In this document: positions 1 to 64,000 of the stretch, one piece after another | Layout of the letters: each line of letters begins with the position of its first letter | Position numbering within the stretch: position 1 is the stretch's first letter | NCBI GenBank assembly: GCA_027618565.1 | Contig: JAQCEQ010000010.1 | Location: 1-64,000 of the forward strand | Direction of reading: 5' to 3' | From: Planctomycetota bacterium | Lineage (GTDB): Bacteria; Planctomycetota; Phycisphaerae; Phycisphaerales; SM1A02 | Length of the DNA stretch: 64,000 nucleotides | Translations under genes and position numbers: made by a program | The notes under the pieces: model-generated | The model's database searches: none | What the model was told of the DNA's origin: nothing | What the model saw: only the letters and a program-made list of their open reading frames with translations

Positions 1-2254
1 CGTCGCCGGGCGAGCCGTAGCCGCGGGAGGAGGCCCGGCAGGCGTAGGAGTTGGTGTTCCAGCCGCCGCCGCGGATCACACGGGTCGAACCACTTATCGG
101 ACCTTGTGGGTCGGTCGCGGGGCTGCTGGAGTAGTAGCTGGCCGAGTACCAGTCCTTCACCCACTCCCACACATTCCCGCTCATGTCGTGCAGTCCGAAG
201 CCGTTGCCCGCCTTCTGACCAACGGCGTGGGTCTGGCTTGACGAGTTGCTGGAGTACCACGCGATGGTGCCCAGCTGGCTGTCCGCATTCGTCCCGTCTG
301 GGTACCCCGGCATCGAGTGGAACGCCGTTGTCGTCCCCGCACGGTACGCGTACTCCCACTCTGCTTCCGTCGGCAGGCGCATCCCCGTGCTTGTCAAGAA
401 GCCCTGGATCGTGTTCCAGCTCACCTGCTCCACCGGGCGGCTGGGGGAGTCCGAGTAGTTCTTGAAGTACGCCGGGTTGCTTCCCATCACCGCCTGCCAC
501 TGCGCCTGCGTCACCTCATACCGCCCCATGTAGAAGGGCTGCGTGATGGTCACGGAGTGGACGGGAGACTCATTCGAGGAGCACCCATACGACTGGCTCG
601 CACTGCACCCCATGTCGTAGGTTCCAGGCGGAATGAGCATGAACTCCATGTTCGTCGCCGTGTCCGACACGCGCCAGGGGAGGCCGGTGGCGATGATCGC
701 CGAACGCAGCGACTCATCGTGCACCACAGCAGGATCTGGTGCGGCCTCAAGCACCGTGGCCCACGCGGGGACCGAGCACTCACCTCCCGCCCACGGCGTC
801 TCGCCCCAGTGCGCAAAGACCGTGGTCAAGTCGCCGCCCCCCACCACGCCATCGCCATCAAGGTCCGCGAAGTCGTCGGCGATGCCCCACACGCTGAGCA
901 GGAAGCCGAGATCCTTCCCGTCCACGCTGCCGTTGAGGCCGAAGTCTCCGTAGTCGTATTCGCAGCTGTCTGGGACGCAGTTGCCGTTGTCGTCGGCTGC
1001 CGTCTGGTTGATGAAGATGTCGCAGCGGTCCAGGACGCCGTTTTCGTCGCAGTCCTGGTCAAGACCGTTGGCGATGTCGCAACTGTCTGGAATCCCGTTG
1101 GTGTTGCAGTCGGGGACGCTCCCCTGCGCCATCTCGTAGTCGTCGGGCAGGCCGTTGCCATTGCAGTCCTCGCACGAATCGGGAGTGCCGTCGGAATCAA
1201 TGTCGTTGCTGGTGCCGTTGGCAATGTCACAGCTGTCTGGAATCCCGTTCACGTTGCAATCCGCGGCCGTCCCGCTCGTGAAGTCGCAGGAATCAGGGAT
1301 GCCGTTGCCGTTGCAGTCTGGCGTAGTTCCGGAGGCAATGTCGCACGAGTCAAACACGCCGTTGCCGTCGCAATCGGGCGCGCCACCTGCGATATCACAG
1401 GAATCCGGCACACTGTTCCCGTCGCAATCGGCTTCCTGGCCGGTGGCGATGTCCCAGTCGTCGGGGAGGTCATTGCCGTTGCAGTCGGTTTCGCAGGAAT
1501 CCGGCGTGCCGTCGGAGTCCACATCGGTGCTGGTGCCGTTGGCGATATCGCAACTGTCGGGGATGCCGTTGGAGTTGCAATCCTCGGAAGTGCCCGTCGC
1601 GATGTCGCAATAGTCCAGAATGCCGTTGGCGTTGCAGTCGGGCGAGATCGTGAATGTGGCCTCCACCTCGCAGCTGCCGTTGGCGCACTGCGTGGCGCTC
1701 ACGAGCGGGTTGCCGGTGACGGAGACCGTCATGCCTGCGCCGCCCCCACCGCTGGCCGCCACCAGCGCATTCCACTGTTTCGCCGAGAGCGTGATCGTGG
1801 CCACATCGGGTGTCGCCGGGCAATCGTGACCGCCGGACTGGAAGAGCGTGGTGGTGATCGTTGATCCGGCCAGTTGGAGCGTGGCGTACTCGGTGGCCAG
1901 GTTCAAGTCGCCGACGGCCGACACCTTGATCGTCACCGGCCAGAACGACTCGGCCACGCCACTGAGCGCGCCGGACGCAGTGACCCCGCTCCCGAAGGCA
2001 CCCATGTTGCCGGTGGAAATCGTCTGCGACGACTGGCAGGCATCGCCCGTGCCGTTGCCGTCGCAATCCGCCTGGGTGGGGTTCGCTACGAGCGGGCAGT
2101 TGTCGCTGGCGTCTGGGTATCCGTCGCCGTCGGAATCCTGGGCGAAGGCTGGCGTTGCCGTGGCCACGAAGGCGAGGGCCGCGAGGGCGAGGGCCGCGGC
2201 GGCAACTCGAGCGGGGGCGAGAAACTTCATCATCCGGTTGGTCTCATTCTTCAT
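1..2254 (-). CDS. Secreted FGE/SUMF1-fold protein with TSP3-like Ca-binding repeats and a dockerin-like domain (C-terminus cut by window edge)
   Basis: The frame is open from ATG 2254 to the left edge, so the C-terminus is missing. In order it has a signal peptide (basic start, Ala/Leu-rich core, likely cut after AFA near residue 39), one thrombospondin type-3-like motif (DSDGDGYPDASDNCP), a short beta-rich segment, about eleven repeats of the type DCNGNGIPDSCDIA, a dockerin-like pair of Asp-rich loops (DLGFLLSVWG, DLTTVFAHWG), and an FGE-sulfatase domain with the hallmarks MRLPTEAEWEYA, GNVWEWVKDWY and RVIRGGGWN. The Asp/Asn loops suggest calcium binding in an extracellular protein. True FGE has two catalytic Cys near the RGGS motif. 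Here only one Cys (YACRASSRG) is visible, so formylglycine-generating activity is doubtful and a binding or structural role is likelier. No Shine-Dalgarno is clear. Confidence 0.9.
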   Translation of the reverse strand, partial: MKNETNRMMKFLAPARVAAAALALAALAFVATATPAFAQDSDGDGYPDASDNCPLVANPTQADCDGNGTGDACQSSQTISTGNMGAFGSGVTASGALSGVAESFWPVTIKVSAVGDLNLATEYATLQLAGSTITTTLFQSGGHDCPATPDVATITLSAKQWNALVAASGGGGAGMTVSVTGNPLVSATQCANGSCEVEATFTISPDCNANGILDYCDIATGTSEDCNSNGIPDSCDIANGTSTDVDSDGTPDSCETDCNGNDLPDDWDIATGQEADCDGNSVPDSCDIAGGAPDCDGNGVFDSCDIASGTTPDCNGNGIPDSCDFTSGTAADCNVNGIPDSCDIANGTSNDIDSDGTPDSCEDCNGNGLPDDYEMAQGSVPDCNTNGIPDSCDIANGLDQDCDENGVLDRCDIFINQTAADDNGNCVPDSCEYDYGDFGLNGSVDGKDLGFLLSVWGIADDFADLDGDGVVGGGDLTTVFAHWGETPWAGGECSVPAWATVLEAAPDPAVVHDESLRSAIIATGLPWRVSDTATNMEFMLIPPGTYDMGCSASQSYGCSSNESPVHSVTITQPFYMGRYEVTQAQWQAVMGSNPAYFKNYSDSPSRPVEQVSWNTIQGFLTSTGMRLPTEAEWEYAYRAGTTTAFHSMPGYPDGTNADSQLGTIAWYSSNSSSQTHAVGQKAGNGFGLHDMSGNVWEWVKDWYSASYYSSSPATDPQGPISGSTRVIRGGGWNTNSYACRASSRGYGSPGD
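960..1650 (-). repeat. Degenerate tandem repeats (about 45-54 bp) coding for DCNxNGIPDSCDIA units
   Basis: About eleven copies lie inside the FGE-fold gene, with units of 15-18 residues. The protein consensus is D-C-[ND]-x-N-G-[IVL]-P-D-S-C-D-I-A-x-G. Two copies are extended by a DxDSDGTPDSCE segment. On the plus strand the repeats show up as recurring versions of aatcccgttg followed by gcagtc. Divergence between copies argues for an old array rather than a recent expansion. Confidence 0.85.
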
Positions 2255-2390
2255 GGCGGGTTCCGTGTCCCAATGATCACCAGCAATCGCCAGCCGCCGC
2301 GCCGGAAGTGGCCCCGGTGGCTGGTCTCTTCAGGATAACCAAGAACTGGCTCGGATCAAGCGATCTCTGCCGGTTCACGCCGGTTTACAC

Positions 2391-2443
2391 CCTCGAAACG
2401 GTGAGGATTTGCTGCTTAAGTCACAAATCCCACCGTTTCAAGG
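2391..2443. repeat. Long imperfect inverted repeat downstream of the ATPase gene
   Basis: The left arm 2391-2410 (cctcgaaacggtgaggattt) pairs with the right arm 2425-2443, with one bulged base and one mismatch across about 19 bp and a loop of 14 nt. It lies 36 bp past the stop of the minus-strand ATPase gene, so it could form a hairpin in that transcript's tail. No clear T-run follows on the minus strand, so a classical Rho-independent terminator is not proven. The arm sequence recurs at 2467-2483. Confidence 0.6.
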
Positions 2444-2447
2444 CGTC

Positions 2448-2483
2448 CGGCTTGCGGAGCCGGGCCAATCCCACCGTTTCAAG
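2448..2483. repeat. Small hairpin plus direct copy of the aatcccaccgtttcaag element
   Basis: The 17-bp word aatcccaccgtttcaag occurs exactly at 2426-2442 and again at 2467-2483. Between the two copies sits a perfect 6-bp stem (ccggct / agccgg, 2448-2464). The second copy overlaps the stop codon of the ATPase gene (2479-2481). The layout repeat-hairpin-repeat, followed by an inverted copy, looks like a small interspersed or regulatory element. Its function is unknown. Confidence 0.55.
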
Positions 2484-3981
2484 CGTGCGGCGCGGGCCTT
2501 GCACCGCCTGAACCAACGCGATACGCGATGCCGCCGCCTTGCTCCCAGCGGCGAAGCACGGTGTCCAGGGTGGCACTGCTCACCTGGAAGTGCGGCGTGA
2601 GTTCCGTCTGGGAGTTGACATGCTCCAGCAGCACTTCGTGCAGGAACCGGCAGGCAGCGCGCGGGGCTCGCAGCCTCGCCAGGCAATCCGCGATGCGCTG
2701 CGGCGTGACATCGTCGGCGAAGAGCGTGTGCAGGAATGGCGGCGGCGAGCCGGTGATGGTGCACGCCCTGATGCGTGCCATCAGCAAGTCAAAGAGCGCC
2801 GGACCGCTCCACTCCAGCCGCTCCACCACCGATTGCTTGTCTAGCCTCGCCCGCCGGTGAAACGCATTCCCCTCCTCTTCCGCCAGCGCGCGCACTTCGA
2901 GCGGCAGGAAGACCTTGAACGCGAAGCCCGGGAACTGCAGGATGGCGTGGTCCATGATCGGCCACACGAGGGCCTTCATCGCCGCGGCTTCGCCGGCCAC
3001 GGATTGCGGTTCATCGACCCGGTCGACGAAGATGGCCACGCTGCGCCAGCCGCCCGTCCGGACCACGCGCAGCAATCGCTCCAGCAACTCGTAGCGCTCA
3101 TCCAGCGCCGCACCGCGCGGCAGGCGGTGCAGGTCTCCCGCGCGCAATTGGCCAAAGCCCAGGCGCAAGTCGATCACGCCACGCCCCACGGCCCGGCATG
3201 CGCGGCTCACTCGCTGGGCCGCCTTCCAGAGCGTGGCTTCGCGTGCGAGGAATCGCACCAGCAGGATTCCTCCCGCCAGCCCCACCGCTACGCCCAGCCC
3301 CTGCCAGGCCAGCCGCTGCCAGGCCTCGAGGAAGCCGCCAACTTGTCGCTCCACGAAACTGAGCCAGCCAATGCCCATGGCGAGGAGGATCGTGCCCGAC
3401 CAGAAGTAGATGCCGGTGCGCAATCTTCCGCCAAGCCGCAGCGCGATGCGGAGCCGGCGGGTGCGCTCTCGCGCTTCGCCGACTCGGTCGTAGATCGATT
3501 GCAGCACCAGCAGGTCGCGCTTCTCGCGGCCACCAGCTTGACGCATCGCGTCACTCAGCTTGCCGGCAGGGATGCGCGCGGCACCCTGGAGCGGCTCGTC
3601 CAACGCGGCATCCACCAGTGGCGGGACCGCAGCACTCAGAATCCTGTCGATCCAGTCGGCGTTGGTGGGCTGGCCGCCGGTGCGGTCCAGCAATCCATCG
3701 AATGAATCCACGACGATTGGCATCGTGCCGCGGTGCTCGCCCTCGGCAGCGGCGGCCTCGTACTCGGCCGCCACCTGCATCCGGAGCGCGGTCTTCCCGG
3801 CCCCGCGCTCGCCAAACACCAGTGAGGTGAGCGGCACTGCGACATCACCGCGGATGCGACTGTATTCCGGGTGTCTATAGGACAGCCCGCTTCGCGCGAA
3901 GACGCCGTCCTGCGCGGCTTCTTCGCCCGCGAAGGGGTTGGATTGCAGCCGGTGGTGTCGTAGGAAGACCTCGAGGTCCAT
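2479..3981 (-). CDS. Membrane-anchored KAP-like P-loop ATPase
   Basis: The 500-aa protein has a Walker A motif GERGAGKT at residues 57-64 and a Walker B-like strand SVAIFVDRVDEP near 314-325. Two hydrophobic segments (about 191-209 and 227-244) lie between them. Insertion of membrane helices between Walker A and Walker B is characteristic of KAP-type P-loop NTPases, which often organise membrane complexes. The assignment is by this architecture and not by a recognised orthologue. The N-terminus (FLRHHRLQSNPFAGE) resembles the lead-in of other bacterial AAA/STAND-like ATPases. The gene follows manB by 24 bp on the same strand and is probably co-transcribed. A STAND-like ATPase of unknown role is the main alternative. 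Confidence 0.75.
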   Translation of the reverse strand: MDLEVFLRHHRLQSNPFAGEEAAQDGVFARSGLSYRHPEYSRIRGDVAVPLTSLVFGERGAGKTALRMQVAAEYEAAAAEGEHRGTMPIVVDSFDGLLDRTGGQPTNADWIDRILSAAVPPLVDAALDEPLQGAARIPAGKLSDAMRQAGGREKRDLLVLQSIYDRVGEARERTRRLRIALRLGGRLRTGIYFWSGTILLAMGIGWLSFVERQVGGFLEAWQRLAWQGLGVAVGLAGGILLVRFLAREATLWKAAQRVSRACRAVGRGVIDLRLGFGQLRAGDLHRLPRGAALDERYELLERLLRVVRTGGWRSVAIFVDRVDEPQSVAGEAAAMKALVWPIMDHAILQFPGFAFKVFLPLEVRALAEEEGNAFHRRARLDKQSVVERLEWSGPALFDLLMARIRACTITGSPPPFLHTLFADDVTPQRIADCLARLRAPRAACRFLHEVLLEHVNSQTELTPHFQVSSATLDTVLRRWEQGGGIAYRVGSGGARPAPHA

Positions 3982-4005
3982 GGGTGGGTCGTGCCTTGTG
4001 ACGGC

Positions 4006-5466
4006 CTAGTGGTTCACTCGCTGGCCCAGAAGTGCGCCCACTTCGTGGAGCTTGGCCTCGGTGAGCGCGGCGGAGGCCGACTCCAGGTTCAGTCGCAGGA
4101 GCGGCTCGGTGTTGGATGCCCGCACATTGCACCACCAATCGCCCGCATCAAGGCTCACGCCGTCCAGCGTGGTGACGTGGGCGGCGGGATACGCCGCAAG
4201 CAACTTCTCGATGGTCTTCGCGGTGTCGTCAGTCTTGAAGTTGACCTCGCCGCTCTGCGCATACTTGCGAAAGGGCGCGATGAGCTGCGAGAGAGGCTTG
4301 CCTTCGCGCGCCACCAGCGAGCACACTGCGAGGAACGCGCGCAGACCGCTGTCGGTGTTCCACATGTCGGCGAAGTAGAAGTGGCCGGAGAGCTCGCCGC
4401 CGATAGGCGCTGCGGTCTCCGCCAGCCGGGCCTTCATGAAGACATGGCCCACACGCGACTCGACCGGCACGCCGCCCGCTGCTTCGATCGCCTCGCGGAC
4501 GGCGCGGCTTGATCGCAAGTCGTAGACGATCGCCGCGCCGGGGTTGTCCCGGAGCGCATCCTTGACCAGTGCCGCCAGCAGCAAGTCGCAGCCCACCGGC
4601 GTCCCCTGCTCATCCACGATCATGCAGCGGTCGGCATCGCCGTCAAAGCACACGCCAAAGTGCGCGCCGGAGCGGGCCACCGCCTCGCGAGTCTGCGCCA
4701 GGTTGGCTTCCACCAGCGGATTCGGCTCATGCACAAACTCGCCGGTGGAGTTGTCAAAATTGATTTTCTCGATCTGCAGCCCCGCCACGCCGTCGCACAC
4801 TCGCGGCAGCGCGGTCCCCGCCATGCCGTTGCTGGCGTCGACGGCGATTCGCAGCGCGACGCTCCCCTCAAGGACGCGCGAATCCAATCGCTTGAGCAAG
4901 TGATCTCGATAGGGCTTCCAGAGGTCTTGCTTGACTTCAATGCCGGTGACATCGACATCGTTCCCCGGTGCCGCGGCGTCGGCGCCTGCCAATGCCTTCA
5001 CTCGCTCCAGTCCGCTCCCCATGCCCACCGGCTTGGCGTGCGCCTGCGAAATCTTGAATCCGTTGTAGCGGGCAGGATTGTGACTGGCCGTCACTTGCAC
5101 GCCACCGCACGCGCCCAGGTGGTTGATCGCAAAGTAGACAAACGGCGTGTCCACCATGCCGACATCCACCACTCCAAGGCCGTACGCGCGAATGCCCCGC
5201 TTGAGCGCCGCCACGAGCGCCGGGGAACTCTTGCGCATGTCGTGGCCGACAACCACATGCCGGGACATCGCGCCTGAGAAACCGGTGGCTTGCGTTCGCT
5301 CTGCCAGAAACTGCGCGGTCGCGAAGCCCGTCCGGTAGGCCACCTCCTCGGAGAGTGGGTCGGGGTACACGGCCCGGACGTCATAGGCCTTGTAGCAGCG
5401 GTCGAGGGCGGCGCCGGGCTGAGCGGGAGTGACAGGCTGGGACGGCATCGCGGACTTGGCGGACAT
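4006..5466 (-). CDS. manB: Phosphomannomutase/phosphoglucomutase
   Basis: This 486-aa alpha-D-phosphohexomutase interconverts hexose 6-phosphate and 1-phosphate to feed nucleotide-sugar and polysaccharide synthesis. All four family signatures are present: the phosphoserine loop TASHNP (about 126-131), the metal-binding loop DGDADR (about 275-280), the sugar-specificity loop GGELSGH and the phosphate-binding loop RASNTEP near the C-terminus. Length matches the AlgC/ManB family. The sequence alone does not separate mannose from glucose specificity. The ATG at 5466 is preceded by TAGGAT (5476-5481) ending 9 nt upstream, consistent with a very short or absent leader. The ATPase gene lies 24 bp downstream. 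Confidence 0.93.
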   Translation of the reverse strand: MSAKSAMPSQPVTPAQPGAALDRCYKAYDVRAVYPDPLSEEVAYRTGFATAQFLAERTQATGFSGAMSRHVVVGHDMRKSSPALVAALKRGIRAYGLGVVDVGMVDTPFVYFAINHLGACGGVQVTASHNPARYNGFKISQAHAKPVGMGSGLERVKALAGADAAAPGNDVDVTGIEVKQDLWKPYRDHLLKRLDSRVLEGSVALRIAVDASNGMAGTALPRVCDGVAGLQIEKINFDNSTGEFVHEPNPLVEANLAQTREAVARSGAHFGVCFDGDADRCMIVDEQGTPVGCDLLLAALVKDALRDNPGAAIVYDLRSSRAVREAIEAAGGVPVESRVGHVFMKARLAETAAPIGGELSGHFYFADMWNTDSGLRAFLAVCSLVAREGKPLSQLIAPFRKYAQSGEVNFKTDDTAKTIEKLLAAYPAAHVTTLDGVSLDAGDWWCNVRASNTEPLLRLNLESASAALTEAKLHEVGALLGQRVNH

Positions 5467-5475
5467 GTGGTCGAG

Positions 5476-5481
5476 ATCCTA
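5476..5481 (-). promoter_or_regulatory. TAGGAT -10-like element of manB
   Basis: Read on the minus strand, TAGGAT ends 9 nt before the manB ATG. No -35-like hexamer is visible at the usual distance. This is one of the recurring start-proximal TAnnnT elements of the window. Confidence 0.45.
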
Positions 5482-5514
5482 CGAATCTCACCCAAACTCG
5501 CAGGGATTCGGACC

Positions 5515-5543
5515 TTGCCCGGAGGAGGCCGAGCGGGTATCTT
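5515..5543 (+). promoter_or_regulatory. Sigma70-like promoter of rpsB-tsf
   Basis: TTGCCC (5515-5520) and TATCTT (5538-5543) are separated by exactly 17 bp, upstream of the ribosomal protein S2 gene. Transcription from here would give a leader of about 240 nt. Confidence 0.5.
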
Positions 5544-5790
5544 TCACTCCTTACTCTGGAGCCACGGATTCCCGCTGAGCGGGACCCAGCCCCGGAACGG
5601 CGCGACAGGATGGGTCGCGGCCGCAGGCGTTCCTGATGCGCGAACTGGCACACCGCCGGACGCGCCACGACAAGCGCCCTTGGACGAGCAGGAGCTCACC
5701 CGTTTCGGCGGGCGGGTCCATCCCTTCGGTTCGTCGGTGTCGCTGCATTCGTGCTGCTCACACAGCACGCCAAGTTTGGAGACTTGACCC
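5544..5790 (+). other. Untranslated leader region upstream of rpsB
   Basis: The 324 bp between manB and rpsB hold no convincing gene. They contain the promoter, a tight hairpin tcccgc-tga-gcggga (5570-5584) and, just before the start, a GGAG-type ribosome binding site (ttggagacttgaccc then ATG). In many bacteria rpsB mRNA leaders bind S2 for autoregulation. The length here is compatible with such control, but I recognise no specific S2-leader fold. Confidence 0.4.
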
Positions 5791-6690
5791 ATGTCGCTCG
5801 TGAATGAACTCGTTGAATCTGGCATCCACTTCGGCCAGCGCCGTTCCTCCTGGAACCCCCGCATGGCCCCGTACATCCACGGGGTCAAGAACCAAATCCA
5901 CATCATCGACGTCAAGGAGACGATCAAGGGCATTCTGCTTGCGAAGAAGTTCCTGTCGCAGTTGACCGCCCAGAACAAGGATGTCCTCTTTGTCGGCACC
6001 AAGCGGCAGGCCCGCGGCGCGATCGAGACGCACTGCGCCGAAGCCAAGATGCCCTTCGTCACCGAACGCTGGCTGGGCGGCACGCTCACCAACTTCCGCA
6101 CCATTCGAGAGCGGCTTCGCCGCCTGGAGGAGCTGGACGAACTCATCAGCTCGGGCAAGATGAAGACCAACTTCTCCAAAAAGATGGAAGCCCAGCTCAC
6201 CCGCGAGCACTCCAAGATCTTCCGAAACCTCAACGGCATCCGCGCGATGGGCAAGTTGCCCGGCGCGATGGTGGTGGTCGATGTCGGTCGTGAGTTGAAT
6301 GCGCTCAAGGAAGCCAAGGTCCTCGGCATTCCCACGATTTGTCTGATCGACACCGATGGCAACCCCGACTTCGCCGACATTCCGATTCCCGGCAACGACG
6401 ACTCGATGCGCGCGATCGATGTGGTGATCCGCGAGCTCTGTGCCTCCATCAAGGAAGGCATGGAGTCCCGTCCCGTTTCCAAGGAAGGGCCCGCGCAGGC
6501 TGATGCTGACCACGATGCATCCGACGGCGACCCCAGCGCTCCCCGCCGACGCTCCAGCCGCAGCCGCTTCCGCATGGATGATGCGGCGGGTCATTCCGTG
6601 GCTGCCGGCTCTGCCCCCGCTGCCGAACCCGTGGCTGCAACGGTTCCAGCTGGTGAGCCCGTGCCGGCCGAAGGTGCCGCGTCGGCCTGA
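5791..6690 (+). CDS. rpsB: 30S ribosomal protein S2
   Basis: This 299-aa protein of the small ribosomal subunit is clear from ELVESGIHFGQRRSSWNPRM at residues 5-24, the coiled-coil region rich in RLRRLEELDELI, and the conserved strand GAMVVVDVGRELNALKEA. The ribosomal core ends near residue 230. A low-complexity Ala/Pro/Glu and Arg/Ser-rich tail of about 60 residues follows and is longer than in model bacteria. A Shine-Dalgarno-like GGAG supports the ATG at 5791. The gene is followed by tsf, the classic rpsB-tsf operon order. Confidence 0.97.
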   Translation: MSLVNELVESGIHFGQRRSSWNPRMAPYIHGVKNQIHIIDVKETIKGILLAKKFLSQLTAQNKDVLFVGTKRQARGAIETHCAEAKMPFVTERWLGGTLTNFRTIRERLRRLEELDELISSGKMKTNFSKKMEAQLTREHSKIFRNLNGIRAMGKLPGAMVVVDVGRELNALKEAKVLGIPTICLIDTDGNPDFADIPIPGNDDSMRAIDVVIRELCASIKEGMESRPVSKEGPAQADADHDASDGDPSAPRRRSSRSRFRMDDAAGHSVAAGSAPAAEPVAATVPAGEPVPAEGAASA

Positions 6691-6751
6691 GTCCGCCTGA
6701 ATCCGCGGCGCGATCACGCCTCTGAGTCCACCGACCACGATTGGAACAACC

Positions 6752-7558
6752 ATGAGCGATACCACTGTCAAGATCGACCCGAAGGCCGTCATGATCCTTC
6801 GGCAGAAGACGGGCCTGGGCATGGGTGCCTGCAAGGATGCCCTCGTCGAGGCCAACGGCAACGCCGCCGAGGCCGAGAAGATCCTCCGCGAGCGCATGAA
6901 GGACAAGATGGACGCCCGCAGCGAGCGTGCCGCGGGCGAGGGCTGCGTCGTCGTCGCCGTCAATGGCGGGAAGATGACCGTCCTTGATGTCCGCAGCGAG
7001 ACGGACTTCACCGCCCGCAACGACGAGTTCCGCGCGATGGCGGCCGACCTGGCGACGATGGCGCTCGCGCAGGCCGCCGGCGCCGTGTCAATGACGCCTG
7101 AGATGACCACCCGACTGGACGATGTCCGCCTTAAGACCGGCGAGAATGTCCAGTTCGGCAAGGGTGTCCGCTCGGATGCCCCGGCGTTTGCGAAGTATGT
7201 CCACCATGACCACCGCCTTGCCGCCGTGATCGCCTACGAAGGCGAACTCCCCGACGATGTTGGTGTGGGCATCTGCCAGCACATCGCGGCGCATGTCCCC
7301 ACCCCGGTCGCCGTGGATGCCGACGGCGTCTGCAAGGACGAAGTGGCCAGGGTTCGCGCCGCGGCGCAGGCCGAGGCCGGGGCCAGCGGCAAGCCTGCGC
7401 AGATTGCCGAAAAGATCGCCGAGGGCAAGATGCGCAAGTACTTCGAGGAAGTCACCCTTCTGGGCCAGGCCTATGTCCGCGACGACAAGGTCAGGGTCTC
7501 GTCGTTGCTCCCCAAGGGCACGAAGATCCTGGGCTTCTGGCGCTACGTCGTCGGCTGA
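6752..7558 (+). CDS. tsf: Translation elongation factor Ts
   Basis: EF-Ts is the guanine nucleotide exchange factor for EF-Tu. The 268-aa protein carries the N-terminal UBA-like domain with the signature RQKTGLGMGACKDALVEANG (about 16-35) and the core motif SETDFTARNDEFRAMAADLA (about 85-104). GAA in ttggaacaaccATG is a weak ribosome binding site. It lies 61 bp after rpsB and is almost certainly co-transcribed. The 106 bp downstream hold a GC-rich palindromic stretch (ctgggcgcccg) without a strong T-run. Confidence 0.97.
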   Translation: MSDTTVKIDPKAVMILRQKTGLGMGACKDALVEANGNAAEAEKILRERMKDKMDARSERAAGEGCVVVAVNGGKMTVLDVRSETDFTARNDEFRAMAADLATMALAQAAGAVSMTPEMTTRLDDVRLKTGENVQFGKGVRSDAPAFAKYVHHDHRLAAVIAYEGELPDDVGVGICQHIAAHVPTPVAVDADGVCKDEVARVRAAAQAEAGASGKPAQIAEKIAEGKMRKYFEEVTLLGQAYVRDDKVRVSSLLPKGTKILGFWRYVVG

Positions 7559-7652
7559 GCGCCATGGACCGCTGGGCGCCCGCCTCTCCCCTTTCTCGTC
7601 GGGATGCGCGTGCCTCAAGGCTTTCTTCGGGGCATCGCCAAGCCCTTGCCGA

Positions 7653-7658
7653 TAACCT
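7653..7658 (+). promoter_or_regulatory. TAACCT -10-like element of dacB
   Basis: TAACCT ends 6 nt before the GTG at 7665 and 9 nt before the in-frame ATG at 7668. A transcript from here would be leaderless or nearly so. Confidence 0.4.
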
Positions 7659-7664
7659 CAGTGC

Positions 7665-9194
7665 GTGATGGCCATGACTCTCAAGCGGATGCGGCGACCG
7701 TTCGGTGTCGCCGCACTTCTCTTCCTCAGCCTCTTCTCCAGCGCTGCCTGGGCAAGCGATCTCCAGTCCGAAGTCGCCGCGATGGTTCGCGCCGGGAAGG
7801 TCGCCGGCAAGCTGGGAACGAAGGCGGATGTCGGAGTCTCGATCCGGGAGCTCTCGTCGCTGCGCGTTGTCGCATCGGTTGGCGGAGGGGAATCCCTGAT
7901 CCCGGCCAGCAACCAGAAACTTCTCACGACCGGGGCGGTGCTGCTGACGCTTGGCCCCGGCTTCGTCTTCGAGACCGCTCTCGTTCGTGATGGCGACAGG
8001 CTGATCGTGGTTGGCTCCGGCGATCCCAACTTCGGCGACCCGTCTCTGCTCGCGCGGATCCCCGTGCAACGCGCGGACGGGACGCGCGGCCTGGGCATGC
8101 GGCCCGAAGAGTTCGTGGATTTGTGGGCCGCCGCCGTTGCCGGTTCCGGCACCGGCTCCGGGCCAACCGAGAGCCGAGCGGTTGCCGAACTGGTGGTCGA
8201 CGATCGGATCTTTGCTCGCGAGGGTCCCCATCCCTCGTGGCCGGCTGATCAACTGGACGAGGACTACTGCGCGTTTCCCAGCGGCATCGCGTTTCACGCC
8301 AACATGTTTTCGGTGCGCCCCAGCGTCCGCGGCAACGCCACGGTCGTGGAGACGATCCCGCCCAGCCCGTGGGTGTCGATCGATGTCAGGGTGACCACCA
8401 AGTCAGGCGCCAAAGACAAGCACTCGCCATGGCTGCGGCGCTCGGAGGGCGATGCCAGCTGGATCCTCCAGGGGAACCTGAAGTCGAACAAGTCGATGCC
8501 CATCGAGGTCTGCCTGCAGGATCCCGCGCTCTACTTTGGGCAACTCCTCGCGTCCCGACTCCAGGCGCACGGTGTGACGGTCGGCACGGTGCGGATCGCC
8601 AAGGCTGGCGAGACACTTGCTCGCTCCGCCCACGCCGCGCCGCCAGTGCGCACCTCGCTCGCGGACGCCCTCGCCCGCGCCAACACCGACAGCTCCAACC
8701 TGCATGCGGAAAGCCTCCTCAAGCACCTCGCCGTTCAACCGGGCGGTCCGCCTGCCTCCTGGCAGGCCAGCTGCGAAGTGCTGGCCACGATGTTGTCGCG
8801 CGAGTTGGGAGCCGAAGCCACCGGGTTCGTGGTCGCGGACGGATCTGGCCTCGCCCGCTCCAACCGCGTCACCACGAATGGGATGACCGCCTGGCTGGCC
8901 CGCATCGACCGCGATCCTGCCTCGGGGCCGATGCTCCGCGAGAGCATGGCCAAGGCCGGGCACACGGGCTCCGTCAGGAGCCGGATGCGCGACCTATCCG
9001 CGAAGGGCATCGTCGTGCCGTGCAAGACGGGCTACATCCACGGCGTCTGCGCCCTGAGTGGATTCGTGAACGGTCCCGACGGGCGCCAGTACGCCTTCAG
9101 CATCATCGGCAACGACCTGACCGCCCCGGGTGCCGTGTCGGAAATGAAGAAACTCCAGGACGCCATCGTCCGTCGCGTCGCGACGGGCTCATAA
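7665..9194 (+). CDS. dacB: D-alanyl-D-alanine carboxypeptidase/endopeptidase (PBP4, peptidase S13)
   Basis: This exported peptidoglycan hydrolase trims pentapeptides or cross-links in the periplasm. A signal peptide covers about residues 1-30 (Arg-rich start, Leu/Phe core, AWA cut site). The penicillin-binding triad is present as SNQK (ASNQKLLTTG), SSN (TDSSNLHAE) and KTG (CKTGYIHG). The S13-specific insertion between the first two motifs fits the 509-aa length. The start may be GTG 7665 or ATG 7668, and the signal peptide suits either. The 3' end overlaps the convergent scpA by 6 bp. Its presence implies a peptidoglycan wall. Confidence 0.92.
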   Translation: MMAMTLKRMRRPFGVAALLFLSLFSSAAWASDLQSEVAAMVRAGKVAGKLGTKADVGVSIRELSSLRVVASVGGGESLIPASNQKLLTTGAVLLTLGPGFVFETALVRDGDRLIVVGSGDPNFGDPSLLARIPVQRADGTRGLGMRPEEFVDLWAAAVAGSGTGSGPTESRAVAELVVDDRIFAREGPHPSWPADQLDEDYCAFPSGIAFHANMFSVRPSVRGNATVVETIPPSPWVSIDVRVTTKSGAKDKHSPWLRRSEGDASWILQGNLKSNKSMPIEVCLQDPALYFGQLLASRLQAHGVTVGTVRIAKAGETLARSAHAAPPVRTSLADALARANTDSSNLHAESLLKHLAVQPGGPPASWQASCEVLATMLSRELGAEATGFVVADGSGLARSNRVTTNGMTAWLARIDRDPASGPMLRESMAKAGHTGSVRSRMRDLSAKGIVVPCKTGYIHGVCALSGFVNGPDGRQYAFSIIGNDLTAPGAVSEMKKLQDAIVRRVATGS

Positions 9195-10040
9195 GGTGGC
9201 GGCAGGCTCCGGCAGCTCGATCTCGATCATGGCATCGCCATCCTGCTGCACACGAACGCGTTGCTGCCGCGCCAGTTCAAGGAGCGCGAGGAAGAGTCCC
9301 AGCATCTCGCCGCGGGAACGGCCCAGGAAAATCGCCTGGAGCGTCATGCGGCGAGCGGGATCTCGACCGAGCCTGTCGACGATGTCTTCCTCGTGGAGCG
9401 AGATGGGCGTGTCGTCATACTCCACGCGGTGGTCGCCCATGTGAGTGAAGTCGATGGCGGACACGATCCGCTCATAGGCCTGCAGCAGGTCGAGGATGTG
9501 GAGGTCTTCCAACTCGGCGGCAAGCGAGTCGGCGTCGGCCTGATCCGCGCTTCCGCCCGCCGCGTCGCCCGGCCCCGCCGAGTGATCGTGCCCCGCCGAG
9601 TGATCGTGCCCCGCCGCGTCGCCCGGCCCCGCCGCCCGCCCACCGACGGCGTAGCGCTTGGCGTAGTCCTCGCGAATCCGCTGGAGCAAGTCCGTGGCCG
9701 AGCGGAATCGCTGGTACGCCACCAACTGGCGAACCAGTTCGTGGCGCGGGTCTGCGGTCTCGGCGGCAAGGGCGGAAGCGCCATCGGCATCGGCGTCGCC
9801 AGCCGGCACCAGCGTGCGGCTCTTGATCTCCACCAGGGTAGCCGCCATCACCAGGAACTCCGCGGCAAGATCGACCTCGATCGATTTGATCTCCCTCAGG
9901 AACCGGAGGTACTCGTCCGTGATCGCATGAATCGGGATGTCGTGGATGTCCACCTCGGCGCGGCGGACGAGGTAGAGGAGCAAGTCCAGCGGTCCTTCAA
10001 AGTGGCTGAGCCGGACTTGATAATCGTCCTGTCGATGCAC
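9189..10040 (-). CDS. scpA: Segregation and condensation protein A
   Basis: ScpA is the kleisin of the SMC-ScpAB condensin that compacts and separates chromosomes. The 283-aa protein begins with the kleisin N-terminal helix-turn-helix (FEGPLDLLLYLVRRAEVDIHD, signature residues F-E-G-P-L-D-L-L-L). It shows EYLRFL and LVMAATLVEIKSR, and ends in a winged-helix segment. A low-complexity insert of four 6-residue units (GHDHSA, GHDHSA, GPGDAA types, about residues 138-161) interrupts the middle, where kleisins tolerate linkers. The start is GTG 10040, preceded by TAGAGT 6 nt upstream. No scpB lies next to it in this window. Confidence 0.93.
   Translation of the reverse strand: MHRQDDYQVRLSHFEGPLDLLLYLVRRAEVDIHDIPIHAITDEYLRFLREIKSIEVDLAAEFLVMAATLVEIKSRTLVPAGDADADGASALAAETADPRHELVRQLVAYQRFRSATDLLQRIREDYAKRYAVGGRAAGPGDAAGHDHSAGHDHSAGPGDAAGGSADQADADSLAAELEDLHILDLLQAYERIVSAIDFTHMGDHRVEYDDTPISLHEEDIVDRLGRDPARRMTLQAIFLGRSRGEMLGLFLALLELARQQRVRVQQDGDAMIEIELPEPAATL
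9555..9626 (-). repeat. Four 18-bp tandem repeats inside scpA (His/Asp/Gly-rich linker)
   Basis: Units 9573-9590 and 9591-9608 are identical (ccccgccgagtgatcgtg). The flanking units 9555-9572 and 9609-9626 share a variant ending gcgtcgcccgg. In protein terms the middle units encode AGHDHS and the flanks AGPGDA. Identical copies suggest recent slippage. Confidence 0.8.
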
Positions 10041-10095
10041 CGCAACACTCTATCCGCCACGGCATGCCGCCGCCCTCGCAGGTAGCCTCCCTGCG
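10041..10095. promoter_or_regulatory. Divergent scpA/kdsD promoter region with two start-proximal -10-like elements
   Basis: In 55 bp, TAGAGT on the minus strand (10047-10052) ends 6 nt before the scpA GTG. TAGCCT on the plus strand (10083-10088) ends 7 nt before the kdsD ATG. There is no room for long leaders and no Shine-Dalgarno. Confidence 0.5.
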
Positions 10096-11097
10096 ATGAC
10101 CGCCCACCCGGACGAATCCGCGTTCTTGGCAGCCGTCATCAACGCGGAGGCCACAGCGCTCACGCGGCTGGCCGCCGCCATCGAGACCGATTCAGGACCC
10201 CATTGGGGTGCGGCGCTGGATCTCCTCGCCGCGACGGACGGGCATGTGGTGGTTTGCGGCATGGGAAAGAGTGGGCTGGTGGGACAGAAGATCTCCGCCA
10301 CGCTGGCCAGCCTGGGCCAGCCGTCGCACTTCGTGCATCCCGCCGAGGCGGTGCACGGCGATCTTGGGCGGATTCGCCGAGGCGACTCCGTCATGCTCCT
10401 CAGTTTCAGCGGGGAGACGGCAGAGGTGGTGGACCTGGCGCTCATCTTGAAGGCCGACGGCATTCGACGGCTGGGTGTGTCGGCGAAGCCGGATTCGTCG
10501 CTCGCCCGCGCCTGCGACGCCCACATCCCGTTGGGGAACATCACCGAGGCGTGCCCCCACAACCTCGCACCGACAGCCAGCACCACCGCGATGATGGCGG
10601 TCGGCGACGCCTTGGCCCTGGCGCTGGCGCGCCGACGCAACTTCGCGGCGGATGACTTTCACAGGCATCACCCCGGAGGGATGCTCGGTGCCGGGCTGCG
10701 TTCGATCACTGAGATCCTCCGGTTCCGCGTTGGGGAGAACCTCCCGTGCCTGTCGCAGTCCCTGAAGGTGCGCGAGGCGATTGCGCAAGCGGGTGCCGGC
10801 CGTCGGGCGGGCGCGATGGTCGTCGTGGACGCTGCCGGCGCGCTGGCCGGCATCTTGACCGACGGCGACATCCGGCGCCTCCTCAATGAGCACGGCGAGT
10901 CGATGCTGGGCAAGTCGATGGACGAAGTGATGACTCGTTCACCGCGCTCGCTGCCGTCCAGCGCCGTCGTGGCCGATGCGGTCCGCATGGTGCGTGAGCA
11001 GCGCATCGACGAGATCCCCGTCGTAGACGCCGCAGGCCGCCCGATCGGCTTGGTCGATGTGCAAGACCTCGTCGCGATGAAGGTCGTGAGCGAGTAG
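10096..11097 (+). CDS. kdsD: D-arabinose 5-phosphate isomerase (SIS + two CBS domains)
   Basis: It converts ribulose 5-phosphate to arabinose 5-phosphate, the first step of Kdo synthesis for LPS. The N-terminal SIS domain (about 35-180) has VVVCGMGKSGLVGQKISATL, the sugar-phosphate loop SFSGETAEV and SASTT-like substrate residues. Two CBS domains (about 205-333) include LTDGDIRRLL and the end motif GRPIGLVDVQDLV. The 333-aa length is standard for KdsD/KpsF. KdsC, a later enzyme of the same pathway, is encoded at 37063-37653 on the other strand. The ATG follows TAGCCT by 7 nt. Confidence 0.94.
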   Translation: MTAHPDESAFLAAVINAEATALTRLAAAIETDSGPHWGAALDLLAATDGHVVVCGMGKSGLVGQKISATLASLGQPSHFVHPAEAVHGDLGRIRRGDSVMLLSFSGETAEVVDLALILKADGIRRLGVSAKPDSSLARACDAHIPLGNITEACPHNLAPTASTTAMMAVGDALALALARRRNFAADDFHRHHPGGMLGAGLRSITEILRFRVGENLPCLSQSLKVREAIAQAGAGRRAGAMVVVDAAGALAGILTDGDIRRLLNEHGESMLGKSMDEVMTRSPRSLPSSAVVADAVRMVREQRIDEIPVVDAAGRPIGLVDVQDLVAMKVVSE

Positions 11098-11163
11098 CGG
11101 CCGGGAGAATGCTCGCAGACCCTCCCTCGCCAGCCGGACCCGCCAGCTCCCCCGCCATCTCAC

Positions 11164-13260
11164 CTACGCGTCCGGGTACACCGGCGACTCGCCCGTCTCG
11201 AGGTACGTGTAGCCGTCCAGCCCGGCCTCGTAAGCGCGGACCACCTTCTGGCTGTCCGCGGCGGTCATGCGCTTGTCGCGCACGGCGAGTTCGCACTCGC
11301 GCCGGATGGACGCGCTGAGCTTGAGCGGGTCGTACTGGACATACTGGAGGACCTCGCGGACGGAGTCGCCCTCGATCACCTCGTCCAGCCACCATTCGCC
11401 GGATTCGTCCAGGCGGACATGGGCGGCGTGGGTGTCGCCGAACAGGTTGTGGAGGTCGCCCAGCGTCTCCTGGTAGGCGCCGACGAGGAAGGCGCCCAGG
11501 AGGTAGCGCTCGCCATCCTCGAAATCGTGGAGCGAGAGCGCCCGCTTGACATCGTGGTCATCCACGAACCGGTCGATCTTGCCATCGGAGTCGCAGGTGA
11601 TGTCCGCCAACGTGGCCAGGCGCATCGGCCGTTCGTCCAGGCGGTGGATCGGCATGATCGGGAAGAGTTGGTGGATCGCCCAGATGTCGGGAAGGCTCTG
11701 GAACACCGACAGATTGCAGAAATACGTGTCCGACATCGACAGTTCGAGGTCGGCCAATTCCTCGGGAGCCGCGCCACCCATCGCGCGGACACGGTTGCGG
11801 ATCTTGGCGCAGGTCGCCCAGAAGATCTGGTCCACGAGCGCGCGGCTCCTGAGGTCCATGTAGCCGACGCTGAAGAGCCTGGTCGCCTCGTCGCGCGCCT
11901 CCACGGCATCGTGGTACCGCTCCAGGAGTCGCCGTTCGCCGACCGCCCGGTACGTCTCCATGATGTCCAGGAGCGGGCGCGGGTGCTCCTCGCCCGCCGC
12001 CGCTTCAGGAAGTTCACCAGGAGCGGCATGTCGATCCAGCCGGTTCGCGCCCAGCACGTCAAACACCAGGACACTCTGCTGCGCCACCATCGCGCGCCCC
12101 GCCTCCGTCACGATCGCCGGATGCGCAACACCCTCCTCGTCGCACACGGTCATGATCTTGTAGACGATGCTGCTGGCGTACTCCTGCAGCGTGTAGTTCA
12201 TGCTGAACTCAAACGAGGTCTGGCTCCCGTCGTAGTCGATCCCCAGCCCGCCGCCCACATCAATCGTCTTGAGTCCGGCGCCCAGTTTGGACAGTTGTAC
12301 GAAGATCCTGGCCAACTCGTTGACGCCGGACAGGACTTGGCGGATGTCGTGGATCTGCGAGCCCATGTGGCAGTGCAGCAGCTCCAGGCAGTCCTCCATT
12401 CCACGCGCCTTGAGGATCTCGAACACCTCCAGCACCTCCTGGAGCGTGAGGCCAAACTTGGCTTTCACGCCCGAGGAATTCCGCCACCGGCCAGCGCCCT
12501 TGGCGGAGAGGTTGACCCGCACGCCGATGCGCGGACGCACGCCCAGCCGCTGCGCGTGGGTGACGATGAGGTTGAGCTCATTGAGGTTCTCGATCACCGG
12601 CACGATGCGCCGGCCCAGCTTGGCCGCCAGCATGACGAACTCGATGTATCGATCCTCCTTGAAGCCGTTGCAGATGATCAGCCGCTCGCCGATCTCGGAG
12701 GTCAGGCCCATCACGGCGAGCAACTCGGGCTTGGAACCCACCTCGAGCCCGGACTCGAACACGGCACCCGCCTGTCGGATCTCCTCCACCACGCGGCGCT
12801 GCTGGTTCACCTTGATCGGGAAGACCGACGTGTAGCCGCCGCGATACCCATTCTCCCGAATCGCGTTCTGGAACGCCTCGTTCATGTCGGCGACGCGGCG
12901 CGACAGGAGGTCACTGAAGTGGAGGAGCACTGGGGTCTTGAGGCCGCGCTCGCGGAGGCCCTCGACTACGTCGTGGAGGTCAATCTCCCGAGCGGGGTCG
13001 CGCTCGGGCCGGACCACCACCTTGCCAGCGGCATTGACATCGAAGAATCCCTTTCCCCAGAGCCTGGTCTGGTAGAGATCCACCGCGTCCTCGACCGTCC
13101 ATGGCTCGCCCAGCGCCCCCTTCGCCAGCTTGCGCGAGTCGCGCGAGGCACCCTCCGTCCGCGTCGCGGCATCGCCCGCAGGCGTGGCGCTCTCGCTCGA
13201 CAGCCCGGAGATCGTTGCGGAGCGTGCGTCAGTCGAGGCAGCAGACCGAGCTGGTGTCAT
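11164..13260 (-). CDS. speA: Biosynthetic arginine decarboxylase
   Basis: This PLP enzyme decarboxylates arginine to agmatine for polyamine synthesis. The 698-aa protein has the fold-III PLP lysine region SVFPIKVNQQRRVVEEI, the barrel sequence GVRVNLSAKGAGRW, the glycine-rich phosphate loop DVGGGLGIDYDGS and the late motif DITCDSDGKID. An N-terminal stretch of about 40 residues, rich in Ser/Ala/Thr, precedes the conserved core (WTVEDAVDLY). The true start could therefore be slightly downstream of ATG 13260. The upstream promoter at 13301-13328 gives a leader of about 35 nt. No agmatinase or agmatine deiminase gene is adjacent. Confidence 0.95.
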   Translation of the reverse strand: MTPARSAASTDARSATISGLSSESATPAGDAATRTEGASRDSRKLAKGALGEPWTVEDAVDLYQTRLWGKGFFDVNAAGKVVVRPERDPAREIDLHDVVEGLRERGLKTPVLLHFSDLLSRRVADMNEAFQNAIRENGYRGGYTSVFPIKVNQQRRVVEEIRQAGAVFESGLEVGSKPELLAVMGLTSEIGERLIICNGFKEDRYIEFVMLAAKLGRRIVPVIENLNELNLIVTHAQRLGVRPRIGVRVNLSAKGAGRWRNSSGVKAKFGLTLQEVLEVFEILKARGMEDCLELLHCHMGSQIHDIRQVLSGVNELARIFVQLSKLGAGLKTIDVGGGLGIDYDGSQTSFEFSMNYTLQEYASSIVYKIMTVCDEEGVAHPAIVTEAGRAMVAQQSVLVFDVLGANRLDRHAAPGELPEAAAGEEHPRPLLDIMETYRAVGERRLLERYHDAVEARDEATRLFSVGYMDLRSRALVDQIFWATCAKIRNRVRAMGGAAPEELADLELSMSDTYFCNLSVFQSLPDIWAIHQLFPIMPIHRLDERPMRLATLADITCDSDGKIDRFVDDHDVKRALSLHDFEDGERYLLGAFLVGAYQETLGDLHNLFGDTHAAHVRLDESGEWWLDEVIEGDSVREVLQYVQYDPLKLSASIRRECELAVRDKRMTAADSQKVVRAYEAGLDGYTYLETGESPVYPDA

Positions 13261-13300
13261 GGCGTTGGTCGGAGGAGGGGCGAGCGATCCGAAGTGAGGA

Positions 13301-13328
13301 AGTGTACTTCAACTCTGCGCGCATTCAA
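13301..13328 (-). promoter_or_regulatory. Promoter-like -35/-10 pair upstream of speA
   Basis: On the minus strand TTGAAT (13323-13328) and TACACT (13301-13306) are 16 bp apart. The -10 ends 40 nt before the speA start, so unlike most genes here speA would have a leader. Confidence 0.4.
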
Positions 13329-13338
13329 GTGATCGGCG

Positions 13339-14580
13339 TCAGTTCTTGATAGCCGCCGGAGCGTCCGCGGGCGCCGGTGCCGACCCGGCGCGTGGCGTCC
13401 ACGGTGCGCCCATCGTGAGGAGCGCGCAGGCGGTCCCAAAGTTGGCGGACCTTGGAAACACGCGGTCGTTCCAGGTGCCCTCGCCTGAACGCGTCCGCGA
13501 CAACCGATCCAGCACGATGGACCGGAGCTCGGCCCGGCTCTCCTGGGGCGCCCGCTCTGCCGCCAGCGCCGCCCGCCAATGGGCGTACATGAAGTAGTAG
13601 GGTGCCACGCCGTACGGTGGCTTGTGCGTGCCGTTCTTGGCGCGTCGTGCCTCGAGCGCGTCCCAATGTTCGCCGAACGCGCGCACGGCGCTCTCGGCCC
13701 GAGCGGGAGACCCCAGCCCGCCCAACTGCAGCGCCGCCTCCACCGCGCACATCCGACCCACCGCGCCCGGGATCTGGCCCGGCTGGTCACGGATCGCCTT
13801 GTCCGCGGAGTAGTCCACGTAGCCGCTCTCGCCGCGCATGACCTGCAGCACCGCCATCGCGCGATCGAGAATCGCCGGGTCAACGGCCTCGCCCTGCGAC
13901 TGCGCCAGGAGCAGCGTCTCCACGCACGGAGCCGTCATGAAGGGGCTCGCCGGGCTGGGCTTCAGGCGAGAGCCCCGCAGGGCATAGTTCCATCCGCCAA
14001 CCTCGGCGATTTCCATCTTCTGCAGAGCATCGACATACCAGTCAATCGCCAATTCCGTGTCCGCCACCATCTCCTCGGGCACCGCCTTCGCAGCGCGCGC
14101 CAGCAGCAGGAATCGTGCCCCATAGCAGTGCCCCCATCCGCGCACGTCGTAGCCACCCTCGTAGTCCACCGGATCCATGAGCGGGTGATTCCGAGTCTGG
14201 CAGACAAAGGCCATCGCCTTCTCCACGGCATCGCGACGCGCGGCGTCATCCGCATAGCCGGGCGTGCTGAGCAGTGCCTCCGCGCAGATCGCCGTTCCAC
14301 CGATGCGATACCCGACCGGGATCTCGCCCCCGACGCGGTAGACGCCCTCGTAGGGCCATTGCCCCGGCTCCTCCTGCATCGCCACCAGCCGTTCCACTCC
14401 AACCGCCGCGTGCTCGGCGAGGGCGCTGGGCCAGCCGGCGATGAGGCATGCCTGCACGCGCGCGTCGTGGCCGGCATCCATCGACACCACGACCGTCGGG
14501 GCTGGCGAGGCTCCGGCAGTCTTGCCGGCAGCGTCGCCTTGCAGAGGCATGGTCAGGCACAGGAGGATCGTCGTGAGCAT
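13339..14580 (-). CDS. Secreted alpha/alpha-toroid (prenyltransferase/terpene-cyclase-like fold) protein
   Basis: From ATG 14580 the product is 413 aa with a signal peptide (MLTTILLCLTMPLQGDAAG). The body consists of repeated helical pairs with the motifs GVERLVAMQEEPGQWPYEG, GGTAICAEALL, GGYDVRGWGH and GGWNYAL. These resemble prenyltransferase/squalene-oxidase-type repeats of alpha/alpha barrels. I do not recognise a substrate, and no DxDD cyclase motif is seen, so a catalytic terpenoid role is not supported. GTG 14602-14604 is an upstream alternative start. ATG 14580 is preferred because TACGCT ends exactly 6 nt before it and a good signal peptide begins there. Confidence 0.75.
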   Translation of the reverse strand: MLTTILLCLTMPLQGDAAGKTAGASPAPTVVVSMDAGHDARVQACLIAGWPSALAEHAAVGVERLVAMQEEPGQWPYEGVYRVGGEIPVGYRIGGTAICAEALLSTPGYADDAARRDAVEKAMAFVCQTRNHPLMDPVDYEGGYDVRGWGHCYGARFLLLARAAKAVPEEMVADTELAIDWYVDALQKMEIAEVGGWNYALRGSRLKPSPASPFMTAPCVETLLLAQSQGEAVDPAILDRAMAVLQVMRGESGYVDYSADKAIRDQPGQIPGAVGRMCAVEAALQLGGLGSPARAESAVRAFGEHWDALEARRAKNGTHKPPYGVAPYYFMYAHWRAALAAERAPQESRAELRSIVLDRLSRTRSGEGTWNDRVFPRSANFGTACALLTMGAPWTPRAGSAPAPADAPAAIKN

Positions 14581-14629
14581 GCGCGAAGCGTACGGCACTG
14601 CCACGGCACGAAACCCATAGAATCACCCG
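14581..14629. promoter_or_regulatory. Divergent toroid-protein/rsmD promoter region
   Basis: In 49 bp, TACGCT on the minus strand (14587-14592) ends 6 nt before ATG 14580. TAGAAT on the plus strand (14618-14623) ends 6 nt before ATG 14630. Both starts look leaderless. Confidence 0.5.
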
Positions 14630-15295
14630 ATGCTCCGCATCAGTGCCGGCGAGTTTCGGACTCGCGTGCTCCAGACTCCGCCCGGCGCCCAGCTCACCAG
14701 GCCAATGGGGAGCCGGACCAAGGAAGCCATTTTCAACCTGCTGCGAGGCTGGTTCAAGGACGCACGGGTGCTGGATCTCTATGCGGGCGTTGGCACGATG
14801 GGACTGGAGGCCGCCAGCCTGGGGGCGCGCGAGGTCGTGTTGGTCGAGAAGGACAAGAGGGTCCTGGAGTGCCTGCGCACCAACATCGCGGCGCTTCGGT
14901 GCGGTGATCGCGCCACCATCGCCGCCGTCGATGCGATGGACAGCGACCTGCGGCAGGCGGCACCGGGACCGTTCAACGTCATCTTCTGCGATCCGCCGTT
15001 TGCTGCCATGAGGCGGAACGCTTCGCGCCGGAAGATCATCGAGCGCCTCGATGCACTCCACTCGTTGATGGCACCCAATGGTTTCCTGGTGCTCCGCGTG
15101 CCCGATGTGCCCGAGGACGAGGACGCCCTTCAGCTGCCGCACTTTGAGGGTCCTGAGGTGCATTCCTATGGCAACGAGCAGCACGTACTCCTCTTCGCAC
15201 CCAAGGCTGCGACGCCGGTGCACGCCGACGGCGCGACCGAGGCCAGTAGCGACGCAGCGCCTCCTGCCATCGACGACCTCCCCCCGCTCCAGTGA
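14630..15295 (+). CDS. rsmD: 16S rRNA (guanine966-N2)-methyltransferase RsmD
   Basis: It is an SAM-dependent methyltransferase acting on 16S rRNA during 30S assembly. The 221-aa sequence opens with MLRISAGEFRTRVL and RPMGSRTKEAIFNLL. It then has the SAM-binding loop VLDLYAGVGTMGLEAASLGA and the catalytic NIFCDPPF motif (DPPF), diagnostic for N2-guanine or N6-adenine methylation. A 30-residue C-terminal tail exceeds the E. coli protein. The alpha/beta hydrolase gene follows 31 bp later in the same direction. Confidence 0.92.
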   Translation: MLRISAGEFRTRVLQTPPGAQLTRPMGSRTKEAIFNLLRGWFKDARVLDLYAGVGTMGLEAASLGAREVVLVEKDKRVLECLRTNIAALRCGDRATIAAVDAMDSDLRQAAPGPFNVIFCDPPFAAMRRNASRRKIIERLDALHSLMAPNGFLVLRVPDVPEDEDALQLPHFEGPEVHSYGNEQHVLLFAPKAATPVHADGATEASSDAAPPAIDDLPPLQ

Positions 15296-15326
15296 CCCAG
15301 CTCGACCTCCCGGCAGACGCTGACTC

Positions 15327-16115
15327 GTGCCACAGCCACTTGGACAATTCCCGAGATCGCTCCTGGCGCACTCGCGCTGGTTGAAGATTGAGGGAATCCC
15401 GTGCGTCTTCATGCATCCGCAGCTGGACGCCGCCGCACCGGAGGCGTGGCCCACGACTCCGCTCCCGACGGTCCTCTGGCTGCACGGCAGAACGGTCACC
15501 AAGGAACTGGACCCGGGTCGATACCAGCGCTGGCTCGCTGCCGGGATGGCGGCCATCGCGATGGACTTGCCGGGACACGGCGAGCGGCTGGAGGCGCAGC
15601 TCCAGGCGCCTGGCTCGCTGGCGGAACTCGTCGATCGTTGCGCTCCAGAGCTGGATGTTGTCGCGGACTGGGCGCAGCGGAACGGGTGCTCCTTGCCAGA
15701 TCGCTGGGGCATCGGCGGGATGAGCGCTGGCGGGATGGTGGCGGCGTGCCGACTCTGCCAGTCACACCGGTTCAGTGTGCTGCTGCTGGAGAGTTCCACC
15801 GGCGACTTGCTCTCTCTCCCGGGCGCGGCGCAGCGCGGCGGACAACGGTTGGCAGAACTCTCTCCCCTTGACCACCTCCACGACTGGCGAGACATCCCCA
15901 CCCTGGCGCTCCACAGTGCCAAGGACGAAGTCGTCCCCGTCGCGGGCACCCGCCGGTTCATCGACGCGCTTCGGGTACGGAGCACTCACCCGGATCGAGT
16001 CACGCTCCACGAGTGGGACTCCACCGGGGCCCCCGCCGAACACGTCGGGTTTGGCCGAGTGGCCGCCGAGGCGAAGGAACTGGGCACCCGGTTCCTTCAG
16101 CGTTGGTTGGCGTAG
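15327..16115 (+). CDS. Alpha/beta-hydrolase family protein
   Basis: The 262-aa protein (GTG start at 15327) shows the strand-turn TVLWLHGRTVTKE (oxyanion HG), the nucleophile elbow GMSAGG (about residue 132), a late acid SAKDEVVP and a C-terminal His (EHVGFG), a complete hydrolase triad. There is no signal peptide. The substrate cannot be inferred. It resembles dienelactone-hydrolase-like or esterase-type members. It follows rsmD closely and overlaps the convergent lipoprotein gene by 19 bp. Confidence 0.8.
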   Translation: MPQPLGQFPRSLLAHSRWLKIEGIPCVFMHPQLDAAAPEAWPTTPLPTVLWLHGRTVTKELDPGRYQRWLAAGMAAIAMDLPGHGERLEAQLQAPGSLAELVDRCAPELDVVADWAQRNGCSLPDRWGIGGMSAGGMVAACRLCQSHRFSVLLLESSTGDLLSLPGAAQRGGQRLAELSPLDHLHDWRDIPTLALHSAKDEVVPVAGTRRFIDALRVRSTHPDRVTLHEWDSTGAPAEHVGFGRVAAEAKELGTRFLQRWLA

Positions 16116-17161
16116 GGGCTCTCGCCGCGGTAGATCCAGCCACTCGCGCCTCGCGCCGTGACCGCCTGCACGAAACGACGGAAGTCCGCATCCAGCGAGG
16201 AAGCGTCGACCCCGAACACCTCGCGGAACTGGTCACGAAGTCGCCGTGGCCCCGCCCCCCCGTCCCTCACGCGGCCGGCGGCGGCATCGGTGAGCATCCG
16301 CTCCAGGGCGGGTCGGTACCGCCCGTGGTCGTATTCCGCCAAGAAGTGGATCAGCACCCACACATGCGCGTAGTAGTCAAGCAGCGCATCGCGCCCTTCC
16401 AGGAGGAACCCTTGCGGTGTCCCGGTGATGACCACCTCCAACGGTCGCACCGCGTTGGCTGAGACAAGATCCTGGAGGGCGCTGTATCGCTCCATGTTGC
16501 GCCACGGGCGGAACTCGGGCTCGCCGGAGCGAAGGCCGACGCATCCCTCGCAGTAGGTGGCCATCCCTTCGTCCAGCCACGGCGGCAAGCTGGAGCCAAA
16601 GGTGGACTGCGCGTACTGGTGCCACCCCTCGTGGGCCGCGATGGTGAGCGTGTCGAAGTAGCCGATGTCGTACAGGACACTGATGCCATGCCGTGTGTAG
16701 CCACCCCGGCCGATCCGGCGGTAGATGGCGGCATCCTCACCAAGATCTCGTTCCGCATGCGCGATCCACTCCGGACGCGTCCGGTAGACAAAACTGGTCA
16801 GCGCACCCAAGGGAGCCGGCAGCGGCACGATGGCCGATCGGTAGTGCTTCAGCGCGGCCTCCTGGAATCCGGGGAGGATCGCGCGCAGGCGGGTTTCGTG
16901 GAGCGTCGTGTGGATCGCATACGACGGCGAGAGGAGCAGCAGGCCGTCGTCACGCTCTTCTATCACGACAGGCACTTGCAATGCTGTGGCCAGTGCGCCC
17001 GCTGCCGCGAGGGGTCCCGGCGGCGCCACGGCGGCGTCAAACGGAGCGGGAGCAATCGAGCCCGTCGTCCGCGGTGCGCACGCTGCCAAGAGGAACACTC
17101 CGGGCGTCAGCAACGCGCCCGCGGCGACCACGAACCAGCGTCCTTGGGTCACCGTCCTCAT
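16097..17161 (-). CDS. Putative zinc metallopeptidase-like lipoprotein (HExxH)
   Basis: The 354-aa product has a lipoprotein signal peptide ending in LLAAC (about residue 28). A gluzincin-like motif HEGWHQYAQ (HExxH) is followed about 18 residues later by DEGMATYCEG, supplying a plausible third zinc-ligand Glu. This layout matches peptidase MA-like proteins. Activity is not proven. Its ATG overlaps the stop of valS in an ATGA (17158-17161), so it is translationally coupled to valS, an odd functional pairing. The C-terminus overlaps the convergent hydrolase gene. Confidence 0.75.
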   Translation of the reverse strand: MRTVTQGRWFVVAAGALLTPGVFLLAACAPRTTGSIAPAPFDAAVAPPGPLAAAGALATALQVPVVIEERDDGLLLLSPSYAIHTTLHETRLRAILPGFQEAALKHYRSAIVPLPAPLGALTSFVYRTRPEWIAHAERDLGEDAAIYRRIGRGGYTRHGISVLYDIGYFDTLTIAAHEGWHQYAQSTFGSSLPPWLDEGMATYCEGCVGLRSGEPEFRPWRNMERYSALQDLVSANAVRPLEVVITGTPQGFLLEGRDALLDYYAHVWVLIHFLAEYDHGRYRPALERMLTDAAAGRVRDGGAGPRRLRDQFREVFGVDASSLDADFRRFVQAVTARGASGWIYRGESPYANQR

Positions 17162-20100
17162 GGGATCGACGCCAGCGCACGCTGCGCCGCCTCCAAGTCC
17201 GCCTGGGCCTTCACACAGAGTTCCCGCGTTTGCTCCACCACCGCCGGCGGCGCCTTCGCGATGTAGCCGGCATTCCCCAGCTTGGCGCTGTATCCGGCGA
17301 TGGCCCGAGTGCGGTCGGCCACGACACCCTTAAGCCTCGCGCGTTCGGCAGCCCCATCGACGGCGTCTGCCAGGTTCCCCAACCACTGTTCCTCGCCCTC
17401 GAAGGCAAGCGGCGCCAAGGCGCTTGGTCGCGCCGCGTCGGCGGCGTGGACCTGGTCGATGCCTGCGAGAGCCTCGATGAGACCACCGGATTTCCCCACG
17501 AGCGTGGCGACAGGGGCCGATGGATAGAGCGCGATCTTTCGCTTGGGCTCCACTCGCCGCTCGCCCCGGAGGTTTCGGATGGCCAGCACCAGCAACTGGG
17601 CTCGACGTACTGTCGCGCAGGCCTCGGTGTCCTCCAGTCCCTCCGGCCGCGGCCACGCGGCGGTCGCCAGCAGTTCCGCGTCGGGCAGTTCCAGGCCGCG
17701 CACTCCCGCAGGGCCCGCACCACGGACGGCCTCCCACAGCGCCTCGGTCACGAAGGGCATGACCGGGTGCATGAGGCGAAGGGTGGCGTTGATGACGGAG
17801 AGGAGCACACGCTGCTGCACCGGGTCGGACTTCACCGTTGCCTTGATGGCTTCCAGGTACCAGTCGCAGAAGTCGCGCCAGACGAAGTCGTACATCGCCT
17901 CGGCGTAGCCGTTGAAGTCGTAGGTAGCCACGCAGCGCTCGATGCGTTCGTGCGCCAACGCCAGCCTCGCGAGGATCCATCGATCCACCACTCGCTGCGG
18001 AACAGTCTCGCCCCCCACGGCCGCGGCCGCTGGCGAGACGCTGCCCAGTGCGAATCGAACCGCGTTCCATGTCTTGTTGGCGACATTGCGCCCGATGTCA
18101 AAACGGCTGCTCGTATTCCGGGCGAGTGGGACTTCGGACGAGGGCGCCACGAGACCCGTCGCCACGCCGTACGCGGTCACCATCCGCTTGGAGGGGTCCT
18201 TGGGGGACTGCTGCTCCGGAGCGGTGACCGTGTGCCCCGCGCCAGTGACGATGGTCGTGGGCGTGAAGGCCTCGCCCGAGTGAGGGTCCAGTACATCCAC
18301 GGGCAATCGCACGTCCTGGGTGTCGGTCGACATCTGCGTGAGCACGAACCGGAGCGCATCGGCGCCGTGCGTATGGATGATGTCCCGGGGATCCACGCCG
18401 TTGCCGAGGCTCTTGGACATCTTCTGCCCAAAGCCATCTTGCACGACGCAGTGGATGAAGACCTCACGGAAGGGAAGCTTCCCTCCGTTGAGGTATCGAT
18501 TGAACATCACCATGCGGCTCACCCACAGCGTGATGATCTCTCGCGCCGTGGAGAGGACGCTGCTGGGGTTGAAGTCCTCCAGCATGCCGGGCGTCCCAGC
18601 GGCGGCGGGATCGGGCCAGCCAAGCGTCGAGAGCGGCCACAGCGCGCTGCTGAACCAGGTGTCCAGCACATCAGGGTCTTGCGCAAACCCAGCCCGCTCA
18701 AGCTCCGGCGCGTGTGCGTCGTCGCGAAGGCACACGGCCACGCGATGCTCGCCGCCCGCAGCAGTCCCGCCCACATCCACGCACCGACCGGCGGAATCCG
18801 TGACGAGGCAGGCGATGGCGTCGCCGGCGGGCACGCCCATCGAAGCCAGGACCTCGCGCCATGCCCCGCGGGGATCGTCCACCTGCTTGACCCACACCGG
18901 AATCCGGTGCCCCCACCACAACTGACGCGAGATGCACCAGTCGCGCAATCCCTCGTGCCATTGCTGGAAGGTCCTGGCGTACCGCGCGGGGAAAAACCGG
19001 AGTTCGCCATCGCCGGGAGCGGAGCGCACCGCCCACGCGGGATCGCCGGAGGCGGCGCGCTGGTCGACGGCCATCGCGCGGAGCGCCGCGCCGCGCAGGG
19101 CATCGTCGGTCACGCGCACATACCACTGGTCCGAGAGGTAGGGTTCCACCGGCACATGGCTCCGGTACGAGTGACCCACCGAGTGCCGGTAGGGCCTGAC
19201 CGATTCCAGCAGATCGTGTGCGCGGAACCACTCCACGACCCGCTGGCGAGCGTCTTCGCGCGAGAGGCCCACGAATGCCGCGCCAGTCGCCCCCGCGTCA
19301 TTCCACCCGTGTCGATCGCTGATCGATCCGTCCGGCGCCATGACATTGATCGCATCCAGCCCGTGTCGCTGGCCGATGTCCCAGTCGTTGGGGTCGTGCG
19401 CGGGCGTGACCTTGAGGAAGCCGGTGGCGAACTGTGCCTTGGCGTCCGACGCATCGCCCCCCAACTCCACCGGCATCACCACATAGTCGTCTTCGACGAT
19501 CGGGATCACGCGACCCACGATCGGCAGCCGCACGCGCTTGCCCCGGAGCGCGGCCGCTCGCGGATCCTTGGGATTGACCGCGACCGCCGTGTCTCCCAGC
19601 ATGGTCTCGGGGCGCGTGGTGGCCACCGTCACATGCCCTGAGCCATCCTCCAGCGGATAGCGGAGGTACCAGAAGTGGCCGTCCACCTCCTCCATCTCCA
19701 CCTCGTCGTCCGCCAGTGCGGTCTGGCTGGCGGGATCCCAGTTGACCAGCCGCTTGCCACGCTCGATGAGGCCGTCGCGAAAGAGCCGGAAGAACGCCTC
19801 GCGGACCGCGCGCGCGCAGACGGGGTCCATGGTGAATCGCGTGCGGTCAAAGTCGCAGGAGGCACCCATCGCCTTGAGCTGCGCGAGGATGACGGCCTCG
19901 TACTCGTCCTTCCAGGCCTGCACCCTCCCGACGAATTCGTCGCGCGTGAAATCGGTCCGCCGCTTCCCCTGCTGCAAGAGGCGGCGCTCCACCACGGTCT
20001 GCGTCGCGATCCCGGCGTGGTCCGTTCCTGGCATCCAGAGGGTCTCGAACCCCTTCATCCGGTGCACCCGCGCCAGCACATCCTGCAGCGTGTTGTTGAG

Positions 20101-20313
20101 CGCATGGCCCAGGTGCAGCGCGGCCGTCACATTCGGCGGCGGGATGAAGATGGAATACGGTTCCCGGCCCGTCCCCGCCGCTGCGTGGAAGCACCCTGCC
20201 GCCACCCACCGAGCCGCGATGCGGTCCTCGTGGTCGCGTGGGAGATACGATTTCGCCAGACTCTCGGAGGCGCTCGCGGTTCGCTCCGCAGGCGCGGGCA
20301 CGAGGTGTGACAT
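17158..20313 (-). CDS. valS: Valyl-tRNA synthetase
   Basis: This class I aminoacyl-tRNA synthetase charges tRNA-Val. From ATG 20313 it is 1051 aa. It has PPPNVTAALHLGHAL with the HIGH-type HLGH (about 67-70), the editing domain, KMSKSLGN (near residue 630), the anticodon-binding domain and a C-terminal coiled coil. Between KMSKS and the anticodon domain is an extra segment of about 60 residues (from DPHSGEAF to LARNTSSRF) absent from typical ValS. The longer open frame to 20703 lacks synthetase similarity. TATGAT ends 9 nt before ATG 20313. The downstream lipoprotein overlaps by 4 bp. Confidence 0.96.
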   Translation of the reverse strand: MSHLVPAPAERTASASESLAKSYLPRDHEDRIAARWVAAGCFHAAAGTGREPYSIFIPPPNVTAALHLGHALNNTLQDVLARVHRMKGFETLWMPGTDHAGIATQTVVERRLLQQGKRRTDFTRDEFVGRVQAWKDEYEAVILAQLKAMGASCDFDRTRFTMDPVCARAVREAFFRLFRDGLIERGKRLVNWDPASQTALADDEVEMEEVDGHFWYLRYPLEDGSGHVTVATTRPETMLGDTAVAVNPKDPRAAALRGKRVRLPIVGRVIPIVEDDYVVMPVELGGDASDAKAQFATGFLKVTPAHDPNDWDIGQRHGLDAINVMAPDGSISDRHGWNDAGATGAAFVGLSREDARQRVVEWFRAHDLLESVRPYRHSVGHSYRSHVPVEPYLSDQWYVRVTDDALRGAALRAMAVDQRAASGDPAWAVRSAPGDGELRFFPARYARTFQQWHEGLRDWCISRQLWWGHRIPVWVKQVDDPRGAWREVLASMGVPAGDAIACLVTDSAGRCVDVGGTAAGGEHRVAVCLRDDAHAPELERAGFAQDPDVLDTWFSSALWPLSTLGWPDPAAAGTPGMLEDFNPSSVLSTAREIITLWVSRMVMFNRYLNGGKLPFREVFIHCVVQDGFGQKMSKSLGNGVDPRDIIHTHGADALRFVLTQMSTDTQDVRLPVDVLDPHSGEAFTPTTIVTGAGHTVTAPEQQSPKDPSKRMVTAYGVATGLVAPSSEVPLARNTSSRFDIGRNVANKTWNAVRFALGSVSPAAAAVGGETVPQRVVDRWILARLALAHERIERCVATYDFNGYAEAMYDFVWRDFCDWYLEAIKATVKSDPVQQRVLLSVINATLRLMHPVMPFVTEALWEAVRGAGPAGVRGLELPDAELLATAAWPRPEGLEDTEACATVRRAQLLVLAIRNLRGERRVEPKRKIALYPSAPVATLVGKSGGLIEALAGIDQVHAADAARPSALAPLAFEGEEQWLGNLADAVDGAAERARLKGVVADRTRAIAGYSAKLGNAGYIAKAPPAVVEQTRELCVKAQADLEAAQRALASIP

Positions 20314-21394
20314 GACGCATCGATCATACGACACCACCTGCGCCAGAGCCCGCACAAGTGTCCACGCCAGCGTCGTGGTGTGGTGCACCGGATGGTTGGC
20401 CGCCGCCTCGATGCTCTGCAGTTGTTCGCACGACGAAAGGCAGCCACGGCAGCGATTGGGGTCGACGGAAGTCGTGGCCGCGTTTCGTGCCATCGATGCC
20501 TCGCTGGATCGCGGGGACTCGGCTGGTGCCTTGCTCATCGCGCGGCGCCTGCGCGAACTGCGTCCATCCGATCCCCTCGTGCAGGAAGCGCTGGGTCGCG
20601 CACTCCTGCGAAGTGCCGATGCCGCCACGGGCACGGATCGAGTGGCCGTGCTGGCCGATGCGCTCTCGGCGTACGACACCGCGGCCGAGCTGGACCCGAA
20701 CAACGGCGGCTACCTCCACTCGGCGGGCATCATCGCATCGATGATCCCGGAGCACCTTCCCCAAGCGATCGACCGCCACCGTCGCGCCGCGGAGCGCATG
20801 CCGGACGAAGCCGCACCCCCGCTCTTCGCGGGATTGGCCATGGCCAGAATGGGAGACAGCGCCGGCGCACTGGAGTGGCTCTCACGCGCCAACGAACTTC
20901 GACCGGGTGACCCCACCTGCCAGATGGCCATGGCTGATGCGATGGTGCGGCTGGGCCGGGGCGATGCCGCGATCGAGATGGCTGCGTCAGCCAGGGCGCT
21001 GCGGCCTGATGACCTGGACCTCCGGTTGCTAGAGGCTCGGGTCTCGCGACTCGCCGGCCGGCCCGAGCGAGCGCGCTCGCTCCTGCTGGCCTTGGGAGAC
21101 GCCGCGCTAGCACGAGATGCCTTTGCCCGCGAGTTGGCCGCCGCGCACACCCGTGCCGGTGAACTGAACCCAGCCGCCGAGGCGTTGCAGCGTGCGGCGG
21201 TGGCGGCACCGCTCCGGGTGGATCTGGCGATGGAGTGCGCGATCGCGTGGGCCGATGCCGGTCACACCGAACAAGCCCGGTACTGGCTGGATCGATGCTC
21301 CTCTACGGGAGCCAGCGACGCGCTCCTGGACGAGGCTCGCACGAGGGTCAACGAAGCCATCGACCGCCATCAACGCGGATCGTCTGCCCCGTGA
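20312..21394 (+). CDS. TPR-repeat lipoprotein or secreted protein
   Basis: The 360-aa product has an N-terminal hydrophobic stretch VVVWCTGWLAAASMLCSC, which looks like a lipoprotein signal peptide. Tandem tetratricopeptide-like helical pairs follow (for example SAYDTAAELDPNNGGYLHSA, SRANELRPGDPTCQMAMADA, AASARALRPDDLDLRLLEAR). TPRs mediate protein-protein contacts and no enzyme domain is present. The ATG at 20312 overlaps the start codon of the divergent valS (shared CATG), so the two genes have no intergenic space. A later start would lose the signal peptide. The 3' end overlaps the SDR gene by 47 bp. Confidence 0.75.
   Translation: MTHRSYDTTCARARTSVHASVVVWCTGWLAAASMLCSCSHDERQPRQRLGSTEVVAAFRAIDASLDRGDSAGALLIARRLRELRPSDPLVQEALGRALLRSADAATGTDRVAVLADALSAYDTAAELDPNNGGYLHSAGIIASMIPEHLPQAIDRHRRAAERMPDEAAPPLFAGLAMARMGDSAGALEWLSRANELRPGDPTCQMAMADAMVRLGRGDAAIEMAASARALRPDDLDLRLLEARVSRLAGRPERARSLLLALGDAALARDAFARELAAAHTRAGELNPAAEALQRAAVAAPLRVDLAMECAIAWADAGHTEQARYWLDRCSSTGASDALLDEARTRVNEAIDRHQRGSSAP
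20314..20328 (-). promoter_or_regulatory. TATGAT -10-like element of valS
   Basis: TATGAT (20323-20328, minus strand) is followed by 9 nt and the valS ATG. It is a near-consensus -10 without an obvious -35. Confidence 0.5.
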
Positions 21395-22106
21395 CATAGG
21401 GTGCGTGGAGCGCCAGCCAAACCACGGCGCCCGCCGCATCGTCCGGCGTGCCGGCGCGTCCCATCGGCACCGTGCGGATGTACCGCTCGACTGCGCCGCT
21501 GGACTCGCCCTCCGCGGCCGCGACCAAACCCGGCGCCACGAGGTTCACTCGAACCGTCGGTGCCAGTGCGACCGCCAGAGCTTCCATGCCCGCCTGAAGG
21601 GCACCCTTGGACGCCAGGTAGTTGATCCACTGCGACCGGGGGCGACCGAGTGCGTGGATGTCGCCCATCGCGACGATCGAGCCGCCCCCCGGCATTCCGC
21701 TCCGGGCCAGGCGCGGCGCCAACGCTCGCGCGATGGCCAGCGGAGCGACGGCGTTGACGACGAGGTGCTCGCGCGCCTGCTGGATCGACGCCAGCGACGA
21801 CGCCCTGTCCCTCTCGTACAGGGCCGCGTTCAGCACGAGGACATCCAGGCCGCGCCGACCGAGTGCATCCGTGATCGCCCTCGCCGCGGCCGCGGGCTTC
21901 GAGAAGTCCGCGCGAATCGGACGACCCACCGCCCCAAAGGCCTCGATCTCCCGGCACACGGACTCGGCCTCCGGCCGAGAACTCCTGAAGGTGATCGCCA
22001 CATCGCAGCCAGCCTGTGCCAGGGCGAGCGCCACCGCGCGTCCCACGCGACGCGATCCTCCCGTCACCAAGGCGCAGGGGCGTCGAGATGGCTGCTTGCT
22101 TCGCAT
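21348..22106 (-). CDS. Short-chain dehydrogenase/reductase, pteridine-reductase-like
   Basis: The 252-aa SDR has the Rossmann motif VTGGSRRVGRAVALALAQAG with an Arg pair favouring NADPH, the strand end DVLVLNAA (NAG-like), and catalytic Tyr-Lys in YLASKGAL, followed by RVNLVAPG and a terminal VDGG. The pattern resembles FolM/PTR1 pteridine reductases and also generic 3-oxoacyl-type SDRs, so the substrate is uncertain. ATG 22106 is preferred. TATCGT ends 9 nt upstream. It shares a 46-bp divergent region with the AsmA-like gene. Confidence 0.82.
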   Translation of the reverse strand: MRSKQPSRRPCALVTGGSRRVGRAVALALAQAGCDVAITFRSSRPEAESVCREIEAFGAVGRPIRADFSKPAAAARAITDALGRRGLDVLVLNAALYERDRASSLASIQQAREHLVVNAVAPLAIARALAPRLARSGMPGGGSIVAMGDIHALGRPRSQWINYLASKGALQAGMEALAVALAPTVRVNLVAPGLVAAAEGESSGAVERYIRTVPMGRAGTPDDAAGAVVWLALHAPYVTGQTIRVDGGRWLR

Positions 22107-22152
22107 CGGGCGGAAACGATAGTGGATGCCGTCGGCGTACCATGAGCGATCC
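22107..22152. promoter_or_regulatory. Divergent SDR/AsmA-like promoter region
   Basis: TATCGT (22116-22121, minus) ends 9 nt before ATG 22106. TACCAT (22138-22143, plus) ends 9 nt before ATG 22153. The second site favours 22153 over the in-frame ATG at 22126. Confidence 0.45.
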
Positions 22153-25100
22153 ATGGCGCAGCGCTCCGATGCCAGCCCCCGACGGCGGGCGAGCCTGCCC
22201 CAACGCATCTGGCGCATCAACCTCCGGTGGATTGGGATCGCGTTGATCCTGCTCGCGGCGGTGCTGCTCGACGGCCGCGCTCCCCGACACCTTCTGGCAC
22301 TTGCGCTTGGCCGAATGGTGGGTGCGGATTGCACGATCGACAGGCTTCGGCTGGAGGGCGCCAACCTCGTCGCGCGCGATGTTCGATTCAGTGCACCGTA
22401 CTGGCAGGGTCCCGGCGCCGAGGTGGCGCGGGTGGACACCGTGCGCGCCGATGTGGACTGGTGGTCGGTGCTGCAGTTCAGCCCACGGCTGGACGCCCTG
22501 GTCCTGGACGGCGGCCGGCTGCAGTTGGTGGAGTCGGAACGGGATCCACCCACCTTCAACATCGGTGCGCTTCGCACCATCCGGACGCCGCGCGCGGCGG
22601 AGGGCGCTGTCGCGGGAGAGCTCCCCTTCGACTCGCTCGAGATCAAGAACTTCGTCTACCAGACTGGCGTCGTCGGTCCTACTGGGCTTGAACTGGGTCA
22701 GCAAGTCCCGCTGGAAGTCAGCTGCACCAAGGTGGACCCATCCAGCTCGACCTGGCACGTGACGGCAGGGTTGCCAAGCGCCTCCATCTTCATCCAGGGC
22801 GCCTACGACGCTGGCTCGACATCCCTCTCGCTGGACCTGAAGCCGATGCCCTGGAACGAGACGCTGCTCGATCTCGTCCCAAGCCGCGTGCGCGCCGTCC
22901 TCGCCGCGGCGAAGCCTGACGGGACGATCAGTCGTGCGACCTTTGTCGCCGTGCGCAACCAAGTCCCGAACGTGCTGCTGTCCATCCGGGGGTTCGGCGC
23001 CCAGCTCCCGAAATCCATGGTCCCCAGCACCTGGGTCACGCTTTGCGGTGGCTTGGTCAGCCCCACCGAAGGAACGCCGGCGCTTCGCGTCGATGAGGCG
23101 GACGCGGAGCTGACCGCGACCATGGTCCGGTTGACCTCCCTCAAGGGCGCGCTCATCGCTGCCGGGACGAGCGACCTTGATGCCGAGATTCCGATCGCGG
23201 CGAGCGGTTCGATCGACCTCGCGTCGCTGCCCCCGGTGGCACCGGGTGAATCGACCAGCCGCCTCTCACAGCTGCTCGATCGCGCGGCCTTCTCAATCGA
23301 GCTTGACATCCCTGGATTTCGGCTGGAACGGGCCGGTACGGGCAGCTGCATCCTTCTGCCCAAGGGTGTCGCCGACGCCTTGGACAGCCTCAGTGTCACC
23401 TCCATGGCCTTCGACCTGACCGCCTCGCTCCGTCGCGATCGAAGCGACCTCGGTGCCACCCCGGCACCGATCCAGTCACGAGCGACGATTCTCTTCCTGG
23501 ACGGTTCACTGACGCCTCCGCAATTCCCACTTCCCCTGAGCGGCATCGAGGGCATCGTGACGGTTGACCCGGATCGAATCGACTTCACTCGACTCACGGC
23601 GCAGGCCCCGGGCAACGCCAGCATCTCGATCTCGGGAACCGTGGAGGACCTGGCGGGACCTCCCACGCTGGACCTGAGGATCGGCTGCCAGGGCATCACG
23701 ATCACGGATTCGCTCCGCGGCGCCGTGGACGCAGTGGCCGGCGACATCCTGGACGAGATCTTTGACCAGGAATCAGCAGATGCCATCGCTCCCGCCGTGG
23801 AGGCCGCCGGGTACGGCCCGTTCGTCCCGGGGGGACGGGCGGCCTTTCAGTTCCAGGTTCGCCGCTCGACACCCACCGACACTCCCGTCGAACTGCGCGG
23901 GGACCTGCGGATCCTGCAGGGGCAGGTGCTCCTGCGAACCTTCCCGCTCCCCCTCGTCGGAACGGGTGGCCTGCTCCACTTCGAGCCCGACGGCGTCACC
24001 ATCGTCGAGCCGATCCAATTCTGTTCGCTTGCCGGAGGAACCGGCGCGGTCGGCGGAGCGGTGCGATTCACTCGGCGCGACGATGGCCTCCTCATCGGCG
24101 TCCCAGACTTGGAATTCTCCGCGACCGGAGTACCAGCCAACTCGCTCCTCTGGCGAGCGGTGCCTCCAGCGGTGCGCGCCGAGTACGCCGAGTGGCCGGC
24201 CAGCCCATCGCTGGAGGGCTCCATCCTCTCCTCCTTGCATCCCCTCGGGACCTTTAGCGTGTCCGGCAAGGTGCTTCGATTCGGCGCGGAGCCGGAGTTT
24301 GACATCGTGATCGATGTGTCGGACGCCTCGTTCGGCCCGGCGATCGATTCCGTCGCACCCGATCACATCGGCTGGCCGGAGCGGCTGGAGCTCACCGACG
24401 CCAGCGTCCGGGTCCGCATCACGCCCGGTCGGGTGGCCTTGGAACGCGCCGCAGGAGACTCCTGCGGAGGGAGGGTGGTGGCCGCCGGCATCATCTCGGG
24501 TGACCTGACCGACATCGACATCCACGCCAGCGAGCTGGAGCTTGGACACACCCTTGAAGCCCTTGGACTGATCGATCCCAGAGTCCCCCCGGCGTGGTGG
24601 AGCAGCGCACGGCCCGTCGGGACGCTCGATGCCAGGGTGTCGATCGAGGGTGCCTCGACAACGGCATCGGTCGTACCGACCGTGCTCGAGTTCACCCTTG
24701 GCGGCGAGCGACTCGAGTCCCGCTGCGAAAAGGGAACCATCTCCATCAACGACCAAGACATCCTCATCGATGGGCTGCGGTTCCTCGTGAAAGATGCATC
24801 GAGCGACCCGCCGTCCCTCTCGGACGCAGACGAGGCCGCCACCGATCCGGTGCTCGTCGACCTCACGGGACGCGTGAAGCGCGCCAGCCCTGGCGACGGC
24901 GAGTGGGGCGTGACGATTCCCCAGGCATCCCCGGCCTCGGCGCTGGTGCGCGGCGCATTGAGGGAGGTGGGCGCCGAGGACCTGGCCGACATCTTGCAGC
25001 GCCTCGGATTGGGGCTTGACGCCTCCGCGCACGCGGCTGGGGTTGGCGCACGCCTGGAGCGCCTCGACATCGTGCCGACGCGAGCGACCGTTGGAGTCGG

Positions 25101-26193
25101 AACCGCCCACCCACTCACGGTGGAACTCTCGCCCGCGGCGCGCATGGTGATCCAGGACGGCACGATCCTCTCGCGCGACCTCGAGGGACGGCTTCCCGGC
25201 GGGACCCTCACGCTTGGCGTGGAGGGTCACCTCGGCGATGACTCAAGGCCTGGATGGGGCCGCGTCACCGTGTCGGTGGCGGCCGACGGATCGCCATCGC
25301 TCCTCTCGCTCGTCCCCGAACCTGTCCGATCGTCCCTTCAAGGGCTGGACTTTGAACCGGGACAGCGAGTCTCGCTCCTCGCCGGAACCGTTTCCTGGGA
25401 AGGTGGCTCGGCGCGGGCGGAGTTCCCGGTGGGCTTGACCGGCGCGCGGATCGACTTCGGCGTGCCCATCGAGGAGTATGACGGCTTGGTGGATGTCGTC
25501 ATCGACGACCAGGATTGGAGCGTGGCCTGCTTTCCGGTGGATGCCTGTGTGGCCAACACTCCAGCGAGGCTTCCGTCGGCCCTCATCCAAGGTGGCTCGG
25601 ACACTTCCGCGATCCGCGCCCGCGTGGATGTCCCGGTGGGTCACGGCATGGTGTCCGGAAGGGTGACGGTGGACGAAGGAAGGTGGACAGTCGATGTGGA
25701 GGCTTCGGAGATTCCCTGGTCCGATCTGCTTCGTGCGGCCGGGGTCCACACGACGGCACCGGGGATCGTCGAGGGCCGCGCACGGGTCGCGGGCGGTCCG
25801 CTCTCCACGCTGGCCGGGTCGGGATCGATCCGTGTCACGGAAGGTGACTTTGGCGCTCCGCCCCCCGATTTCTTCAACCCCGTGCGCCTGGGGAGCGACA
25901 ATCGACTGTCCGAACTGGACGCCACGCTCTCGCTCGACGGGGACACGCTCACGATCGTGGAGTCCGAGCTCCGTGCCGGAAAGTTCCGGCTCCTGGGCGA
26001 TGGCTCGATCGACCTGGCGGACGCCACGATCAACGCCCGGATGCGCGGTCGTTCGCCCGTCCCGCTCCTTGGCGACTTGGTAGGCGCGGTGACGGACACG
26101 ATGGTGCAACTGGAACTGCGAGGACCCGTGGCGTCGCCGGAGTCTCACATCGTTCCCTTGCCTGGGCTACTCTCGCCCCGGAAGCAGCCATGA
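22153..26193 (+). CDS. Giant AsmA/YhdP-like membrane protein
   Basis: The 1346-aa protein has one N-terminal membrane helix (IGIALILLAAVLLDG) and then a very long periplasmic beta-rich body. The opening block (CTIDRLRLEGANLVARDVRF) and the C-terminal block (LDATLSLDGDTLTIVESELR, then GDGSIDLADATINARM) are typical of AsmA-superfamily proteins such as YhdP/TamB. These are thought to bridge inner and outer membranes and move phospholipids. Assignment is by architecture and end motifs. ATG 22126 is an alternative start. Its stop overlaps the next gene as ATGA (26190-26193). It fits the outer-membrane theme of the window. Confidence 0.8.
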   Translation: MAQRSDASPRRRASLPQRIWRINLRWIGIALILLAAVLLDGRAPRHLLALALGRMVGADCTIDRLRLEGANLVARDVRFSAPYWQGPGAEVARVDTVRADVDWWSVLQFSPRLDALVLDGGRLQLVESERDPPTFNIGALRTIRTPRAAEGAVAGELPFDSLEIKNFVYQTGVVGPTGLELGQQVPLEVSCTKVDPSSSTWHVTAGLPSASIFIQGAYDAGSTSLSLDLKPMPWNETLLDLVPSRVRAVLAAAKPDGTISRATFVAVRNQVPNVLLSIRGFGAQLPKSMVPSTWVTLCGGLVSPTEGTPALRVDEADAELTATMVRLTSLKGALIAAGTSDLDAEIPIAASGSIDLASLPPVAPGESTSRLSQLLDRAAFSIELDIPGFRLERAGTGSCILLPKGVADALDSLSVTSMAFDLTASLRRDRSDLGATPAPIQSRATILFLDGSLTPPQFPLPLSGIEGIVTVDPDRIDFTRLTAQAPGNASISISGTVEDLAGPPTLDLRIGCQGITITDSLRGAVDAVAGDILDEIFDQESADAIAPAVEAAGYGPFVPGGRAAFQFQVRRSTPTDTPVELRGDLRILQGQVLLRTFPLPLVGTGGLLHFEPDGVTIVEPIQFCSLAGGTGAVGGAVRFTRRDDGLLIGVPDLEFSATGVPANSLLWRAVPPAVRAEYAEWPASPSLEGSILSSLHPLGTFSVSGKVLRFGAEPEFDIVIDVSDASFGPAIDSVAPDHIGWPERLELTDASVRVRITPGRVALERAAGDSCGGRVVAAGIISGDLTDIDIHASELELGHTLEALGLIDPRVPPAWWSSARPVGTLDARVSIEGASTTASVVPTVLEFTLGGERLESRCEKGTISINDQDILIDGLRFLVKDASSDPPSLSDADEAATDPVLVDLTGRVKRASPGDGEWGVTIPQASPASALVRGALREVGAEDLADILQRLGLGLDASAHAAGVGARLERLDIVPTRATVGVGTAHPLTVELSPAARMVIQDGTILSRDLEGRLPGGTLTLGVEGHLGDDSRPGWGRVTVSVAADGSPSLLSLVPEPVRSSLQGLDFEPGQRVSLLAGTVSWEGGSARAEFPVGLTGARIDFGVPIEEYDGLVDVVIDDQDWSVACFPVDACVANTPARLPSALIQGGSDTSAIRARVDVPVGHGMVSGRVTVDEGRWTVDVEASEIPWSDLLRAAGVHTTAPGIVEGRARVAGGPLSTLAGSGSIRVTEGDFGAPPPDFFNPVRLGSDNRLSELDATLSLDGDTLTIVESELRAGKFRLLGDGSIDLADATINARMRGRSPVPLLGDLVGAVTDTMVQLELRGPVASPESHIVPLPGLLSPRKQP

Positions 26194-28103
26194 GACGCAA
26201 CCGAGGACACCCAGGCGATCGCCCGTCACCGATGCCTGATGCGCCGCTCCCGCTCTCCCCCGAGCACTTCGCGGTGCTGGAAGGCGTCGCGCGGAGTGCC
26301 ATGGGCGGCGATGTCGACCCAAGCGCCCTTCGCGCCACCATCGAGGCGATGGAGGCGGCGGTCGGTGCGCTCACCGATCGCTCGGAGACCCACCAGATCC
26401 GTCTGGTGCGGACGGCGATGCGCGAGGTCCGAAGCGCCTTCCGGATCTTCAACAGGTACGCGGGTGTCCGCAAGGTGGCGATCTTTGGATCGGCACGGAC
26501 GCCCACTGACCATCCTGACTACAAGGCAGCGCTGGAGTTTGGCCACCTGCTCAGCGCCGCCGGCTGGATGGCCATCACCGGCGGTGGCGAAGGCATCATG
26601 CGCGCGGGACTGGAAGGTCCAACCCGTGACCGAAGCTTCGGCCTGGTCATCCACCTTCCCTTCGAGTCAAAGGCGAATGCCGTCATCGCGGGTGACCACA
26701 AGGCGATTCGGTTCCGCTACTTCTTCACGCGCAAGGTGGCCTTCCTCAGCCATGCGGACGCCATCGCGGCGTTCCCGGGCGGCTTTGGCACGCTCGACGA
26801 ACTCTTCGAGGCCCTCACGCTCATCCAGACCGGGCGCGGGACGATCGTCCCGCTCGTGCTGGTCGAAGGAGCTGGCCCAGACGGCAAGCCACGAGGTTGG
26901 TGGCGCGACGCGGAACGCTGGATCCGTCGTCGGCTCCTGGATGAGGGCTGGATCTCGCCCGAGGACCTCTCGCTCTTCGAGCGTGCATCCTCGCCCCAGG
27001 ATGCCGCGGAGCGGATCGCCAAGTTCTATCGGGTGTTCCACTCCAGCCGGTATGTCGGGGATCGACTGGTGATCCGACTGCAATCCGCAGTGGCACCGGA
27101 GGCGGTCGAGTCGCTCCAGGCCAGGTTTGCGCCGCTCCTGTCTCGCGGCCGCCTGAGGACCTCGGAAGCCCTTCCCGAGGAGAAGGGCGAGCATCCCGAT
27201 CTGCCACGCCTGGTGTTTGCGCACACTCGGCGCGACTATGGAATGGTGCGCCAGCTCATCCACGCCATCAACAAGCTTCCGGTACGCGTGGCCGCCTTCC
27301 TGTGTTGCGCCACGCTCATCGCATGCGGCACCGGGGAATCCGTGAGGGAGCGCCCGTCCGCCAGCCGTTCGCCGGTGACCAGCCCCGCCGCCCCCGGCCA
27401 GCACAGCGGGCTGGAACTGGTCAGGATCACCCTCCCCTGCAGTCCAGCAACGCTGGCTCCCTACCTTTCGGCGCTCCGTGCTCCCGACGGGCTGGAGCCG
27501 AGCGCTCGATCCAGGCTGCAGCGAAATGGCATCGCCATCGGCGTCCTGAACGAGCGCGAGTTGCTCGCCATGGTGGATGCCGTTGGTGGTGTCCTCCAAG
27601 AGTCGCGCACCTGGCTTGGGCAGGGCGCACAGTGGATGCCCTTGGTTCGCCAGCCCGCCGACCCGTTTCCGAGGTTGTTCGTCGATGGGCGCCTGCTTGC
27701 CGGTGGGCGTGGTCATCTGGAGTGTGTGACTCGCGCCTGGGCGATCGAAGAGTCGACGGGTGAGTCGATCGACACCCAGTTTGCCGTGATGGCGATCGCT
27801 CCCGCCACCCGGCGACCGTTGTCGACATCGGCGCCTCAGCTGCGGAATCCGGACCAGGGCCGGCTCCTACCGGGAACCTCGGGGTTCTTCACAATCCATC
27901 GCGGCGAATTGGCAATCGTGGCGCCCTGGGGAACTGGATCCGTCGATCCAGCTCGCGGGCCCAGCGACGGCGAGGGTCCATCGATCCCCACGCCGGGGGA
28001 CGCACTCCTGACCACACGCTTCGGAACCAAGGGCGCCAGCACGATCCTCCTGCTGGTGCCAGTCGGACTTCGAGACCTCCAATCGAGTCACCTCAGTCCG
28101 TAG
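26190..28103 (+). CDS. LOG-family nucleotide-binding protein fused in frame to a lipoprotein-like domain
   Basis: Residues 1-350 form a LOG/TIGR00730-type Rossmann protein: VAIFGSARTPTDHPDY, AITGGGEGIMRAG and the signature FPGGFGTLDELFE (PGGxGTxxE). Relatives hydrolyse nucleotide monophosphates such as cytokinin precursors or serve as nucleotide-binding proteins. From about residue 352 the sequence changes to MVRQLIHAINKLPVRVAAFL then CCATLIACG, which looks like a lipoprotein signal peptide with lipobox, and a 250-residue unrecognised domain follows. No stop separates the parts. The ATG at 27243 could be an internal start. Options are a real fusion, internal initiation giving a separate lipoprotein, or loss of the LOG stop. 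Coupled to the AsmA-like gene by ATGA. Confidence 0.8.
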   Translation: MRRNRGHPGDRPSPMPDAPLPLSPEHFAVLEGVARSAMGGDVDPSALRATIEAMEAAVGALTDRSETHQIRLVRTAMREVRSAFRIFNRYAGVRKVAIFGSARTPTDHPDYKAALEFGHLLSAAGWMAITGGGEGIMRAGLEGPTRDRSFGLVIHLPFESKANAVIAGDHKAIRFRYFFTRKVAFLSHADAIAAFPGGFGTLDELFEALTLIQTGRGTIVPLVLVEGAGPDGKPRGWWRDAERWIRRRLLDEGWISPEDLSLFERASSPQDAAERIAKFYRVFHSSRYVGDRLVIRLQSAVAPEAVESLQARFAPLLSRGRLRTSEALPEEKGEHPDLPRLVFAHTRRDYGMVRQLIHAINKLPVRVAAFLCCATLIACGTGESVRERPSASRSPVTSPAAPGQHSGLELVRITLPCSPATLAPYLSALRAPDGLEPSARSRLQRNGIAIGVLNERELLAMVDAVGGVLQESRTWLGQGAQWMPLVRQPADPFPRLFVDGRLLAGGRGHLECVTRAWAIEESTGESIDTQFAVMAIAPATRRPLSTSAPQLRNPDQGRLLPGTSGFFTIHRGELAIVAPWGTGSVDPARGPSDGEGPSIPTPGDALLTTRFGTKGASTILLLVPVGLRDLQSSHLSP

Positions 28104-28146
28104 CATCATCGGTGGCTGGCCCGCCCGCTGCGCGCCTCACACCCGA

Positions 28147-29070
28147 ATGAACCCGACGACTGAGCCACCTCCGCAGCATGCGCGCCGCCGCCTGTTTCCA
28201 CTGCGCGGCTTCCGCAGGCCACTGCCGGCCATCGGCGTGATGCCGACCATCATGACGTTGGGCAACTTGGTCTGCGGATTCGCGGCCATCCACTACGCCA
28301 GCAAGCCCGTTGCCTCAACCGGGTTCCAAGGCTGGAGCACGCTCACCGTCGCAGCCACTCTCGTCTTTGTCGGGATGTTTTTTGACGCGATCGACGGATT
28401 CGTCGCCCGGCTCACACGGACCGCCAGTGAGTTTGGCGCGCAGTTGGACTCCATGGCCGACATGGTGACCTTCGGCGTTGCCCCGGCGATCATGATGCTC
28501 CGGCTGGTCAGCCACTACTTTGGATCCGACGACACCGCCATCTTCAGTCCCGACGCGCAAAGCACCTACGCCAAGGCCACCTGGGGCATTGCTGGCCTCT
28601 ACATCTGCTGCACCGCCCTGCGCCTCGCCCGGTTCAACGCCGAGACCGTGTCGCTGGAGGCCGAGGGACACCGGTACTTCCGCGGACTGCCCTCCCCGGG
28701 CGCGGCCGGACTGGTGGTGAGCCTCATCATCCTCCACCAGCACCTCGTCGCCCAGAGCGTGGACGGGCTGCACGGCGCGTTGGAGCGGTTCTCCAGCCTG
28801 GCGATTCCCGCGGGCGTCCTCGTCGCCGGCCTCCTGATGGTGAGCCGGATTGGCTACCCGCACTTCGTCAATCGATACCTGCGCGGCCGACGGGACTTCG
28901 CCACGGTCGCGCGAATCGTCCTGCCGATTCCGTTCCTGGTGTGGTATCTCCAGGAGTCGCTGGCTGTCGCGTTCGTGGTGTACGCGCTCAGCGGACCGGT
29001 CATGCAGACCTGGGCGGCGATGCGGCGGACCTCGTCGTCGGATCCCCGCGGGGCTCGATCGCCCTCATGA
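28147..29070 (+). CDS. pssA: CDP-diacylglycerol-serine O-phosphatidyltransferase
   Basis: It makes phosphatidylserine at the inner membrane from CDP-diacylglycerol and serine. The CDP-alcohol phosphotransferase signature is complete: DG-x2-AR-x8-G-x3-D-x3-D in [14 protein letters not shown] then GAQLDSMAD. The N-terminus [19 protein letters not shown] is typical of the PssA type rather than PgsA. Several membrane helices fill the 307 residues. The stop overlaps the trpB start (ATGA, 29067-29070). The PssA/PgsA distinction rests on the N-terminal motif. Confidence 0.88.
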
Positions 29071-30296
29071 GCGTGTCCCCTGGACTCAACCCGCCCGTGC
29101 CGGGCCAGCATGGACGGTTTGGACCATTTGGTGGTCGATTCGTGCCGGAGACGCTGGTGCCAGCGCTCATCGAGTTGGACGAGGCGTACGCACAGGCCCG
29201 GCGGGACCAGTCCTTCCAGTCCCAGCTCCGCTCGTTGTTGCGCGAGTTCGTCGGTCGCCCCACTCCGCTCACCCATTGCCCGCGGCTGACGGACGCCTGT
29301 GCCGGCGCATCGATCTGGGTCAAGAGAGAAGACCTGGCGCACACGGGAGCGCACAAGATCAACAACACGATGGGGCAGGTGCTCCTCGCCCTCCGGATGG
29401 GGAAGCGCCGCATCATCGCCGAGACGGGCGCCGGGCAGCACGGCGTGGCGACCGCCACCGCCTGCGCACACTTTGGGCTCCCCTGCGAGATCTACATGGG
29501 CTCCGAGGATGTCCGTCGGCAATCGCTGAATGTCTTTCGGATGAGGCTCCTGGGCGCCACGGTGAACGAAGTCACCACTGGTTCGTGCACGCTCAAGGAT
29601 GCCACCAACGAGGCCATGCGCGACTGGATGGCCACGGTGGGAGAGACCCACTACATCATCGGGAGCGTGGTCGGGCCGCACCCCTTCCCAACGATGGTGC
29701 GGGACTTCCAGCGCATCATCGGCGATGAGTGCCGCGAGCAGTGCCTGAGTCGCCTCGGCATGCTGCCGGACCTGGTGGTGGCCTGCGTGGGTGGCGGTTC
29801 CAACGCGGCGGGCATCTTCGCCGGCTTCGAGGACGATCCATCCGTCCGGCTCCTGGGCGTGGAAGCGGGAGGTCGCGGCACCAAGCCCGGCGACCACGCC
29901 GCCACACTCTGCCATGGAAGCCCCGGCGTGCTCCACGGCTGCAAGACCATGGTCCTCCAGGATTCCGAGGGCCAGACCATGCCCGTGCACTCATGCAGCG
30001 CGGGACTGGACTATCCCGGCGTCGGTCCCGAGCACGCGGCCTGGCACCTGTCGGGACGCGTCCGCTACACCAGCGTGACCGATGACGAGGCCCTGGATGC
30101 GTTTAGCACGATGTCGCGCACGGAAGGCATCCTCCCCGCGCTGGAGACATCGCATGCGATCGCCGCGGCCATGCACGAGGCGGCGAAGCTTCCCAAGTCC
30201 GCTCATGTCGTCATCAACGGGAGCGGCCGAGGCGACAAGGATGTGATGGAAGCGATGCGCCTCCTGGAGCAGCGCTCGCGCACCCCGGCGCGCTAG
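29067..30296 (+). CDS. trpB: Tryptophan synthase beta chain
   Basis: TrpB condenses indole and serine to tryptophan with PLP. The 409-aa sequence contains [20 protein letters not shown], the PLP lysine motif [18 protein letters not shown], the loop [16 protein letters not shown] and the phosphate-binding GGGSNAAG. This is the classical TrpB1 type. The start is ATG 29067, overlapping the pssA stop. Larger upstream frames are not TrpB. No trpA or other trp gene is near, so the partner subunit must be elsewhere. The stop shares 4 bp with the convergent EEP gene. Confidence 0.96.
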
Positions 30297-31558
30297 TTCG
30301 CATTCGCCGGTGGAAGCGGATTCGCGCCAGCGGCTTCCTTCGCGGCGGCTTCCTTGCTCGGGTCCAAGTCGACGGCGATCGGGTAGTGGTCACTCGCTTG
30401 CTGCGGGTGGCGCTGCGGCTCCTGGCCGCGCGGATAGCCCTTCTTGATCCAGGCCAGCACGCGGCGCTGCTGCTCCTCGCCGGGGAATGGCGTCCCCACC
30501 ACGACGAACGACGCGGGCACGACATCAGCCGCCAGCCCATCTGACATCACGATGTAGTCGATGCTCCTGCCCGACACATGGGTCCGGTACTCCTCCTTCG
30601 GGCGCTCCTGGTCGCGGAAGTTGTACGCCCCAATGAGGACCCCCGCTCCATCACCGTCCTTCGTGTTCCCCTGTAGTTGCAACGCGTAGGCGCGTTGGAG
30701 CGGCGTGGCGTTGAAGTCCCCCAGCACGGCGACATTCGCGTCGGGGTTGGCGGCCAGGTCGGCCTTCACCCACTCGCGCACCTGCATGGACTCGGCCTCG
30801 CGCTGCGCATCGTTGTCGCCGCCACCACCCGCCTTGAAGTGGACGCCATAGATGATGAGTTCGTAGTCGCCGGGACCGTCGATGACGGCGCGAATGGGAT
30901 CTCTCCCAAAGAAGTCCGGTGCCGAACTGGCGGACCTTGGGGTCGCCCATCCCTCGCCCACTTGCAGGGCCTTCATGTCGTCGATCCGCTCACGAGAGTG
31001 GATCGAGGCTTCCTTGATCGGGAAGCGCGAAAGGACGGACTGCTCGACGCCACGCTCATAGCCTGCCTCGATCGAGCGGAGATGGTCGTATCCAAGCCCC
31101 TGGAGGTAGGTGTCCCGAAACCAGCGCAGGGCCTCCTCGCCCTCCACCTCTTCGAGAATCATCACATCAGCATCCAGCGCCTTGATCGCCGCGGCGACAT
31201 TTCGGCATTGCGAATCGGTACTGGTCAGCCCGAGGTCGTCGTACTGGCCCGAGAGCGTTGGGTCGTCCTTGTCGTCAAAGAGGTTCTCCACGTTGTAGGC
31301 CGCCAAGCGGACGATTCCCGCGGGCTTGGGCGGCGCGCTCGATCGGCCGAAGCGGATCTCGCCGGCACCAGTGCCGAACGGGTCATCCGGAGCCGTGCTC
31401 GCGGACACCTTCTGCGCCGGTGTTGTCGCCGCAGGGGTTGACTTCTGCGCAGGATCCTGCACCTGTGCGCATCCAGCGACCAGCGCCGGCAGCGAGTTGG
31501 CGACGAAGCAGAGTCGAAGTGCGATGCCGCGTGCGTCCAAGACGAAGTCAGTCTTCAT
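30293..31558 (-). CDS. Endonuclease/exonuclease/phosphatase-family lipoprotein
   Basis: The 421-aa product has a signal peptide ending in LVAGC (lipobox, about residue 30), a Pro/Ala/Ser-rich linker, then an EEP domain: [11 protein letters not shown] (Asn and Glu ligands), [26 protein letters not shown] (catalytic His), VLGDFNATP and a late [12 protein letters not shown]. This suggests a surface or periplasmic nuclease or phosphodiesterase. Substrate is unknown. The C-terminus is Ala/Lys rich. ATG 31558 is preceded by TAGAAT 8 nt upstream. Confidence 0.85.
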
Positions 31559-31596
31559 GGTCGACCATTCTAGGCTCGCGGAACTAGCATGAGCGG
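31559..31596. promoter_or_regulatory. Divergent EEP-lipoprotein/ABC-exporter promoter region
   Basis: In 38 bp, TAGAAT on the minus strand (31567-31572) ends 8 nt before ATG 31558. TAGCAT on the plus strand (31585-31590) ends 6 nt before GTG 31597. The -10 elements are only 12 bp apart. Confidence 0.5.
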
Positions 31597-33591
31597 GTGA
31601 GCAGCAGTCGCCGCCGCTACGAGGAATACCGCGAGCGGCTGGTCCGCGAACTCTCGGACGCCAAGCGAGAGGGCACTGCGGTCATGCGGGCGGGAACGAC
31701 CGTGTCCCTACGGCGATCTCGTTCCTTCGCCGTCCTCCTGCGAGAGTTTCTGCGATTGCTTGGCGCTTCACGGGCTGGATTCGTCGTTGCGCTTCTGACG
31801 CTCACGGTGTCCACCGCATTCGCACTGGTCCCGCCGGCCGCCACCAAGTTTGTCATCGACAATGTCTTCGATCGGCGCCCGCTCCCGGAATGGCTGCGCC
31901 AATCGTTCCCCGACTCGTGGTCATGGCTTGGCACTCCCGAGGGACTGCTCAACGCGCTAGCCATCGGCATCCTCGTGTCGTCGATCCTTTCGATTGCCGT
32001 TGGCATCGGCGGTCGGTACCAGGCAACGCGCACGGTGAAGCGGATGCAGTCTTCGCTGCGACGGACCGTCTTTGACCACGCAGCACGGCTGCCACTCCAC
32101 CGGGTCCAGCGAATGAAGGCCGGCGGCATGGCCAGCATGCTGCGCGAGGACACAGGCGCCGTCGGCGACCTGGTGTTCTCAATGGTCTACAACCCCTGGC
32201 GCGCGATCGTGCAATTGGCGGGGAGCCTCACCATCCTGGCGTTGACCGACTGGCGGTTGCTCCTAGGGAGCCTGTTGCTCCTTCCGATGGTCTGGTACAC
32301 GCACCGCACCTGGGTCGGTCGAGTGCGCCCGGTCTTCCGGGACATCCGCCGGCAGCGCGATGCCGTCGACGGCCACGCCGCCGAAGTGTTCGGTGGCATT
32401 CGCGTCGTGCGCGGATTCGTGAGGACGGCCGCGGAGTCGGGTCGAAACCTCCAGTCGTCGCACGTGATGATCCGCCAGGAAATGCTGGCGTGGTGGTGGT
32501 CCAGGTCGATTGAACTGGTGTGGGCGGTCGTCCTGCCGCTCGCCAGTGCGCTGCTGCTCTGGTACGGCGGGCGTCAGGTCCTGGCGGGGTCGATCACGCC
32601 CGGCGACTTGATCCTGTTCCTGGCGTACCTCGCCATGCTCCTGGGGCCGATGGAGGCCTTGACCAACAGCGCCACCAACATCCAGTCTGGGCTCGCCGCG
32701 ATGGATCGCATCCTGGATCTCTGTGCCGAGCCGGAGGAACTGCCCGACGGGCCAGATTCCAGATCGGTGGGCCCAGCCTCGGTGCGCGGAGCGATCCGCG
32801 GCACCGGCATCTCCTACACCTACCCCGGCTCGGCCGCGCCCGCCGTGCACGGGCTCTCCTTTGACATTCCAGCCGGCACGATGACCGCACTGGTGGGTCC
32901 CTCCGGGAGCGGCAAGACCACGCTGTGCAATCTCGTGGCGCGTTTCTATGACCCAAGCAGCGGCGCCATCCAGCTTGATGGCACCGACCTCCGTTCCATT
33001 CGGCTGCACGACTTCCGCCAACTGCTTTCCATCGTTGAGCAGGACACCTTCCTGTTTGATGGCACCATCGGTGAGAACATCCGGTACGGCGCGCCGCACG
33101 CCAGTCCGGCGCAGCTGGCGTCGGCATTGGAAGCGGCCGGCCTCTCTGCCTTCGTGGCCACGCTCCCGGAGGGTCTGGAGACAGTCATCGGCGAACGCGG
33201 GGTGCGCCTGTCCGGTGGCCAGCGACAACGGCTGGCCATCGCCCGAGCTATCCTCTCCGACGGGAGGATCTTGATCCTTGACGAAGCGACCAGCAGCCTG
33301 GACAGCGAGTCCGAGGCGCATATCCAACGGAGCCTCTTCCGGCTCATGGAGCATCGGACCTCGCTGGTCATCGCCCACCGGCTCAGCACCATCCAGCACG
33401 CCGACCAGATCCTGGTCCTGGAGAACGGGACGATCATCGAGCGCGGCACCCACGCGCAGTTGATCGCCAGCAGCGGTCGCTACGCCTCCATGGTGCTCCT
33501 GCAGACCCAGCCGCCGCCCCGTCGCGTCCCGGGCAACACTACGATCGCGCCCGATGACGCTGACCTACAGCTCGTACCTCAAGATCCCTGA
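31597..33591 (+). CDS. MsbA-like ABC exporter (membrane and ATPase domains fused)
   Basis: The 664-aa half-transporter has about six membrane helices in residues 50-360, starting after a basic amphipathic N-terminus. The ATPase domain carries Walker A GPSGSGKTT, the signature LSGGQRQRLAIARAIL, Walker B ILILDEATSSLDSES and an H-loop (VIAHRLSTI). It functions as a dimer exporting lipids or drugs. A lipid A-core flippase role like MsbA is plausible given LPS genes in the window, but the family is broad. The only start is GTG 31597, since the nearby ATG 31588 is followed by a stop. The 3' end overlaps kynA by 38 bp. Confidence 0.88.
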   Translation: MSSSRRRYEEYRERLVRELSDAKREGTAVMRAGTTVSLRRSRSFAVLLREFLRLLGASRAGFVVALLTLTVSTAFALVPPAATKFVIDNVFDRRPLPEWLRQSFPDSWSWLGTPEGLLNALAIGILVSSILSIAVGIGGRYQATRTVKRMQSSLRRTVFDHAARLPLHRVQRMKAGGMASMLREDTGAVGDLVFSMVYNPWRAIVQLAGSLTILALTDWRLLLGSLLLLPMVWYTHRTWVGRVRPVFRDIRRQRDAVDGHAAEVFGGIRVVRGFVRTAAESGRNLQSSHVMIRQEMLAWWWSRSIELVWAVVLPLASALLLWYGGRQVLAGSITPGDLILFLAYLAMLLGPMEALTNSATNIQSGLAAMDRILDLCAEPEELPDGPDSRSVGPASVRGAIRGTGISYTYPGSAAPAVHGLSFDIPAGTMTALVGPSGSGKTTLCNLVARFYDPSSGAIQLDGTDLRSIRLHDFRQLLSIVEQDTFLFDGTIGENIRYGAPHASPAQLASALEAAGLSAFVATLPEGLETVIGERGVRLSGGQRQRLAIARAILSDGRILILDEATSSLDSESEAHIQRSLFRLMEHRTSLVIAHRLSTIQHADQILVLENGTIIERGTHAQLIASSGRYASMVLLQTQPPPRRVPGNTTIAPDDADLQLVPQDP

Positions 33592-34345
33592 GCTTCTCTC
33601 GCTCCAGCAGCCGGCCTCGGGCCGGGACGGAAAGGCGGAACACGACGAGACGCTCTTCATCGTCATTCACCAGGTGTATGAGCTCTGGTTCAAGCAGCAG
33701 TTGCACGAATGTCGACTGCTCCAGAAATGCCTGGAGAGTGGGGACGATCCGATGGCCATCAGCACGCTTCGCCGCATGCTCACCATCCTGAAGGTCATGG
33801 TGAGCCAGCTGGATGTGCTGGAGACGATGACGCCACTTGGCTTCCACTCCTTCCGCGAACGCTTGCACTCCTCCAGTGGGTTTCAGAGCGCGCAATTCCG
33901 GGTCTTTGAGACGGTGCTAGGCAACCGTCGCGAGACTGCTCGCACGCAGTTTGCCTCCGGGTCTGCAGAGCACACCGCCATTGAGGAGGCCTGGGCTGCG
34001 CCGACTCTGTGGCAGAGTTTCCTCAGGCGCATCGCTCGCTCGGGCTTTCCAGTCGCACCGGCCACGATGGACGATGTCCGGCACACTCCCTGCGAGGCGG
34101 ACGTGTCGCTGCAGGACATCCTGCTCACGGTCTACCGGGGCCACCCCCACGAGCGTGTGCTCTGCGAACTCCTCGTGGACCTTGACGAAGGGCTCCAGGA
34201 GTGGCGCTACCGCCATGTGAAGATGGTGGAGCGGACGATCGGCTTCAAGACCGGGACCGGCGGGAGCCCGGGCGTTCCCTACCTCCGGTCCACGCTCTTC
34301 GCGCCGCTTTTTCCCGATCTCTGGGTCATCCGCACGCGGTTCTGA
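33554..34345 (+). CDS. kynA: Tryptophan 2,3-dioxygenase
   Basis: This haem enzyme opens the indole ring of tryptophan to N-formylkynurenine. The 263-aa protein carries the family hallmarks IHQVYELWFKQ (substrate-side His), FRERLHSSSGFQSAQFR and the haem-ligand segment RYRHVKMVERTIGFKTGTGG followed by YLRSTLF. Length is normal for the bacterial enzyme. The 5' end lies inside the ABC exporter gene (38-bp overlap), so translation is probably coupled. No kynureninase or formamidase is adjacent. Confidence 0.95.
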   Translation: MTLTYSSYLKIPELLSLQQPASGRDGKAEHDETLFIVIHQVYELWFKQQLHECRLLQKCLESGDDPMAISTLRRMLTILKVMVSQLDVLETMTPLGFHSFRERLHSSSGFQSAQFRVFETVLGNRRETARTQFASGSAEHTAIEEAWAAPTLWQSFLRRIARSGFPVAPATMDDVRHTPCEADVSLQDILLTVYRGHPHERVLCELLVDLDEGLQEWRYRHVKMVERTIGFKTGTGGSPGVPYLRSTLFAPLFPDLWVIRTRF

Positions 34346-34354
34346 GCGCCACCG

Positions 34355-37066
34355 CTAGCGGCTGACATCGCCGCGCGCATTCTTGACCTGGATCCGGCCA
34401 GTCGCCAAGTCCCAGATCGCCTCGACGGCATTCAACTGGGAGCCGCCCTGCAGCGGGGAGATCGTCACGACGCGCCCTTGGCGCGCCTTGAGGACCGCCA
34501 ACTGGGTCGTCGTGTCGTACTCCATCGACTCGCAGTCGATGTCGTACTCGGGAGTGCGCACCTTGCACCGACCTTCCGCGATGAGCCGCCGAAGCGTGCC
34601 CGCCGTGCCAAACTCCAAGGCCTCCGCCTGGGCATCGGTGCGGCCATCGGCGATCTCCACCGGTGCCCCCGCCCCTGCATCCCCCGATCCCGTCCGCTCC
34701 ATCACGGCGATGGCGCGATCGCAGGTGACCGTGGTCCGGGACTTCCGATCAAGGCCCAGGTGCCGAATCTCCACGCCCAACTCCATACGGAACTGGGACA
34801 GCCCGTCCGTCCGGTTCTCCAAGTGCATGCTCTGCTTCCAGGAGAAGCCGGTCACCCCCAGGGACCCGATCATGGAAGGTCCCGACGATGCTGGCTGGCC
34901 CGACTCTGCCGGGCGATTGATCAGGATGGACCCGGCGACCGGGACGATGGCTTCCTTGGTCGCGGCGAACCAGGTCACTTCGTCGCACTTCAGCTGGAAC
35001 AACTCTGGCTGCCCCGCGGAGCCATCCTTGGCGCCAGGCCACACCTGGCTCTGGAGCCTTACGCCGCCTATGGCTTGCATCTCGGTGAGCTCGAGGGGAC
35101 CGCCGGCGGCGCCGAACGCGCCCTGCGGCTGGCGTGCGGTCCCGATGCTTGGGACGAACTCCAGTTGCACCGAGCCGGCTTCAAGCGAATCCCGCTCGAC
35201 TGCGTCTGGCTCGGAGACAAGGTCCACCTCACCGACGACCAACAGCGTGGCACCGGCGTTCCCGCGATCGACAAATCTCATGCTCTCTTTCCACACCGCC
35301 CTGGTCTGCCGGTGGAGTCCCTCCAGATTCAGCGCCCCGACCCGGCCGTGCACATCGTCGGGCACAATCACCTCCGCGAAGATCGAGGCACTCCCGCTCC
35401 CCGGCGACATGACGGTACGAGCGGCCTCGTCCACCTGGAGGCGTTCGACATCGTGGAGCAGCGCGTTTCCCCGCACCACCTGCACGCCGGGACCGTGGAG
35501 TTCCGCCTGCCGCCGAGTGGGCCACGCCTGCACTCGGTCTCCCCAGGCTCGTGCGCCCTCGCGAAGCTGCAGCTCCACGCCGCCTTCGGCATCGGCACGC
35601 TCGATCTCGCTGGCGGCAACGAGCGAGTCATCCGAGGGGCGGGAAGTCGTGCCAGGCACCGCCGTGAATCGCACGCGCAATGACGACGACCAAAGCGTCT
35701 GCCCGACATCCGACGCCACCACCCCGCCCCGCGCCACCATCGAGCGCAGCCGAGTGGCTCCATCGACGCGATCCAGTTCCAGGTTGAGCTCCGGCGCCAC
35801 GAGCGATCGACCCCCGTCGTCGCCGACGCGCATCGGTTCGCCGTCAAGGAACACCAGCACTCCGTCGCGCGTGGCAGGGACCGAATCGGCCTCCGAGGCT
35901 CGCACCACTTCCAGCGGCCCATCCGCCCACACGGCGATCATGTCGCCACGGGTGGAGCGGGCGCCGCCAGCTGTCCCCTGGGAGGAGGGGTGGGCCGGCA
36001 GCGTCGAAGGCGCGCTGGCCATCACCAGCCACGGCACGAGTCGGGGAGCCAAGGGCAGTGCCGCGAACTCGGCTACATCCGTGGAAGAGCCCATCCCTCC
36101 CGCCACCTCCGGTGCGCCGGGAATCGTGAGGCCACCCGTGTCAACCAGGTCGCCCTCCAGGGAGAGCACCGCGAGAAGGTGGTCGCCACCGAAGGAACTG
36201 GACGGCCCTCCCGTGTAGCGCACAATGCGCACATTCTTCGTGAGCGTGACACGATGGAACGGGCTCACTTCTGGCCTGGGTGTCGCACCACGGGCCACCA
36301 CCAACGCTGGGGCGAGGCCGCCGCCGGCACGCTCGGGCGGGGCCCCACTGGCTTGGTCGAGCGCCTTGGACATCGAGCGGTCGATCACCAGGGGGCCGGT
36401 CAGCCTGGCCACATGGAGCGACTCCACGGTCCTTCGGTCGGCCGACATCTGGAGGTCGAGGTCTTCTCCCTCGAACCGAATGGTCGGCGTCGTCACGCGC
36501 GCGTCGTTCACGCAGCGCAGCGTCCCGTGCAGAAAGTCCACGTTGGCAGCACTGGCCTCGAACACCATCGACGGCGAGTCCGCACCCAGGTGCACGGTTC
36601 CATCCGACCCCGGTGCGAAGACCTTGGCGATCACGTCGCCCTCAAAGTCGCCGCGCTCCATGGCGCGCTGCGGCACATAGGTGCGTGCCCGCTCGGCTCG
36701 AAGCGTTACCACCCGTCCATCCTCCAGGTAGAAGACCGCGCGCGGCTGCTCCATCGCCAGCCACTGGCCGGGCTCCGGGTCCAGCCGCTGCGCACTGTAT
36801 TGCTGTGCCAACGTCCCGTCCGGGTTGGCGACCTGCACCCATCCACCCTTCTCCAGCTGCATGCCCGTCGGGCTGGACAGGTCAAGCGCCGGCGAACTGC
36901 TGACCCGATTGGGATCGAGCGGTGACGGAGGACGGACCGCATCCGCGTCCAGGACGGCCGGCTTGATTGGACCAGCGTCCGACAGGTCCCACCACCTCGC
37001 TGCGACAAGGAGGCCAGCCACCACCGCGATCCCAAGGACCGCGGACACCACGCCGCGACGGATCAC
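34355..37066 (-). CDS. Very large LptC/LptA (OstA)-like protein
   Basis: The 903-aa product (GTG 37066) starts with one membrane helix (VVSAVLGIAVVAGLLVAARW). It continues with a region resembling LptC (GGWVQVANPDGTLAQQYSAQ, then VFYLEDGRVVTLRAERA). Further blocks with LptA/OstA-like beta-jellyroll character follow, including a C-terminal block with RCKVRTPEYDIDCESMEYDT and VVTISPLQGG. LptC and LptA form the periplasmic LPS bridge, and each is normally under 200 aa, so this would be a fused and enlarged version. Assignment is by local motifs plus coupling (GTGA overlap, 37063-37066) to kdsC, which adjoins lptC in many Gram-negatives. Confidence 0.75.
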   Translation of the reverse strand: MIRRGVVSAVLGIAVVAGLLVAARWWDLSDAGPIKPAVLDADAVRPPSPLDPNRVSSSPALDLSSPTGMQLEKGGWVQVANPDGTLAQQYSAQRLDPEPGQWLAMEQPRAVFYLEDGRVVTLRAERARTYVPQRAMERGDFEGDVIAKVFAPGSDGTVHLGADSPSMVFEASAANVDFLHGTLRCVNDARVTTPTIRFEGEDLDLQMSADRRTVESLHVARLTGPLVIDRSMSKALDQASGAPPERAGGGLAPALVVARGATPRPEVSPFHRVTLTKNVRIVRYTGGPSSSFGGDHLLAVLSLEGDLVDTGGLTIPGAPEVAGGMGSSTDVAEFAALPLAPRLVPWLVMASAPSTLPAHPSSQGTAGGARSTRGDMIAVWADGPLEVVRASEADSVPATRDGVLVFLDGEPMRVGDDGGRSLVAPELNLELDRVDGATRLRSMVARGGVVASDVGQTLWSSSLRVRFTAVPGTTSRPSDDSLVAASEIERADAEGGVELQLREGARAWGDRVQAWPTRRQAELHGPGVQVVRGNALLHDVERLQVDEAARTVMSPGSGSASIFAEVIVPDDVHGRVGALNLEGLHRQTRAVWKESMRFVDRGNAGATLLVVGEVDLVSEPDAVERDSLEAGSVQLEFVPSIGTARQPQGAFGAAGGPLELTEMQAIGGVRLQSQVWPGAKDGSAGQPELFQLKCDEVTWFAATKEAIVPVAGSILINRPAESGQPASSGPSMIGSLGVTGFSWKQSMHLENRTDGLSQFRMELGVEIRHLGLDRKSRTTVTCDRAIAVMERTGSGDAGAGAPVEIADGRTDAQAEALEFGTAGTLRRLIAEGRCKVRTPEYDIDCESMEYDTTTQLAVLKARQGRVVTISPLQGGSQLNAVEAIWDLATGRIQVKNARGDVSR

Positions 37067-37653
37067 GAGACCCTCCCATCGATCACTTCACCGTCGCAGA
37101 CGCCCACGGCAGCCGGACGGCGCACCTCGAGCAAGATGTCGATCAACTCGCGCACGGCCCCGTGCCCCCCACGCGCCGACACCACGATGTCCGCGCGGCT
37201 GCGGACCTGTGCGACGGCGTCAGCCGGTGCCGCCGACACCCCGCACGCATTGAACGCGGCCATGTCGGGCAGGTCGTCGCCCATCATCAGCGCCTGGTCG
37301 GGGCGGACCCCGATGTCCGCGCACAGGCGCCTTGCCCCCGCAGCCTTGTCCTGGCATCCTTGGACCACCCGGTCCACGCCAAGTTCACGCGCGCGGTGTT
37401 CGACGACACTGCCGCAACGACCGGAGAGAAAAGCAACCGTGTTCCCGGCCCGGCGCCATTGGACGATCCCCAATCCATCCTTCACGTCAAACCGCCGGGA
37501 CTCGGACCCGTCCGCACCGACGAAGATGCCGCCGTCGGTGAGCACGCCGTCCACATCAAGGATCAGCAGGGTGACCTGAGAGAGACGCCCACGCATCGAG
37601 GGATCGACGGACGCGGCGGTCACGGCGCGAGTGTGCTCACCCTGGCTGGGCAT
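37063..37653 (-). CDS. kdsC: 3-deoxy-D-manno-octulosonate 8-phosphate phosphatase
   Basis: KdsC removes phosphate from Kdo-8-phosphate in the LPS inner-core pathway. The 196-aa HAD phosphatase has LILDVDGVLTDGGIFV (catalytic DxD), KDGLGI, AFLSGR, the Lys region CQDKAAG and MMGDDLPDMAAF, all KdsC-typical. It lacks a cap domain, as expected for the tetrameric C0 type. Residues 1-25 are extra. ATG 37653 is preceded by TACACT 7 nt upstream. It heads an operon with the LptC/LptA-like gene. Confidence 0.94.
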   Translation of the reverse strand: MPSQGEHTRAVTAASVDPSMRGRLSQVTLLILDVDGVLTDGGIFVGADGSESRRFDVKDGLGIVQWRRAGNTVAFLSGRCGSVVEHRARELGVDRVVQGCQDKAAGARRLCADIGVRPDQALMMGDDLPDMAAFNACGVSAAPADAVAQVRSRADIVVSARGGHGAVRELIDILLEVRRPAAVGVCDGEVIDGRVS

Positions 37654-37660
37654 GTTGGTG

Positions 37661-37666
37661 AGTGTA
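37661..37666 (-). promoter_or_regulatory. TACACT -10-like element of kdsC
   Basis: TACACT on the minus strand ends 7 nt before ATG 37653, again a start-proximal element without a clear -35. Confidence 0.45.
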
Positions 37667-37680
37667 GGTGGATGTGCCGC

Positions 37681-38499
37681 TCATCCCGTGGCGGCGATGG
37701 CCGGCGGGAGCGTGGCTAGAGCCAGGATGTCGTAGGCGGCATGGGCTCCCACGGCGATCCCAAAGCCCCGCGTGACAAAAAGGGTGCCGAACCAGAACCC
37801 AGCCACCAACAGGAAGAACGCGTCGCGAACCACGAGGCCGCCGGAGGCATCCCGAATCGGGTGGTACAGCATGAACGCCACCGCCGCCGCCCCGACCGCA
37901 ATCCACGTCGCCGTTCGGTCCGGCACCCGACACAGGTCGTGCAGCGCTCCGTGCAGCAGCGACACCAAGGCAAGCCGGAAGACCAATTCCTCGTAGAGTC
38001 CCGCACCCAGCGACAGACCAAGCCGGCCGGGCCAGTCAAGCACTCGTGCGCCCGATGTCAGGCTGGTGGCTCCACCCTCCGGCTGGGCGGCGAAGGCGAG
38101 CGTGAGCCCGATGATGATCCCGGCCATGTACAGAGGGATGGACGCCAGGAGGCTCTCCCCCACCATTCCGGCGGACACCGGCCAAGAGACCTTCCACGGC
38201 TGCCTGCTCAGCACCTGCCAGAGCACCAGCACCACGACGATGGCGATGGCCGGGATCGAAAGGCTGGGGAGGCCGACCTGACTGCCGTCCACGCCTAAGG
38301 CACTGAAGAGGCGCAGGATGCCCTCGTGGGCCCGATTCGTGAGCGTCGTTCCGTCCAATCGAGCCAAGCCGACGGCCAAGAGGACTTCGTTGGCGACGCA
38401 AATCGGCAGCACAAGCGACAGCACCTGCATCGGGCGCTTCGCACATTCCCAGTACGAAGGATCAGTCGCGGCGCCTTGAGGTGCGCGCCGCCTCGGCAT
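37681..38499 (-). CDS. CPBP-family intramembrane glutamic protease-like protein
   Basis: This is a multi-pass membrane protein (272 aa from ATG 38499) with the Abi/CAAX signature EELVFRLAL (EExxxR), then FMLYHPI and a last helix GIAVGAHAAYD, the three conserved CPBP motifs. Family members cleave prenylated or other membrane substrates, and the target here is unknown. The frame opens further to a TTG at 38556, 7 nt from the rpsT stop, adding 19 mostly basic residues, so the start is uncertain. It probably shares the rpsT transcript. Confidence 0.82.
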   Translation of the reverse strand: MPRRRAPQGAATDPSYWECAKRPMQVLSLVLPICVANEVLLAVGLARLDGTTLTNRAHEGILRLFSALGVDGSQVGLPSLSIPAIAIVVVLVLWQVLSRQPWKVSWPVSAGMVGESLLASIPLYMAGIIIGLTLAFAAQPEGGATSLTSGARVLDWPGRLGLSLGAGLYEELVFRLALVSLLHGALHDLCRVPDRTATWIAVGAAAVAFMLYHPIRDASGGLVVRDAFFLLVAGFWFGTLFVTRGFGIAVGAHAAYDILALATLPPAIAATG

Positions 38500-38562
38500 C
38501 CCATCGGAAGAAGCGTGTCGCACGCGACGCGCCTTGGCAGAATTGGTTTCCCGCAAGGCCGA

Positions 38563-38841
38563 CTAGGCCGCCTTGGCTGCCTGGGCCTTGTTCAGCCGAG
38601 CCGCGAGCCGGCTCTTCTTTCGAGCGGCCGTGTTGCGGTGGTACGTGTTCTTCGTCGAGAACCGGTCCAGCAATCCAGAGACCTTCGAGAGCTCCTTGGA
38701 CGCGACCGCGAGATCGCCATCGTGGACGGCCTGCAAGAAGGCCTTGGTGGAGTCCTTGACCTGTCGCTTGCGCCACGTGTTCAGGGCATTGCGCTTGGCG
38801 GTCTGGCGAACGCGCTTCTTGGCTGAGTCGGTGTTGGGCAC
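38563..38841 (-). CDS. rpsT: 30S ribosomal protein S20
   Basis: The 92-aa basic helical protein binds 16S rRNA. MPNTDSAKKRVRQTAKRNAL and the Lys/Arg-rich C-terminus are classic bS20. It starts at GTG 38841 with GAGGA 9 nt upstream, a genuine Shine-Dalgarno. A non-ATG start is also known for E. coli rpsT. It is driven by the promoter at 38877-38905. Confidence 0.96.
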   Translation of the reverse strand: MPNTDSAKKRVRQTAKRNALNTWRKRQVKDSTKAFLQAVHDGDLAVASKELSKVSGLLDRFSTKNTYHRNTAARKKSRLAARLNKAQAAKAA

Positions 38842-38876
38842 TGGGGTCCTCTTGGGTTCCGTGGGGGGAATCTAGC

Positions 38877-38944
38877 AGTGTCCCACAAACCCGTGGAATC
38901 CGCAAGCCGACCCGCTTGACGAGACGCATCGAATGCGGGACACT
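38877..38944. promoter_or_regulatory. Symmetric divergent promoters of rpsT and the coiled-coil gene
   Basis: Minus strand: TTGCGG (38900-38905), 17 bp, GACACT (38877-38882). Plus strand: TTGACG (38916-38921), 17 bp, GACACT (38939-38944). The two -10s lie inside an 8-bp inverted repeat (AGTGTCCC 38877-38884, GGGACACT 38937-38944). The word ctcttgggttcc is directly repeated at 38849-38860 and 38943-38954. Confidence 0.5.
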
Positions 38945-38969
38945 CTTGGGTTCCCCACGGACCCACCCC

Positions 38970-40280
38970 ATGGCCACACGATCAGGCGAAACAGGCATTG
39001 TCGCAACCTTAGTGCTCTTCGTGATTGCCACCGTCGGCCTCTTGGTCGCGACGGTCCTCCTCTTCAATGCCAAGGGGGCGGCGGAGCGGGAAAGGGACGA
39101 GACCCGGAATGATCTGCGGTCGTCCGAGCAGAAGCTGGACGGGCTCGAGAAGGTGTCCCGCGAAGCGGCCTCGATCCTCGGCACCAACACGCTTGACCCC
39201 TCCGAGATCCGGATGGCCCTTGGCCTGAATGCGAACGACCGGGCCACGCAGGTGGTCACGACGCTCCGCCGTTCCATCAAGGACGCCGAAGCCCGACTGA
39301 AGGCACTCCAGCAGGAAGTGGACCAGACGCGACTCTCGGCGGAGACCGAGCGCGCCGCCTTCGCCGATGCCCGCGCCGAGTTTGACCGGGGCTTGGAGTC
39401 GATCCGCCAGGAACTCTCGGGGTTCCAGGACCTGGCCTCCGCCTTCGGTGCGCAGGTCGACGAGCTTCGCGACGACTTCGCCCGGTCCACCAACAACCTT
39501 CGGGAGGAGCATCGGTCCCGCCGGGACCTGCTCGAGGCACGGCTGAAGGACGCCGAGGAGGAGAGCGAGACGCTCACGGTCCAGGTGGAGCGACTGAACA
39601 AGATCGTCCGCGGCGCACGCGCGCGCGCCCAGGACGCTGCGACGCTGGTGGATGCACGGATCGTGGACATCACGCCTGACGGGACGATGCTGTTCGTCGA
39701 CCTGGGGCGGCGCGATCGCCTCCGCCCGGGGATGACCTTTGAGGTCTACAGCGATCCTTCGCTCATCACCAGCACCAACCGCATGACCGGCGAGGCGACG
39801 CCGATGGTCGGCAAGGCGACCGTCGAGATCCTTCGGGTCGGAGACACCACCTCCCAGGCCCGCGTCACCCGCCTCGCGCCGCGCGGCCAGATCCAGCGGA
39901 GTGATGTCCTGGCCAACCCGATCTACTCCCCCGACCACCAATACCGGTTCCTGGTCCACGGGCTGTTCGATGTCGACGGGGACGGGCTGCCGAGCCAGCC
40001 TGAGTCCGACTTCGTGCGGCAACGGATCGTGGATTGGAATGGCGCGGTGGCGGAGAGTGGCACCATGAGCGGCGATGTCGACTTCGTGGTCGTGGGCCTC
40101 CGCCCGATTCGCCGCCCTGCTCCCTCCATCGATGCGTCGGATGCGGAGATGGCTGCGTACGCGAAGGCGGAGGAGCAGCTCGATCAGTACGACACTCTGC
40201 TTCGCGCGGCTGCCGAGGCTCAGATCCCCGTCCTCAACTGGAACCGACTTCAGGTGCTGACCGGCTCAGCGCAGCGGTGA
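38970..40280 (+). CDS. Coiled-coil membrane protein with a possible BRCT-like C-terminal domain
   Basis: The 436-aa protein has one N-terminal membrane helix (IVATLVLFVIATVGLLVATVL, core VLFVIATVGLLVATV) and then about 180 residues of charged heptad coiled coil (39-220). A small beta domain follows (ARIVDITPDGTMLFVDLGRR, RLRPGMTFEVYS). The C-terminal 110 residues read FLVHGLF, FVRQRIVDWNGAV, DVDFVVVG and AAEAQIPVLNWNRLQVLTG, an order of elements like a BRCT domain. That last point is inference. I do not recognise the family. ATG 38970 is chosen because the helix begins right after it. Its stop overlaps the acyltransferase GTG. Confidence 0.8.
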   Translation: MATRSGETGIVATLVLFVIATVGLLVATVLLFNAKGAAERERDETRNDLRSSEQKLDGLEKVSREAASILGTNTLDPSEIRMALGLNANDRATQVVTTLRRSIKDAEARLKALQQEVDQTRLSAETERAAFADARAEFDRGLESIRQELSGFQDLASAFGAQVDELRDDFARSTNNLREEHRSRRDLLEARLKDAEEESETLTVQVERLNKIVRGARARAQDAATLVDARIVDITPDGTMLFVDLGRRDRLRPGMTFEVYSDPSLITSTNRMTGEATPMVGKATVEILRVGDTTSQARVTRLAPRGQIQRSDVLANPIYSPDHQYRFLVHGLFDVDGDGLPSQPESDFVRQRIVDWNGAVAESGTMSGDVDFVVVGLRPIRRPAPSIDASDAEMAAYAKAEEQLDQYDTLLRAAAEAQIPVLNWNRLQVLTGSAQR

Positions 40281-41314
40281 CCCGCGTCGCGGACCTCGCC
40301 CAGTACGCGGCGCTCCGCGGCGCATTCGCGCTCTTCCATTCGTTTCCCGTCTCCGCCAACCTGCGTACCGCGCGGGCGGTCGCGCGCGCGTACATGGCCA
40401 TCTCCGCCAAGCACCGAGTCCGCGGGCGCCGACACCTTCGTGCCGCGTTTCCGGAGGCGACGGAGGCCTGGGTCCAGCAGACCAATCTCGCTGCCTTCCA
40501 GCACCTTCTCCAGCTGTTCATGGTGGAGGCGATGCAGACCCCGCGACTCATCAATCATTCCAGCTGGCACCGGCATGTTTCCGTCAACGCCCAGGACGGC
40601 GCACTCCGGCGGGCGCTCCAGCTCCTGGCGCAGGGGCGGCCCGCCATCTTCATCACGGGTCACTGTGGAAGCTGGGAACTCCTGGGATTCGTGCTCAGCT
40701 TGCTGGGACTCCCGATGGTTGCGCTGGCCCGTCCCCTCGACAATCCCTATCTCAACCGGTGGATCATGGGCGTGCGGGAGGCCCGCGGCCTGCGCATCCT
40801 CACCAAGTTCGGGGCCAGCAAGGAGGCCGTCCAGATCCTCCGTTCCGGCGGCCGCGTGGGCTTCATCGCCGACCAAGATGCGGGGATGGACGGAGTGTTC
40901 GTCCCGTTCTTCGGCCGCCTCGCCAGCGCCTACAAGTCGATCGCCCTCCTGGCCATGACGCAGGAAGTCCCCATCATCGTGGGAGGCGCCTTCCGCGATG
41001 CCGGAGGATTCCACTATCGGCTGGAGGTGGACGAAGTGATCGAACCGGAGGCCTGGTCCCACGCCACCGATCCACTGTACTGGCTCACGGCCCGATACAC
41101 CGCCAGCCTTGAGCGGATGGTGAGGCGGCATCCCGATCAATACCTGTGGATCCACAGGCGGTGGAAGAGCCGTCCGCGCCACGAGCGCGAAGGAGTCAGC
41201 ATGCCCACGCGGCTGGAGGCCAAGCTGCGGGAACTGGACTGGCTCTCCCCCTCGGAAGCCGATGCGATCATCAGTCGATCCGCGGCCGCGACTGGGGAGT
41301 GCCATGCCGCCTAG
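40277..41314 (+). CDS. LpxL/HtrB-like lysophospholipid (lipid A) acyltransferase
   Basis: The 345-aa product (GTG 40277, overlapping the previous stop as GTGA) belongs to the lipid A lauroyl/myristoyl acyltransferase family. It shows the catalytic H-x4-E motif in ITGHCGSWELLG, then VALARPLDNPYLNRWI, RSGGRVGFIADQDAGMDGVF and FFGRLA. These enzymes add secondary acyl chains to Kdo2-lipid A or related lipids at the inner membrane. Start 40277 removes an upstream stretch that lies in another gene's coding region. With KdsD/KdsC and Lpt genes nearby, lipid A is the likely substrate. Confidence 0.88.
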   Translation: MTRVADLAQYAALRGAFALFHSFPVSANLRTARAVARAYMAISAKHRVRGRRHLRAAFPEATEAWVQQTNLAAFQHLLQLFMVEAMQTPRLINHSSWHRHVSVNAQDGALRRALQLLAQGRPAIFITGHCGSWELLGFVLSLLGLPMVALARPLDNPYLNRWIMGVREARGLRILTKFGASKEAVQILRSGGRVGFIADQDAGMDGVFVPFFGRLASAYKSIALLAMTQEVPIIVGGAFRDAGGFHYRLEVDEVIEPEAWSHATDPLYWLTARYTASLERMVRRHPDQYLWIHRRWKSRPRHEREGVSMPTRLEAKLRELDWLSPSEADAIISRSAAATGECHAA

Positions 41315-41717
41315 CGGGACACGTGCGGGCCCGCGACATCCGGGCACCCATCGCCTCGCCGACAAGCGGGTCCTGGTCGCCGATGATGATGCCGACATCG
41401 CGGAAGCGCTCCGCATCGCGATTGAGGTCGAGGGTGGATCCGCGACCGTGGTCCACGATGGCAGGGCAGCGCTTCACGCCGTGCGATCCGAGGCCTGGGA
41501 CGCCGTCGTGCTCGACATGATGTTGCCAGGGTTTTCCGGGCTCGCGCTGGCCGAGGAACTGGCCACCCAGGGAGGCACACCCCCCATCGTGATGCTGACC
41601 GCGAACCAAGGCCATCGTCATCGCGAGTACGCGCTGTCGCACGGTGTGCGGCTCTACCTCCAGAAGCCAGTGGCGCTGGAGCGTGTCGTGGAGTCCTTGG
41701 CGTCGGTCACACGCTAG
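41304..41717 (+). CDS. Single-domain response regulator (CheY-like)
   Basis: The 137-aa receiver domain has the acidic pocket VADDDAD, phospho-acceptor Asp in VVLDMMLPG, Thr in MLTAN and Lys in LYLQKPV. There is no output domain. No histidine kinase gene is near, so its signal partner is unknown. ATG 41304 lies 11 bp before the end of the acyltransferase gene, which implies translational coupling. Confidence 0.9.
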   Translation: MPPSGTRAGPRHPGTHRLADKRVLVADDDADIAEALRIAIEVEGGSATVVHDGRAALHAVRSEAWDAVVLDMMLPGFSGLALAEELATQGGTPPIVMLTANQGHRHREYALSHGVRLYLQKPVALERVVESLASVTR

Positions 41718-41756
41718 GCTTCGGTCCGTTGCCCCCTGCCACTTCGTGATCACATC

Positions 41757-42110
41757 ATGCGCCAATTCGTGATCTCTGCCCGCCACCGGCCACCGGACGG
41801 CACGCTGCCGCCCATCATGCCAAGGGAGGAGCTCTTGGCATCGCTGGCACGGATCAACACCCACCTTGATGCACCCGACTCAGCCTGCCTGTATGGACCT
41901 GGCGTCCGGATCGAGTTGCCGGCGGACCCCTCCCCCACGCAACTGTTGGTGACCGTCGATGACGAGGACACGGCCTGGCCGTACCTCCTCCGATTGGTCA
42001 AGACCCTTCCCGTCCGGGTGCTCAATCTCGAGACCAATCATGAACTTGGTGCTCCACGGGACGATCCCGCAGGAGCCTCCGTTTCCGGCCCCGAAGACGC
42101 ACACGATTGA
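41757..42110 (+). CDS. Hypothetical small protein
   Basis: The 117-aa frame shows the strong G/C third-position bias of the window's real genes. It has no signal peptide or membrane helix. Its middle (SACLYGPGVRIELPADPSP) and following predicted strand-helix (LLVTVDDEDTAWPYLLRLVK) suggest a small globular alpha/beta fold. I recognise no family. It lies 39 bp after the response regulator and could be co-transcribed. Confidence 0.6.
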   Translation: MRQFVISARHRPPDGTLPPIMPREELLASLARINTHLDAPDSACLYGPGVRIELPADPSPTQLLVTVDDEDTAWPYLLRLVKTLPVRVLNLETNHELGAPRDDPAGASVSGPEDAHD

Positions 42111-42130
42111 CCGGTGATCAGGAAGGAGAA

Positions 42131-42466
42131 CTACCGCGCCACGAGCTCGTCGCGCCGCCTCAAGTCCTCTTCGAGGCAGCGAACCAGGGCGTGCGCATCC
42201 GCGAACGCCTGCTCGAGGCTTGATCTCCCCCGGACAACCGCGAATGGGTCGACGGAGCCAGAGCCCGGTTGCCGACGCTTGCGATCCAAAGCCATCCCCA
42301 ATTCATCCCGAAGCGCCACAGCCTGGCCAAGGAGTTGGCACCCCCGATCTCCGGCCTGAAGGCGGCTCCCGCCGCCAACCAAACGAAGACCATCCAACAT
42401 GGATCGTCCATCGAGGTGGAGCGTGTTCAGGTGAGGTTTGGTGGCGATGGCGCCCTGTGCAGGCAT
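42131..42466 (-). CDS. Hypothetical small helical protein
   Basis: The 111-aa frame is convergent with the preceding gene (20 bp apart). It has reasonable G/C third-position bias and a plausible helical C-terminus (SSLEQAFADAHALVRCLEED then LRRRDELVAR). It lacks the TAnnnT element seen at most starts here and has no recognisable family, so it could be spurious. Confidence 0.45.
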   Translation of the reverse strand: MPAQGAIATKPHLNTLHLDGRSMLDGLRLVGGGSRLQAGDRGCQLLGQAVALRDELGMALDRKRRQPGSGSVDPFAVVRGRSSLEQAFADAHALVRCLEEDLRRRDELVAR

Positions 42467-42821
42467 TGAAGTGGCATTCTCCCACTGTCTTCAGAAGTCG
42501 GCAAGAAGGACCGAGAACCTTGAGTGTCGGACGGCACCAGGCCGTAGATTGGAAGAAACTAGCCAATCAGACCTTAGGTTCTTTTGAAAATAACAAGGCG
42601 GTTCGACCGCTCCGACACGATCGAACCGCCCTTGATCCGGGCTCCCTGAAGGAAGCCGCGAAGAAGCCTGTGCCGGACAGTATCGCGCGAATTGGGCGAT
42701 CGTCAATGGACTTCGATCAACTTCCCAAGAAATCCTCTAACCAACTGAAATAGTTGCTGTTATGGACAAGCACAACCCAGACTGAGACAGCCTGTCCACA
42801 ATCTCTCCACCGTGAGGTGTC
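42467..42821 (-). other. Low-GC non-coding stretch with several stem-loops; candidate structured RNA or long 3' UTR
   Basis: These 355 bp hold no convincing gene and are visibly less GC-rich than their surroundings. Read on the minus strand, downstream of the PEGA gene, they contain several stems: tggaca/tgtcca near 42755-42790, atcgc/gcgat (42682-42700), ggctccc-tgaa-ggaagcc (42640-42657) and the terminator at 42594-42634. Beyond the terminator lies gattgg/ccaatc (42547-42568). The series of stems ending in a terminator fits a small RNA or a structured 3' UTR. I recognise no known RNA family. Confidence 0.45.
42583..42634 (-). terminator. Rho-independent terminator on the minus strand
   Basis: A stem of 13 bp (right arm tcgaaccgcccttg 42621-42634, left arm caaggcggttcga 42594-42606, one bulged base) has a 14-nt loop. 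On the minus strand it is followed by the T-rich run TTATTTTC. It lies about 190 nt past the PEGA gene stop. Confidence 0.65.
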
Positions 42822-43322
42822 TCAGGGTGAATGTCGATCTTCAGGAGGTGCGGTGGGCTCCCCGTTCTCAGAGGCCGAAACGGACTCTCGAATCGCCTTG
42901 GCCCGCTGCAGCAGGTCGCCGTGCCCACCGTCGTTAGGGAGTGCCTCCAGGGTGAAGTTCCACTGGGTCACCGCCTGCGCCTTCAGGGGAATCAATTCTG
43001 CGGCCAAGTCGGGTCCCGGCACATCCCATGCCTTAGGTTTCGCGGCGCGCTTGCCGATGAACGGGACATAGCCCTCCTTCCGGAGTTCCACATCAAAAGT
43101 GCCGTAGTGCGCAAACTCCACTTCGCACGGAGTCACGCCAACCTCACGGTGATTCAGGACCACGACGGCCCCCGCTGGTTCGCTGTCAATTCTCAGCGTC
43201 CGCTCCACGCAGCCCGAGCAGGCGATGAATGAGACCAAGGCCCACCCACCTTGGAACGAGAGCGCCCGAGCCCTGCACCCGCCGCGTGCGCCTGGATCCT
43301 GCTGGTCATTCGCGGATTCCAC
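42822..43322 (-). CDS. PEGA-domain lipoprotein
   Basis: The 166-aa product (GTG 43322) has a hydrophobic segment ending in FIACSGC, a probable lipobox. A PEGA-type beta domain follows (LRIDSEPAGAVVVLNHREVG then VTPCEVEF, and GTFDVELRKEGY). PEGA domains bind surface or S-layer components in many bacteria. The C-terminal third is charged and without known features. The 40-residue N-terminus before the hydrophobic core is long for a signal peptide, so the start may be later. TACCAT ends 6 nt before GTG 43322. It diverges from lptB. Confidence 0.78.
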   Translation of the reverse strand: MESANDQQDPGARGGCRARALSFQGGWALVSFIACSGCVERTLRIDSEPAGAVVVLNHREVGVTPCEVEFAHYGTFDVELRKEGYVPFIGKRAAKPKAWDVPGPDLAAELIPLKAQAVTQWNFTLEALPNDGGHGDLLQRAKAIRESVSASENGEPTAPPEDRHSP

Positions 43323-43354
43323 GCCGCGATGGTAGCGCGCCGTAGACTGGACGG
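43323..43354. promoter_or_regulatory. Very compact divergent promoter region of the PEGA gene and lptB
   Basis: Only 32 bp separate the start codons. TACCAT on the minus strand (43329-43334) ends 6 nt before GTG 43322. TAGACT on the plus strand (43343-43348) ends 6 nt before ATG 43355. The two -10 elements are 8 bp apart, so RNA polymerase cannot occupy both at once. Confidence 0.55.
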
Positions 43355-44089
43355 ATGGCGTTGCTCGAGGCCGAAGGCTTGATCAAGTCCTACGCAGGCC
43401 GGCGGGTGGTTGATGGCGTCGGGTTCCATGTCGATGTGGGTGAGATCGTGGGACTCCTGGGCCGAAACGGCGCGGGCAAGACGACCAGCTTCCGGATGGT
43501 GATGGGGATGATCCGGCCCGAGGCAGGCGCCGTGAACTTCAGGGGGCAGGTTGTGACGCACCTCCCGATGTACCAACATGCGCGAGCCGGGATGGGCTAT
43601 CTCTGCCAGGAGCCGAGCGTCTTCCAGAAGCTGACCTGCGAGCAAAATCTTCTCGCCATCCTGGAGACGCAGCCCGGTGCTCACCAGCAGCGCCGTGTGC
43701 GCTGCGACCAACTCTTGCGCCAGTTCTCCCTGGAGCACAAGCGGACGGAACTGGCACGCACCTGCTCAGGGGGCGAGCGTCGAAGGCTGGAGATCGCCCG
43801 CACGCTGATCACGCGCCCCACGCTGATCCTGCTTGATGAACCGTTTGCTGCCGTGGATCCCCACACGGTGGAGGAACTGCAGGACGAGGTCAAGCGGCTC
43901 GCAGACACCGGGATCGCCATCCTGCTGACCGATCACAATGTCCAGCAGACGCTGCGTATCTGCGACCGGGCCTACATCCTCCATGAGGGGACCAATCTCC
44001 GCGACGGAAGCCCGAGAGACTTGATCCGCGACCAGGCGGTCCGCGAGGCCTACCTGGCGTCCACCTTCCGCGGGGATGAGTTCGACTGA
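43355..44089 (+). CDS. lptB: LPS export ABC transporter ATP-binding protein
   Basis: LptB powers LPS extraction from the inner membrane with LptF/LptG. The 244-aa ATPase has Walker A GRNGAGKTTSF, the Q-loop context GMGYLCQEPSVFQKLT, the signature CSGGERRRLEIARTL, Walker B LILLDEPFAAVDPHTV and the H-loop LLTDHNV. GIGYLPQExSxFRxLT and LSGGERRRxEIARAL are LptB hallmarks, and here Cys replaces Leu in the signature. LptF/LptG are not in this window. TAGACT ends 6 nt before ATG. Confidence 0.93.
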   Translation: MALLEAEGLIKSYAGRRVVDGVGFHVDVGEIVGLLGRNGAGKTTSFRMVMGMIRPEAGAVNFRGQVVTHLPMYQHARAGMGYLCQEPSVFQKLTCEQNLLAILETQPGAHQQRRVRCDQLLRQFSLEHKRTELARTCSGGERRRLEIARTLITRPTLILLDEPFAAVDPHTVEELQDEVKRLADTGIAILLTDHNVQQTLRICDRAYILHEGTNLRDGSPRDLIRDQAVREAYLASTFRGDEFD

Positions 44090-44138
44090 GGCAGGTCGCC
44101 CAGCCGCGCGGGCGCACGCGGGCGCACGCGGGGGCGCG

Positions 44139-45362
44139 TCACGCCCCGTCGCGCCGCGCTTGAAGTTCATCGATGCGGTTCGGTGCGGCGCGAGTGACCG
44201 TCAGCGTGAAGCCCGAGTGCTTGAGGCACTCCCCCTCGGAGGGAATCCTCCCCAAGGCGGCCAAGACATGGCCGGCGATCGTGTCGTGGTCCGCCGCTTC
44301 TGTCAGCCCGATGCCGATGGCGGCGTTGACCTCGTCCACGCGCGCGCGTCCGGAGATCAGCCACGTCCCGGGGGCGACGTGCCGGATGAGGGGTGCCGCC
44401 TGGTCGGTGTCGTGTTCATCGTCGATCTCGCCCACAATCTCCTCCAGGACATCCTCGATGGTGGCCAGGCCTGCCATGCCGCCAAATTCGTCCACGACCA
44501 CGGCGAGGTGGCTCTTGGTCCGCTGGAACTCCAGAAGAAGGTCGCGCACGCGCTTCGTCTGCGGCACGAGAACGGGTGGGCGCAACACATCCGCCAGCCG
44601 GAATGACTCCGAGTTCTTCCCCAGCATCGGGACCAAGTCCCGGATGTGCAGCACGCCGATGACGCGGTCGATGGAGCCCTCGTAGACGGGGATCCTGGTG
44701 TGGCCCACCTGACCCACGAACGCACCGATGGAGCGGAGGTCATCGGTGTACTCCAGCGCCTCCACCTCGGTCCGAGGCGTCATCACCTCGCTCACGGTGG
44801 TGGAGGCGAACTCCACGACATTCTCGATCATGTCGGCACTCACAGGGTCGATGCCACCCTCGCGCTCCGCATCGCCGAGGGCATCGAGAACCTCTTCGCG
44901 CCCCTCCTCCTCGACGCTCACGGGCGGCGCAACCATCCTGCCCACGACATCCTCGATCCGCTCGCCGATCCACGCGACGGGGCCGACGAGGAACGCCAAG
45001 AGGCGAAGCAGCGGAACGGAGCGGAGGAGCAAGTGCTCGCCGGCATGCCGCGCCAGCGCGGACGGAACGACCGATGTCCCGATCCAGATCACCGCCGCCG
45101 CGATAGCTCCAACCGTCACCGGCCCAAGCTCACTCCAATGCCAGCTGATGAGGAGCACCAGCGAGACACGGCCCACGATGCGGACGATGGCACCGGTCTC
45201 CTCGATGAGCCGCCAGCGTTGGACGATCCACGCCGCGCGAGCTTGGCAGCCGCGGCGATCCGCTTCGCGTTCGATCGCACTCTGCGTGGTCTGCACCAAC
45301 TCAAGGTGAACCAGTTCGCCGAAGGCCGTCATCGCGACGATGCCCGCCAGGATCGCCCACAT
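44139..45362 (-). CDS. HlyC/CorC (CNNM)-family CBS-domain membrane protein
   Basis: The 407-aa product has an N-terminal membrane domain of about 150 residues with several helices. Paired CBS domains follow (SEVMTPRTEVEALEY, HTRIPVYEGSIDRVIGVLHI, VVVDEFGGMAGLATIEDVLE), then a C-terminal CorC/HlyC transporter-associated domain (GTWLISGRARVDEVNAAIGI). Family members are linked to Mg or Co efflux. The TGATG overlap with ybeY (45360-45364) favours ATG 45362, with GTG 45365 as the alternative. A ybeY-corC order is widespread in bacteria. Confidence 0.88.
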   Translation of the reverse strand: MWAILAGIVAMTAFGELVHLELVQTTQSAIEREADRRGCQARAAWIVQRWRLIEETGAIVRIVGRVSLVLLISWHWSELGPVTVGAIAAAVIWIGTSVVPSALARHAGEHLLLRSVPLLRLLAFLVGPVAWIGERIEDVVGRMVAPPVSVEEEGREEVLDALGDAEREGGIDPVSADMIENVVEFASTTVSEVMTPRTEVEALEYTDDLRSIGAFVGQVGHTRIPVYEGSIDRVIGVLHIRDLVPMLGKNSESFRLADVLRPPVLVPQTKRVRDLLLEFQRTKSHLAVVVDEFGGMAGLATIEDVLEEIVGEIDDEHDTDQAAPLIRHVAPGTWLISGRARVDEVNAAIGIGLTEAADHDTIAGHVLAALGRIPSEGECLKHSGFTLTVTRAAPNRIDELQARRDGA

Positions 45363-45835
45363 CACGGTGCCTCCATCCCCGTGGAGAAGACATCGCCCAG
45401 CCCGATCGCCGTCAGGATCCTTGCCTCCTCCGCGCGCATCGCGGAGGAGGACGCCTCGTCGGCATCAGTGAGTCCTGCGCAGTGCAGGACGCCGTGGACC
45501 GCGTAGAGCAACACCTCGTGCTCCACCGACACGGTGGTTCCCTCGCAGGCGCGGCGTGCCTCGGGGAGGCAGACGACGATGTCCACCTCGATGGGTGCCC
45601 CCGGGAGCGATGCATCAAAGGTCAAGACATCGGTCGGACCCGGGATGCCCAAGTGCCGAGCGTGCAGCTCACTCATCGCCGCATCGCCGACGATTCTCAC
45701 GCCGCAGTTCCCGACCGGTCGGGACACCTCCGCCAGCGCGCCCGGTAGCCGGTCCCGAAGGAATCCTGCCACGGTCTCGCCGCCACTCCCCGCGTCGGGG
45801 TCAAGGATGACCGTGATGGAGAGGTTGCCGCTCAC
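45362..45835 (-). CDS. ybeY: Endoribonuclease/rRNA maturation factor YbeY
   Basis: YbeY acts in 16S rRNA 3' processing and ribosome quality control. The 157-aa protein shows VGDAAMSELHARHLGIPGPT followed by DVLTFD, as in the family, and the zinc motif HGVLHCAG. The canonical motif is H-G-x-L-H-L-x-G-Y-D-H. Here it reads HGVLHCAGLTD, so the third zinc ligand is Asp instead of His. GTG 45835 overlaps the nuoF stop (GTGA). Its downstream partner corC supports the assignment. Confidence 0.85.
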   Translation of the reverse strand: MSGNLSITVILDPDAGSGGETVAGFLRDRLPGALAEVSRPVGNCGVRIVGDAAMSELHARHLGIPGPTDVLTFDASLPGAPIEVDIVVCLPEARRACEGTTVSVEHEVLLYAVHGVLHCAGLTDADEASSSAMRAEEARILTAIGLGDVFSTGMEAP

Positions 45836-47214
45836 GCTGGCGCGGCGGCGGGCGCACGGGCCGCTCCGGAGGGGGCGGACATGGTCACCGCGACATACTG
45901 CGGCTTCACGCGCGCCTCAAACTCGGGTCGGAATTTGTTGACGATGGTCCGGATAGCCCAGTTGTTCCCGTCGGCCAGGCCGCAGATCGTGGTGCCGGGG
46001 GTGAGCCCCATGCTGCCGGCCAGCTCCAGCAGGAGGTCCAGGTCGCTGGTGGTGGCATCCCCCGCCTCGATGCGGCAGAGCAGCTTGTAGAGCCAGCCGC
46101 TGCCCTCGCGGCACGGCGTGCACTGCCCGCAGGATTCATTCTTGAAGAATCGACTCACATTGCGGGCCACCATCACCATGTCGGTGTCCTCGTCAAAGAT
46201 CGTGGGGCACGCCGTGCCAAGGCCCAGCACGTCGCACTTTCGCCCAATGTCAAAGTCCATGGCCGCCTCGTACTGGTCGGGACCAAGGACACCCATGCTG
46301 ATCCCGCCGGCGACGGCCCCCTTGAACTTCTTGCCACCGCGCATGCCGCCGCACCATTCCTCCACCAGCGTGCTCAGCTTGATTCCAAGCGGCACCTCGA
46401 AGCAGCCCGGTCGGGCGACATGCCCACTGACACCCATGAGCTTTGGGCCGTAGCTGGGCGCGCCACCAATGGTGCTCTCCACGCCACACGACTTCCACCA
46501 CTCGATGCCGCGATTCATGATCGGGACGACGGCCGCAAGCGTCTCGACATTGTTGATGATGGTCGGCCGGCCGAAGAGGCCCTTGACCGCGGGGAACGGC
46601 GGCTTGAGCCGTGGCCAGCCGCGCTTGCCCTCGATGGCCTCCAGGAGCGCCGTCTCCTCACCGCAGATGTAGGCGCCGGCGCCCCGGTGCAGCCAGCACT
46701 CGACCTTCTGCGTGCTGGCCCCCTTCATCAGCCCCTGCGGGCCGAAGATGCCCATGGCATACGCCTCCTGAATCGCGTGCTCCATCACCTTGGCCTGGTG
46801 GTGGTACTCACCGCGGATAAAGAAGTACGCCACGTCCAGTTCGCAGGCGTAGCAACAGATCGCGATCCCCTCCAGCACGAGGTGCGGGTCGAAGTCGACC
46901 AAGAGCCGGTCCTTGAAGGTGCCTGGCTCGGCCTCGTCACAGTTGATGGCCAAGTATCGCGCACCACTCCCGTCTTGCTTGGGGAGGAACGACCATTTGA
47001 GTCCCGCCGGGAAGCCGGCACCGCCGCGGCCGCGGAGGACCGCCGCCTTGACCAGCTCGATCACCTCGGCGGGCTTCATCGACAGCGCCTTCTCGAGCGC
47101 CTTGTAGCCGCCGGTGCGCACGAACTCCTCGCCGGAGACCGTGTGCCGCGACTTCGGGTCTCCGAAGGGGACACACGGGATGCGCTGGGTCAGTGCTGGT
47201 TCTTGGAGTCGCAT
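45832..47214 (-). CDS. nuoF: NADH-quinone oxidoreductase subunit F
   Basis: NuoF is the NADH- and FMN-binding subunit of respiratory complex I. The 460-aa sequence has the NADH loop RGRGGAGFPAGLKWSF, the FMN region NCDEAEPGTFKDRLL, GAGAYICGEETALLESIEG-like (here ALLEAIEG), and the 4Fe-4S motif ESCGQCTPCREGSGW. A C-terminal Ala/Pro-rich tail is extra. It sits downstream of nuoE and the 70-aa ORF, overlapping the latter by 25 bp, and overlaps ybeY by 4 bp. Confidence 0.97.
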   Translation of the reverse strand: MRLQEPALTQRIPCVPFGDPKSRHTVSGEEFVRTGGYKALEKALSMKPAEVIELVKAAVLRGRGGAGFPAGLKWSFLPKQDGSGARYLAINCDEAEPGTFKDRLLVDFDPHLVLEGIAICCYACELDVAYFFIRGEYHHQAKVMEHAIQEAYAMGIFGPQGLMKGASTQKVECWLHRGAGAYICGEETALLEAIEGKRGWPRLKPPFPAVKGLFGRPTIINNVETLAAVVPIMNRGIEWWKSCGVESTIGGAPSYGPKLMGVSGHVARPGCFEVPLGIKLSTLVEEWCGGMRGGKKFKGAVAGGISMGVLGPDQYEAAMDFDIGRKCDVLGLGTACPTIFDEDTDMVMVARNVSRFFKNESCGQCTPCREGSGWLYKLLCRIEAGDATTSDLDLLLELAGSMGLTPGTTICGLADGNNWAIRTIVNKFRPEFEARVKPQYVAVTMSAPSGAARAPAAAPA

Positions 47215-47402
47215 GGCTTCTTCACTTCCACTTCGTCGATCGTCGTCCTCCGCAGCGTCAGGTCATCGACCTCTCGCTCCTGGACGGTGCGCCGGACCTC
47301 GATGCGCACGGGCTCCCCCGCGTTGGGGTCGGCCTTCATGCCGCGCCAGATCTCGCCGAAGAACCGGCCGACCTGCCGTGCCAACAAGGCCTCGTCAGTC
47401 AT
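47190..47402 (-). CDS. Small 70-aa protein encoded between nuoE and nuoF
   Basis: ATG 47402 overlaps the nuoE stop as ATGA, and the stop lies 25 bp inside nuoF, so the ORF is tightly embedded in the complex I operon. The protein starts with a helix (DEALLARQVGRFFGEIWRGM), has predicted strands (EPVRIEVRRTVQER) and ends Lys/Cys/Asn-rich. It has no membrane helix. Position and coupling argue that it is translated. I recognise no known Nuo subunit, and a complex I assembly or accessory role is only a guess from context. Confidence 0.65.
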   Translation of the reverse strand: MTDEALLARQVGRFFGEIWRGMKADPNAGEPVRIEVRRTVQEREVDDLTLRRTTIDEVEVKKPCDSKNQH

Positions 47403-47995
47403 CCCTGGGTGCCTCCGTTGGCGCAGCCTCCTCCGCCACAGCACCGCCCGTCGCCGGAGGCGCGAGCCCGCGTCTTCGCCTCGTCCACCAGCGCGCGCAC
47501 GCGCTCCACGGTGAGGTTCTCGTGGAGCGTCTCGCCAAAGAGGGCCACGGGCGCCGTGTCGCACGATCCCAGGCACTCCAGGGGCAGCAGCATGAAGGTC
47601 CCGCACGGCGTCGTCTCGTGCTCATCGATGCCCAGGAGCAACTTCACCTCGTCGACGATGGGCTGCGAGTCGCAGGCCTCGCACACGAAGCTCTGGCACA
47701 CCGAGATGATCACCTTGCCACGCGGCTCGCGACTGAATTCCTCGTAGAAGGAGACCGTGTCCATGACCTCCGCGGGAGTGATCTTCAGGAATGAAGCGAT
47801 CTCCACCATGGCCTGCGCCGGGATGTGGCAGCAGCGATGCTGGATGTCCTGGAGGATCGGCAGGAGCGCCGCCTTGAGGTTGGGGTACTTCGGCAGGATG
47901 TCCCGCTCGTACCGAGCCTTGGTCGATGCATCAAGGTACGGCTCAGCCCGCGTGGGGATCTGGGCGGTGGCGCTTGGCTTGGTCTTCCAGGACAT
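47399..47995 (-). CDS. nuoE: NADH-quinone oxidoreductase subunit E
   Basis: NuoE is the thioredoxin-fold 2Fe-2S subunit of complex I. The 198-aa protein has the N-terminal helical part (AALLPILQDIQHRCCHIPAQ), the conserved EVMDTVSFYEEF, and the cluster ligands C-x4-C in CQSFVC and C-x3-C in CLGSC. The C-terminus ends in an unusual Cys/Gly-rich stretch RCCGGGGCANGG. It lies 37 bp after nuoD and overlaps the small ORF by 4 bp. Confidence 0.95.
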   Translation of the reverse strand: MSWKTKPSATAQIPTRAEPYLDASTKARYERDILPKYPNLKAALLPILQDIQHRCCHIPAQAMVEIASFLKITPAEVMDTVSFYEEFSREPRGKVIISVCQSFVCEACDSQPIVDEVKLLLGIDEHETTPCGTFMLLPLECLGSCDTAPVALFGETLHENLTVERVRALVDEAKTRARASGDGRCCGGGGCANGGTQG

Positions 47996-48031
47996 GGTGG
48001 AGTGCTTGCAGTGGTCGCGGTACGGCGGCGG

Positions 48032-49321
48032 TCAGCGATCCAGTTCGCCCGCGATGATGTTGATCGAGCCGATGATCGCGACCAGGTCCGCGAGTTGGTG
48101 TCCCTCCACCAGCTTGGGCATGATCGAGTAGTTGATGAACATGGGGGGACGCGTGCGCACGCGCCACGCATGCTTGCTGCCGTCGGCCACGATGAAGTAG
48201 CCCAGCTCGCCGCTCCCGCTCTCCTGGGCGGAGTAGATCTCGCCTATTGGCGCATCGAAGCCGCGGTTGGGCATCACCAGCTCGAACTGCTGGATCGCGC
48301 CCTCGATGGAGCCGTACACATCGTTCTTCCCTGGCATCCGGACCTTGCCGTCGGCAAGCGTGTCCATCGGGCCGGACGGGATGCGGTCGATGAGCTGGTC
48401 GATGATCTTGATCGACTGCTTGATTTCCTCCACGCGCACGAGGTACCGCGCGAAGCAATCGCCGGTGGTGGCGATGGGCACCTGGAACTTCACGGCCTCG
48501 GCGCCCTCGCCATCCCAGTTGTCGGCGAAGCAGAGGTACGGCTCGTCCTTGCGGAGGTCTCGCTTGACGCCCGAGGCGCGCGCCATCGGGCCACTCAGGC
48601 TCCAAGAGATCGCGTCCTCGCGGCTGACCACGCCGATGCCGGTCAATCGGTCGACGAAGATCCGGTTGCGGTTGAGCAGCGTCTCCAGGTCCGTGAGGCA
48701 CTTGGCCATGCGGACATCGATGAATTCCCGAATCATCCGGCGAAAGACTTCGTCATCGGCCAGGTCTCGCCAGGCGCCGCCCACCCGCGACCAGTCCGGG
48801 TGGAATCGCTGGCCGGAGACATATTCCACAATGTCGTAGATGAATTCGCGCTCGTTGAACCCGTAGAGGAATCCCGTGAAGGCGCCCAGGTCCAGGGCCG
48901 CCGCGCCGACGCAGAGCAGGTGGCTCTGGATGCGCCCCAGCTCGGTCAGGATCGTGCGGACCACCTTGCACCGCGTGGTCACGTCCACGCCGAGGAGTTT
49001 TTCGACCGCGGAGTGGAACGCGATGTCGCAGAGGATCGGGGACGAGTAGTCCATCCGGCTGATCGTGCAGACATACTGGTTGTAGTCGTGGTGCTCCCCC
49101 AGCTTCTCAAAGCCGGAGTGCAGGTATCCGATGTGGGGCACGGCACGGACGATGCGCTCGCCGTCCAGCTCGATCACCACGCGAAGCGTCGTGTGCGTCG
49201 CCGGGTGTTGCGGCCCGAAGTTCAGCAGCCATCGGTCTGGGCTCCTTGGACGGCCGTCGAGGTACTCCGTGGTCTCGACATCGAGGTCAAAGGCCTCGGC
49301 AGGCTTGAGGTCAAAGGGCAT
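48032..49321 (-). CDS. nuoD: NADH-quinone oxidoreductase subunit D
   Basis: NuoD is the 49-kDa subunit lining the quinone site of complex I. The 429-aa sequence shows LNFGPQHPATHTTLRVVIEL, HIGYLHSGFEKLGEH, LLCVGAAALDLGAFTGFLYG and the C-terminal INIIAGELDR. ATG 49321 begins near the conserved core and has TATACT 9 nt upstream. An in-frame ATG at 49384 would add 21 residues. It heads a D-E-small-F-ybeY-corC gene string. Subunits A-C and G-N are not in this window. Confidence 0.96.
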   Translation of the reverse strand: MPFDLKPAEAFDLDVETTEYLDGRPRSPDRWLLNFGPQHPATHTTLRVVIELDGERIVRAVPHIGYLHSGFEKLGEHHDYNQYVCTISRMDYSSPILCDIAFHSAVEKLLGVDVTTRCKVVRTILTELGRIQSHLLCVGAAALDLGAFTGFLYGFNEREFIYDIVEYVSGQRFHPDWSRVGGAWRDLADDEVFRRMIREFIDVRMAKCLTDLETLLNRNRIFVDRLTGIGVVSREDAISWSLSGPMARASGVKRDLRKDEPYLCFADNWDGEGAEAVKFQVPIATTGDCFARYLVRVEEIKQSIKIIDQLIDRIPSGPMDTLADGKVRMPGKNDVYGSIEGAIQQFELVMPNRGFDAPIGEIYSAQESGSGELGYFIVADGSKHAWRVRTRPPMFINYSIMPKLVEGHQLADLVAIIGSINIIAGELDR

Positions 49322-49330
49322 GGGGCGTGG

Positions 49331-49336
49331 AGTATA
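49331..49336 (-). promoter_or_regulatory. TATACT -10-like element of nuoD
   Basis: TATACT on the minus strand ends 9 nt before ATG 49321. It lies inside the alternative longer reading frame, so it also bears on the start choice. Confidence 0.45.
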
Positions 49337-49396
49337 GGGTTCTCGGACCACGCCAAGGTCGTCGCGAGCGCGCGCCAGGCTCATGCCAACCCCACA

Positions 49397-51169
49397 TCAC
49401 CCGCGGAACACGGCACCCAATCGCTTGCCCATCATCAGGCTGGCGCCGACGAGCGTTGCGGTCAAGAGCGCCATTGCCCACACCCCCAATGCGCTCGCGA
49501 CGGCGTCGCCATCTCCCAGCCGTTCATGCAGTGAGTAGATCGCCTTGGTGATCGGGAAGTCCGCCTCACGCTGCGCCAGCAGCAAACTGTCTGAGACTTC
49601 CAGCATGCTGAAGGCAAATGCGAGCATGCCACCCGCAATCAGGTTGGCGGCCACCAGCGGCGCCACCACCTTGCGCATCGTGAGCCAGCGACTCGCTCCG
49701 GTCATCGCGGCCGCTTCCTCCAAAGCTTCGGGAGTCTGCTCCAGGCCCGCGCTTGCGGCGCGAACGACATATGGCAGTCGTCGGACCGCGTAGGCGATGG
49801 CCAGGAATGGGAACGGGTTGGGATCCGCACCCATGACCGTGCCAACCGACGCCAGGGGCGCCTCCCGGATCGAGTCCGCCAGTCCCGCGGGGAGGATTGA
49901 CGCCAGCCATCCGGGCATCAACCCGCCAAACGGCCAAGAAAGGCTGAGCGCGATGAACCCGAACGCCATCACCAGGCCCGGCACGGCCAAGGGCAGCATG
50001 CTGAGGCCATCCAGCAGCATCTTTCCCCGCACGCGACTGCGCACCAGCAGCCTGGCGATCAAGAGCCCAAGCCCAAGGTCGATGGTGACCGCCGCGAGCG
50101 AGAGCCCGATGCTGTTGCGCATGGCGCCCACAGTGAGCGGGTGGCTCATGGCATCGCTGAAGTAGTGCGTGGTGTACTCGGTGGGGAGCACGGTCCCCTG
50201 CCAACTCCCCGCCACGCCGAGGCTGGCCAGGATCACTCCGAGGTGCGGGATGATCGCCAGCCCGGTGACGAGCGCGAAGAGCGCCGTCGTCGCCCCCGCA
50301 CGCCAACCGGAGAGCCGGATGTCCTCGCCTCGGATGCTGGCCTTCACGGCGCTGGCCGGCAGCGGCCGCCCGAAGATCGTCTTGCCGACGAGATAGATGA
50401 CGATGCTTATCGAGAGCATCACGACCGTGAGCGCATACGGGTCGCGCGAGGATTGGATGCCCTTGAGTCCGTCAAAGATCTGGACCGGCGTCACGCCGCG
50501 ATACTCAAACATGAGCGGCGTGCCCAGTTCCGTGAAGCTCCACACAAACACCAGCGTGGCACCGGCAAAGAGGCCGGGTCGCGCCAGTGGAAGCGTCACT
50601 CGCAGCAGCCGCTTCCACGGAGGCACACCCATCCCGCGCGCCGCCTCGTCCAGTGCCGGGTCCAGGTTTGCGAGGACGGCCAGGACATTGAGGTAGATGA
50701 TCGGGTAGAGGTGAAGCGCCTCCACCAGGATGATCCCGCCAAGGCCGCCGTCGCCAAAGAAGTCGTAGGTCGGGAGTCCCAGCGCGTGGCACAGCGCGTC
50801 CAGGCTCCCACCGCGGTCCAGGAGGTGCCGGAAGCCAATCGCACCCACGAATGGGGGCAGGATCATGGGCACCAGGACGATGGCACCGAAGAGCCTCTTC
50901 CCCGGGAATTGCGTGCGGGCGGCGAGGTACGCGAGGGGCACGCCAATGAGCAACGAGAGCAAGGTCGTCCCCACCGCGATGAGCAGGCTGGTCTGCAGGC
51001 CCGACATCAGGTACGGATCCGCGAGCACGCCGGTGATCGCCGTGAGCGAGAAGGAACCCTTCGCATTCACGAAGGCGCCCTGGACCGTCAGCCAGATCGG
51101 AAGGAGCAGCGTGACCGACAGGATCGCCACCAGGATCCAAAGCTGAATCGCGTCGCGGCGATGGTGCAC
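49397..51169 (-). CDS. Fbp-type (iron) ABC transporter permease, fused two-domain
   Basis: The 590-aa inner-membrane protein has about 12 helices in two homologous halves. Each half has an EAA loop: DEAARGMGVPPWKRLLRVTL and LEEAAAMTGASRWLTMRKVV. This arrangement matches FbpB/SfuB/ThiP permeases for ferric iron, thiamine or similar solutes. No binding protein or ATPase gene is adjacent, so the substrate is unassigned. GTG 51169 is preceded by TAGATT 6 nt upstream. Confidence 0.9.
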   Translation of the reverse strand: MHHRRDAIQLWILVAILSVTLLLPIWLTVQGAFVNAKGSFSLTAITGVLADPYLMSGLQTSLLIAVGTTLLSLLIGVPLAYLAARTQFPGKRLFGAIVLVPMILPPFVGAIGFRHLLDRGGSLDALCHALGLPTYDFFGDGGLGGIILVEALHLYPIIYLNVLAVLANLDPALDEAARGMGVPPWKRLLRVTLPLARPGLFAGATLVFVWSFTELGTPLMFEYRGVTPVQIFDGLKGIQSSRDPYALTVVMLSISIVIYLVGKTIFGRPLPASAVKASIRGEDIRLSGWRAGATTALFALVTGLAIIPHLGVILASLGVAGSWQGTVLPTEYTTHYFSDAMSHPLTVGAMRNSIGLSLAAVTIDLGLGLLIARLLVRSRVRGKMLLDGLSMLPLAVPGLVMAFGFIALSLSWPFGGLMPGWLASILPAGLADSIREAPLASVGTVMGADPNPFPFLAIAYAVRRLPYVVRAASAGLEQTPEALEEAAAMTGASRWLTMRKVVAPLVAANLIAGGMLAFAFSMLEVSDSLLLAQREADFPITKAIYSLHERLGDGDAVASALGVWAMALLTATLVGASLMMGKRLGAVFRG

Positions 51170-51175
51170 GCGTCG

Positions 51176-51181
51176 AATCTA
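51176..51181 (-). promoter_or_regulatory. TAGATT -10-like element of the Fbp-type permease gene
   Basis: TAGATT on the minus strand ends exactly 6 nt before GTG 51169. It sits between the permease and the 11-bp tandem repeat. Confidence 0.45.
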
Positions 51182-51187
51182 CCCGCC

Positions 51188-51231
51188 CAACTCAGCACCA
51201 GCTCAGCCCCAGCTCAGCCCCAGCTCAGCCC
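51188..51231 (-). repeat. 11-bp tandem repeat at the 3' end of the subtilase-like gene
   Basis: Four units of cagctcagccc occur, the first (51188-51198) degenerate and the others exact. On the minus strand each reads GGGCTGAGCTG. The TGA of the first unit is the gene's stop. Because 11 is not a multiple of 3, successive TGAs fall in all three frames. Confidence 0.8.
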
Positions 51232-52805
51232 CAGTTGCCCAGGAGCGTCGAGAGGTCGGCTCCGTCCACGACGCCGTTGCCGTCAAAATCCGCGGCGGGG
51301 ATGTTCAGCCCCCAGGAACTCAGCACCGTCGCCAAGTCTGTCCCGTCAACGCGCCCATCACCATTCGTGTCTCCGGGCACCGCCGGCGGCAGATAGTCCG
51401 GGATGTTCCAGGCGACGGCCAGCGACGGCGACGTCGAAGCCGACATTCGTCGCACTTCGATCACATACTCCCCAGGCTGCAGTCCCTTGAGGAAGAGATG
51501 CTCGACATTGTCGACCGCGCTGACGCTGGCCACGTTGCCGCTCCCAAAGACTCCCACGCCTCCGTTACCCACCAGTGAACCAAGCGTGGTTCCCGAGACC
51601 GAGTGGAGGTACAGGTCGTAGTTGGGCATCGTCGGCGTCCCGAAGGTGGTCGGCACGGAGCGATGCCAAGTGGCGAGGATGCTCACTTCCTGGGCGATCT
51701 CACCAACGGAGAACCGGAAGTAGCTCGATGTGTTGGAGACTGGCGGGTAGGCCCAAGCCGCGCTGGTGGTCGTGTCGACTCCCGGGACCGTCGACGTGCC
51801 GGTCACTTCGCCGCCCGTCAGGATCCAGTGGGCCTCGTCGATGTTCACCAGGTCCGCGCCGTAGAGGGAATCAAGCGGCGAGGCGGTCTGCCCGCGCGTG
51901 GCGCCGGAGGTCGCGGGATTGTTGGTCCAACCGTCACGATGCCTAGCACCGGCCATGAGGCACGCCTTGACCACAGCCGGGCGGCGGGCATCCAAGTTTG
52001 TGGAGAGGATTGGGTCCACCTGCGCCACGTCGTAGAGGAGAGCCGCGCACGACGCCACGACCGCCGTGCTGTAGCTGGCGCCCGATCCAGGGGCCACGAT
52101 CTCGGGCTTCGTTCTTCCTCCGCCATCTCGAATCGCAGGGGTCAGCCCTGCGCTGTGCTGGCCATCCATGCGACCGACCCCAAGGCCGTGGTAGCCCTCG
52201 CTCATGAGCGGCTGCATGACGCTTCCCGAGCCATTGTTCTCGCCGTTGCAGAAGAGCGTGCCATCCCGATTCATCGCAAAGTCGGCGCGGCGGAGGGTCT
52301 CGTTGTCGTAGACGACCTGGCCGGTTGACCCGATCCATGAGTTGTTGAACACGCGCACGCCGGTAGGCGCCACGAGCGGCGGCACGGCGGAACCCGATCC
52401 CAGACGCAGGTAGCCGGACTGGACGAAGTTGTCAGCCTGGTACAAGTGGATCTGCGACACCCCGGGCGTCACGCTGGAGGCGATGCCGTAGTAGTTCCGC
52501 GCAACGAACGTGGCGTGCCCGCTGTTCCCCGGCGTGCCGCTCATCGCGACAAAGGTCTTTCCGACGAACTGCGCGTCGGCCTGGTCAGGCCCGTACGCCG
52601 TCCCTGAGAATGCTTCCACTTGTGCCAGCCGGACCGAGGTCCCGGTGGGGAGGTTGCCCGCGCCAACACGGGCAAGGAGTTCCTCAAAGCCAATGTCATC
52701 TGCAAGAGAGACCGTCGCGAACGCCATCGACATGGTGATCGCTACCACGATCGGTCGCGCCGAGGCGATGGTGGAGACCTTCATCAATGGAGACAATGGG
52801 ATCAT
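51225..52805 (-). CDS. Secreted subtilase-like protein with C-terminal dockerin-like domain
   Basis: The 526-aa protein has a signal peptide (cut near VSLA-DD) and a peptidase S8-like core. That core has the His motif SGHATFVARNYYG, oxyanion Asn in FNNSW and the Ser motif GASYSTAVVAS, corresponding to GTSMAxPxVAG. The first motif, normally VxVxDxG with the catalytic Asp, reads LAQVEAFSG with Glu, so activity may be altered. Residues 470-526 form two Asp-rich loops, GDTNGDGRVDGTDLATVLSS and DFDGNGVVDGADLSTLLGNW, a dockerin-like calcium domain like the one in the first gene. ATG 52784 is an alternative start with a cleaner signal peptide. Confidence 0.85.
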   Translation of the reverse strand: MIPLSPLMKVSTIASARPIVVAITMSMAFATVSLADDIGFEELLARVGAGNLPTGTSVRLAQVEAFSGTAYGPDQADAQFVGKTFVAMSGTPGNSGHATFVARNYYGIASSVTPGVSQIHLYQADNFVQSGYLRLGSGSAVPPLVAPTGVRVFNNSWIGSTGQVVYDNETLRRADFAMNRDGTLFCNGENNGSGSVMQPLMSEGYHGLGVGRMDGQHSAGLTPAIRDGGGRTKPEIVAPGSGASYSTAVVASCAALLYDVAQVDPILSTNLDARRPAVVKACLMAGARHRDGWTNNPATSGATRGQTASPLDSLYGADLVNIDEAHWILTGGEVTGTSTVPGVDTTTSAAWAYPPVSNTSSYFRFSVGEIAQEVSILATWHRSVPTTFGTPTMPNYDLYLHSVSGTTLGSLVGNGGVGVFGSGNVASVSAVDNVEHLFLKGLQPGEYVIEVRRMSASTSPSLAVAWNIPDYLPPAVPGDTNGDGRVDGTDLATVLSSWGLNIPAADFDGNGVVDGADLSTLLGNWG

Positions 52806-52870
52806 GCGAATCGAGTCTGTGAATCAATGAACCACGACGATCGCCACCTTCGAGGCAAATCCGTCATGTA

Positions 52871-52898
52871 AACCTACGGTTCAACGGCCGGGTTGCAA
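52871..52898 (-). promoter_or_regulatory. Promoter-like pair upstream of the subtilase-like gene
   Basis: TTGCAA (52893-52898) and TAGGTT (52871-52876) on the minus strand are 16 bp apart. This gives a leader of about 60 nt. Confidence 0.4.
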
Positions 52899-52925
52899 GA
52901 AAAACTCATGGATTATCGGGACTGG

Positions 52926-52931
52926 TAGCCT
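52926..52931 (+). promoter_or_regulatory. TAGCCT -10-like element of the D-hydroxyacid dehydrogenase gene
   Basis: TAGCCT ends 9 nt before ATG 52941. No Shine-Dalgarno lies between them. Confidence 0.4.
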
Positions 52932-52940
52932 CGCCAAGGC

Positions 52941-55299
<2,359 letters not shown>

Positions 55300-55315
55300 T
55301 TCCGCGCGGCTCGGT

Positions 55316-58300
55316 TCACGCGTACGAGTGCAGCCCAGTGATCACGAAGTTGATCACGATCCAGTTGAACAGCATGACCAGTGCGCCGATCACGGCCAGG
55401 ATCGCGGTCCAGTAACCCTTGTCGCGGACCTTGAGCCGCACATGGACGAGGATGGCGAACACCACGAAGGTGTTCAGCGCGAAGACCTCCTTGGGATCCC
55501 ATCCCCACGGTCGACCCCACGAGTGATCGGCCCAGATCGCGCCCATCACGATGCCGGACCAGAGCATGACGAACGACAGTTCCATCAGGAGCATGGTCAC
55601 CCCGTCCAACACCTCGCCGAATCGCCCACGGCCGTCCTCCCTGTGCATCCCGCCCGCGAGGAGCACCGTCGCTGATCCTCCGGCCCGCGCGTAGGACGCC
55701 GGGCCGCCAAGGAGCCGGTACGCGATGTAGAGAAGCGCCGTGATCGCCGCCATGAAGATGAGCGCGTAGCTGAAGATGATCACGTTGGTGTGGATATACA
55801 GCCAGACATCGTGCAGGACCGGCATCATGTTCCCGATGCTGGCGTTGAGCTCCATCGGCATGAAATGCGCCGCCATGAGCGCCACCATGGAGGCCGTCGC
55901 GCTGCACAGCACCACCAGCCCGGCGGCGGTGCGCTTGCGGGGGAACCGCTCCAACAGCAGCGCCACGACCAGCGCCAGGACGCCACCCATCCAAGCGCTG
56001 GTGGTGACGGCCTCGAACATGTTGCTGTTGGGCCATCGACCGCTCACCCACCAGCGCAGCATCACGGCGGCTGTGTGCAGCGCGAAGGCAAGGAAGAAGA
56101 TTGCCAATCCCGCCCACCGCGCCTTGGGCCACTGATAGACCGCACCCAGGAGCAGGAACACGATGGACGCGAGGTAAATGAGCCAAATCCAGACTAGGTT
56201 GCCCTGCTGGAAGTACCACGATTCCCAGGCCAACTTCTTGGAGTCGGGGTACACCGCTGGGTTGCACTCCTGGAGGGAGGATGCCAGTGCCGCGACGGCG
56301 GCGTTGGTTGCCGCGGGATCCGCAGCGGTCCACGCTTCGATCAACGAGCGCCACGCAACGGCGATCCGTCGCTGCGCGTCTGGTGACAGGTCGGGAATCG
56401 GCGTGGGATCCGCTCCCGCCGCACGCGCTTGCTCTGGGTCGATTGCGAGAAGCATCACATCGCTGATGCCATGCCACGGGGCGGCGGGGTCCACGCCGCC
56501 CGGCGGCACCACTCGCAACCGGCGCAGCAGAAATTGCGGGTCGCGGACCGCCAATGCTTGTTCGATCTGGTCCACCACCTTCGCGGTGCGAATGACATCG
56601 CCCGACATGTGCTGAAGCACGCGTGCGGCGGCGGGCCGTTTCAGGAGCGTCGGCGAGATCAGGCCGCTGGAGAGGAAGGTGTCCATCCGCTTAGCAAGGG
56701 ATGGATCCTCGTCGAGCAGCGCCTCGGCGATCTGCCCGCGGTTCGGCTTCCCCTTGACAAAGATGATGTCCGCGTCGTCGTACGCACTCGAGCGGATCAT
56801 GAGGTCCAGGTATGTGAATTCAGGCGACTGGCCCGCGATGCGCCTGGGACCGCTCACGAACGCCATCATCTGGTGCGCGAAGCTGCCAAAGCTCTTGAGC
56901 CGTCCATCGGTGTGCACGGCCACCGCGCCGAGCGGCGTGAGATCCACTTGCTCAACGAAGGGTGCCGTGGGTGTTCGCTGCGGGAGCGAGACATCACCAT
57001 CCGCCCAAGCGTGGCCACCGATCCCGAAGACCACCGCCAGCGCCAGCATCGCCACGGCGCTCGCCCCGCGCGCTGCGATCGTCGCGCCCGCGGGGGTCGT
57101 CCCCGCCTTCTGCGCGTGAATCACCTCGGCGGCGGTCTTCGCGCGTTCCGACTGGTTGCGCCGGAGGATGGGCTTCACATAGAAGGCGTAGCACATACCC
57201 AGCACCGCGACGCAACAGCCGAACAACTGGATCCACACACCCTCGCGGTTTCCCACGCCAAGCACGGTGTAATTGCGGCCCAGACTCCCGACATCACCCT
57301 CAAAGCGCGGCGCCTCCGGAGGGTCCCACTGCGCCTGGAAATACCAGAGCCCGTCGTGTTCGATCGGCGCATTCACGCTGACGGACTCTGGAGCGGTCCA
57401 GTCGCCTCCGGCATTCTTGAACCGGAGCATGCTGGTGTAGTCGCGAATGCTGCTGTTCTCCCCGGTGAATCCGCCGATGTGCGAAGTGAGCACGAATTCC
57501 TCCAGCGCCACCTGCGTGCGAAGTGGCAATCTTTGTCGCGAGAAGAGGACTTCCATCGTGCTCCCATCGGCGAGGGACATCGTGACGGGTGAGAATGGAT
57601 GCCTTCGCAGTACCTCCAACTCGTTCTTGAAGGGATAGGGGGAGTACTTGACCCAGACCGGGGCCGAGGCCGTGCTGGACTCACGCGCCGACATGCGCAC
57701 TTGGGCGAAGAGTTCGCGGGCATCGCGAATCCGCTGCTCAGACGGAATGATGGCCGGGATCGTTTGCGTCGCAACGCGTGGCACGTAGCGCTCCACGCCG
57801 ATGTTGATGCCGGCCGGGAGCCTGAAGACACCTCCTGCGGAGATCGGCTGTGCCACGAGGGCGGTGCTCCCCTGACCACTGGGACCACCCGCGCCACCGC
57901 CGCTGACCACGCGAAGCGTGGCGGGATCGGGTCCCGCGACGAAGGTCACCAGCGCATCGCCGGCACCGGGGGTGAATCGAGCGGTGAAGGCCTCGCTCGG
58001 CGGTCGTGGGTCGTCAAAGGTCTGCCCATCCAGCGCGACGTCACGACAGAGCGAGAGGTCGTCGAACACCCACCGGCGAATCGTTTCCGTGGAGGTTCGA
58101 AACTCCACGATCGCCACGGCCACCACTCGGCCCTCGAGCTTGAGGTCCGACTGCGCGACGACCACGCGGTACGCCAACCCTGGTGCCCCCTCACCGATCG
58201 GGCGGAATCCAGCGGCGTCGGGCGGCGAGGTCAATCCGGCGGCATCCGTGGTCGCGGACGGTCGAGCGGGGACGATGATGGTCTCCGCCAGCCCAGGGAT

Positions 58301-59551
58301 GTCAATCTCCAGGGCAGCGGGACGCAAGAACTCGGCCAGTTCGGATTCGCTTTCGATCCAGTCAAATCGGATGAACCCGCCCTCGCTTAACCGTTCGTCG
58401 TGATGAAATGCCGCCAGTCGGAAGGTGCTGGGCTCCGGTCCCTGGTTGGACTCAATGGACAACCACAGCATGGGGTCCAGTGGAGCCTCGGGTGGACCCT
58501 CGACAAATCGGACACGATCCTGCGCGTATCGCAAGTAGGAGTCGATCTCCAGCGTCACGCCGGGGAATGGGTCGTTTCCCTGCGGTGGCACGGCGACCGA
58601 AAGTCCATTGCTCACGGTCGCGCCATCCTGCCCAACGACGAACACGCTGTTGGGGTCCAACACGGCGTCGGAATAGAGTGGCACACCATCAACGCGGCGC
58701 TCGTGCCAGTCGCCGCCCGGCTTTCGGACATAGACCGCCCAGCTCTTCGACAGGTCGTTGCGCAAATAGAAGTAGCCCTGGCTGGCGTACTCCAGGCCAA
58801 GAGTCAGACGCGGCTCGACGGTCGCGCTGCCGGTCTCCTTGATGGCTCGCTTGACTGGCTGCTGCGGGTCGCCCGTGACGATCAAGTCCTCCGTGTACTC
58901 CGGGTGGCCTGCCACCAACTGGCGCATGAAACGCCTCCCCTCGGCCTCCACCAGCACGGTGACGCTGTAGGCCCTCGATCCGGCGTCGCCCCCGGAGCGC
59001 AACTCCCACTCCGGATCAATGGAGGCGACGGTGAAGGTCCAGGCATCGTCCCCACGCCCCAGCGTGGCGCGCATGCCAGGCGAGGCCACCAGTCGGATCG
59101 ACTCGGTGCCTGCACTCCCCTCCGTCGTGACCGTGGCGACGATCTCTCGCATCGCGACGGGCGCATCACCCTCCACCTTCTGCGAGAAGTAGATGACCGA
59201 ACCGGCGATCAGGGTCAGGATCCCGGAGTGGATCATCCAGACGCCGAAGTTGATTGGCTTGAACGGAATGCGGCGGATCGTCGTGACCGTGATGTTCGCG
59301 GCGATCAATGCCAGCAGCAGGTCGAACGGCCACCAGTGGAACCACTCGAATTCTGTCATGTCAAACGCCGGCCACTGCCGCATCTGGGCATGAACCCAGG
59401 CCGACGACTCCCAGAATCGACCTCCTTCCGGATACACCAGTCCCGCCGACCCAAGCGACATGTACACGAACAAGACAGCCAGCAGCGAGATGCCGAAACG
59501 AACGTTGGAAAAGAGGGATGCAACGGCGACCAAAGGACCTCTGCCTGCCAT
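55316..59551 (-). CDS. Fused ResB-CcsA cytochrome c biogenesis protein (system II)
   Basis: The 1411-aa membrane protein begins with a ResB/CcsB-like part: helices near 14-36, 72-92 and 103-125 with INFGVWMIHSGILTLIAGSV. A very large periplasmic region (about 130-760) follows, then two further helices and another periplasmic segment. The C-terminal 300 residues are a CcsA domain with the haem-handling WWD motif (WADHSWGRPWGWDPKEVF), GNMMPVLHDVWLYIHTN and a terminal IVINFVITGLHSYA. Together they export haem and ligate it to apocytochromes c. The extra-long periplasmic part is unusual. ATG 59551 is preceded by TACGAT 6 nt upstream. Confidence 0.92.
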   Translation of the reverse strand: MAGRGPLVAVASLFSNVRFGISLLAVLFVYMSLGSAGLVYPEGGRFWESSAWVHAQMRQWPAFDMTEFEWFHWWPFDLLLALIAANITVTTIRRIPFKPINFGVWMIHSGILTLIAGSVIYFSQKVEGDAPVAMREIVATVTTEGSAGTESIRLVASPGMRATLGRGDDAWTFTVASIDPEWELRSGGDAGSRAYSVTVLVEAEGRRFMRQLVAGHPEYTEDLIVTGDPQQPVKRAIKETGSATVEPRLTLGLEYASQGYFYLRNDLSKSWAVYVRKPGGDWHERRVDGVPLYSDAVLDPNSVFVVGQDGATVSNGLSVAVPPQGNDPFPGVTLEIDSYLRYAQDRVRFVEGPPEAPLDPMLWLSIESNQGPEPSTFRLAAFHHDERLSEGGFIRFDWIESESELAEFLRPAALEIDIPGLAETIIVPARPSATTDAAGLTSPPDAAGFRPIGEGAPGLAYRVVVAQSDLKLEGRVVAVAIVEFRTSTETIRRWVFDDLSLCRDVALDGQTFDDPRPPSEAFTARFTPGAGDALVTFVAGPDPATLRVVSGGGAGGPSGQGSTALVAQPISAGGVFRLPAGINIGVERYVPRVATQTIPAIIPSEQRIRDARELFAQVRMSARESSTASAPVWVKYSPYPFKNELEVLRRHPFSPVTMSLADGSTMEVLFSRQRLPLRTQVALEEFVLTSHIGGFTGENSSIRDYTSMLRFKNAGGDWTAPESVSVNAPIEHDGLWYFQAQWDPPEAPRFEGDVGSLGRNYTVLGVGNREGVWIQLFGCCVAVLGMCYAFYVKPILRRNQSERAKTAAEVIHAQKAGTTPAGATIAARGASAVAMLALAVVFGIGGHAWADGDVSLPQRTPTAPFVEQVDLTPLGAVAVHTDGRLKSFGSFAHQMMAFVSGPRRIAGQSPEFTYLDLMIRSSAYDDADIIFVKGKPNRGQIAEALLDEDPSLAKRMDTFLSSGLISPTLLKRPAAARVLQHMSGDVIRTAKVVDQIEQALAVRDPQFLLRRLRVVPPGGVDPAAPWHGISDVMLLAIDPEQARAAGADPTPIPDLSPDAQRRIAVAWRSLIEAWTAADPAATNAAVAALASSLQECNPAVYPDSKKLAWESWYFQQGNLVWIWLIYLASIVFLLLGAVYQWPKARWAGLAIFFLAFALHTAAVMLRWWVSGRWPNSNMFEAVTTSAWMGGVLALVVALLLERFPRKRTAAGLVVLCSATASMVALMAAHFMPMELNASIGNMMPVLHDVWLYIHTNVIIFSYALIFMAAITALLYIAYRLLGGPASYARAGGSATVLLAGGMHREDGRGRFGEVLDGVTMLLMELSFVMLWSGIVMGAIWADHSWGRPWGWDPKEVFALNTFVVFAILVHVRLKVRDKGYWTAILAVIGALVMLFNWIVINFVITGLHSYA

Positions 59552-59557
59552 CGGGCC

Positions 59558-59563
59558 ATCGTA
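59558..59563 (-). promoter_or_regulatory. TACGAT -10-like element of the ResB-CcsA gene
   Basis: TACGAT on the minus strand ends 6 nt before ATG 59551. Confidence 0.4.
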
Positions 59564-59644
59564 GGCGGGGGACGGTTAGACTGCCGGGGTTGATTGAATA
59601 TCCTGCACCGCACGCAGACTCCACACGACACCCAGGCGACGCGA

Positions 59645-60406
59645 ATGGCATTTTCCACCCAGCTCCGACTTCTCATTCGCACCCTCGCCATGGTCGCAAG
59701 CCTCCAGTTTCTTGCGTGCAGCCCTGAGGTGCAGCGGGCGCAAGATGCAGCGAGTCCCCGAGCGGGCGAGTCGGATGCTCCTGCCGTGCGCGCGATTCCC
59801 CTCGTCCCGCTCGTGCCCGCCGCACCAGCCGCAGCGGCTGTTTCGGCTTCGCCCGCCGTGCCCGAAGCTCCGCCGGCACCGGTCACCGCCACACAGGTTG
59901 AATTCAAGACCAACCTGGGTGCGATCGTGATCGAGCTGGACTTTGAGAACGCTCCGGTGAGCGCCAAGAACTTTCTGCGCTATGTGCAAGATGGTTTCTA
60001 CGACGGCACGATCTTTCATCGCGTGATGCCCGGGTTCGTGATCCAGGGCGGCGGATTCACGCCTGACATGGTGCAGAAGCCCCCCCGCGAGCCGATCACC
60101 AACGAGTGGTGCAACGGTGTCAAGAATTCCCGCGGCACGCTGAGCATGGCCCGATTAGGTGGACGCCCGGACAGTGCCACCAGCCAATTCTTCATCAACG
60201 TGGTGGACAACGACGCCCTGGACCAGGCACGCGATGGCGCTGCCTACGCGGTGTTTGGACATGTCGTGTCCGGGATGGATGTCGTCGATGAGATCGCGGG
60301 GGTCAGAACTGGGTCCGTCAAGGGGCATCGGGATGTCCCCACGATCCCGATCGTGGTGGAGAGCGCCACGGTGGTGGGCACCACGACCCCGGCCAGCACC
60401 AACTGA
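59645..60406 (+). CDS. Cyclophilin-type peptidyl-prolyl cis-trans isomerase lipoprotein
   Basis: From ATG 59645 the product is 253 aa. It has a signal peptide ending in LQFLACS (lipobox), a Pro/Ala-rich tether of about 60 residues and a cyclophilin domain: NFLRYVQDGFYDGTIFHRVM then PGFVIQGGG, SMARLGGRPDSATSQFFINV and AVFGHVVSGMDVVD. The catalytic Arg (FHRV) and the FFIN segment are present, as in bacterial PpiA/PpiB. It would fold periplasmic or outer-membrane proteins. An upstream TTG (59594) is less likely. It is followed 7 bp later by an unknown gene. Confidence 0.92.
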   Translation: MAFSTQLRLLIRTLAMVASLQFLACSPEVQRAQDAASPRAGESDAPAVRAIPLVPLVPAAPAAAAVSASPAVPEAPPAPVTATQVEFKTNLGAIVIELDFENAPVSAKNFLRYVQDGFYDGTIFHRVMPGFVIQGGGFTPDMVQKPPREPITNEWCNGVKNSRGTLSMARLGGRPDSATSQFFINVVDNDALDQARDGAAYAVFGHVVSGMDVVDEIAGVRTGSVKGHRDVPTIPIVVESATVVGTTTPASTN

Positions 60407-60413
60407 GGAAAAC

Positions 60414-61115
60414 ATGTCAGACTTCCGCATCTACAAGGAGGACGGCGACCAACTCATGGAGGTCCCGTCGGGCGCAACGCACCTGAAACTCATCCCCGCC
60501 GGCAATCCCCGCGAAGTGAGGACCGATCGCGGTGTTCGCATCATGTGGGGGCAGCACCTCCTGACCGACATCGTGCACGGTCACTACCGAACGCTCATCT
60601 GCGGGGTGAACGACACCAACAACGAACACGGCATCCTGGGCGAGATTCTGCGGCTTGTCCCCACCAGCCAGTGGACCCTTCGGAGCGCCACCAGCTACGC
60701 CAAAATGTTCCGTGAGGCCACGGCGCTGCACGCGCACGAGGATCGCGAGCCGTACATCCTCAAGTTCGACCTGGATCGCCTGCTGGTGCTGGCCATGCTG
60801 CGCCCCGCCGGTCGCGACCACTTCACGCTTGAGGACATTTACCGTGGGATGTCCACCGCAACAGGGATGCTGGACGGCCGAAGGGAACGACTTCCCGTCG
60901 CGACGGTGTCATTCCTGGGCGCCAAGAGCAATGCGCTCCGCGGCGAACGCCACGCCGAACCGAGCTTCGAGAGCGTCCTTGATGCGATGTGGAAGGCGGG
61001 CTTCCGCGGCGACATCTATCCGCCGGTCGCCTCGTGGGACAAGCATGAGGTGGGAGTGTTTGCCACCTATCCCTTCCCCGAGAGCGTGGACCGCATGAGG
61101 CAGGGATCCTCGTGA
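60414..61115 (+). CDS. Conserved-looking protein of unknown function
   Basis: The 233-aa product has no signal peptide or membrane helix. Recognisable stretches are GVNDTNNEHGILGEILRLVP, DREPYILKFDLDRLLVLAML, GRDHFTLEDIYRGMSTATGM and a C-terminal YPPVASWDKHEVGVFATYPF. I cannot assign a family. AGGA 6-9 nt before ATG 60414 is one of the clearest Shine-Dalgarno sites in the window. It lies between the cyclophilin gene (7 bp) and ppa (4-bp overlap), so it is translated from the same mRNA as both. Confidence 0.75.
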   Translation: MSDFRIYKEDGDQLMEVPSGATHLKLIPAGNPREVRTDRGVRIMWGQHLLTDIVHGHYRTLICGVNDTNNEHGILGEILRLVPTSQWTLRSATSYAKMFREATALHAHEDREPYILKFDLDRLLVLAMLRPAGRDHFTLEDIYRGMSTATGMLDGRRERLPVATVSFLGAKSNALRGERHAEPSFESVLDAMWKAGFRGDIYPPVASWDKHEVGVFATYPFPESVDRMRQGSS

Positions 61116-61759
61116 GTCCGGCCTCATCGTTCGAGCCCTACCGCCCCCACCCCTGGCACGGTCTCCCTCTTGGGCCAGCCGCGCCCGAAGTCGTGAATGC
61201 ATTCATCGAGATCACGCCGTTCGATGTGGTCAAGTACGAGCTGGACAAGCCATCGGGGTTTCTCCGGATCGACCGACCCCAACGACTGTCCAGCACTCCG
61301 CCCACCCTCTATGGGTTCATCCCAAGGACGCTGTGCGGCGACCGTGTGGCCAAGTTGTTCGGCTCAGGAGGAACGGCTCATTCGAGCGCTGCGCTTCCTA
61401 AGAATCTGGAGGCCGATGGCGACCCGCTCGACATCTGCATCTACTCCGAGCGCCCCGTCAATCGCCAGGAAATCATCGTCGAGAGCCACGTCATCGGCGG
61501 TCTCACCATGCTGGATGGCGGCACCGCCGACGACAAGATCATCGCCGTCATGAAGGACGATGCCATTTGGGGTGATGCCAAGACCCTGGAGGATCTGCCC
61601 TCGTCGTTGGTGGAGCGACTGATCCACTACTTCAGCACCTACAAGATGCGCCCCGGCCACGCATCGAAGGCGGCGGTCTTGGGGTCGTACGGACCCAGGC
61701 ACGCGCACCGAGTCATCGCCGAGGCCAGCGCCGACTATGCGGCAGCGTTCGGGAGTTAG
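61112..61759 (+). CDS. ppa: Family I inorganic pyrophosphatase
   Basis: It hydrolyses pyrophosphate to two phosphates. The 215-aa protein (GTG 61112, GTGA overlap with the preceding stop) carries the family I active-site strings YELDKPSGFLRIDR, TLYGFIPRTLC, GDPLDICIYSE and the metal cluster GGTADDKIIAVMKDD. An N-terminal extension of about 30 residues (PYRPHPWHGLPLGPAAPEVV) resembles that of pyrophosphatases outside the E. coli-like group. The assignment is strong. Confidence 0.92.
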   Translation: MSPASSFEPYRPHPWHGLPLGPAAPEVVNAFIEITPFDVVKYELDKPSGFLRIDRPQRLSSTPPTLYGFIPRTLCGDRVAKLFGSGGTAHSSAALPKNLEADGDPLDICIYSERPVNRQEIIVESHVIGGLTMLDGGTADDKIIAVMKDDAIWGDAKTLEDLPSSLVERLIHYFSTYKMRPGHASKAAVLGSYGPRHAHRVIAEASADYAAAFGS

Positions 61760-61800
61760 AGCCCCGGCACGCCGGATGCCGGGGGAAGTTGGTTGGATCC

Positions 61801-63381
61801 TCAACCGAACTGAATGCCCTGCGCCAGCGGCAGGTCCTTGGACCAGTTGATGGTGCATGTCTGTCGGCGCATGTAGGCCTTCCAGGAGTCGCTGCCGGAC
61901 TCGCGCCCGCCGCCGGTGTCCTTCTCGCCGCCGAACGCCCCGCCGATCTCCGCGCCAGACGTGCCAATGTTGACATTGGCGATCCCGCAGTCGCTGCCTG
62001 ATGCGGAGAGGAATCGCTCGGCACTGCGCACGCTGTCCGTGAAGATCGCGCTGGAGAGCCCTTGGTCAACACCATTCTGGATCGCCATCGCTTCGTCCAG
62101 TCCCGAGACGCTGAAGACATAGAGCACCGGCGCAAAAGTCTCATCGCGGGTGATCGGTGGGACCTTCCCCTTGGGAACGCGGATGATCGTGGGCTCCACG
62201 AAGTGCCCGGGCTTGCCCTTGAAGCGGTCGAGCCCCTTCGCGCCGCCGCAGAGGACCGTGCAGCCGCTCGCCTGGGCCGTCTCGATGGCGTGACGCATAC
62301 CTTCGACGGCGCGCGCATTGATCAGCGGTCCCACAAGGGTCTTGGCATCCAACGGATCACCGATAGCGATAGACCCATAGCCCTTCGCCAATCTTGCGGT
62401 GAGGTCGTCGACCACGGACTCATGCACCAGAAGCCGCCGCGTGGAGGTGCACCGCTGCCCGGCCGTCCCGACCGCGCCAAAGAGCACGCCGCGAGTCACC
62501 AAGTCCATGTCGGCGTCGGGCATGACGATGATCGCGTTGTTCCCGCCAAGCTCCAGGAGCGTGCGGCCCAATCGTGCCCCCACCACTTCGCCGACGCGAC
62601 GGCCCATGCGGCACGAACCGGTCGCGCTGACCAGTGGAATGCGTCGATCGGCAATCATCGGCTCTCCCACCTCGGCGTCCACGCCGATGATGAGCGGGAA
62701 AAGGTCCGCAGGGTCGATCCCCTCGGGGCGCCACAGTTCCTGCTCGCGCATCACCTTCCACGCCACTTCGCTGCCGGCGATGGCCGTGAGTGGGGTGAGG
62801 AGCGATGGCTTCCAGATGGTGACATCACCGCACACTGCTGCGAGCATGGAGTTCCACGCCCACACGGCGATCGGGAAATTGAAGGCCGTGATGCATCCAA
62901 CGATCCCCAGCGGATGCCACTGTTCGTACATGCGATGCCCCGGTCGCTCGCTGTGCATCGACAGCCCGTAGAGCTGTCGGGCCAGGCCCACCGCAAAGTC
63001 CGCGATGTCGATGCACTCCTGCACTTCGCCCAATCCCTCCGCCCGGATCTTGCCCATTTCAAGCGTCACCACTTCGCCAAGGTCGTTCTTGTGAACGCGG
63101 AAGGCCTCGCCGATGCGCCGCACGATCTCCCCGCGCTTGGGTGCCGGCAGCAGGCGCCATGACTCGAACGCGCGCTGTGCACGCAGGACGGTCGCCTCCA
63201 GCTCACCTCGACCCTGCAGCCGCACCTCCGCCAACGCCGCCCCTGTCGCGGGGCACTCCGTGGTGATCCATCCCACCGCCGCGGCCGCAGCGGGATCCGA
63301 CGGCGCAACCGCTCCTCCCGCACCCGGGGCACGAACCATGGGGTGCTTGTCCAGACCGAGCCGCTTGAGGGTGGGATGCAT
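61801..63381 (-). CDS. ALDH7-family aldehyde dehydrogenase (alpha-aminoadipic semialdehyde / piperideine-6-carboxylate type)
   Basis: The 526-aa NAD-dependent dehydrogenase has the proline-type ALDH core, [20 protein letters not shown] with catalytic Glu, and the nucleophile Cys in [12 protein letters not shown]. The C-terminal strings [20 protein letters not shown] and LPLAQGI are characteristic of antiquitin/AmaB, which oxidises the lysine-degradation semialdehyde. ATG 63381 is preferred because the longer frame (63429) runs into the divergent CoA-transferase gene. TATCCT ends 9 nt upstream. Confidence 0.92.
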
Positions 63382-63422
63382 GGGGGACGCAGGATACGGA
63401 GTTGCGGCATAATGCACCCTAC
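63382..63422. promoter_or_regulatory. Divergent ALDH7/CoA-transferase promoter region
   Basis: In 41 bp, TATCCT on the minus strand (63391-63396) ends 9 nt before the ALDH ATG. On the plus strand TAATGC (63410-63415), a weaker match, ends 7 nt before ATG 63423. Confidence 0.4.
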
Positions 63423-64000
63423 ATGCCACTCGACCGCAACCAGCTGGCCATGCGCGCCGCGCAGGAACTCCGCGACGGCTTCTATGTCAATCTTGGCATT
63501 GGGATTCCCACGCTCGTTGCCAACTTTGTTCCCGCCGGGATGGAAGTGTGGCTGCAAAGCGAAAATGGCCTGCTCGGGATGGGGCCCTTTCCGACTGAAG
63601 ACGAGGTCGACGCCGACCTCATCAACGCCGGCAAGCAGACCGTGACCGGCGTTCCCGGACACTCCTTCTTTTCCAGCGCCGATTCCTTTGCGATGATTCG
63701 CGGCGGCCACATCGACCTCGCCATTCTTGGCGCGATGGAAGTGTCGCAAGAGGGTGACCTGGCCAACTGGATGATCCCCGGCAAGCTGGTCAAGGGGATG
63801 GGTGGCGCGATGGACCTGGTGGCCGGCGTGAAGCGTCGCATCGTCGTGATGGACCATTGCAACAAGAAGGGCGAGAGCAAGTTCATCCCCGGCTGCACGC
63901 TCCCGCTCACGGGCAAGCGATGCGTGGACATGCTCATCACCGATCTTGCGGTCTTTGCGCGGGATCCGGCCCGCAATCGGTTCACGCTGATCGAAGTTGC
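63423..64000 (+). CDS. scoB: 3-oxoacid CoA-transferase subunit B (partial; 3' end beyond window)
   Basis: The visible 192 residues match the beta subunit of succinyl-CoA:3-ketoacid CoA-transferase: [19 protein letters not shown], the active-site Glu in [52 protein letters not shown] and [13 protein letters not shown]. The enzyme moves CoA between succinyl-CoA and acetoacetate or similar acids. The frame is open to the window end. Its subunit A is not upstream here, so it may follow. It diverges from ALDH7, consistent with an amino-acid or ketoacid catabolic locus. Confidence 0.93.

Follow-up and report, generated by a model that had tools for sequence, protein, structure and literature searches.

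The protein described here shares with the LOG family (TIGR00730; cytokinin riboside 5′-monophosphate phosphoribohydrolase-like; PDB 5wq3, 5zi9) a Rossmann-type domain with the PGGxGTxxE motif, and its residues 94–278 align to the solved LOGs. It differs from them in a long N-terminal helical extension and a C-terminal region, both of which are common to its relatives from the same planctomycete order, and in being joined to a lipoprotein. This second part resembles the bacterial lipoproteins of the Lgt/LspA pathway in its positive n-region, hydrophobic core and LIAC lipobox. Unlike in ordinary bacterial lipoproteins, however, the signal is internal, with approximately 350 enzyme residues ahead of it. 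Two proteins of different compartments are also combined in one chain with an internal signal in FbcH (cytochrome b/c1) of Bradyrhizobium, reportedly a fused precursor that is cut at this signal. In FbcH the first partner is said to be a membrane protein and the ordinary signal peptidase to make the cut, whereas the present chain starts with a predicted soluble enzyme and has a lipobox as its presumed site. A literature search yielded no papers on the processing of fbcH products.

Stop-start overlaps such as ATGA are known to couple the translation of neighboring operon genes by termination-reinitiation (PMC6728339; PMC10666635). A distance of approximately 20 nt nearly abolishes this coupling, and overlapping genes are enriched among the subunits of complexes (PMC10666635). 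Most split relatives of the gene pair studied here show the identical −4 nt geometry. In contrast, a deletion has removed the junction and left a single frame in the window, i.e., the whole stretch of 64,000 nucleotides from a Planctomycetota bacterium (GCA_027618565.1, contig JAQCEQ010000010.1) that was analyzed. No papers on LOG-lipoprotein pairs in planctomycetes were found in a literature search.

The fused reading frame and its neighborhood

As stated in the preliminary description, a LOG-family protein runs in frame into a lipoprotein-like part: the frame is unbroken from ATG 26190 to the TAG ending at 28103 (Table 1). The genome of the window (G000) comprises 2.26 Mb and is fragmented into 62 contigs, and the named relatives matched are planctomycete MAGs (Phycisphaerae/Phycisphaerales, “Planctomycetia bacterium”). 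Downstream of the fusion, the CDP-alcohol phosphatidyltransferase gene is followed by a trpB-like gene; this downstream gene order is shared with the genomes G001, G002 and G003 and with locus L165. In L165 (2–5875) the genes for the AsmA-like protein, LOG, lipoprotein and pssA are linked via 4-nt ATGA/GTGA overlaps. Compared with L165, one overlap junction of the window section 22126–28103 is the fusion and the next one (28103/28147) is a gap.

Table 1. Positions of the fused gene, its parts and its neighbors in the window.
Feature	Position	Strand	Basis
AsmA/DUF748-like gene, 5′ neighbor in operon-like cluster	22126..26193	+	weak DUF748 match, below cut-off; order as in L165
ATGA overlap of LOG start codon and stop codon of upstream AsmA-like gene	26190..26193	+	ORF coordinates
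Fused LOG-lipoprotein ORF, 637 aa	26190..28103	+	ORF coordinates; spanning match without stop
LOG domain (TIGR00730/Lysine_decarbox), residues 95–278	26472..27023	+	profile matches; alignment to solved LOGs
LOG C-terminal helix, residues 350–360	27237..27269	+	pLDDT block mean 97; conserved in 114 LOGs
ATG, residue M352, LOG helix residue and candidate internal start	27243..27245	+	column of 114-LOG alignment
Hydrophobic region of lipoprotein signal, VAAFLCCATLIA, residues 367–378	27288..27323	+	filter; comparison with signals of split lipoproteins
Lipobox L-I-A-C, Cys379 at 27324–27326	27315..27326	+	Cys column conserved in at least 90%
Mature lipoprotein domain, 258 aa, predicted alpha/beta then beta-rich	27327..28100	+	AlphaFold; homologues in 105 split loci and G003
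Stop codon of the fusion, TAG	28101..28103	+	
CDP-alcohol phosphatidyltransferase (pssA-like), 3′ neighbor	28147..29070	+	order as in G001, G002, G003 and L165

The LOG half and where it ends

The N-terminal half is a LOG protein by family profiles and motif, and is predicted to be an enzyme. It matches PF03641 with 79.1 bits (cut-off 27) and TIGR00730 with 96.6 bits (cut-off 96.35), and its PGGFGTLDE motif (residues 196–204) is intact, the fixed positions of PGGxGTxxE being invariant across 39 relatives. The equivalog model for cytokinin LOGs (NF058542) was not reached (score 35, cut-off 300).

According to the preliminary description, the LOG domain ends around residue 350, where relatives stop. 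This boundary lies too early, as orthologues align up to residues 362–369 in a search with the whole ORF. In an alignment of 114 LOG proteins, columns 352–364 continue the LOG alignment and are conserved, with R354 and N361 being identical in all 114. The AlphaFold model of the LOG part, built on 39 aligned LOGs, exhibits a confident helix at residues 350–360 (pLDDT block mean 97), and confidence drops only from about residue 368. As the alignments, the conserved columns and the helix agree, MVRQLIHAINKLP is, by alignment and model, the last helix of the LOG protein.

The in-frame ATG at 27243 is present as described; by the same alignment and model it is an ordinary LOG codon. Its column is occupied by L (43), R (31), M (13), H (12) and V (7) in the 114 LOGs, and M occupies this position in 11 of the 112 split LOGs, among them all members of the nearby clade g17. 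The idea that M352 was gained together with the fusion as a dedicated start was dismissed as proof on these grounds. The helix in the window contains no acidic residue in 352–364, the usual D being H358, which is the case in just one of the 112 split LOGs. This would fit a role as a positive n-region, a feature spotted post hoc, and would be favored alike by a start at the Met and by a long precursor. The corresponding helix region of fused G003 has kept one Asp.

The lipoprotein half

The proposed lipoprotein signal stands in part: VAAFLCCATLIA followed by C at residues 367–379 has the expected pattern, but it does not form one unit from M352 on, the first approximately 13 residues of which are LOG helix. 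Only the hydrophobic part (residues 367–378) and the lipobox are of lipoprotein origin. Taken together, NKLPVR, VAAFLCCATLIA and C379 comprise a positive n-region, a core with a mean Kyte-Doolittle value of 2.55 over 12 residues, and a lipobox whose Cys is shared by at least 90% of the aligned lipoprotein homologues. The signal is located internally, at approximately residues 362–379 of the ORF, and would be N-terminal only with a start at 27243. With one simple filter applied to 47 non-overlapping ORFs of the window, VAAFLCCATLIA plus C was the sole internal lipoprotein-type motif. A separate ORF on the minus strand (16097–17161) has an ordinary N-terminal lipoprotein signal (LAAC, Cys28) and could serve as an in-genome control.

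The lipoprotein domain was predicted with confidence by AlphaFold (pLDDT 85, pTM 0.82). Profile and sequence searches yielded no relative in Pfam, NCBIfam or the sequences of the PDB, a fold search against the PDB gave nothing under an E of 0.09, and a Pfam search on 57 family members returned chance matches only. With approximately 105 homologues, a confident predicted fold and no PDB match, the domain (27327–28100) is a candidate new family. It is nearly restricted to the order of the window: a class-wide sample contained 76 genomes with a match, 73 of them from this order, and the other three matches were weak.

Compared with G001, the lipoprotein half shows a dN of 0.54 and a dS of 2.0, the latter near saturation, i.e., a ratio of about 0.26; the ratio for G001 versus G002 is similar (0.33). 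As far as the sequence tells, this half is alive and under coding constraint. Genes for Lgt and LspA are found in G000 (PF01790, 169 bits; PF01252, 102 bits). As lipobox, hydrophobic segment and coding constraint are all retained, the C-terminal half is predicted to be probably still exported and lipidated.

A split gene pair fused apparently twice

Besides the window and G003, an iterated HMM search found a separate homologous lipoprotein directly downstream of LOG in 105 of 113 loci. The lipoprotein is in the −1 frame in 86 of these 105 split loci, and 69 have the 4-nt stop-start overlap (−4). The only two further genomes of the genus in the comparison set, G001 and G002, belong to the split group: here the two parts are separate adjacent genes, with an ATGA overlap between LOG stop and lipoprotein start. 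As orthologues are mostly split, the suspicion of a lost stop codon is borne out for the window. In locus L174 (G148:C6:104500–107500), the LOG stop TAA directly abuts an in-frame ATG that starts the lipoprotein, so that one change would be enough to fuse this pair.

The distance between the M352 codon and the codon of the lipobox Cys, counted by hand on the sequences, is 81 nt in the window, 152 nt in G001 and 125 nt in G002, so that the window has lost 71 or 44 nt net. Neither 71 nor 44 is divisible by three, and the two frames were thereby merged. Comparison with the genus-mates shows a deletion across the overlap: the LOG tail is gone together with its stop codon, and the lipoprotein has lost its start codon and the n-region of its signal.

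Had the fusion been a conserved single form, orthologues should share it, and the comparison suggested in the preliminary description revealed split genes instead, with two apparently independent fusions. Matches spanning both parts without a stop were found only in G000 and G003, among the matches listed from 269 genomes of the order (each at least 90% complete), in a search that would miss distant lipoproteins. G003 belongs to another genus; its fused frame comprises 625 aa from a TTG, and its genus-mate G158 is split. The net difference between G003 and G158 is just 2 nt (101 vs. 99), which makes a sequencing error conceivable in G003. In a tree of the LOG part computed without the junction columns, the window groups with split G001 and G002 (100%), inside split g1, and G003 with split G158 (99%). 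As each fused LOG is placed beside split ones, two apparently independent fusions are the simplest history, each being known from one fragmented genome. The hydrophobic region and the lipobox are kept in both (LIAC in the window, LSAC in G003). Taken together, the comparisons argue for a genuine, rare but explainable and lineage-specific fusion of two operon neighbors, one coding for a LOG enzyme and the other for a lipoprotein specific to the order.

How the fused protein may be processed

A chain may in principle have a cytosolic domain ahead of a signal and its C-terminus outside. The ribosome would make a single precursor of 637 residues, the LOG part of which would fold in the cytosol. 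The last LOG helix and the tail MVRQLIHAINKLPVR, which is positive and without acidic residue, would serve as the n-region of the signal, and VAAFLCCATLIA would insert at the translocon so that the C-terminus comes to lie outside. As the lipobox is intact, Lgt would be expected to lipidate Cys379 and signal peptidase II then to cut ahead of it. The products would be a soluble LOG with a mostly hydrophobic tail of approximately 17 residues and an ordinary lipoprotein, i.e., the pair of products that split relatives also make, here with their ratio fixed at 1:1. We give about an even chance to such a single precursor with LOG in the cytosol, the lipoprotein outside and a cut at Cys379. The fuller proposal of a natural precursor in which signal peptidase II frees a cytosolic enzyme from an exported lipoprotein at an internal lipobox, which evolved twice from an ATGA-coupled pair and in which the last helix of the enzyme became the n-region, is tentative and falls somewhat short of an even chance. 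A folded domain of 350 residues before a signal of 12 residues might target poorly.

One frame could also yield two products if, beside the long protein, a start at ATG 27243 (or GTG 27246/27288) gave a normal pre-lipoprotein. The ATG lies in frame 27 codons ahead of Cys379, and fused G003 likewise has Met in the M352 column, where Leu stands in G001 and G002 and Gln in G158. However, M352 is explained by homology given its occurrence in split LOGs, and no Shine-Dalgarno-like sequence precedes the ATG, in a phylum that uses few strong Shine-Dalgarno sequences (PMC6728339). Re-initiation, moreover, requires a stop close by (PMC10666635), and it is this stop that is lost in the window. Internal initiation appears unlikely. 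A different outcome of the long chain, in which the internal signal acts as an uncleaved signal anchor and keeps the LOG enzyme at the membrane, joined to its external partner, would suit the conservation of the pair, since overlapping genes often encode complex partners (PMC10666635), and the apparent twofold origin of the fusion. Yet the hydrophobic stretch of the window is short for this with its 12 residues, Lgt and LspA are encoded, and in both fusions an intact lipobox ends the hydrophobic stretch, which is the pattern of a cleaved signal. Such a tether is distinctly improbable.

The high number of contigs and the two genus-mates without a fusion would suit an assembly or sequencing artefact masking a normal ATGA junction. 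A single-base sequencing error in the window was dismissed, however, as it would be insufficient: 44–71 nt, including the n-region and the LOG tail, are gone compared with both genus-mates. The frame is otherwise clean and constrained, and a second, separate fusion exists in G003. An artefact is very unlikely, and a precursor cut at Cys379 is the reading we prefer.

Implications and related observations

The locus represents a natural experiment in which translational coupling was replaced by a fusion across a compartment border. As its most useful by-product, the analysis strongly links a LOG enzyme to a lipoprotein family: the tight tie of this order-specific lipoprotein to LOG (105 of 113 loci and two fusions) is the first functional lead for it. 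If signal peptidase II cuts the precursor, internal lipoboxes of other annotated fusions deserve re-inspection.

Very long frames upstream of LOG in G192, G195, G190, G012 and G028 were considered as AsmA-LOG fusions and dismissed, as the AsmA homology lies in another frame. In GC-rich DNA the AsmA-like gene has shadow frames, and the long frames 5′ of LOG in loci L169, L170, L171, L172 and L173 are of this kind; they are a trap when fusions are called from the length of open frames.

Follow-up and report, generated by a model that had tools for sequence, protein, structure and literature searches.

In E. coli, the periplasmic LPS bridge consists of LptC and separate copies of LptA, and the non-covalent nature of the chain makes the number of LptA copies difficult to determine. 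LptC (PF06835, TIGR04409) has an N-terminal helix followed by a beta-jellyroll, while LptA/LptH (PF03968, TIGR03002) is a separate periplasmic protein whose units are joined non-covalently. In Negativicutes both genes are found downstream of kdsC in a kdsC-lpxL-lptC-lptA-lptB-lptF cluster, which is also described in the accessible part of PMC5007114. The kdsC loci named here are the best 80 of 549 confirmed and over-represent relatives of a Phycisphaerae KdsC. Among these, lptC and lptA are separate in nine of 11 Negativicutes loci, those where ORF calling showed both, and the discrete LptC of these nine measures 181-190 aa. For the Negativicutes locus L142, Pfam confirmed LpxL, LptC, LptA, an ABC ATPase and LptF/G. 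A different single-chain system is the long MlaD of Veillonella parvula, which has been proposed to take the place of soluble carriers and to reach across the periplasm (PMC10665443, in excerpt).

According to the available portion of a 2022 HMM survey (PMC8871954), Lpt and Tol-Pal systems are 'largely reduced' in a group of phyla that includes Planctomycetes. A 2012 survey, in the sections at hand, judged only BamA and LptD to be specific and conserved enough and added TonB, and so left open the LPS route across the planctomycete periplasm (PMC3422733). Among the matches listed from the open-licence PMC literature, we found none that describes a planctomycete LptC–LptA fusion.

Within the window (the whole 64,000-nt stretch analysed) we found a 903-aa ORF directly behind kdsC (34355..37066, minus strand). 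Based on the ORF, its predicted fold and family profile matches, we read this protein, with a probability of about 0.8, as LptC fused to several LptA units: a covalent LptC–LptA LPS bridge and thus a variant of the known Lpt bridge. The upstream gene (37063..37653, minus strand) encodes the Kdo-8-phosphate phosphatase KdsC (TIGR01670 in NCBIfam, 137.5 bits, cut-off 106.95). The start of the bridge ORF and the stop of kdsC have 4 nt in common, GTGA. A Shine-Dalgarno-like purine tract, GGGAGGG, lies within the end of kdsC (37071..37077, minus strand) and is followed by 4 nt and the GTG start. The observation of the first-pass annotation is confirmed and both genes are real; as the overlap suggests, the bridge gene is probably translationally coupled to kdsC.

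We searched the window's own genome and 40 genomes of the same order (the 41-genome set). With the single 903-aa sequence as query, matches were found in 34 of the 41 genomes (own counted), that is in 33 of 40 relatives, and a chance frame can thus be dismissed. A first contig scan with the single 903-aa protein detected no relative. Seven relatives have no match to the single sequence; three of these (G025, G030, G034) were later matched by profile. For G027 and G035, the gene is suggested by Pfam LptC matches, which lie in frames of 1165 and 1255 aa. For G023 and G038, no bridge-gene match was left after single-sequence, profile and Pfam searches.

AlphaFold2 (34 sequences in the alignment) predicts one helix at residues 3-27, the single N-terminal helix that had been proposed, followed by 49 beta-strands (pLDDT 79.3, pTM 0.66). 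This LptC-like anchor (36986..37060; all positions in this paragraph are on the minus strand) would insert into the membrane and set the topology of the protein; residue 1 of the discrete LptC profile aligns to residue 1. An LptC-like jellyroll follows at residues 66-234 (36365..36871; matched by 9dor_C, 6mit_C and, over residues 1-204, the LptC profile), and residues 306-371 form a 66-residue disordered linker with pLDDT below 50 (35954..36151). We divide the C-terminal part into three OstA/LptA-like repeats: residues 442-606 (35249..35743) and 607-743 (34838..35248), both based on profile self-comparison and the second also on AF2 strands, and residues 744-903 (34358..34837), based on LptA (2r1a_B) and an E. 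coli LptD model. In the self-comparison, residues 442-744 align to 607-886 with an E-value of 4.3e-13.

The first-pass annotation had proposed several OstA-like blocks, and the clear structural matches of the model are indeed LptA/LptC/LptD-type jellyrolls. In a Foldseek search of the PDB, LptD chains account for 14 of the 22 matches at E<=0.001, ranks 1-7 included, and the remaining 8 have probabilities of 0.10-0.33; LptC, LptH and LptA rank next with a probability of 1.00. The whole-length LptD alignments are poor (TM 0.11-0.19, rmsd 30-38). With VIA-align, the LptA chain 2r1a_B fits bridge residues 687-873 (Z 14.5, 129 of 134 residues aligned) and the E. coli LptD model fits residues 668-903 (Z 14.7). 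At the other end, the LptC chain 9dor_C fits residues 66-207 (Z 9.0, 128 aligned, rmsd 3.2) and 6mit_C fits residues 6-234 (Z 12.1, but rmsd 24.9). The isolated LptC chains 3my2, 4b54 and 9doq fit the C-terminal part best (Z 10.9-11.9), not the first module, and MORN-repeat proteins score as high as Z 11.6.

The homology is much less visible in the protein sequence itself. Scanned alone, the 903-aa protein has a single Pfam match, to PF06835 (E=0.28, 11.2 bits, cut-off 21), and a single NCBIfam match, to the RiPP family TIGR04186 (E 0.0079), which is below cut-off and was taken as chance. Among aligned family members, PF06835 is found in 8 of 19 and PF03968 in 7 of 19 at E up to 1. When nine relatives were scanned singly, four exceeded the PF03968 cut-off and none the PF06835 cut-off; the best PF06835 match among relatives has an E-value of 2.4e-7, and two of the 41 genomes are above its cut-off. 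In six cases we calculated where along the protein the Pfam matches lie. Because each of the two models, PF06835 and PF03968, also matches proteins of the other family, such matches alone cannot separate LptC from LptA. In a profile-profile comparison, a discrete Negativicutes LptC profile aligns to bridge residues 1-204 with a probability of 95.4% (E 1.8e-8), compared to 0.2% for the KdsC control. The discrete LptA profile has its best match at residues 1-306, with only 76.3%. Against PDB sequences, the family profile retrieves LptD or LptA in 12 of the 14 matches up to E=1, including the first 11 (best E 0.0037), and LptD alone makes up 11 of the 14. The 'LptC-like start' and 'OstA-like blocks' claimed from the sequence thus show in the relatives and in the predicted structure, whereas the sequence of the window protein by itself gives little sign of them.

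Like LptC, the protein has a predicted N-terminal helix, a jellyroll after it, sequence homology and a position near kdsC. Unlike LptC, it does not end after one jellyroll; another ~660 residues, with jellyroll repeats, extend to the C-terminus of the 903-aa chain, and we therefore class it as a fusion variant and not as plain LptC. Its C-terminal part has the OstA/LptA jellyroll fold, whereas LptA is a separate, soluble and oligomerising protein and the units here belong to one membrane-anchored chain. The best structural match of the C-terminus is the N-terminal jellyroll of LptD, from which the bridge protein differs by having no outer-membrane barrel. Compared to the Negativicutes cluster, homologous pieces lie downstream of kdsC in both, fused here and separate there.

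The fusion gene is not peculiar to this genome. It adjoins kdsC in 15 of the 18 relatives whose loci were fetched. Among the best 80 of the 549 kdsC loci, 51 Planctomycetota loci have enough downstream sequence, and in 43 of these the neighbour of kdsC is 960-1532 aa long. Family profile A3 matches 37 of the 43 long neighbours at E<=0.01. Of the remaining six, the neighbour in L128 matches LptD_N weakly (E 0.007). Those in L130, L153, L157, L159 and L161 match nothing in Pfam up to E 0.1 and are therefore placed by position and length only. Eight of the 51 loci lack a neighbour of at least 900 aa (L094, L096, L100, L121, L125, L145, L148, L158); A3 still matches in L094, L121 and L158, in shorter or split frames. 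In the same set, one of 18 other loci with room has a long A3-matching neighbour (L134, a record labelled 'bacterium'). We also built profile A5 from 16 distant long kdsC neighbours, 10 of which have LptD_N at E<=0.1. A5 matches A3 with an E-value of 1.2e-33, a partly circular result as ten A5 proteins already match A3.

In a draw across the phylum, profile A1 matches 25 of 119 genomes at E<=0.001. Six strong matches belong to the order, the own genome being one of them; 1 is in the class, 18 weak ones are elsewhere in the phylum, and 94 genomes have none. A phylum-wide claim thus depends on profile A3 and on the place of the gene after kdsC. The number of modules appears to vary: in the clade of the window protein, which makes up 4 of the 19 aligned members, about one module is missing between residues 409 and 445, and a relative of 1441 aa is longer by about 300 residues. 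It is conceivable, though we consider it doubtful, that the whole phylum has swapped the polymerising LptA for a covalent ruler-like bridge with a module number tuned to envelope width. Bridge length would in that case be genetically determined and would not depend on LptA polymerisation.

The genome encodes the partners of such a bridge, LptB2FG and LptD. On the plus strand of the window we found lptB, the LPS exporter ATPase (43355..44089; TIGR04406, 300.2 bits, cut-off 240), a probable lipid A flippase of the MsbA-like ABC transporter type (31597..33591; best match TIGR02203, E 7.4e-131, 437.4 bits, below the 602 cut-off), an LpxL/HtrB-like lipid A acyltransferase (40034..41314; best NCBIfam match NF006270, E 2e-35, 122.5 bits, cut-off 248) and a kdsD-type arabinose-5-phosphate isomerase (10096..11097; TIGR00393, 249.6 bits, cut-off 203.7). 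Outside the window, LpxC is above cut-off, and LptF/LptG are above the Pfam cut-off and below the NCBIfam equivalog cut-offs. The LptD candidate is a separate gene (L083:3387-6473) with a match in every one of the 41 genomes, own included. It has no meaningful NCBIfam or Pfam match, and PF04453 finds nothing in the own genome up to E=1; its identification therefore rests on homologues (PF04453 in 9 of 19 aligned) and on fold, its AF2 model matching LptD with an E-value of 6.9e-30. The presence of this separate gene with a barrel rules out that the bridge protein is LptD misread as LptA.

Discrete lptA or lptC genes elsewhere in the genome would speak against a fusion. Pfam searches of the 41 genomes, own included, gave no credible candidate for a separate LptA or LptC at E<=0.1. 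At this threshold, all 10 PF03968 places and 11 of the 12 PF06835 places are in frames of 806-1370 aa; the twelfth, at G019:C128 (E 0.066), covers 63 aa with two stops, and we regard it as noise. These results bear on the foremost alternative, in which an enlarged LptC only starts the bridge and a separate, very divergent LptA or other oligomers reach LptD. The Pfam profiles score poorly in this lineage and also miss its own LptD, so a short divergent LptA could escape them, and the disordered linker interrupts the model. Against this, no short frame with PF03968 appears in the 41 genomes though long frames were detected in 10, a search of the own genome with the family profile up to E=10 yields the bridge gene and no other, and the best matches of the C-terminus are LptA and the N-terminal jellyroll of LptD. 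We consider an enlarged LptC of this kind improbable.

Alternatively, the protein could span the envelope with another lipid as cargo (phospholipid or another glycolipid), in the manner proposed for AsmA-like or long MlaD proteins. Long single-chain phospholipid bridges have been proposed elsewhere (PMC10665443, in excerpt), and the 2012 paper states, in its accessible part, that the planctomycete outer membrane still needs experimental proof (PMC3422733). MlaD is similar as one long chain that would cross the periplasm, but it belongs to the MCE family and concerns phospholipid, and the comparison is an analogy only. AsmA, DUF748 and YhdP families are absent from the Pfam scan of 19 members and from the 50 matches listed for each of the two fold searches, and an AsmA-like bridge is unsupported by the matches listed in the fold and profile searches. 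Since the clear fold and profile matches are LptA/C/D, and the gene lies behind kdsC in a genome with LpxC, LptB, LptF, LptG and LptD, a different cargo is very unlikely. Finally, a few relatives have broken copies (one in-frame TAG in G004, a split in two in L094 and L121), but an artefact (wrong frame, assembly join of short lptC and lptA, or decayed gene) is in effect refuted by many stop-free long homologues in independent assemblies, some of 1-2 contigs (G010, G030, G034, G039), and by a mostly confident predicted fold.

The jellyroll fold and the search for discrete genes thus support the LptC–LptA fusion as a bridge, as first proposed; that it is self-contained and carries LPS we infer. 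By this mechanism, the N-terminal helix would occupy the place of the LptC helix in the LptB2FG exporter, and the first jellyroll would take LPS from the jellyroll of LptF. The connecting stretch (residues ~270-440) and the three OstA-type repeats (442-903) would prolong the hydrophobic groove, which would end at the N-terminal jellyroll of LptD in the outer membrane. A single chain would then dock at both ends and reach from membrane to membrane with LPS as its cargo, and the linker at residues 306-371 may interrupt the groove. The predicted secondary structure gives 68 sheet segments when strands of at least 11 residues count double, or ~34 rungs. With a strand spacing of ~0.47 nm per rung, we estimate a bridge length of roughly 16 nm, the LptF and LptD jellyrolls being extra.

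Fusion and divergence could be one reason for the 'largely reduced' scoring of the planctomycete Lpt system in the available part of the 2022 survey (PMC8871954). Should both LptA and LptC exist here in a fused, divergent form, the inventories used for outer-membrane evolution need correction. If our reading is true, a natural single-chain bridge of fixed length and module count would make its span directly measurable against periplasm width.

The 903-aa bridge ORF (34355-37066, minus strand, GTG start) and kdsC (37063-37653, minus strand, above the TIGR01670 cut-off) are both found as the first-pass annotation described them. The end of kdsC and the start of the bridge ORF share GTGA, a 4-nt overlap, and GGGAGGG lies 4 nt upstream of the GTG start. 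This arrangement is consistent with translational coupling of the bridge gene to kdsC. The two genes adjoin in 15 of the 18 relatives fetched; in L045, L047 and L048 no kdsC was found beside the bridge gene. At three loci (L094 8747-12135, L121 8508-11589 and G004:C24) the bridge gene is apparently split or carries one in-frame TAG, which could reflect sequencing error or real breakage.

The first-pass annotation also read an LptC-like start and OstA-like blocks in this protein. In the window protein alone these are barely visible: Pfam gives LptC (PF06835) at E 0.28, residues 80-155, and NCBIfam nothing except one RiPP model below its cut-off, which we take as chance. The relatives score better. 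Used as a single query, the window's protein finds a match in 34 of the 41 genomes of the order (own counted). Among 19 aligned members, with E values up to 1 accepted, Pfam LptC is matched by 8 (best 2.4e-7) and LptD_N/OstA (PF03968) by 7 (best 8.5e-8), and the NCBIfam models LptC_YrbK and LptA by 9 and 6, respectively. When scanned singly, four of nine members exceed the PF03968 cut-off. For six cases whose matches were mapped to residues, Pfam LptC falls at 80-224 and LptD_N at 271-299 and at 569-621; the relative L043 has one weak LptC match well downstream (958-1005). The two Pfam models cross-match, each picking up the other's discrete proteins, so these matches indicate the superfamily more than the subunit. 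Based on profile comparison, nine discrete Negativicutes LptC proteins align with residues 1-204 at a probability of 95.4% (KdsC control, 0.2%), and eleven discrete LptA-type proteins more weakly (76.3%, best at 1-306). The profile compared with itself reveals an internal repeat, residues 442-744 recurring as 607-886 (E 4.3e-13), and PDB sequences searched with the family profile return LptD or LptA in 12 of 14 rows (best E 0.0037).

The AlphaFold2 model (34 sequences, mean pLDDT 79.3, pTM 0.66) predicts the single N-terminal helix claimed earlier and puts it at residues 3-27. Residues 306-371 form a disordered linker, and the rest is mostly beta-strands. Folds of the LptA, LptC and LptD type are matched by both Foldseek and VIA-align. 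LptD chains make up 14 of the 22 Foldseek matches to the PDB at E<=0.001, ranks 1-7 included (E 1.4e-7 to 3.4e-6); the remaining eight, all at probability 0.10-0.33, are repeat proteins, propellers and receptors of large size. LptC, LptH and LptA chains follow LptD, with probability 1.00 and E values of 0.0018 and weaker. Superposition on LptD over the whole length is poor (TM 0.11-0.19, rmsd 30-38). By VIA-align, the C-terminal part fits a modelled E. coli LptD with Z 14.7 (rmsd 3.1 over 156 aligned residues) and LptA with Z 14.5 (rmsd 2.0 over 129). The N-terminal part fits LptC 9dor_C at residues 66-207 with Z 9.0 (rmsd 3.2 over 128 aligned residues) or, with the helix, 6mit_C (Z 12.1, rmsd 24.9) and 6mjp_C (Z 11.8, rmsd 22.6). 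The LptC chains 3my2, 4b54 and 9doq score higher on the C-terminal part (Z 10.9-11.9), which means that LptC and LptA cannot be told apart by fold alone. Z values of up to 11.6 also come from MORN-repeat proteins. By strand count (441 strand residues versus 104 in the LptA-matched region) the beta part amounts to about four LptA-sized units and about 34 rungs, which would give an estimated length near 16 nm.

No discrete lptA or lptC was found with the Pfam profiles, which are weak in these genomes, either in the own genome or across all 41. In the own genome, PF06835 has no match at E<=0.001 and the bridge gene alone at E<=0.1, and the sole PF03968 match (E 0.88) lies inside the LptD frame. 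At E<=0.1 over the 41 genomes, all 10 PF03968 places are within frames of 806-1370 aa, three in LptD frames (G023, G028 and G040) and seven in the bridge gene by coordinates, and 11 of 12 PF06835 places are within frames of 895-1255 aa. The twelfth, 63 aa with two stops, is taken as noise. Since PF03968 gave matches in just 10 of the 41 genomes and PF06835 in just 12, and the own LptD was missed, this absence is not proof. One relative of the same family, G023 (2.0 Mb), yields no bridge homologue to the single bridge sequence as query; its LptD homologue is present, the match holding one TAG.

We also surveyed kdsC loci, taking the best 80 of the 549 confirmed ones, 58 of which are Planctomycetota-type by record title, 51 of these with at least 3.5 kb downstream of kdsC. 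Within this sample, the next gene encodes 960-1532 aa (median 1102) in 43 of the 51, and 37 of these 43 long neighbours match the family profile (E<=0.01); of the six that do not, five have no Pfam match either. A gene this long is found at one (L134) of the sample's 18 loci that have other titles and enough room. LptD_N is matched in 10 of 16 distant long neighbours, with names including Pirellulales, Gemmataceae, Fimbriiglobus and Rhodopirellula. Another locus, L091, is titled Limnohabitans, its kdsC is 61% identical to the planctomycete query, and it is probably a mis-binned contig. Aligned members vary in length from 876 to 1441 aa. In a stretch that measures 144-240 residues in 15 of them, the window protein and its three closest relatives have 36, which from the alignment would be roughly one missing module; L039 is longer by about 300 residues at a point further downstream.

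E. coli has LptC plus a separate LptA (PMC9972910, in excerpt), and a pair of OstA proteins, each about 200 aa long, is described for Negativicutes (PMC5007114, in excerpt). The Negativicutes order is kdsC, lpxL, lptC, lptA, ABC ATPase, lptF (cluster genes checked by Pfam in L142, L154 and L164), with discrete lptC (181-190 aa) and lptA (227-283 aa) called in 9 of 11 loci. There lptC and lptA come after kdsC as separate genes; the window has one 903-aa gene in that place. Two bacterial loci from yak rumen (RGIG10100, L146:8491-10808) and omasum (RGIG9704, L155:8491-10813) carry kdsC, three tandem genes of 168-179 aa and one of 249 aa; of the three short genes in L155, the first matches LptC, the second LptD_N and LptC, and the third LptD_N. 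The long MlaD bridge proposed in the excerpted text of PMC10665443 is an analogous case. Among the matches listed in searches of open-licence PMC papers, we found no description of an LptC–LptA fusion of this kind.

Much of the remaining machinery is present. The window holds lptB (43355-44089, above cut-off), a KdsD-type isomerase above its subfamily cut-off, and an MsbA-like transporter and LpxL-like acyltransferase, both under their equivalog cut-offs. LptF and LptG adjoin on a different contig (over Pfam cut-offs, under NCBIfam ones), and the genome has an LpxC gene. The LptD candidate (contig 1; record L083 3387-6473, minus strand) has no meaningful Pfam match and is identified by its homologues and predicted fold. 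All 41 genomes (own counted) contain a match to it, 9 of the 19 homologues in the alignment match PF04453, and the AF2 model of the candidate (pLDDT 77.2) aligns with LptD over both jellyroll and barrel (E 6.9e-30). Ahead of the standard LptD jellyroll the candidate has an additional N-terminal region (residues 20-178, about 160, mostly beta); among the alignments listed, those with full-length LptD begin around residue 218. According to PMC3422733 (in excerpt), LptD and BamA occur in every planctomycete genome examined there, and only these two were retained as specific and conserved enough. An HMM survey (PMC8871954) counts Planctomycetes with the phyla whose Lpt and Tol-Pal systems are 'largely reduced'.

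Two other proteins of the window are of note. The 1355-aa protein at 22126-26193 (plus strand) shows weak similarity to DUF748 (E 7.9e-4) and to YhdP (E 6.3e-3), both under cut-off, and is possibly, judging by sequence, an AsmA-like lipid bridge. The 454-aa protein at 38916-40280 (plus strand) matches FlgT_C above cut-off, with weak coiled-coil matches.

The 903-aa protein is best read as a covalent LptC–LptA bridge, with a probability of about 0.8; its transport function and membrane-to-membrane reach are putative. The Lpt machine is known, and the bridge protein is a new variant of it.
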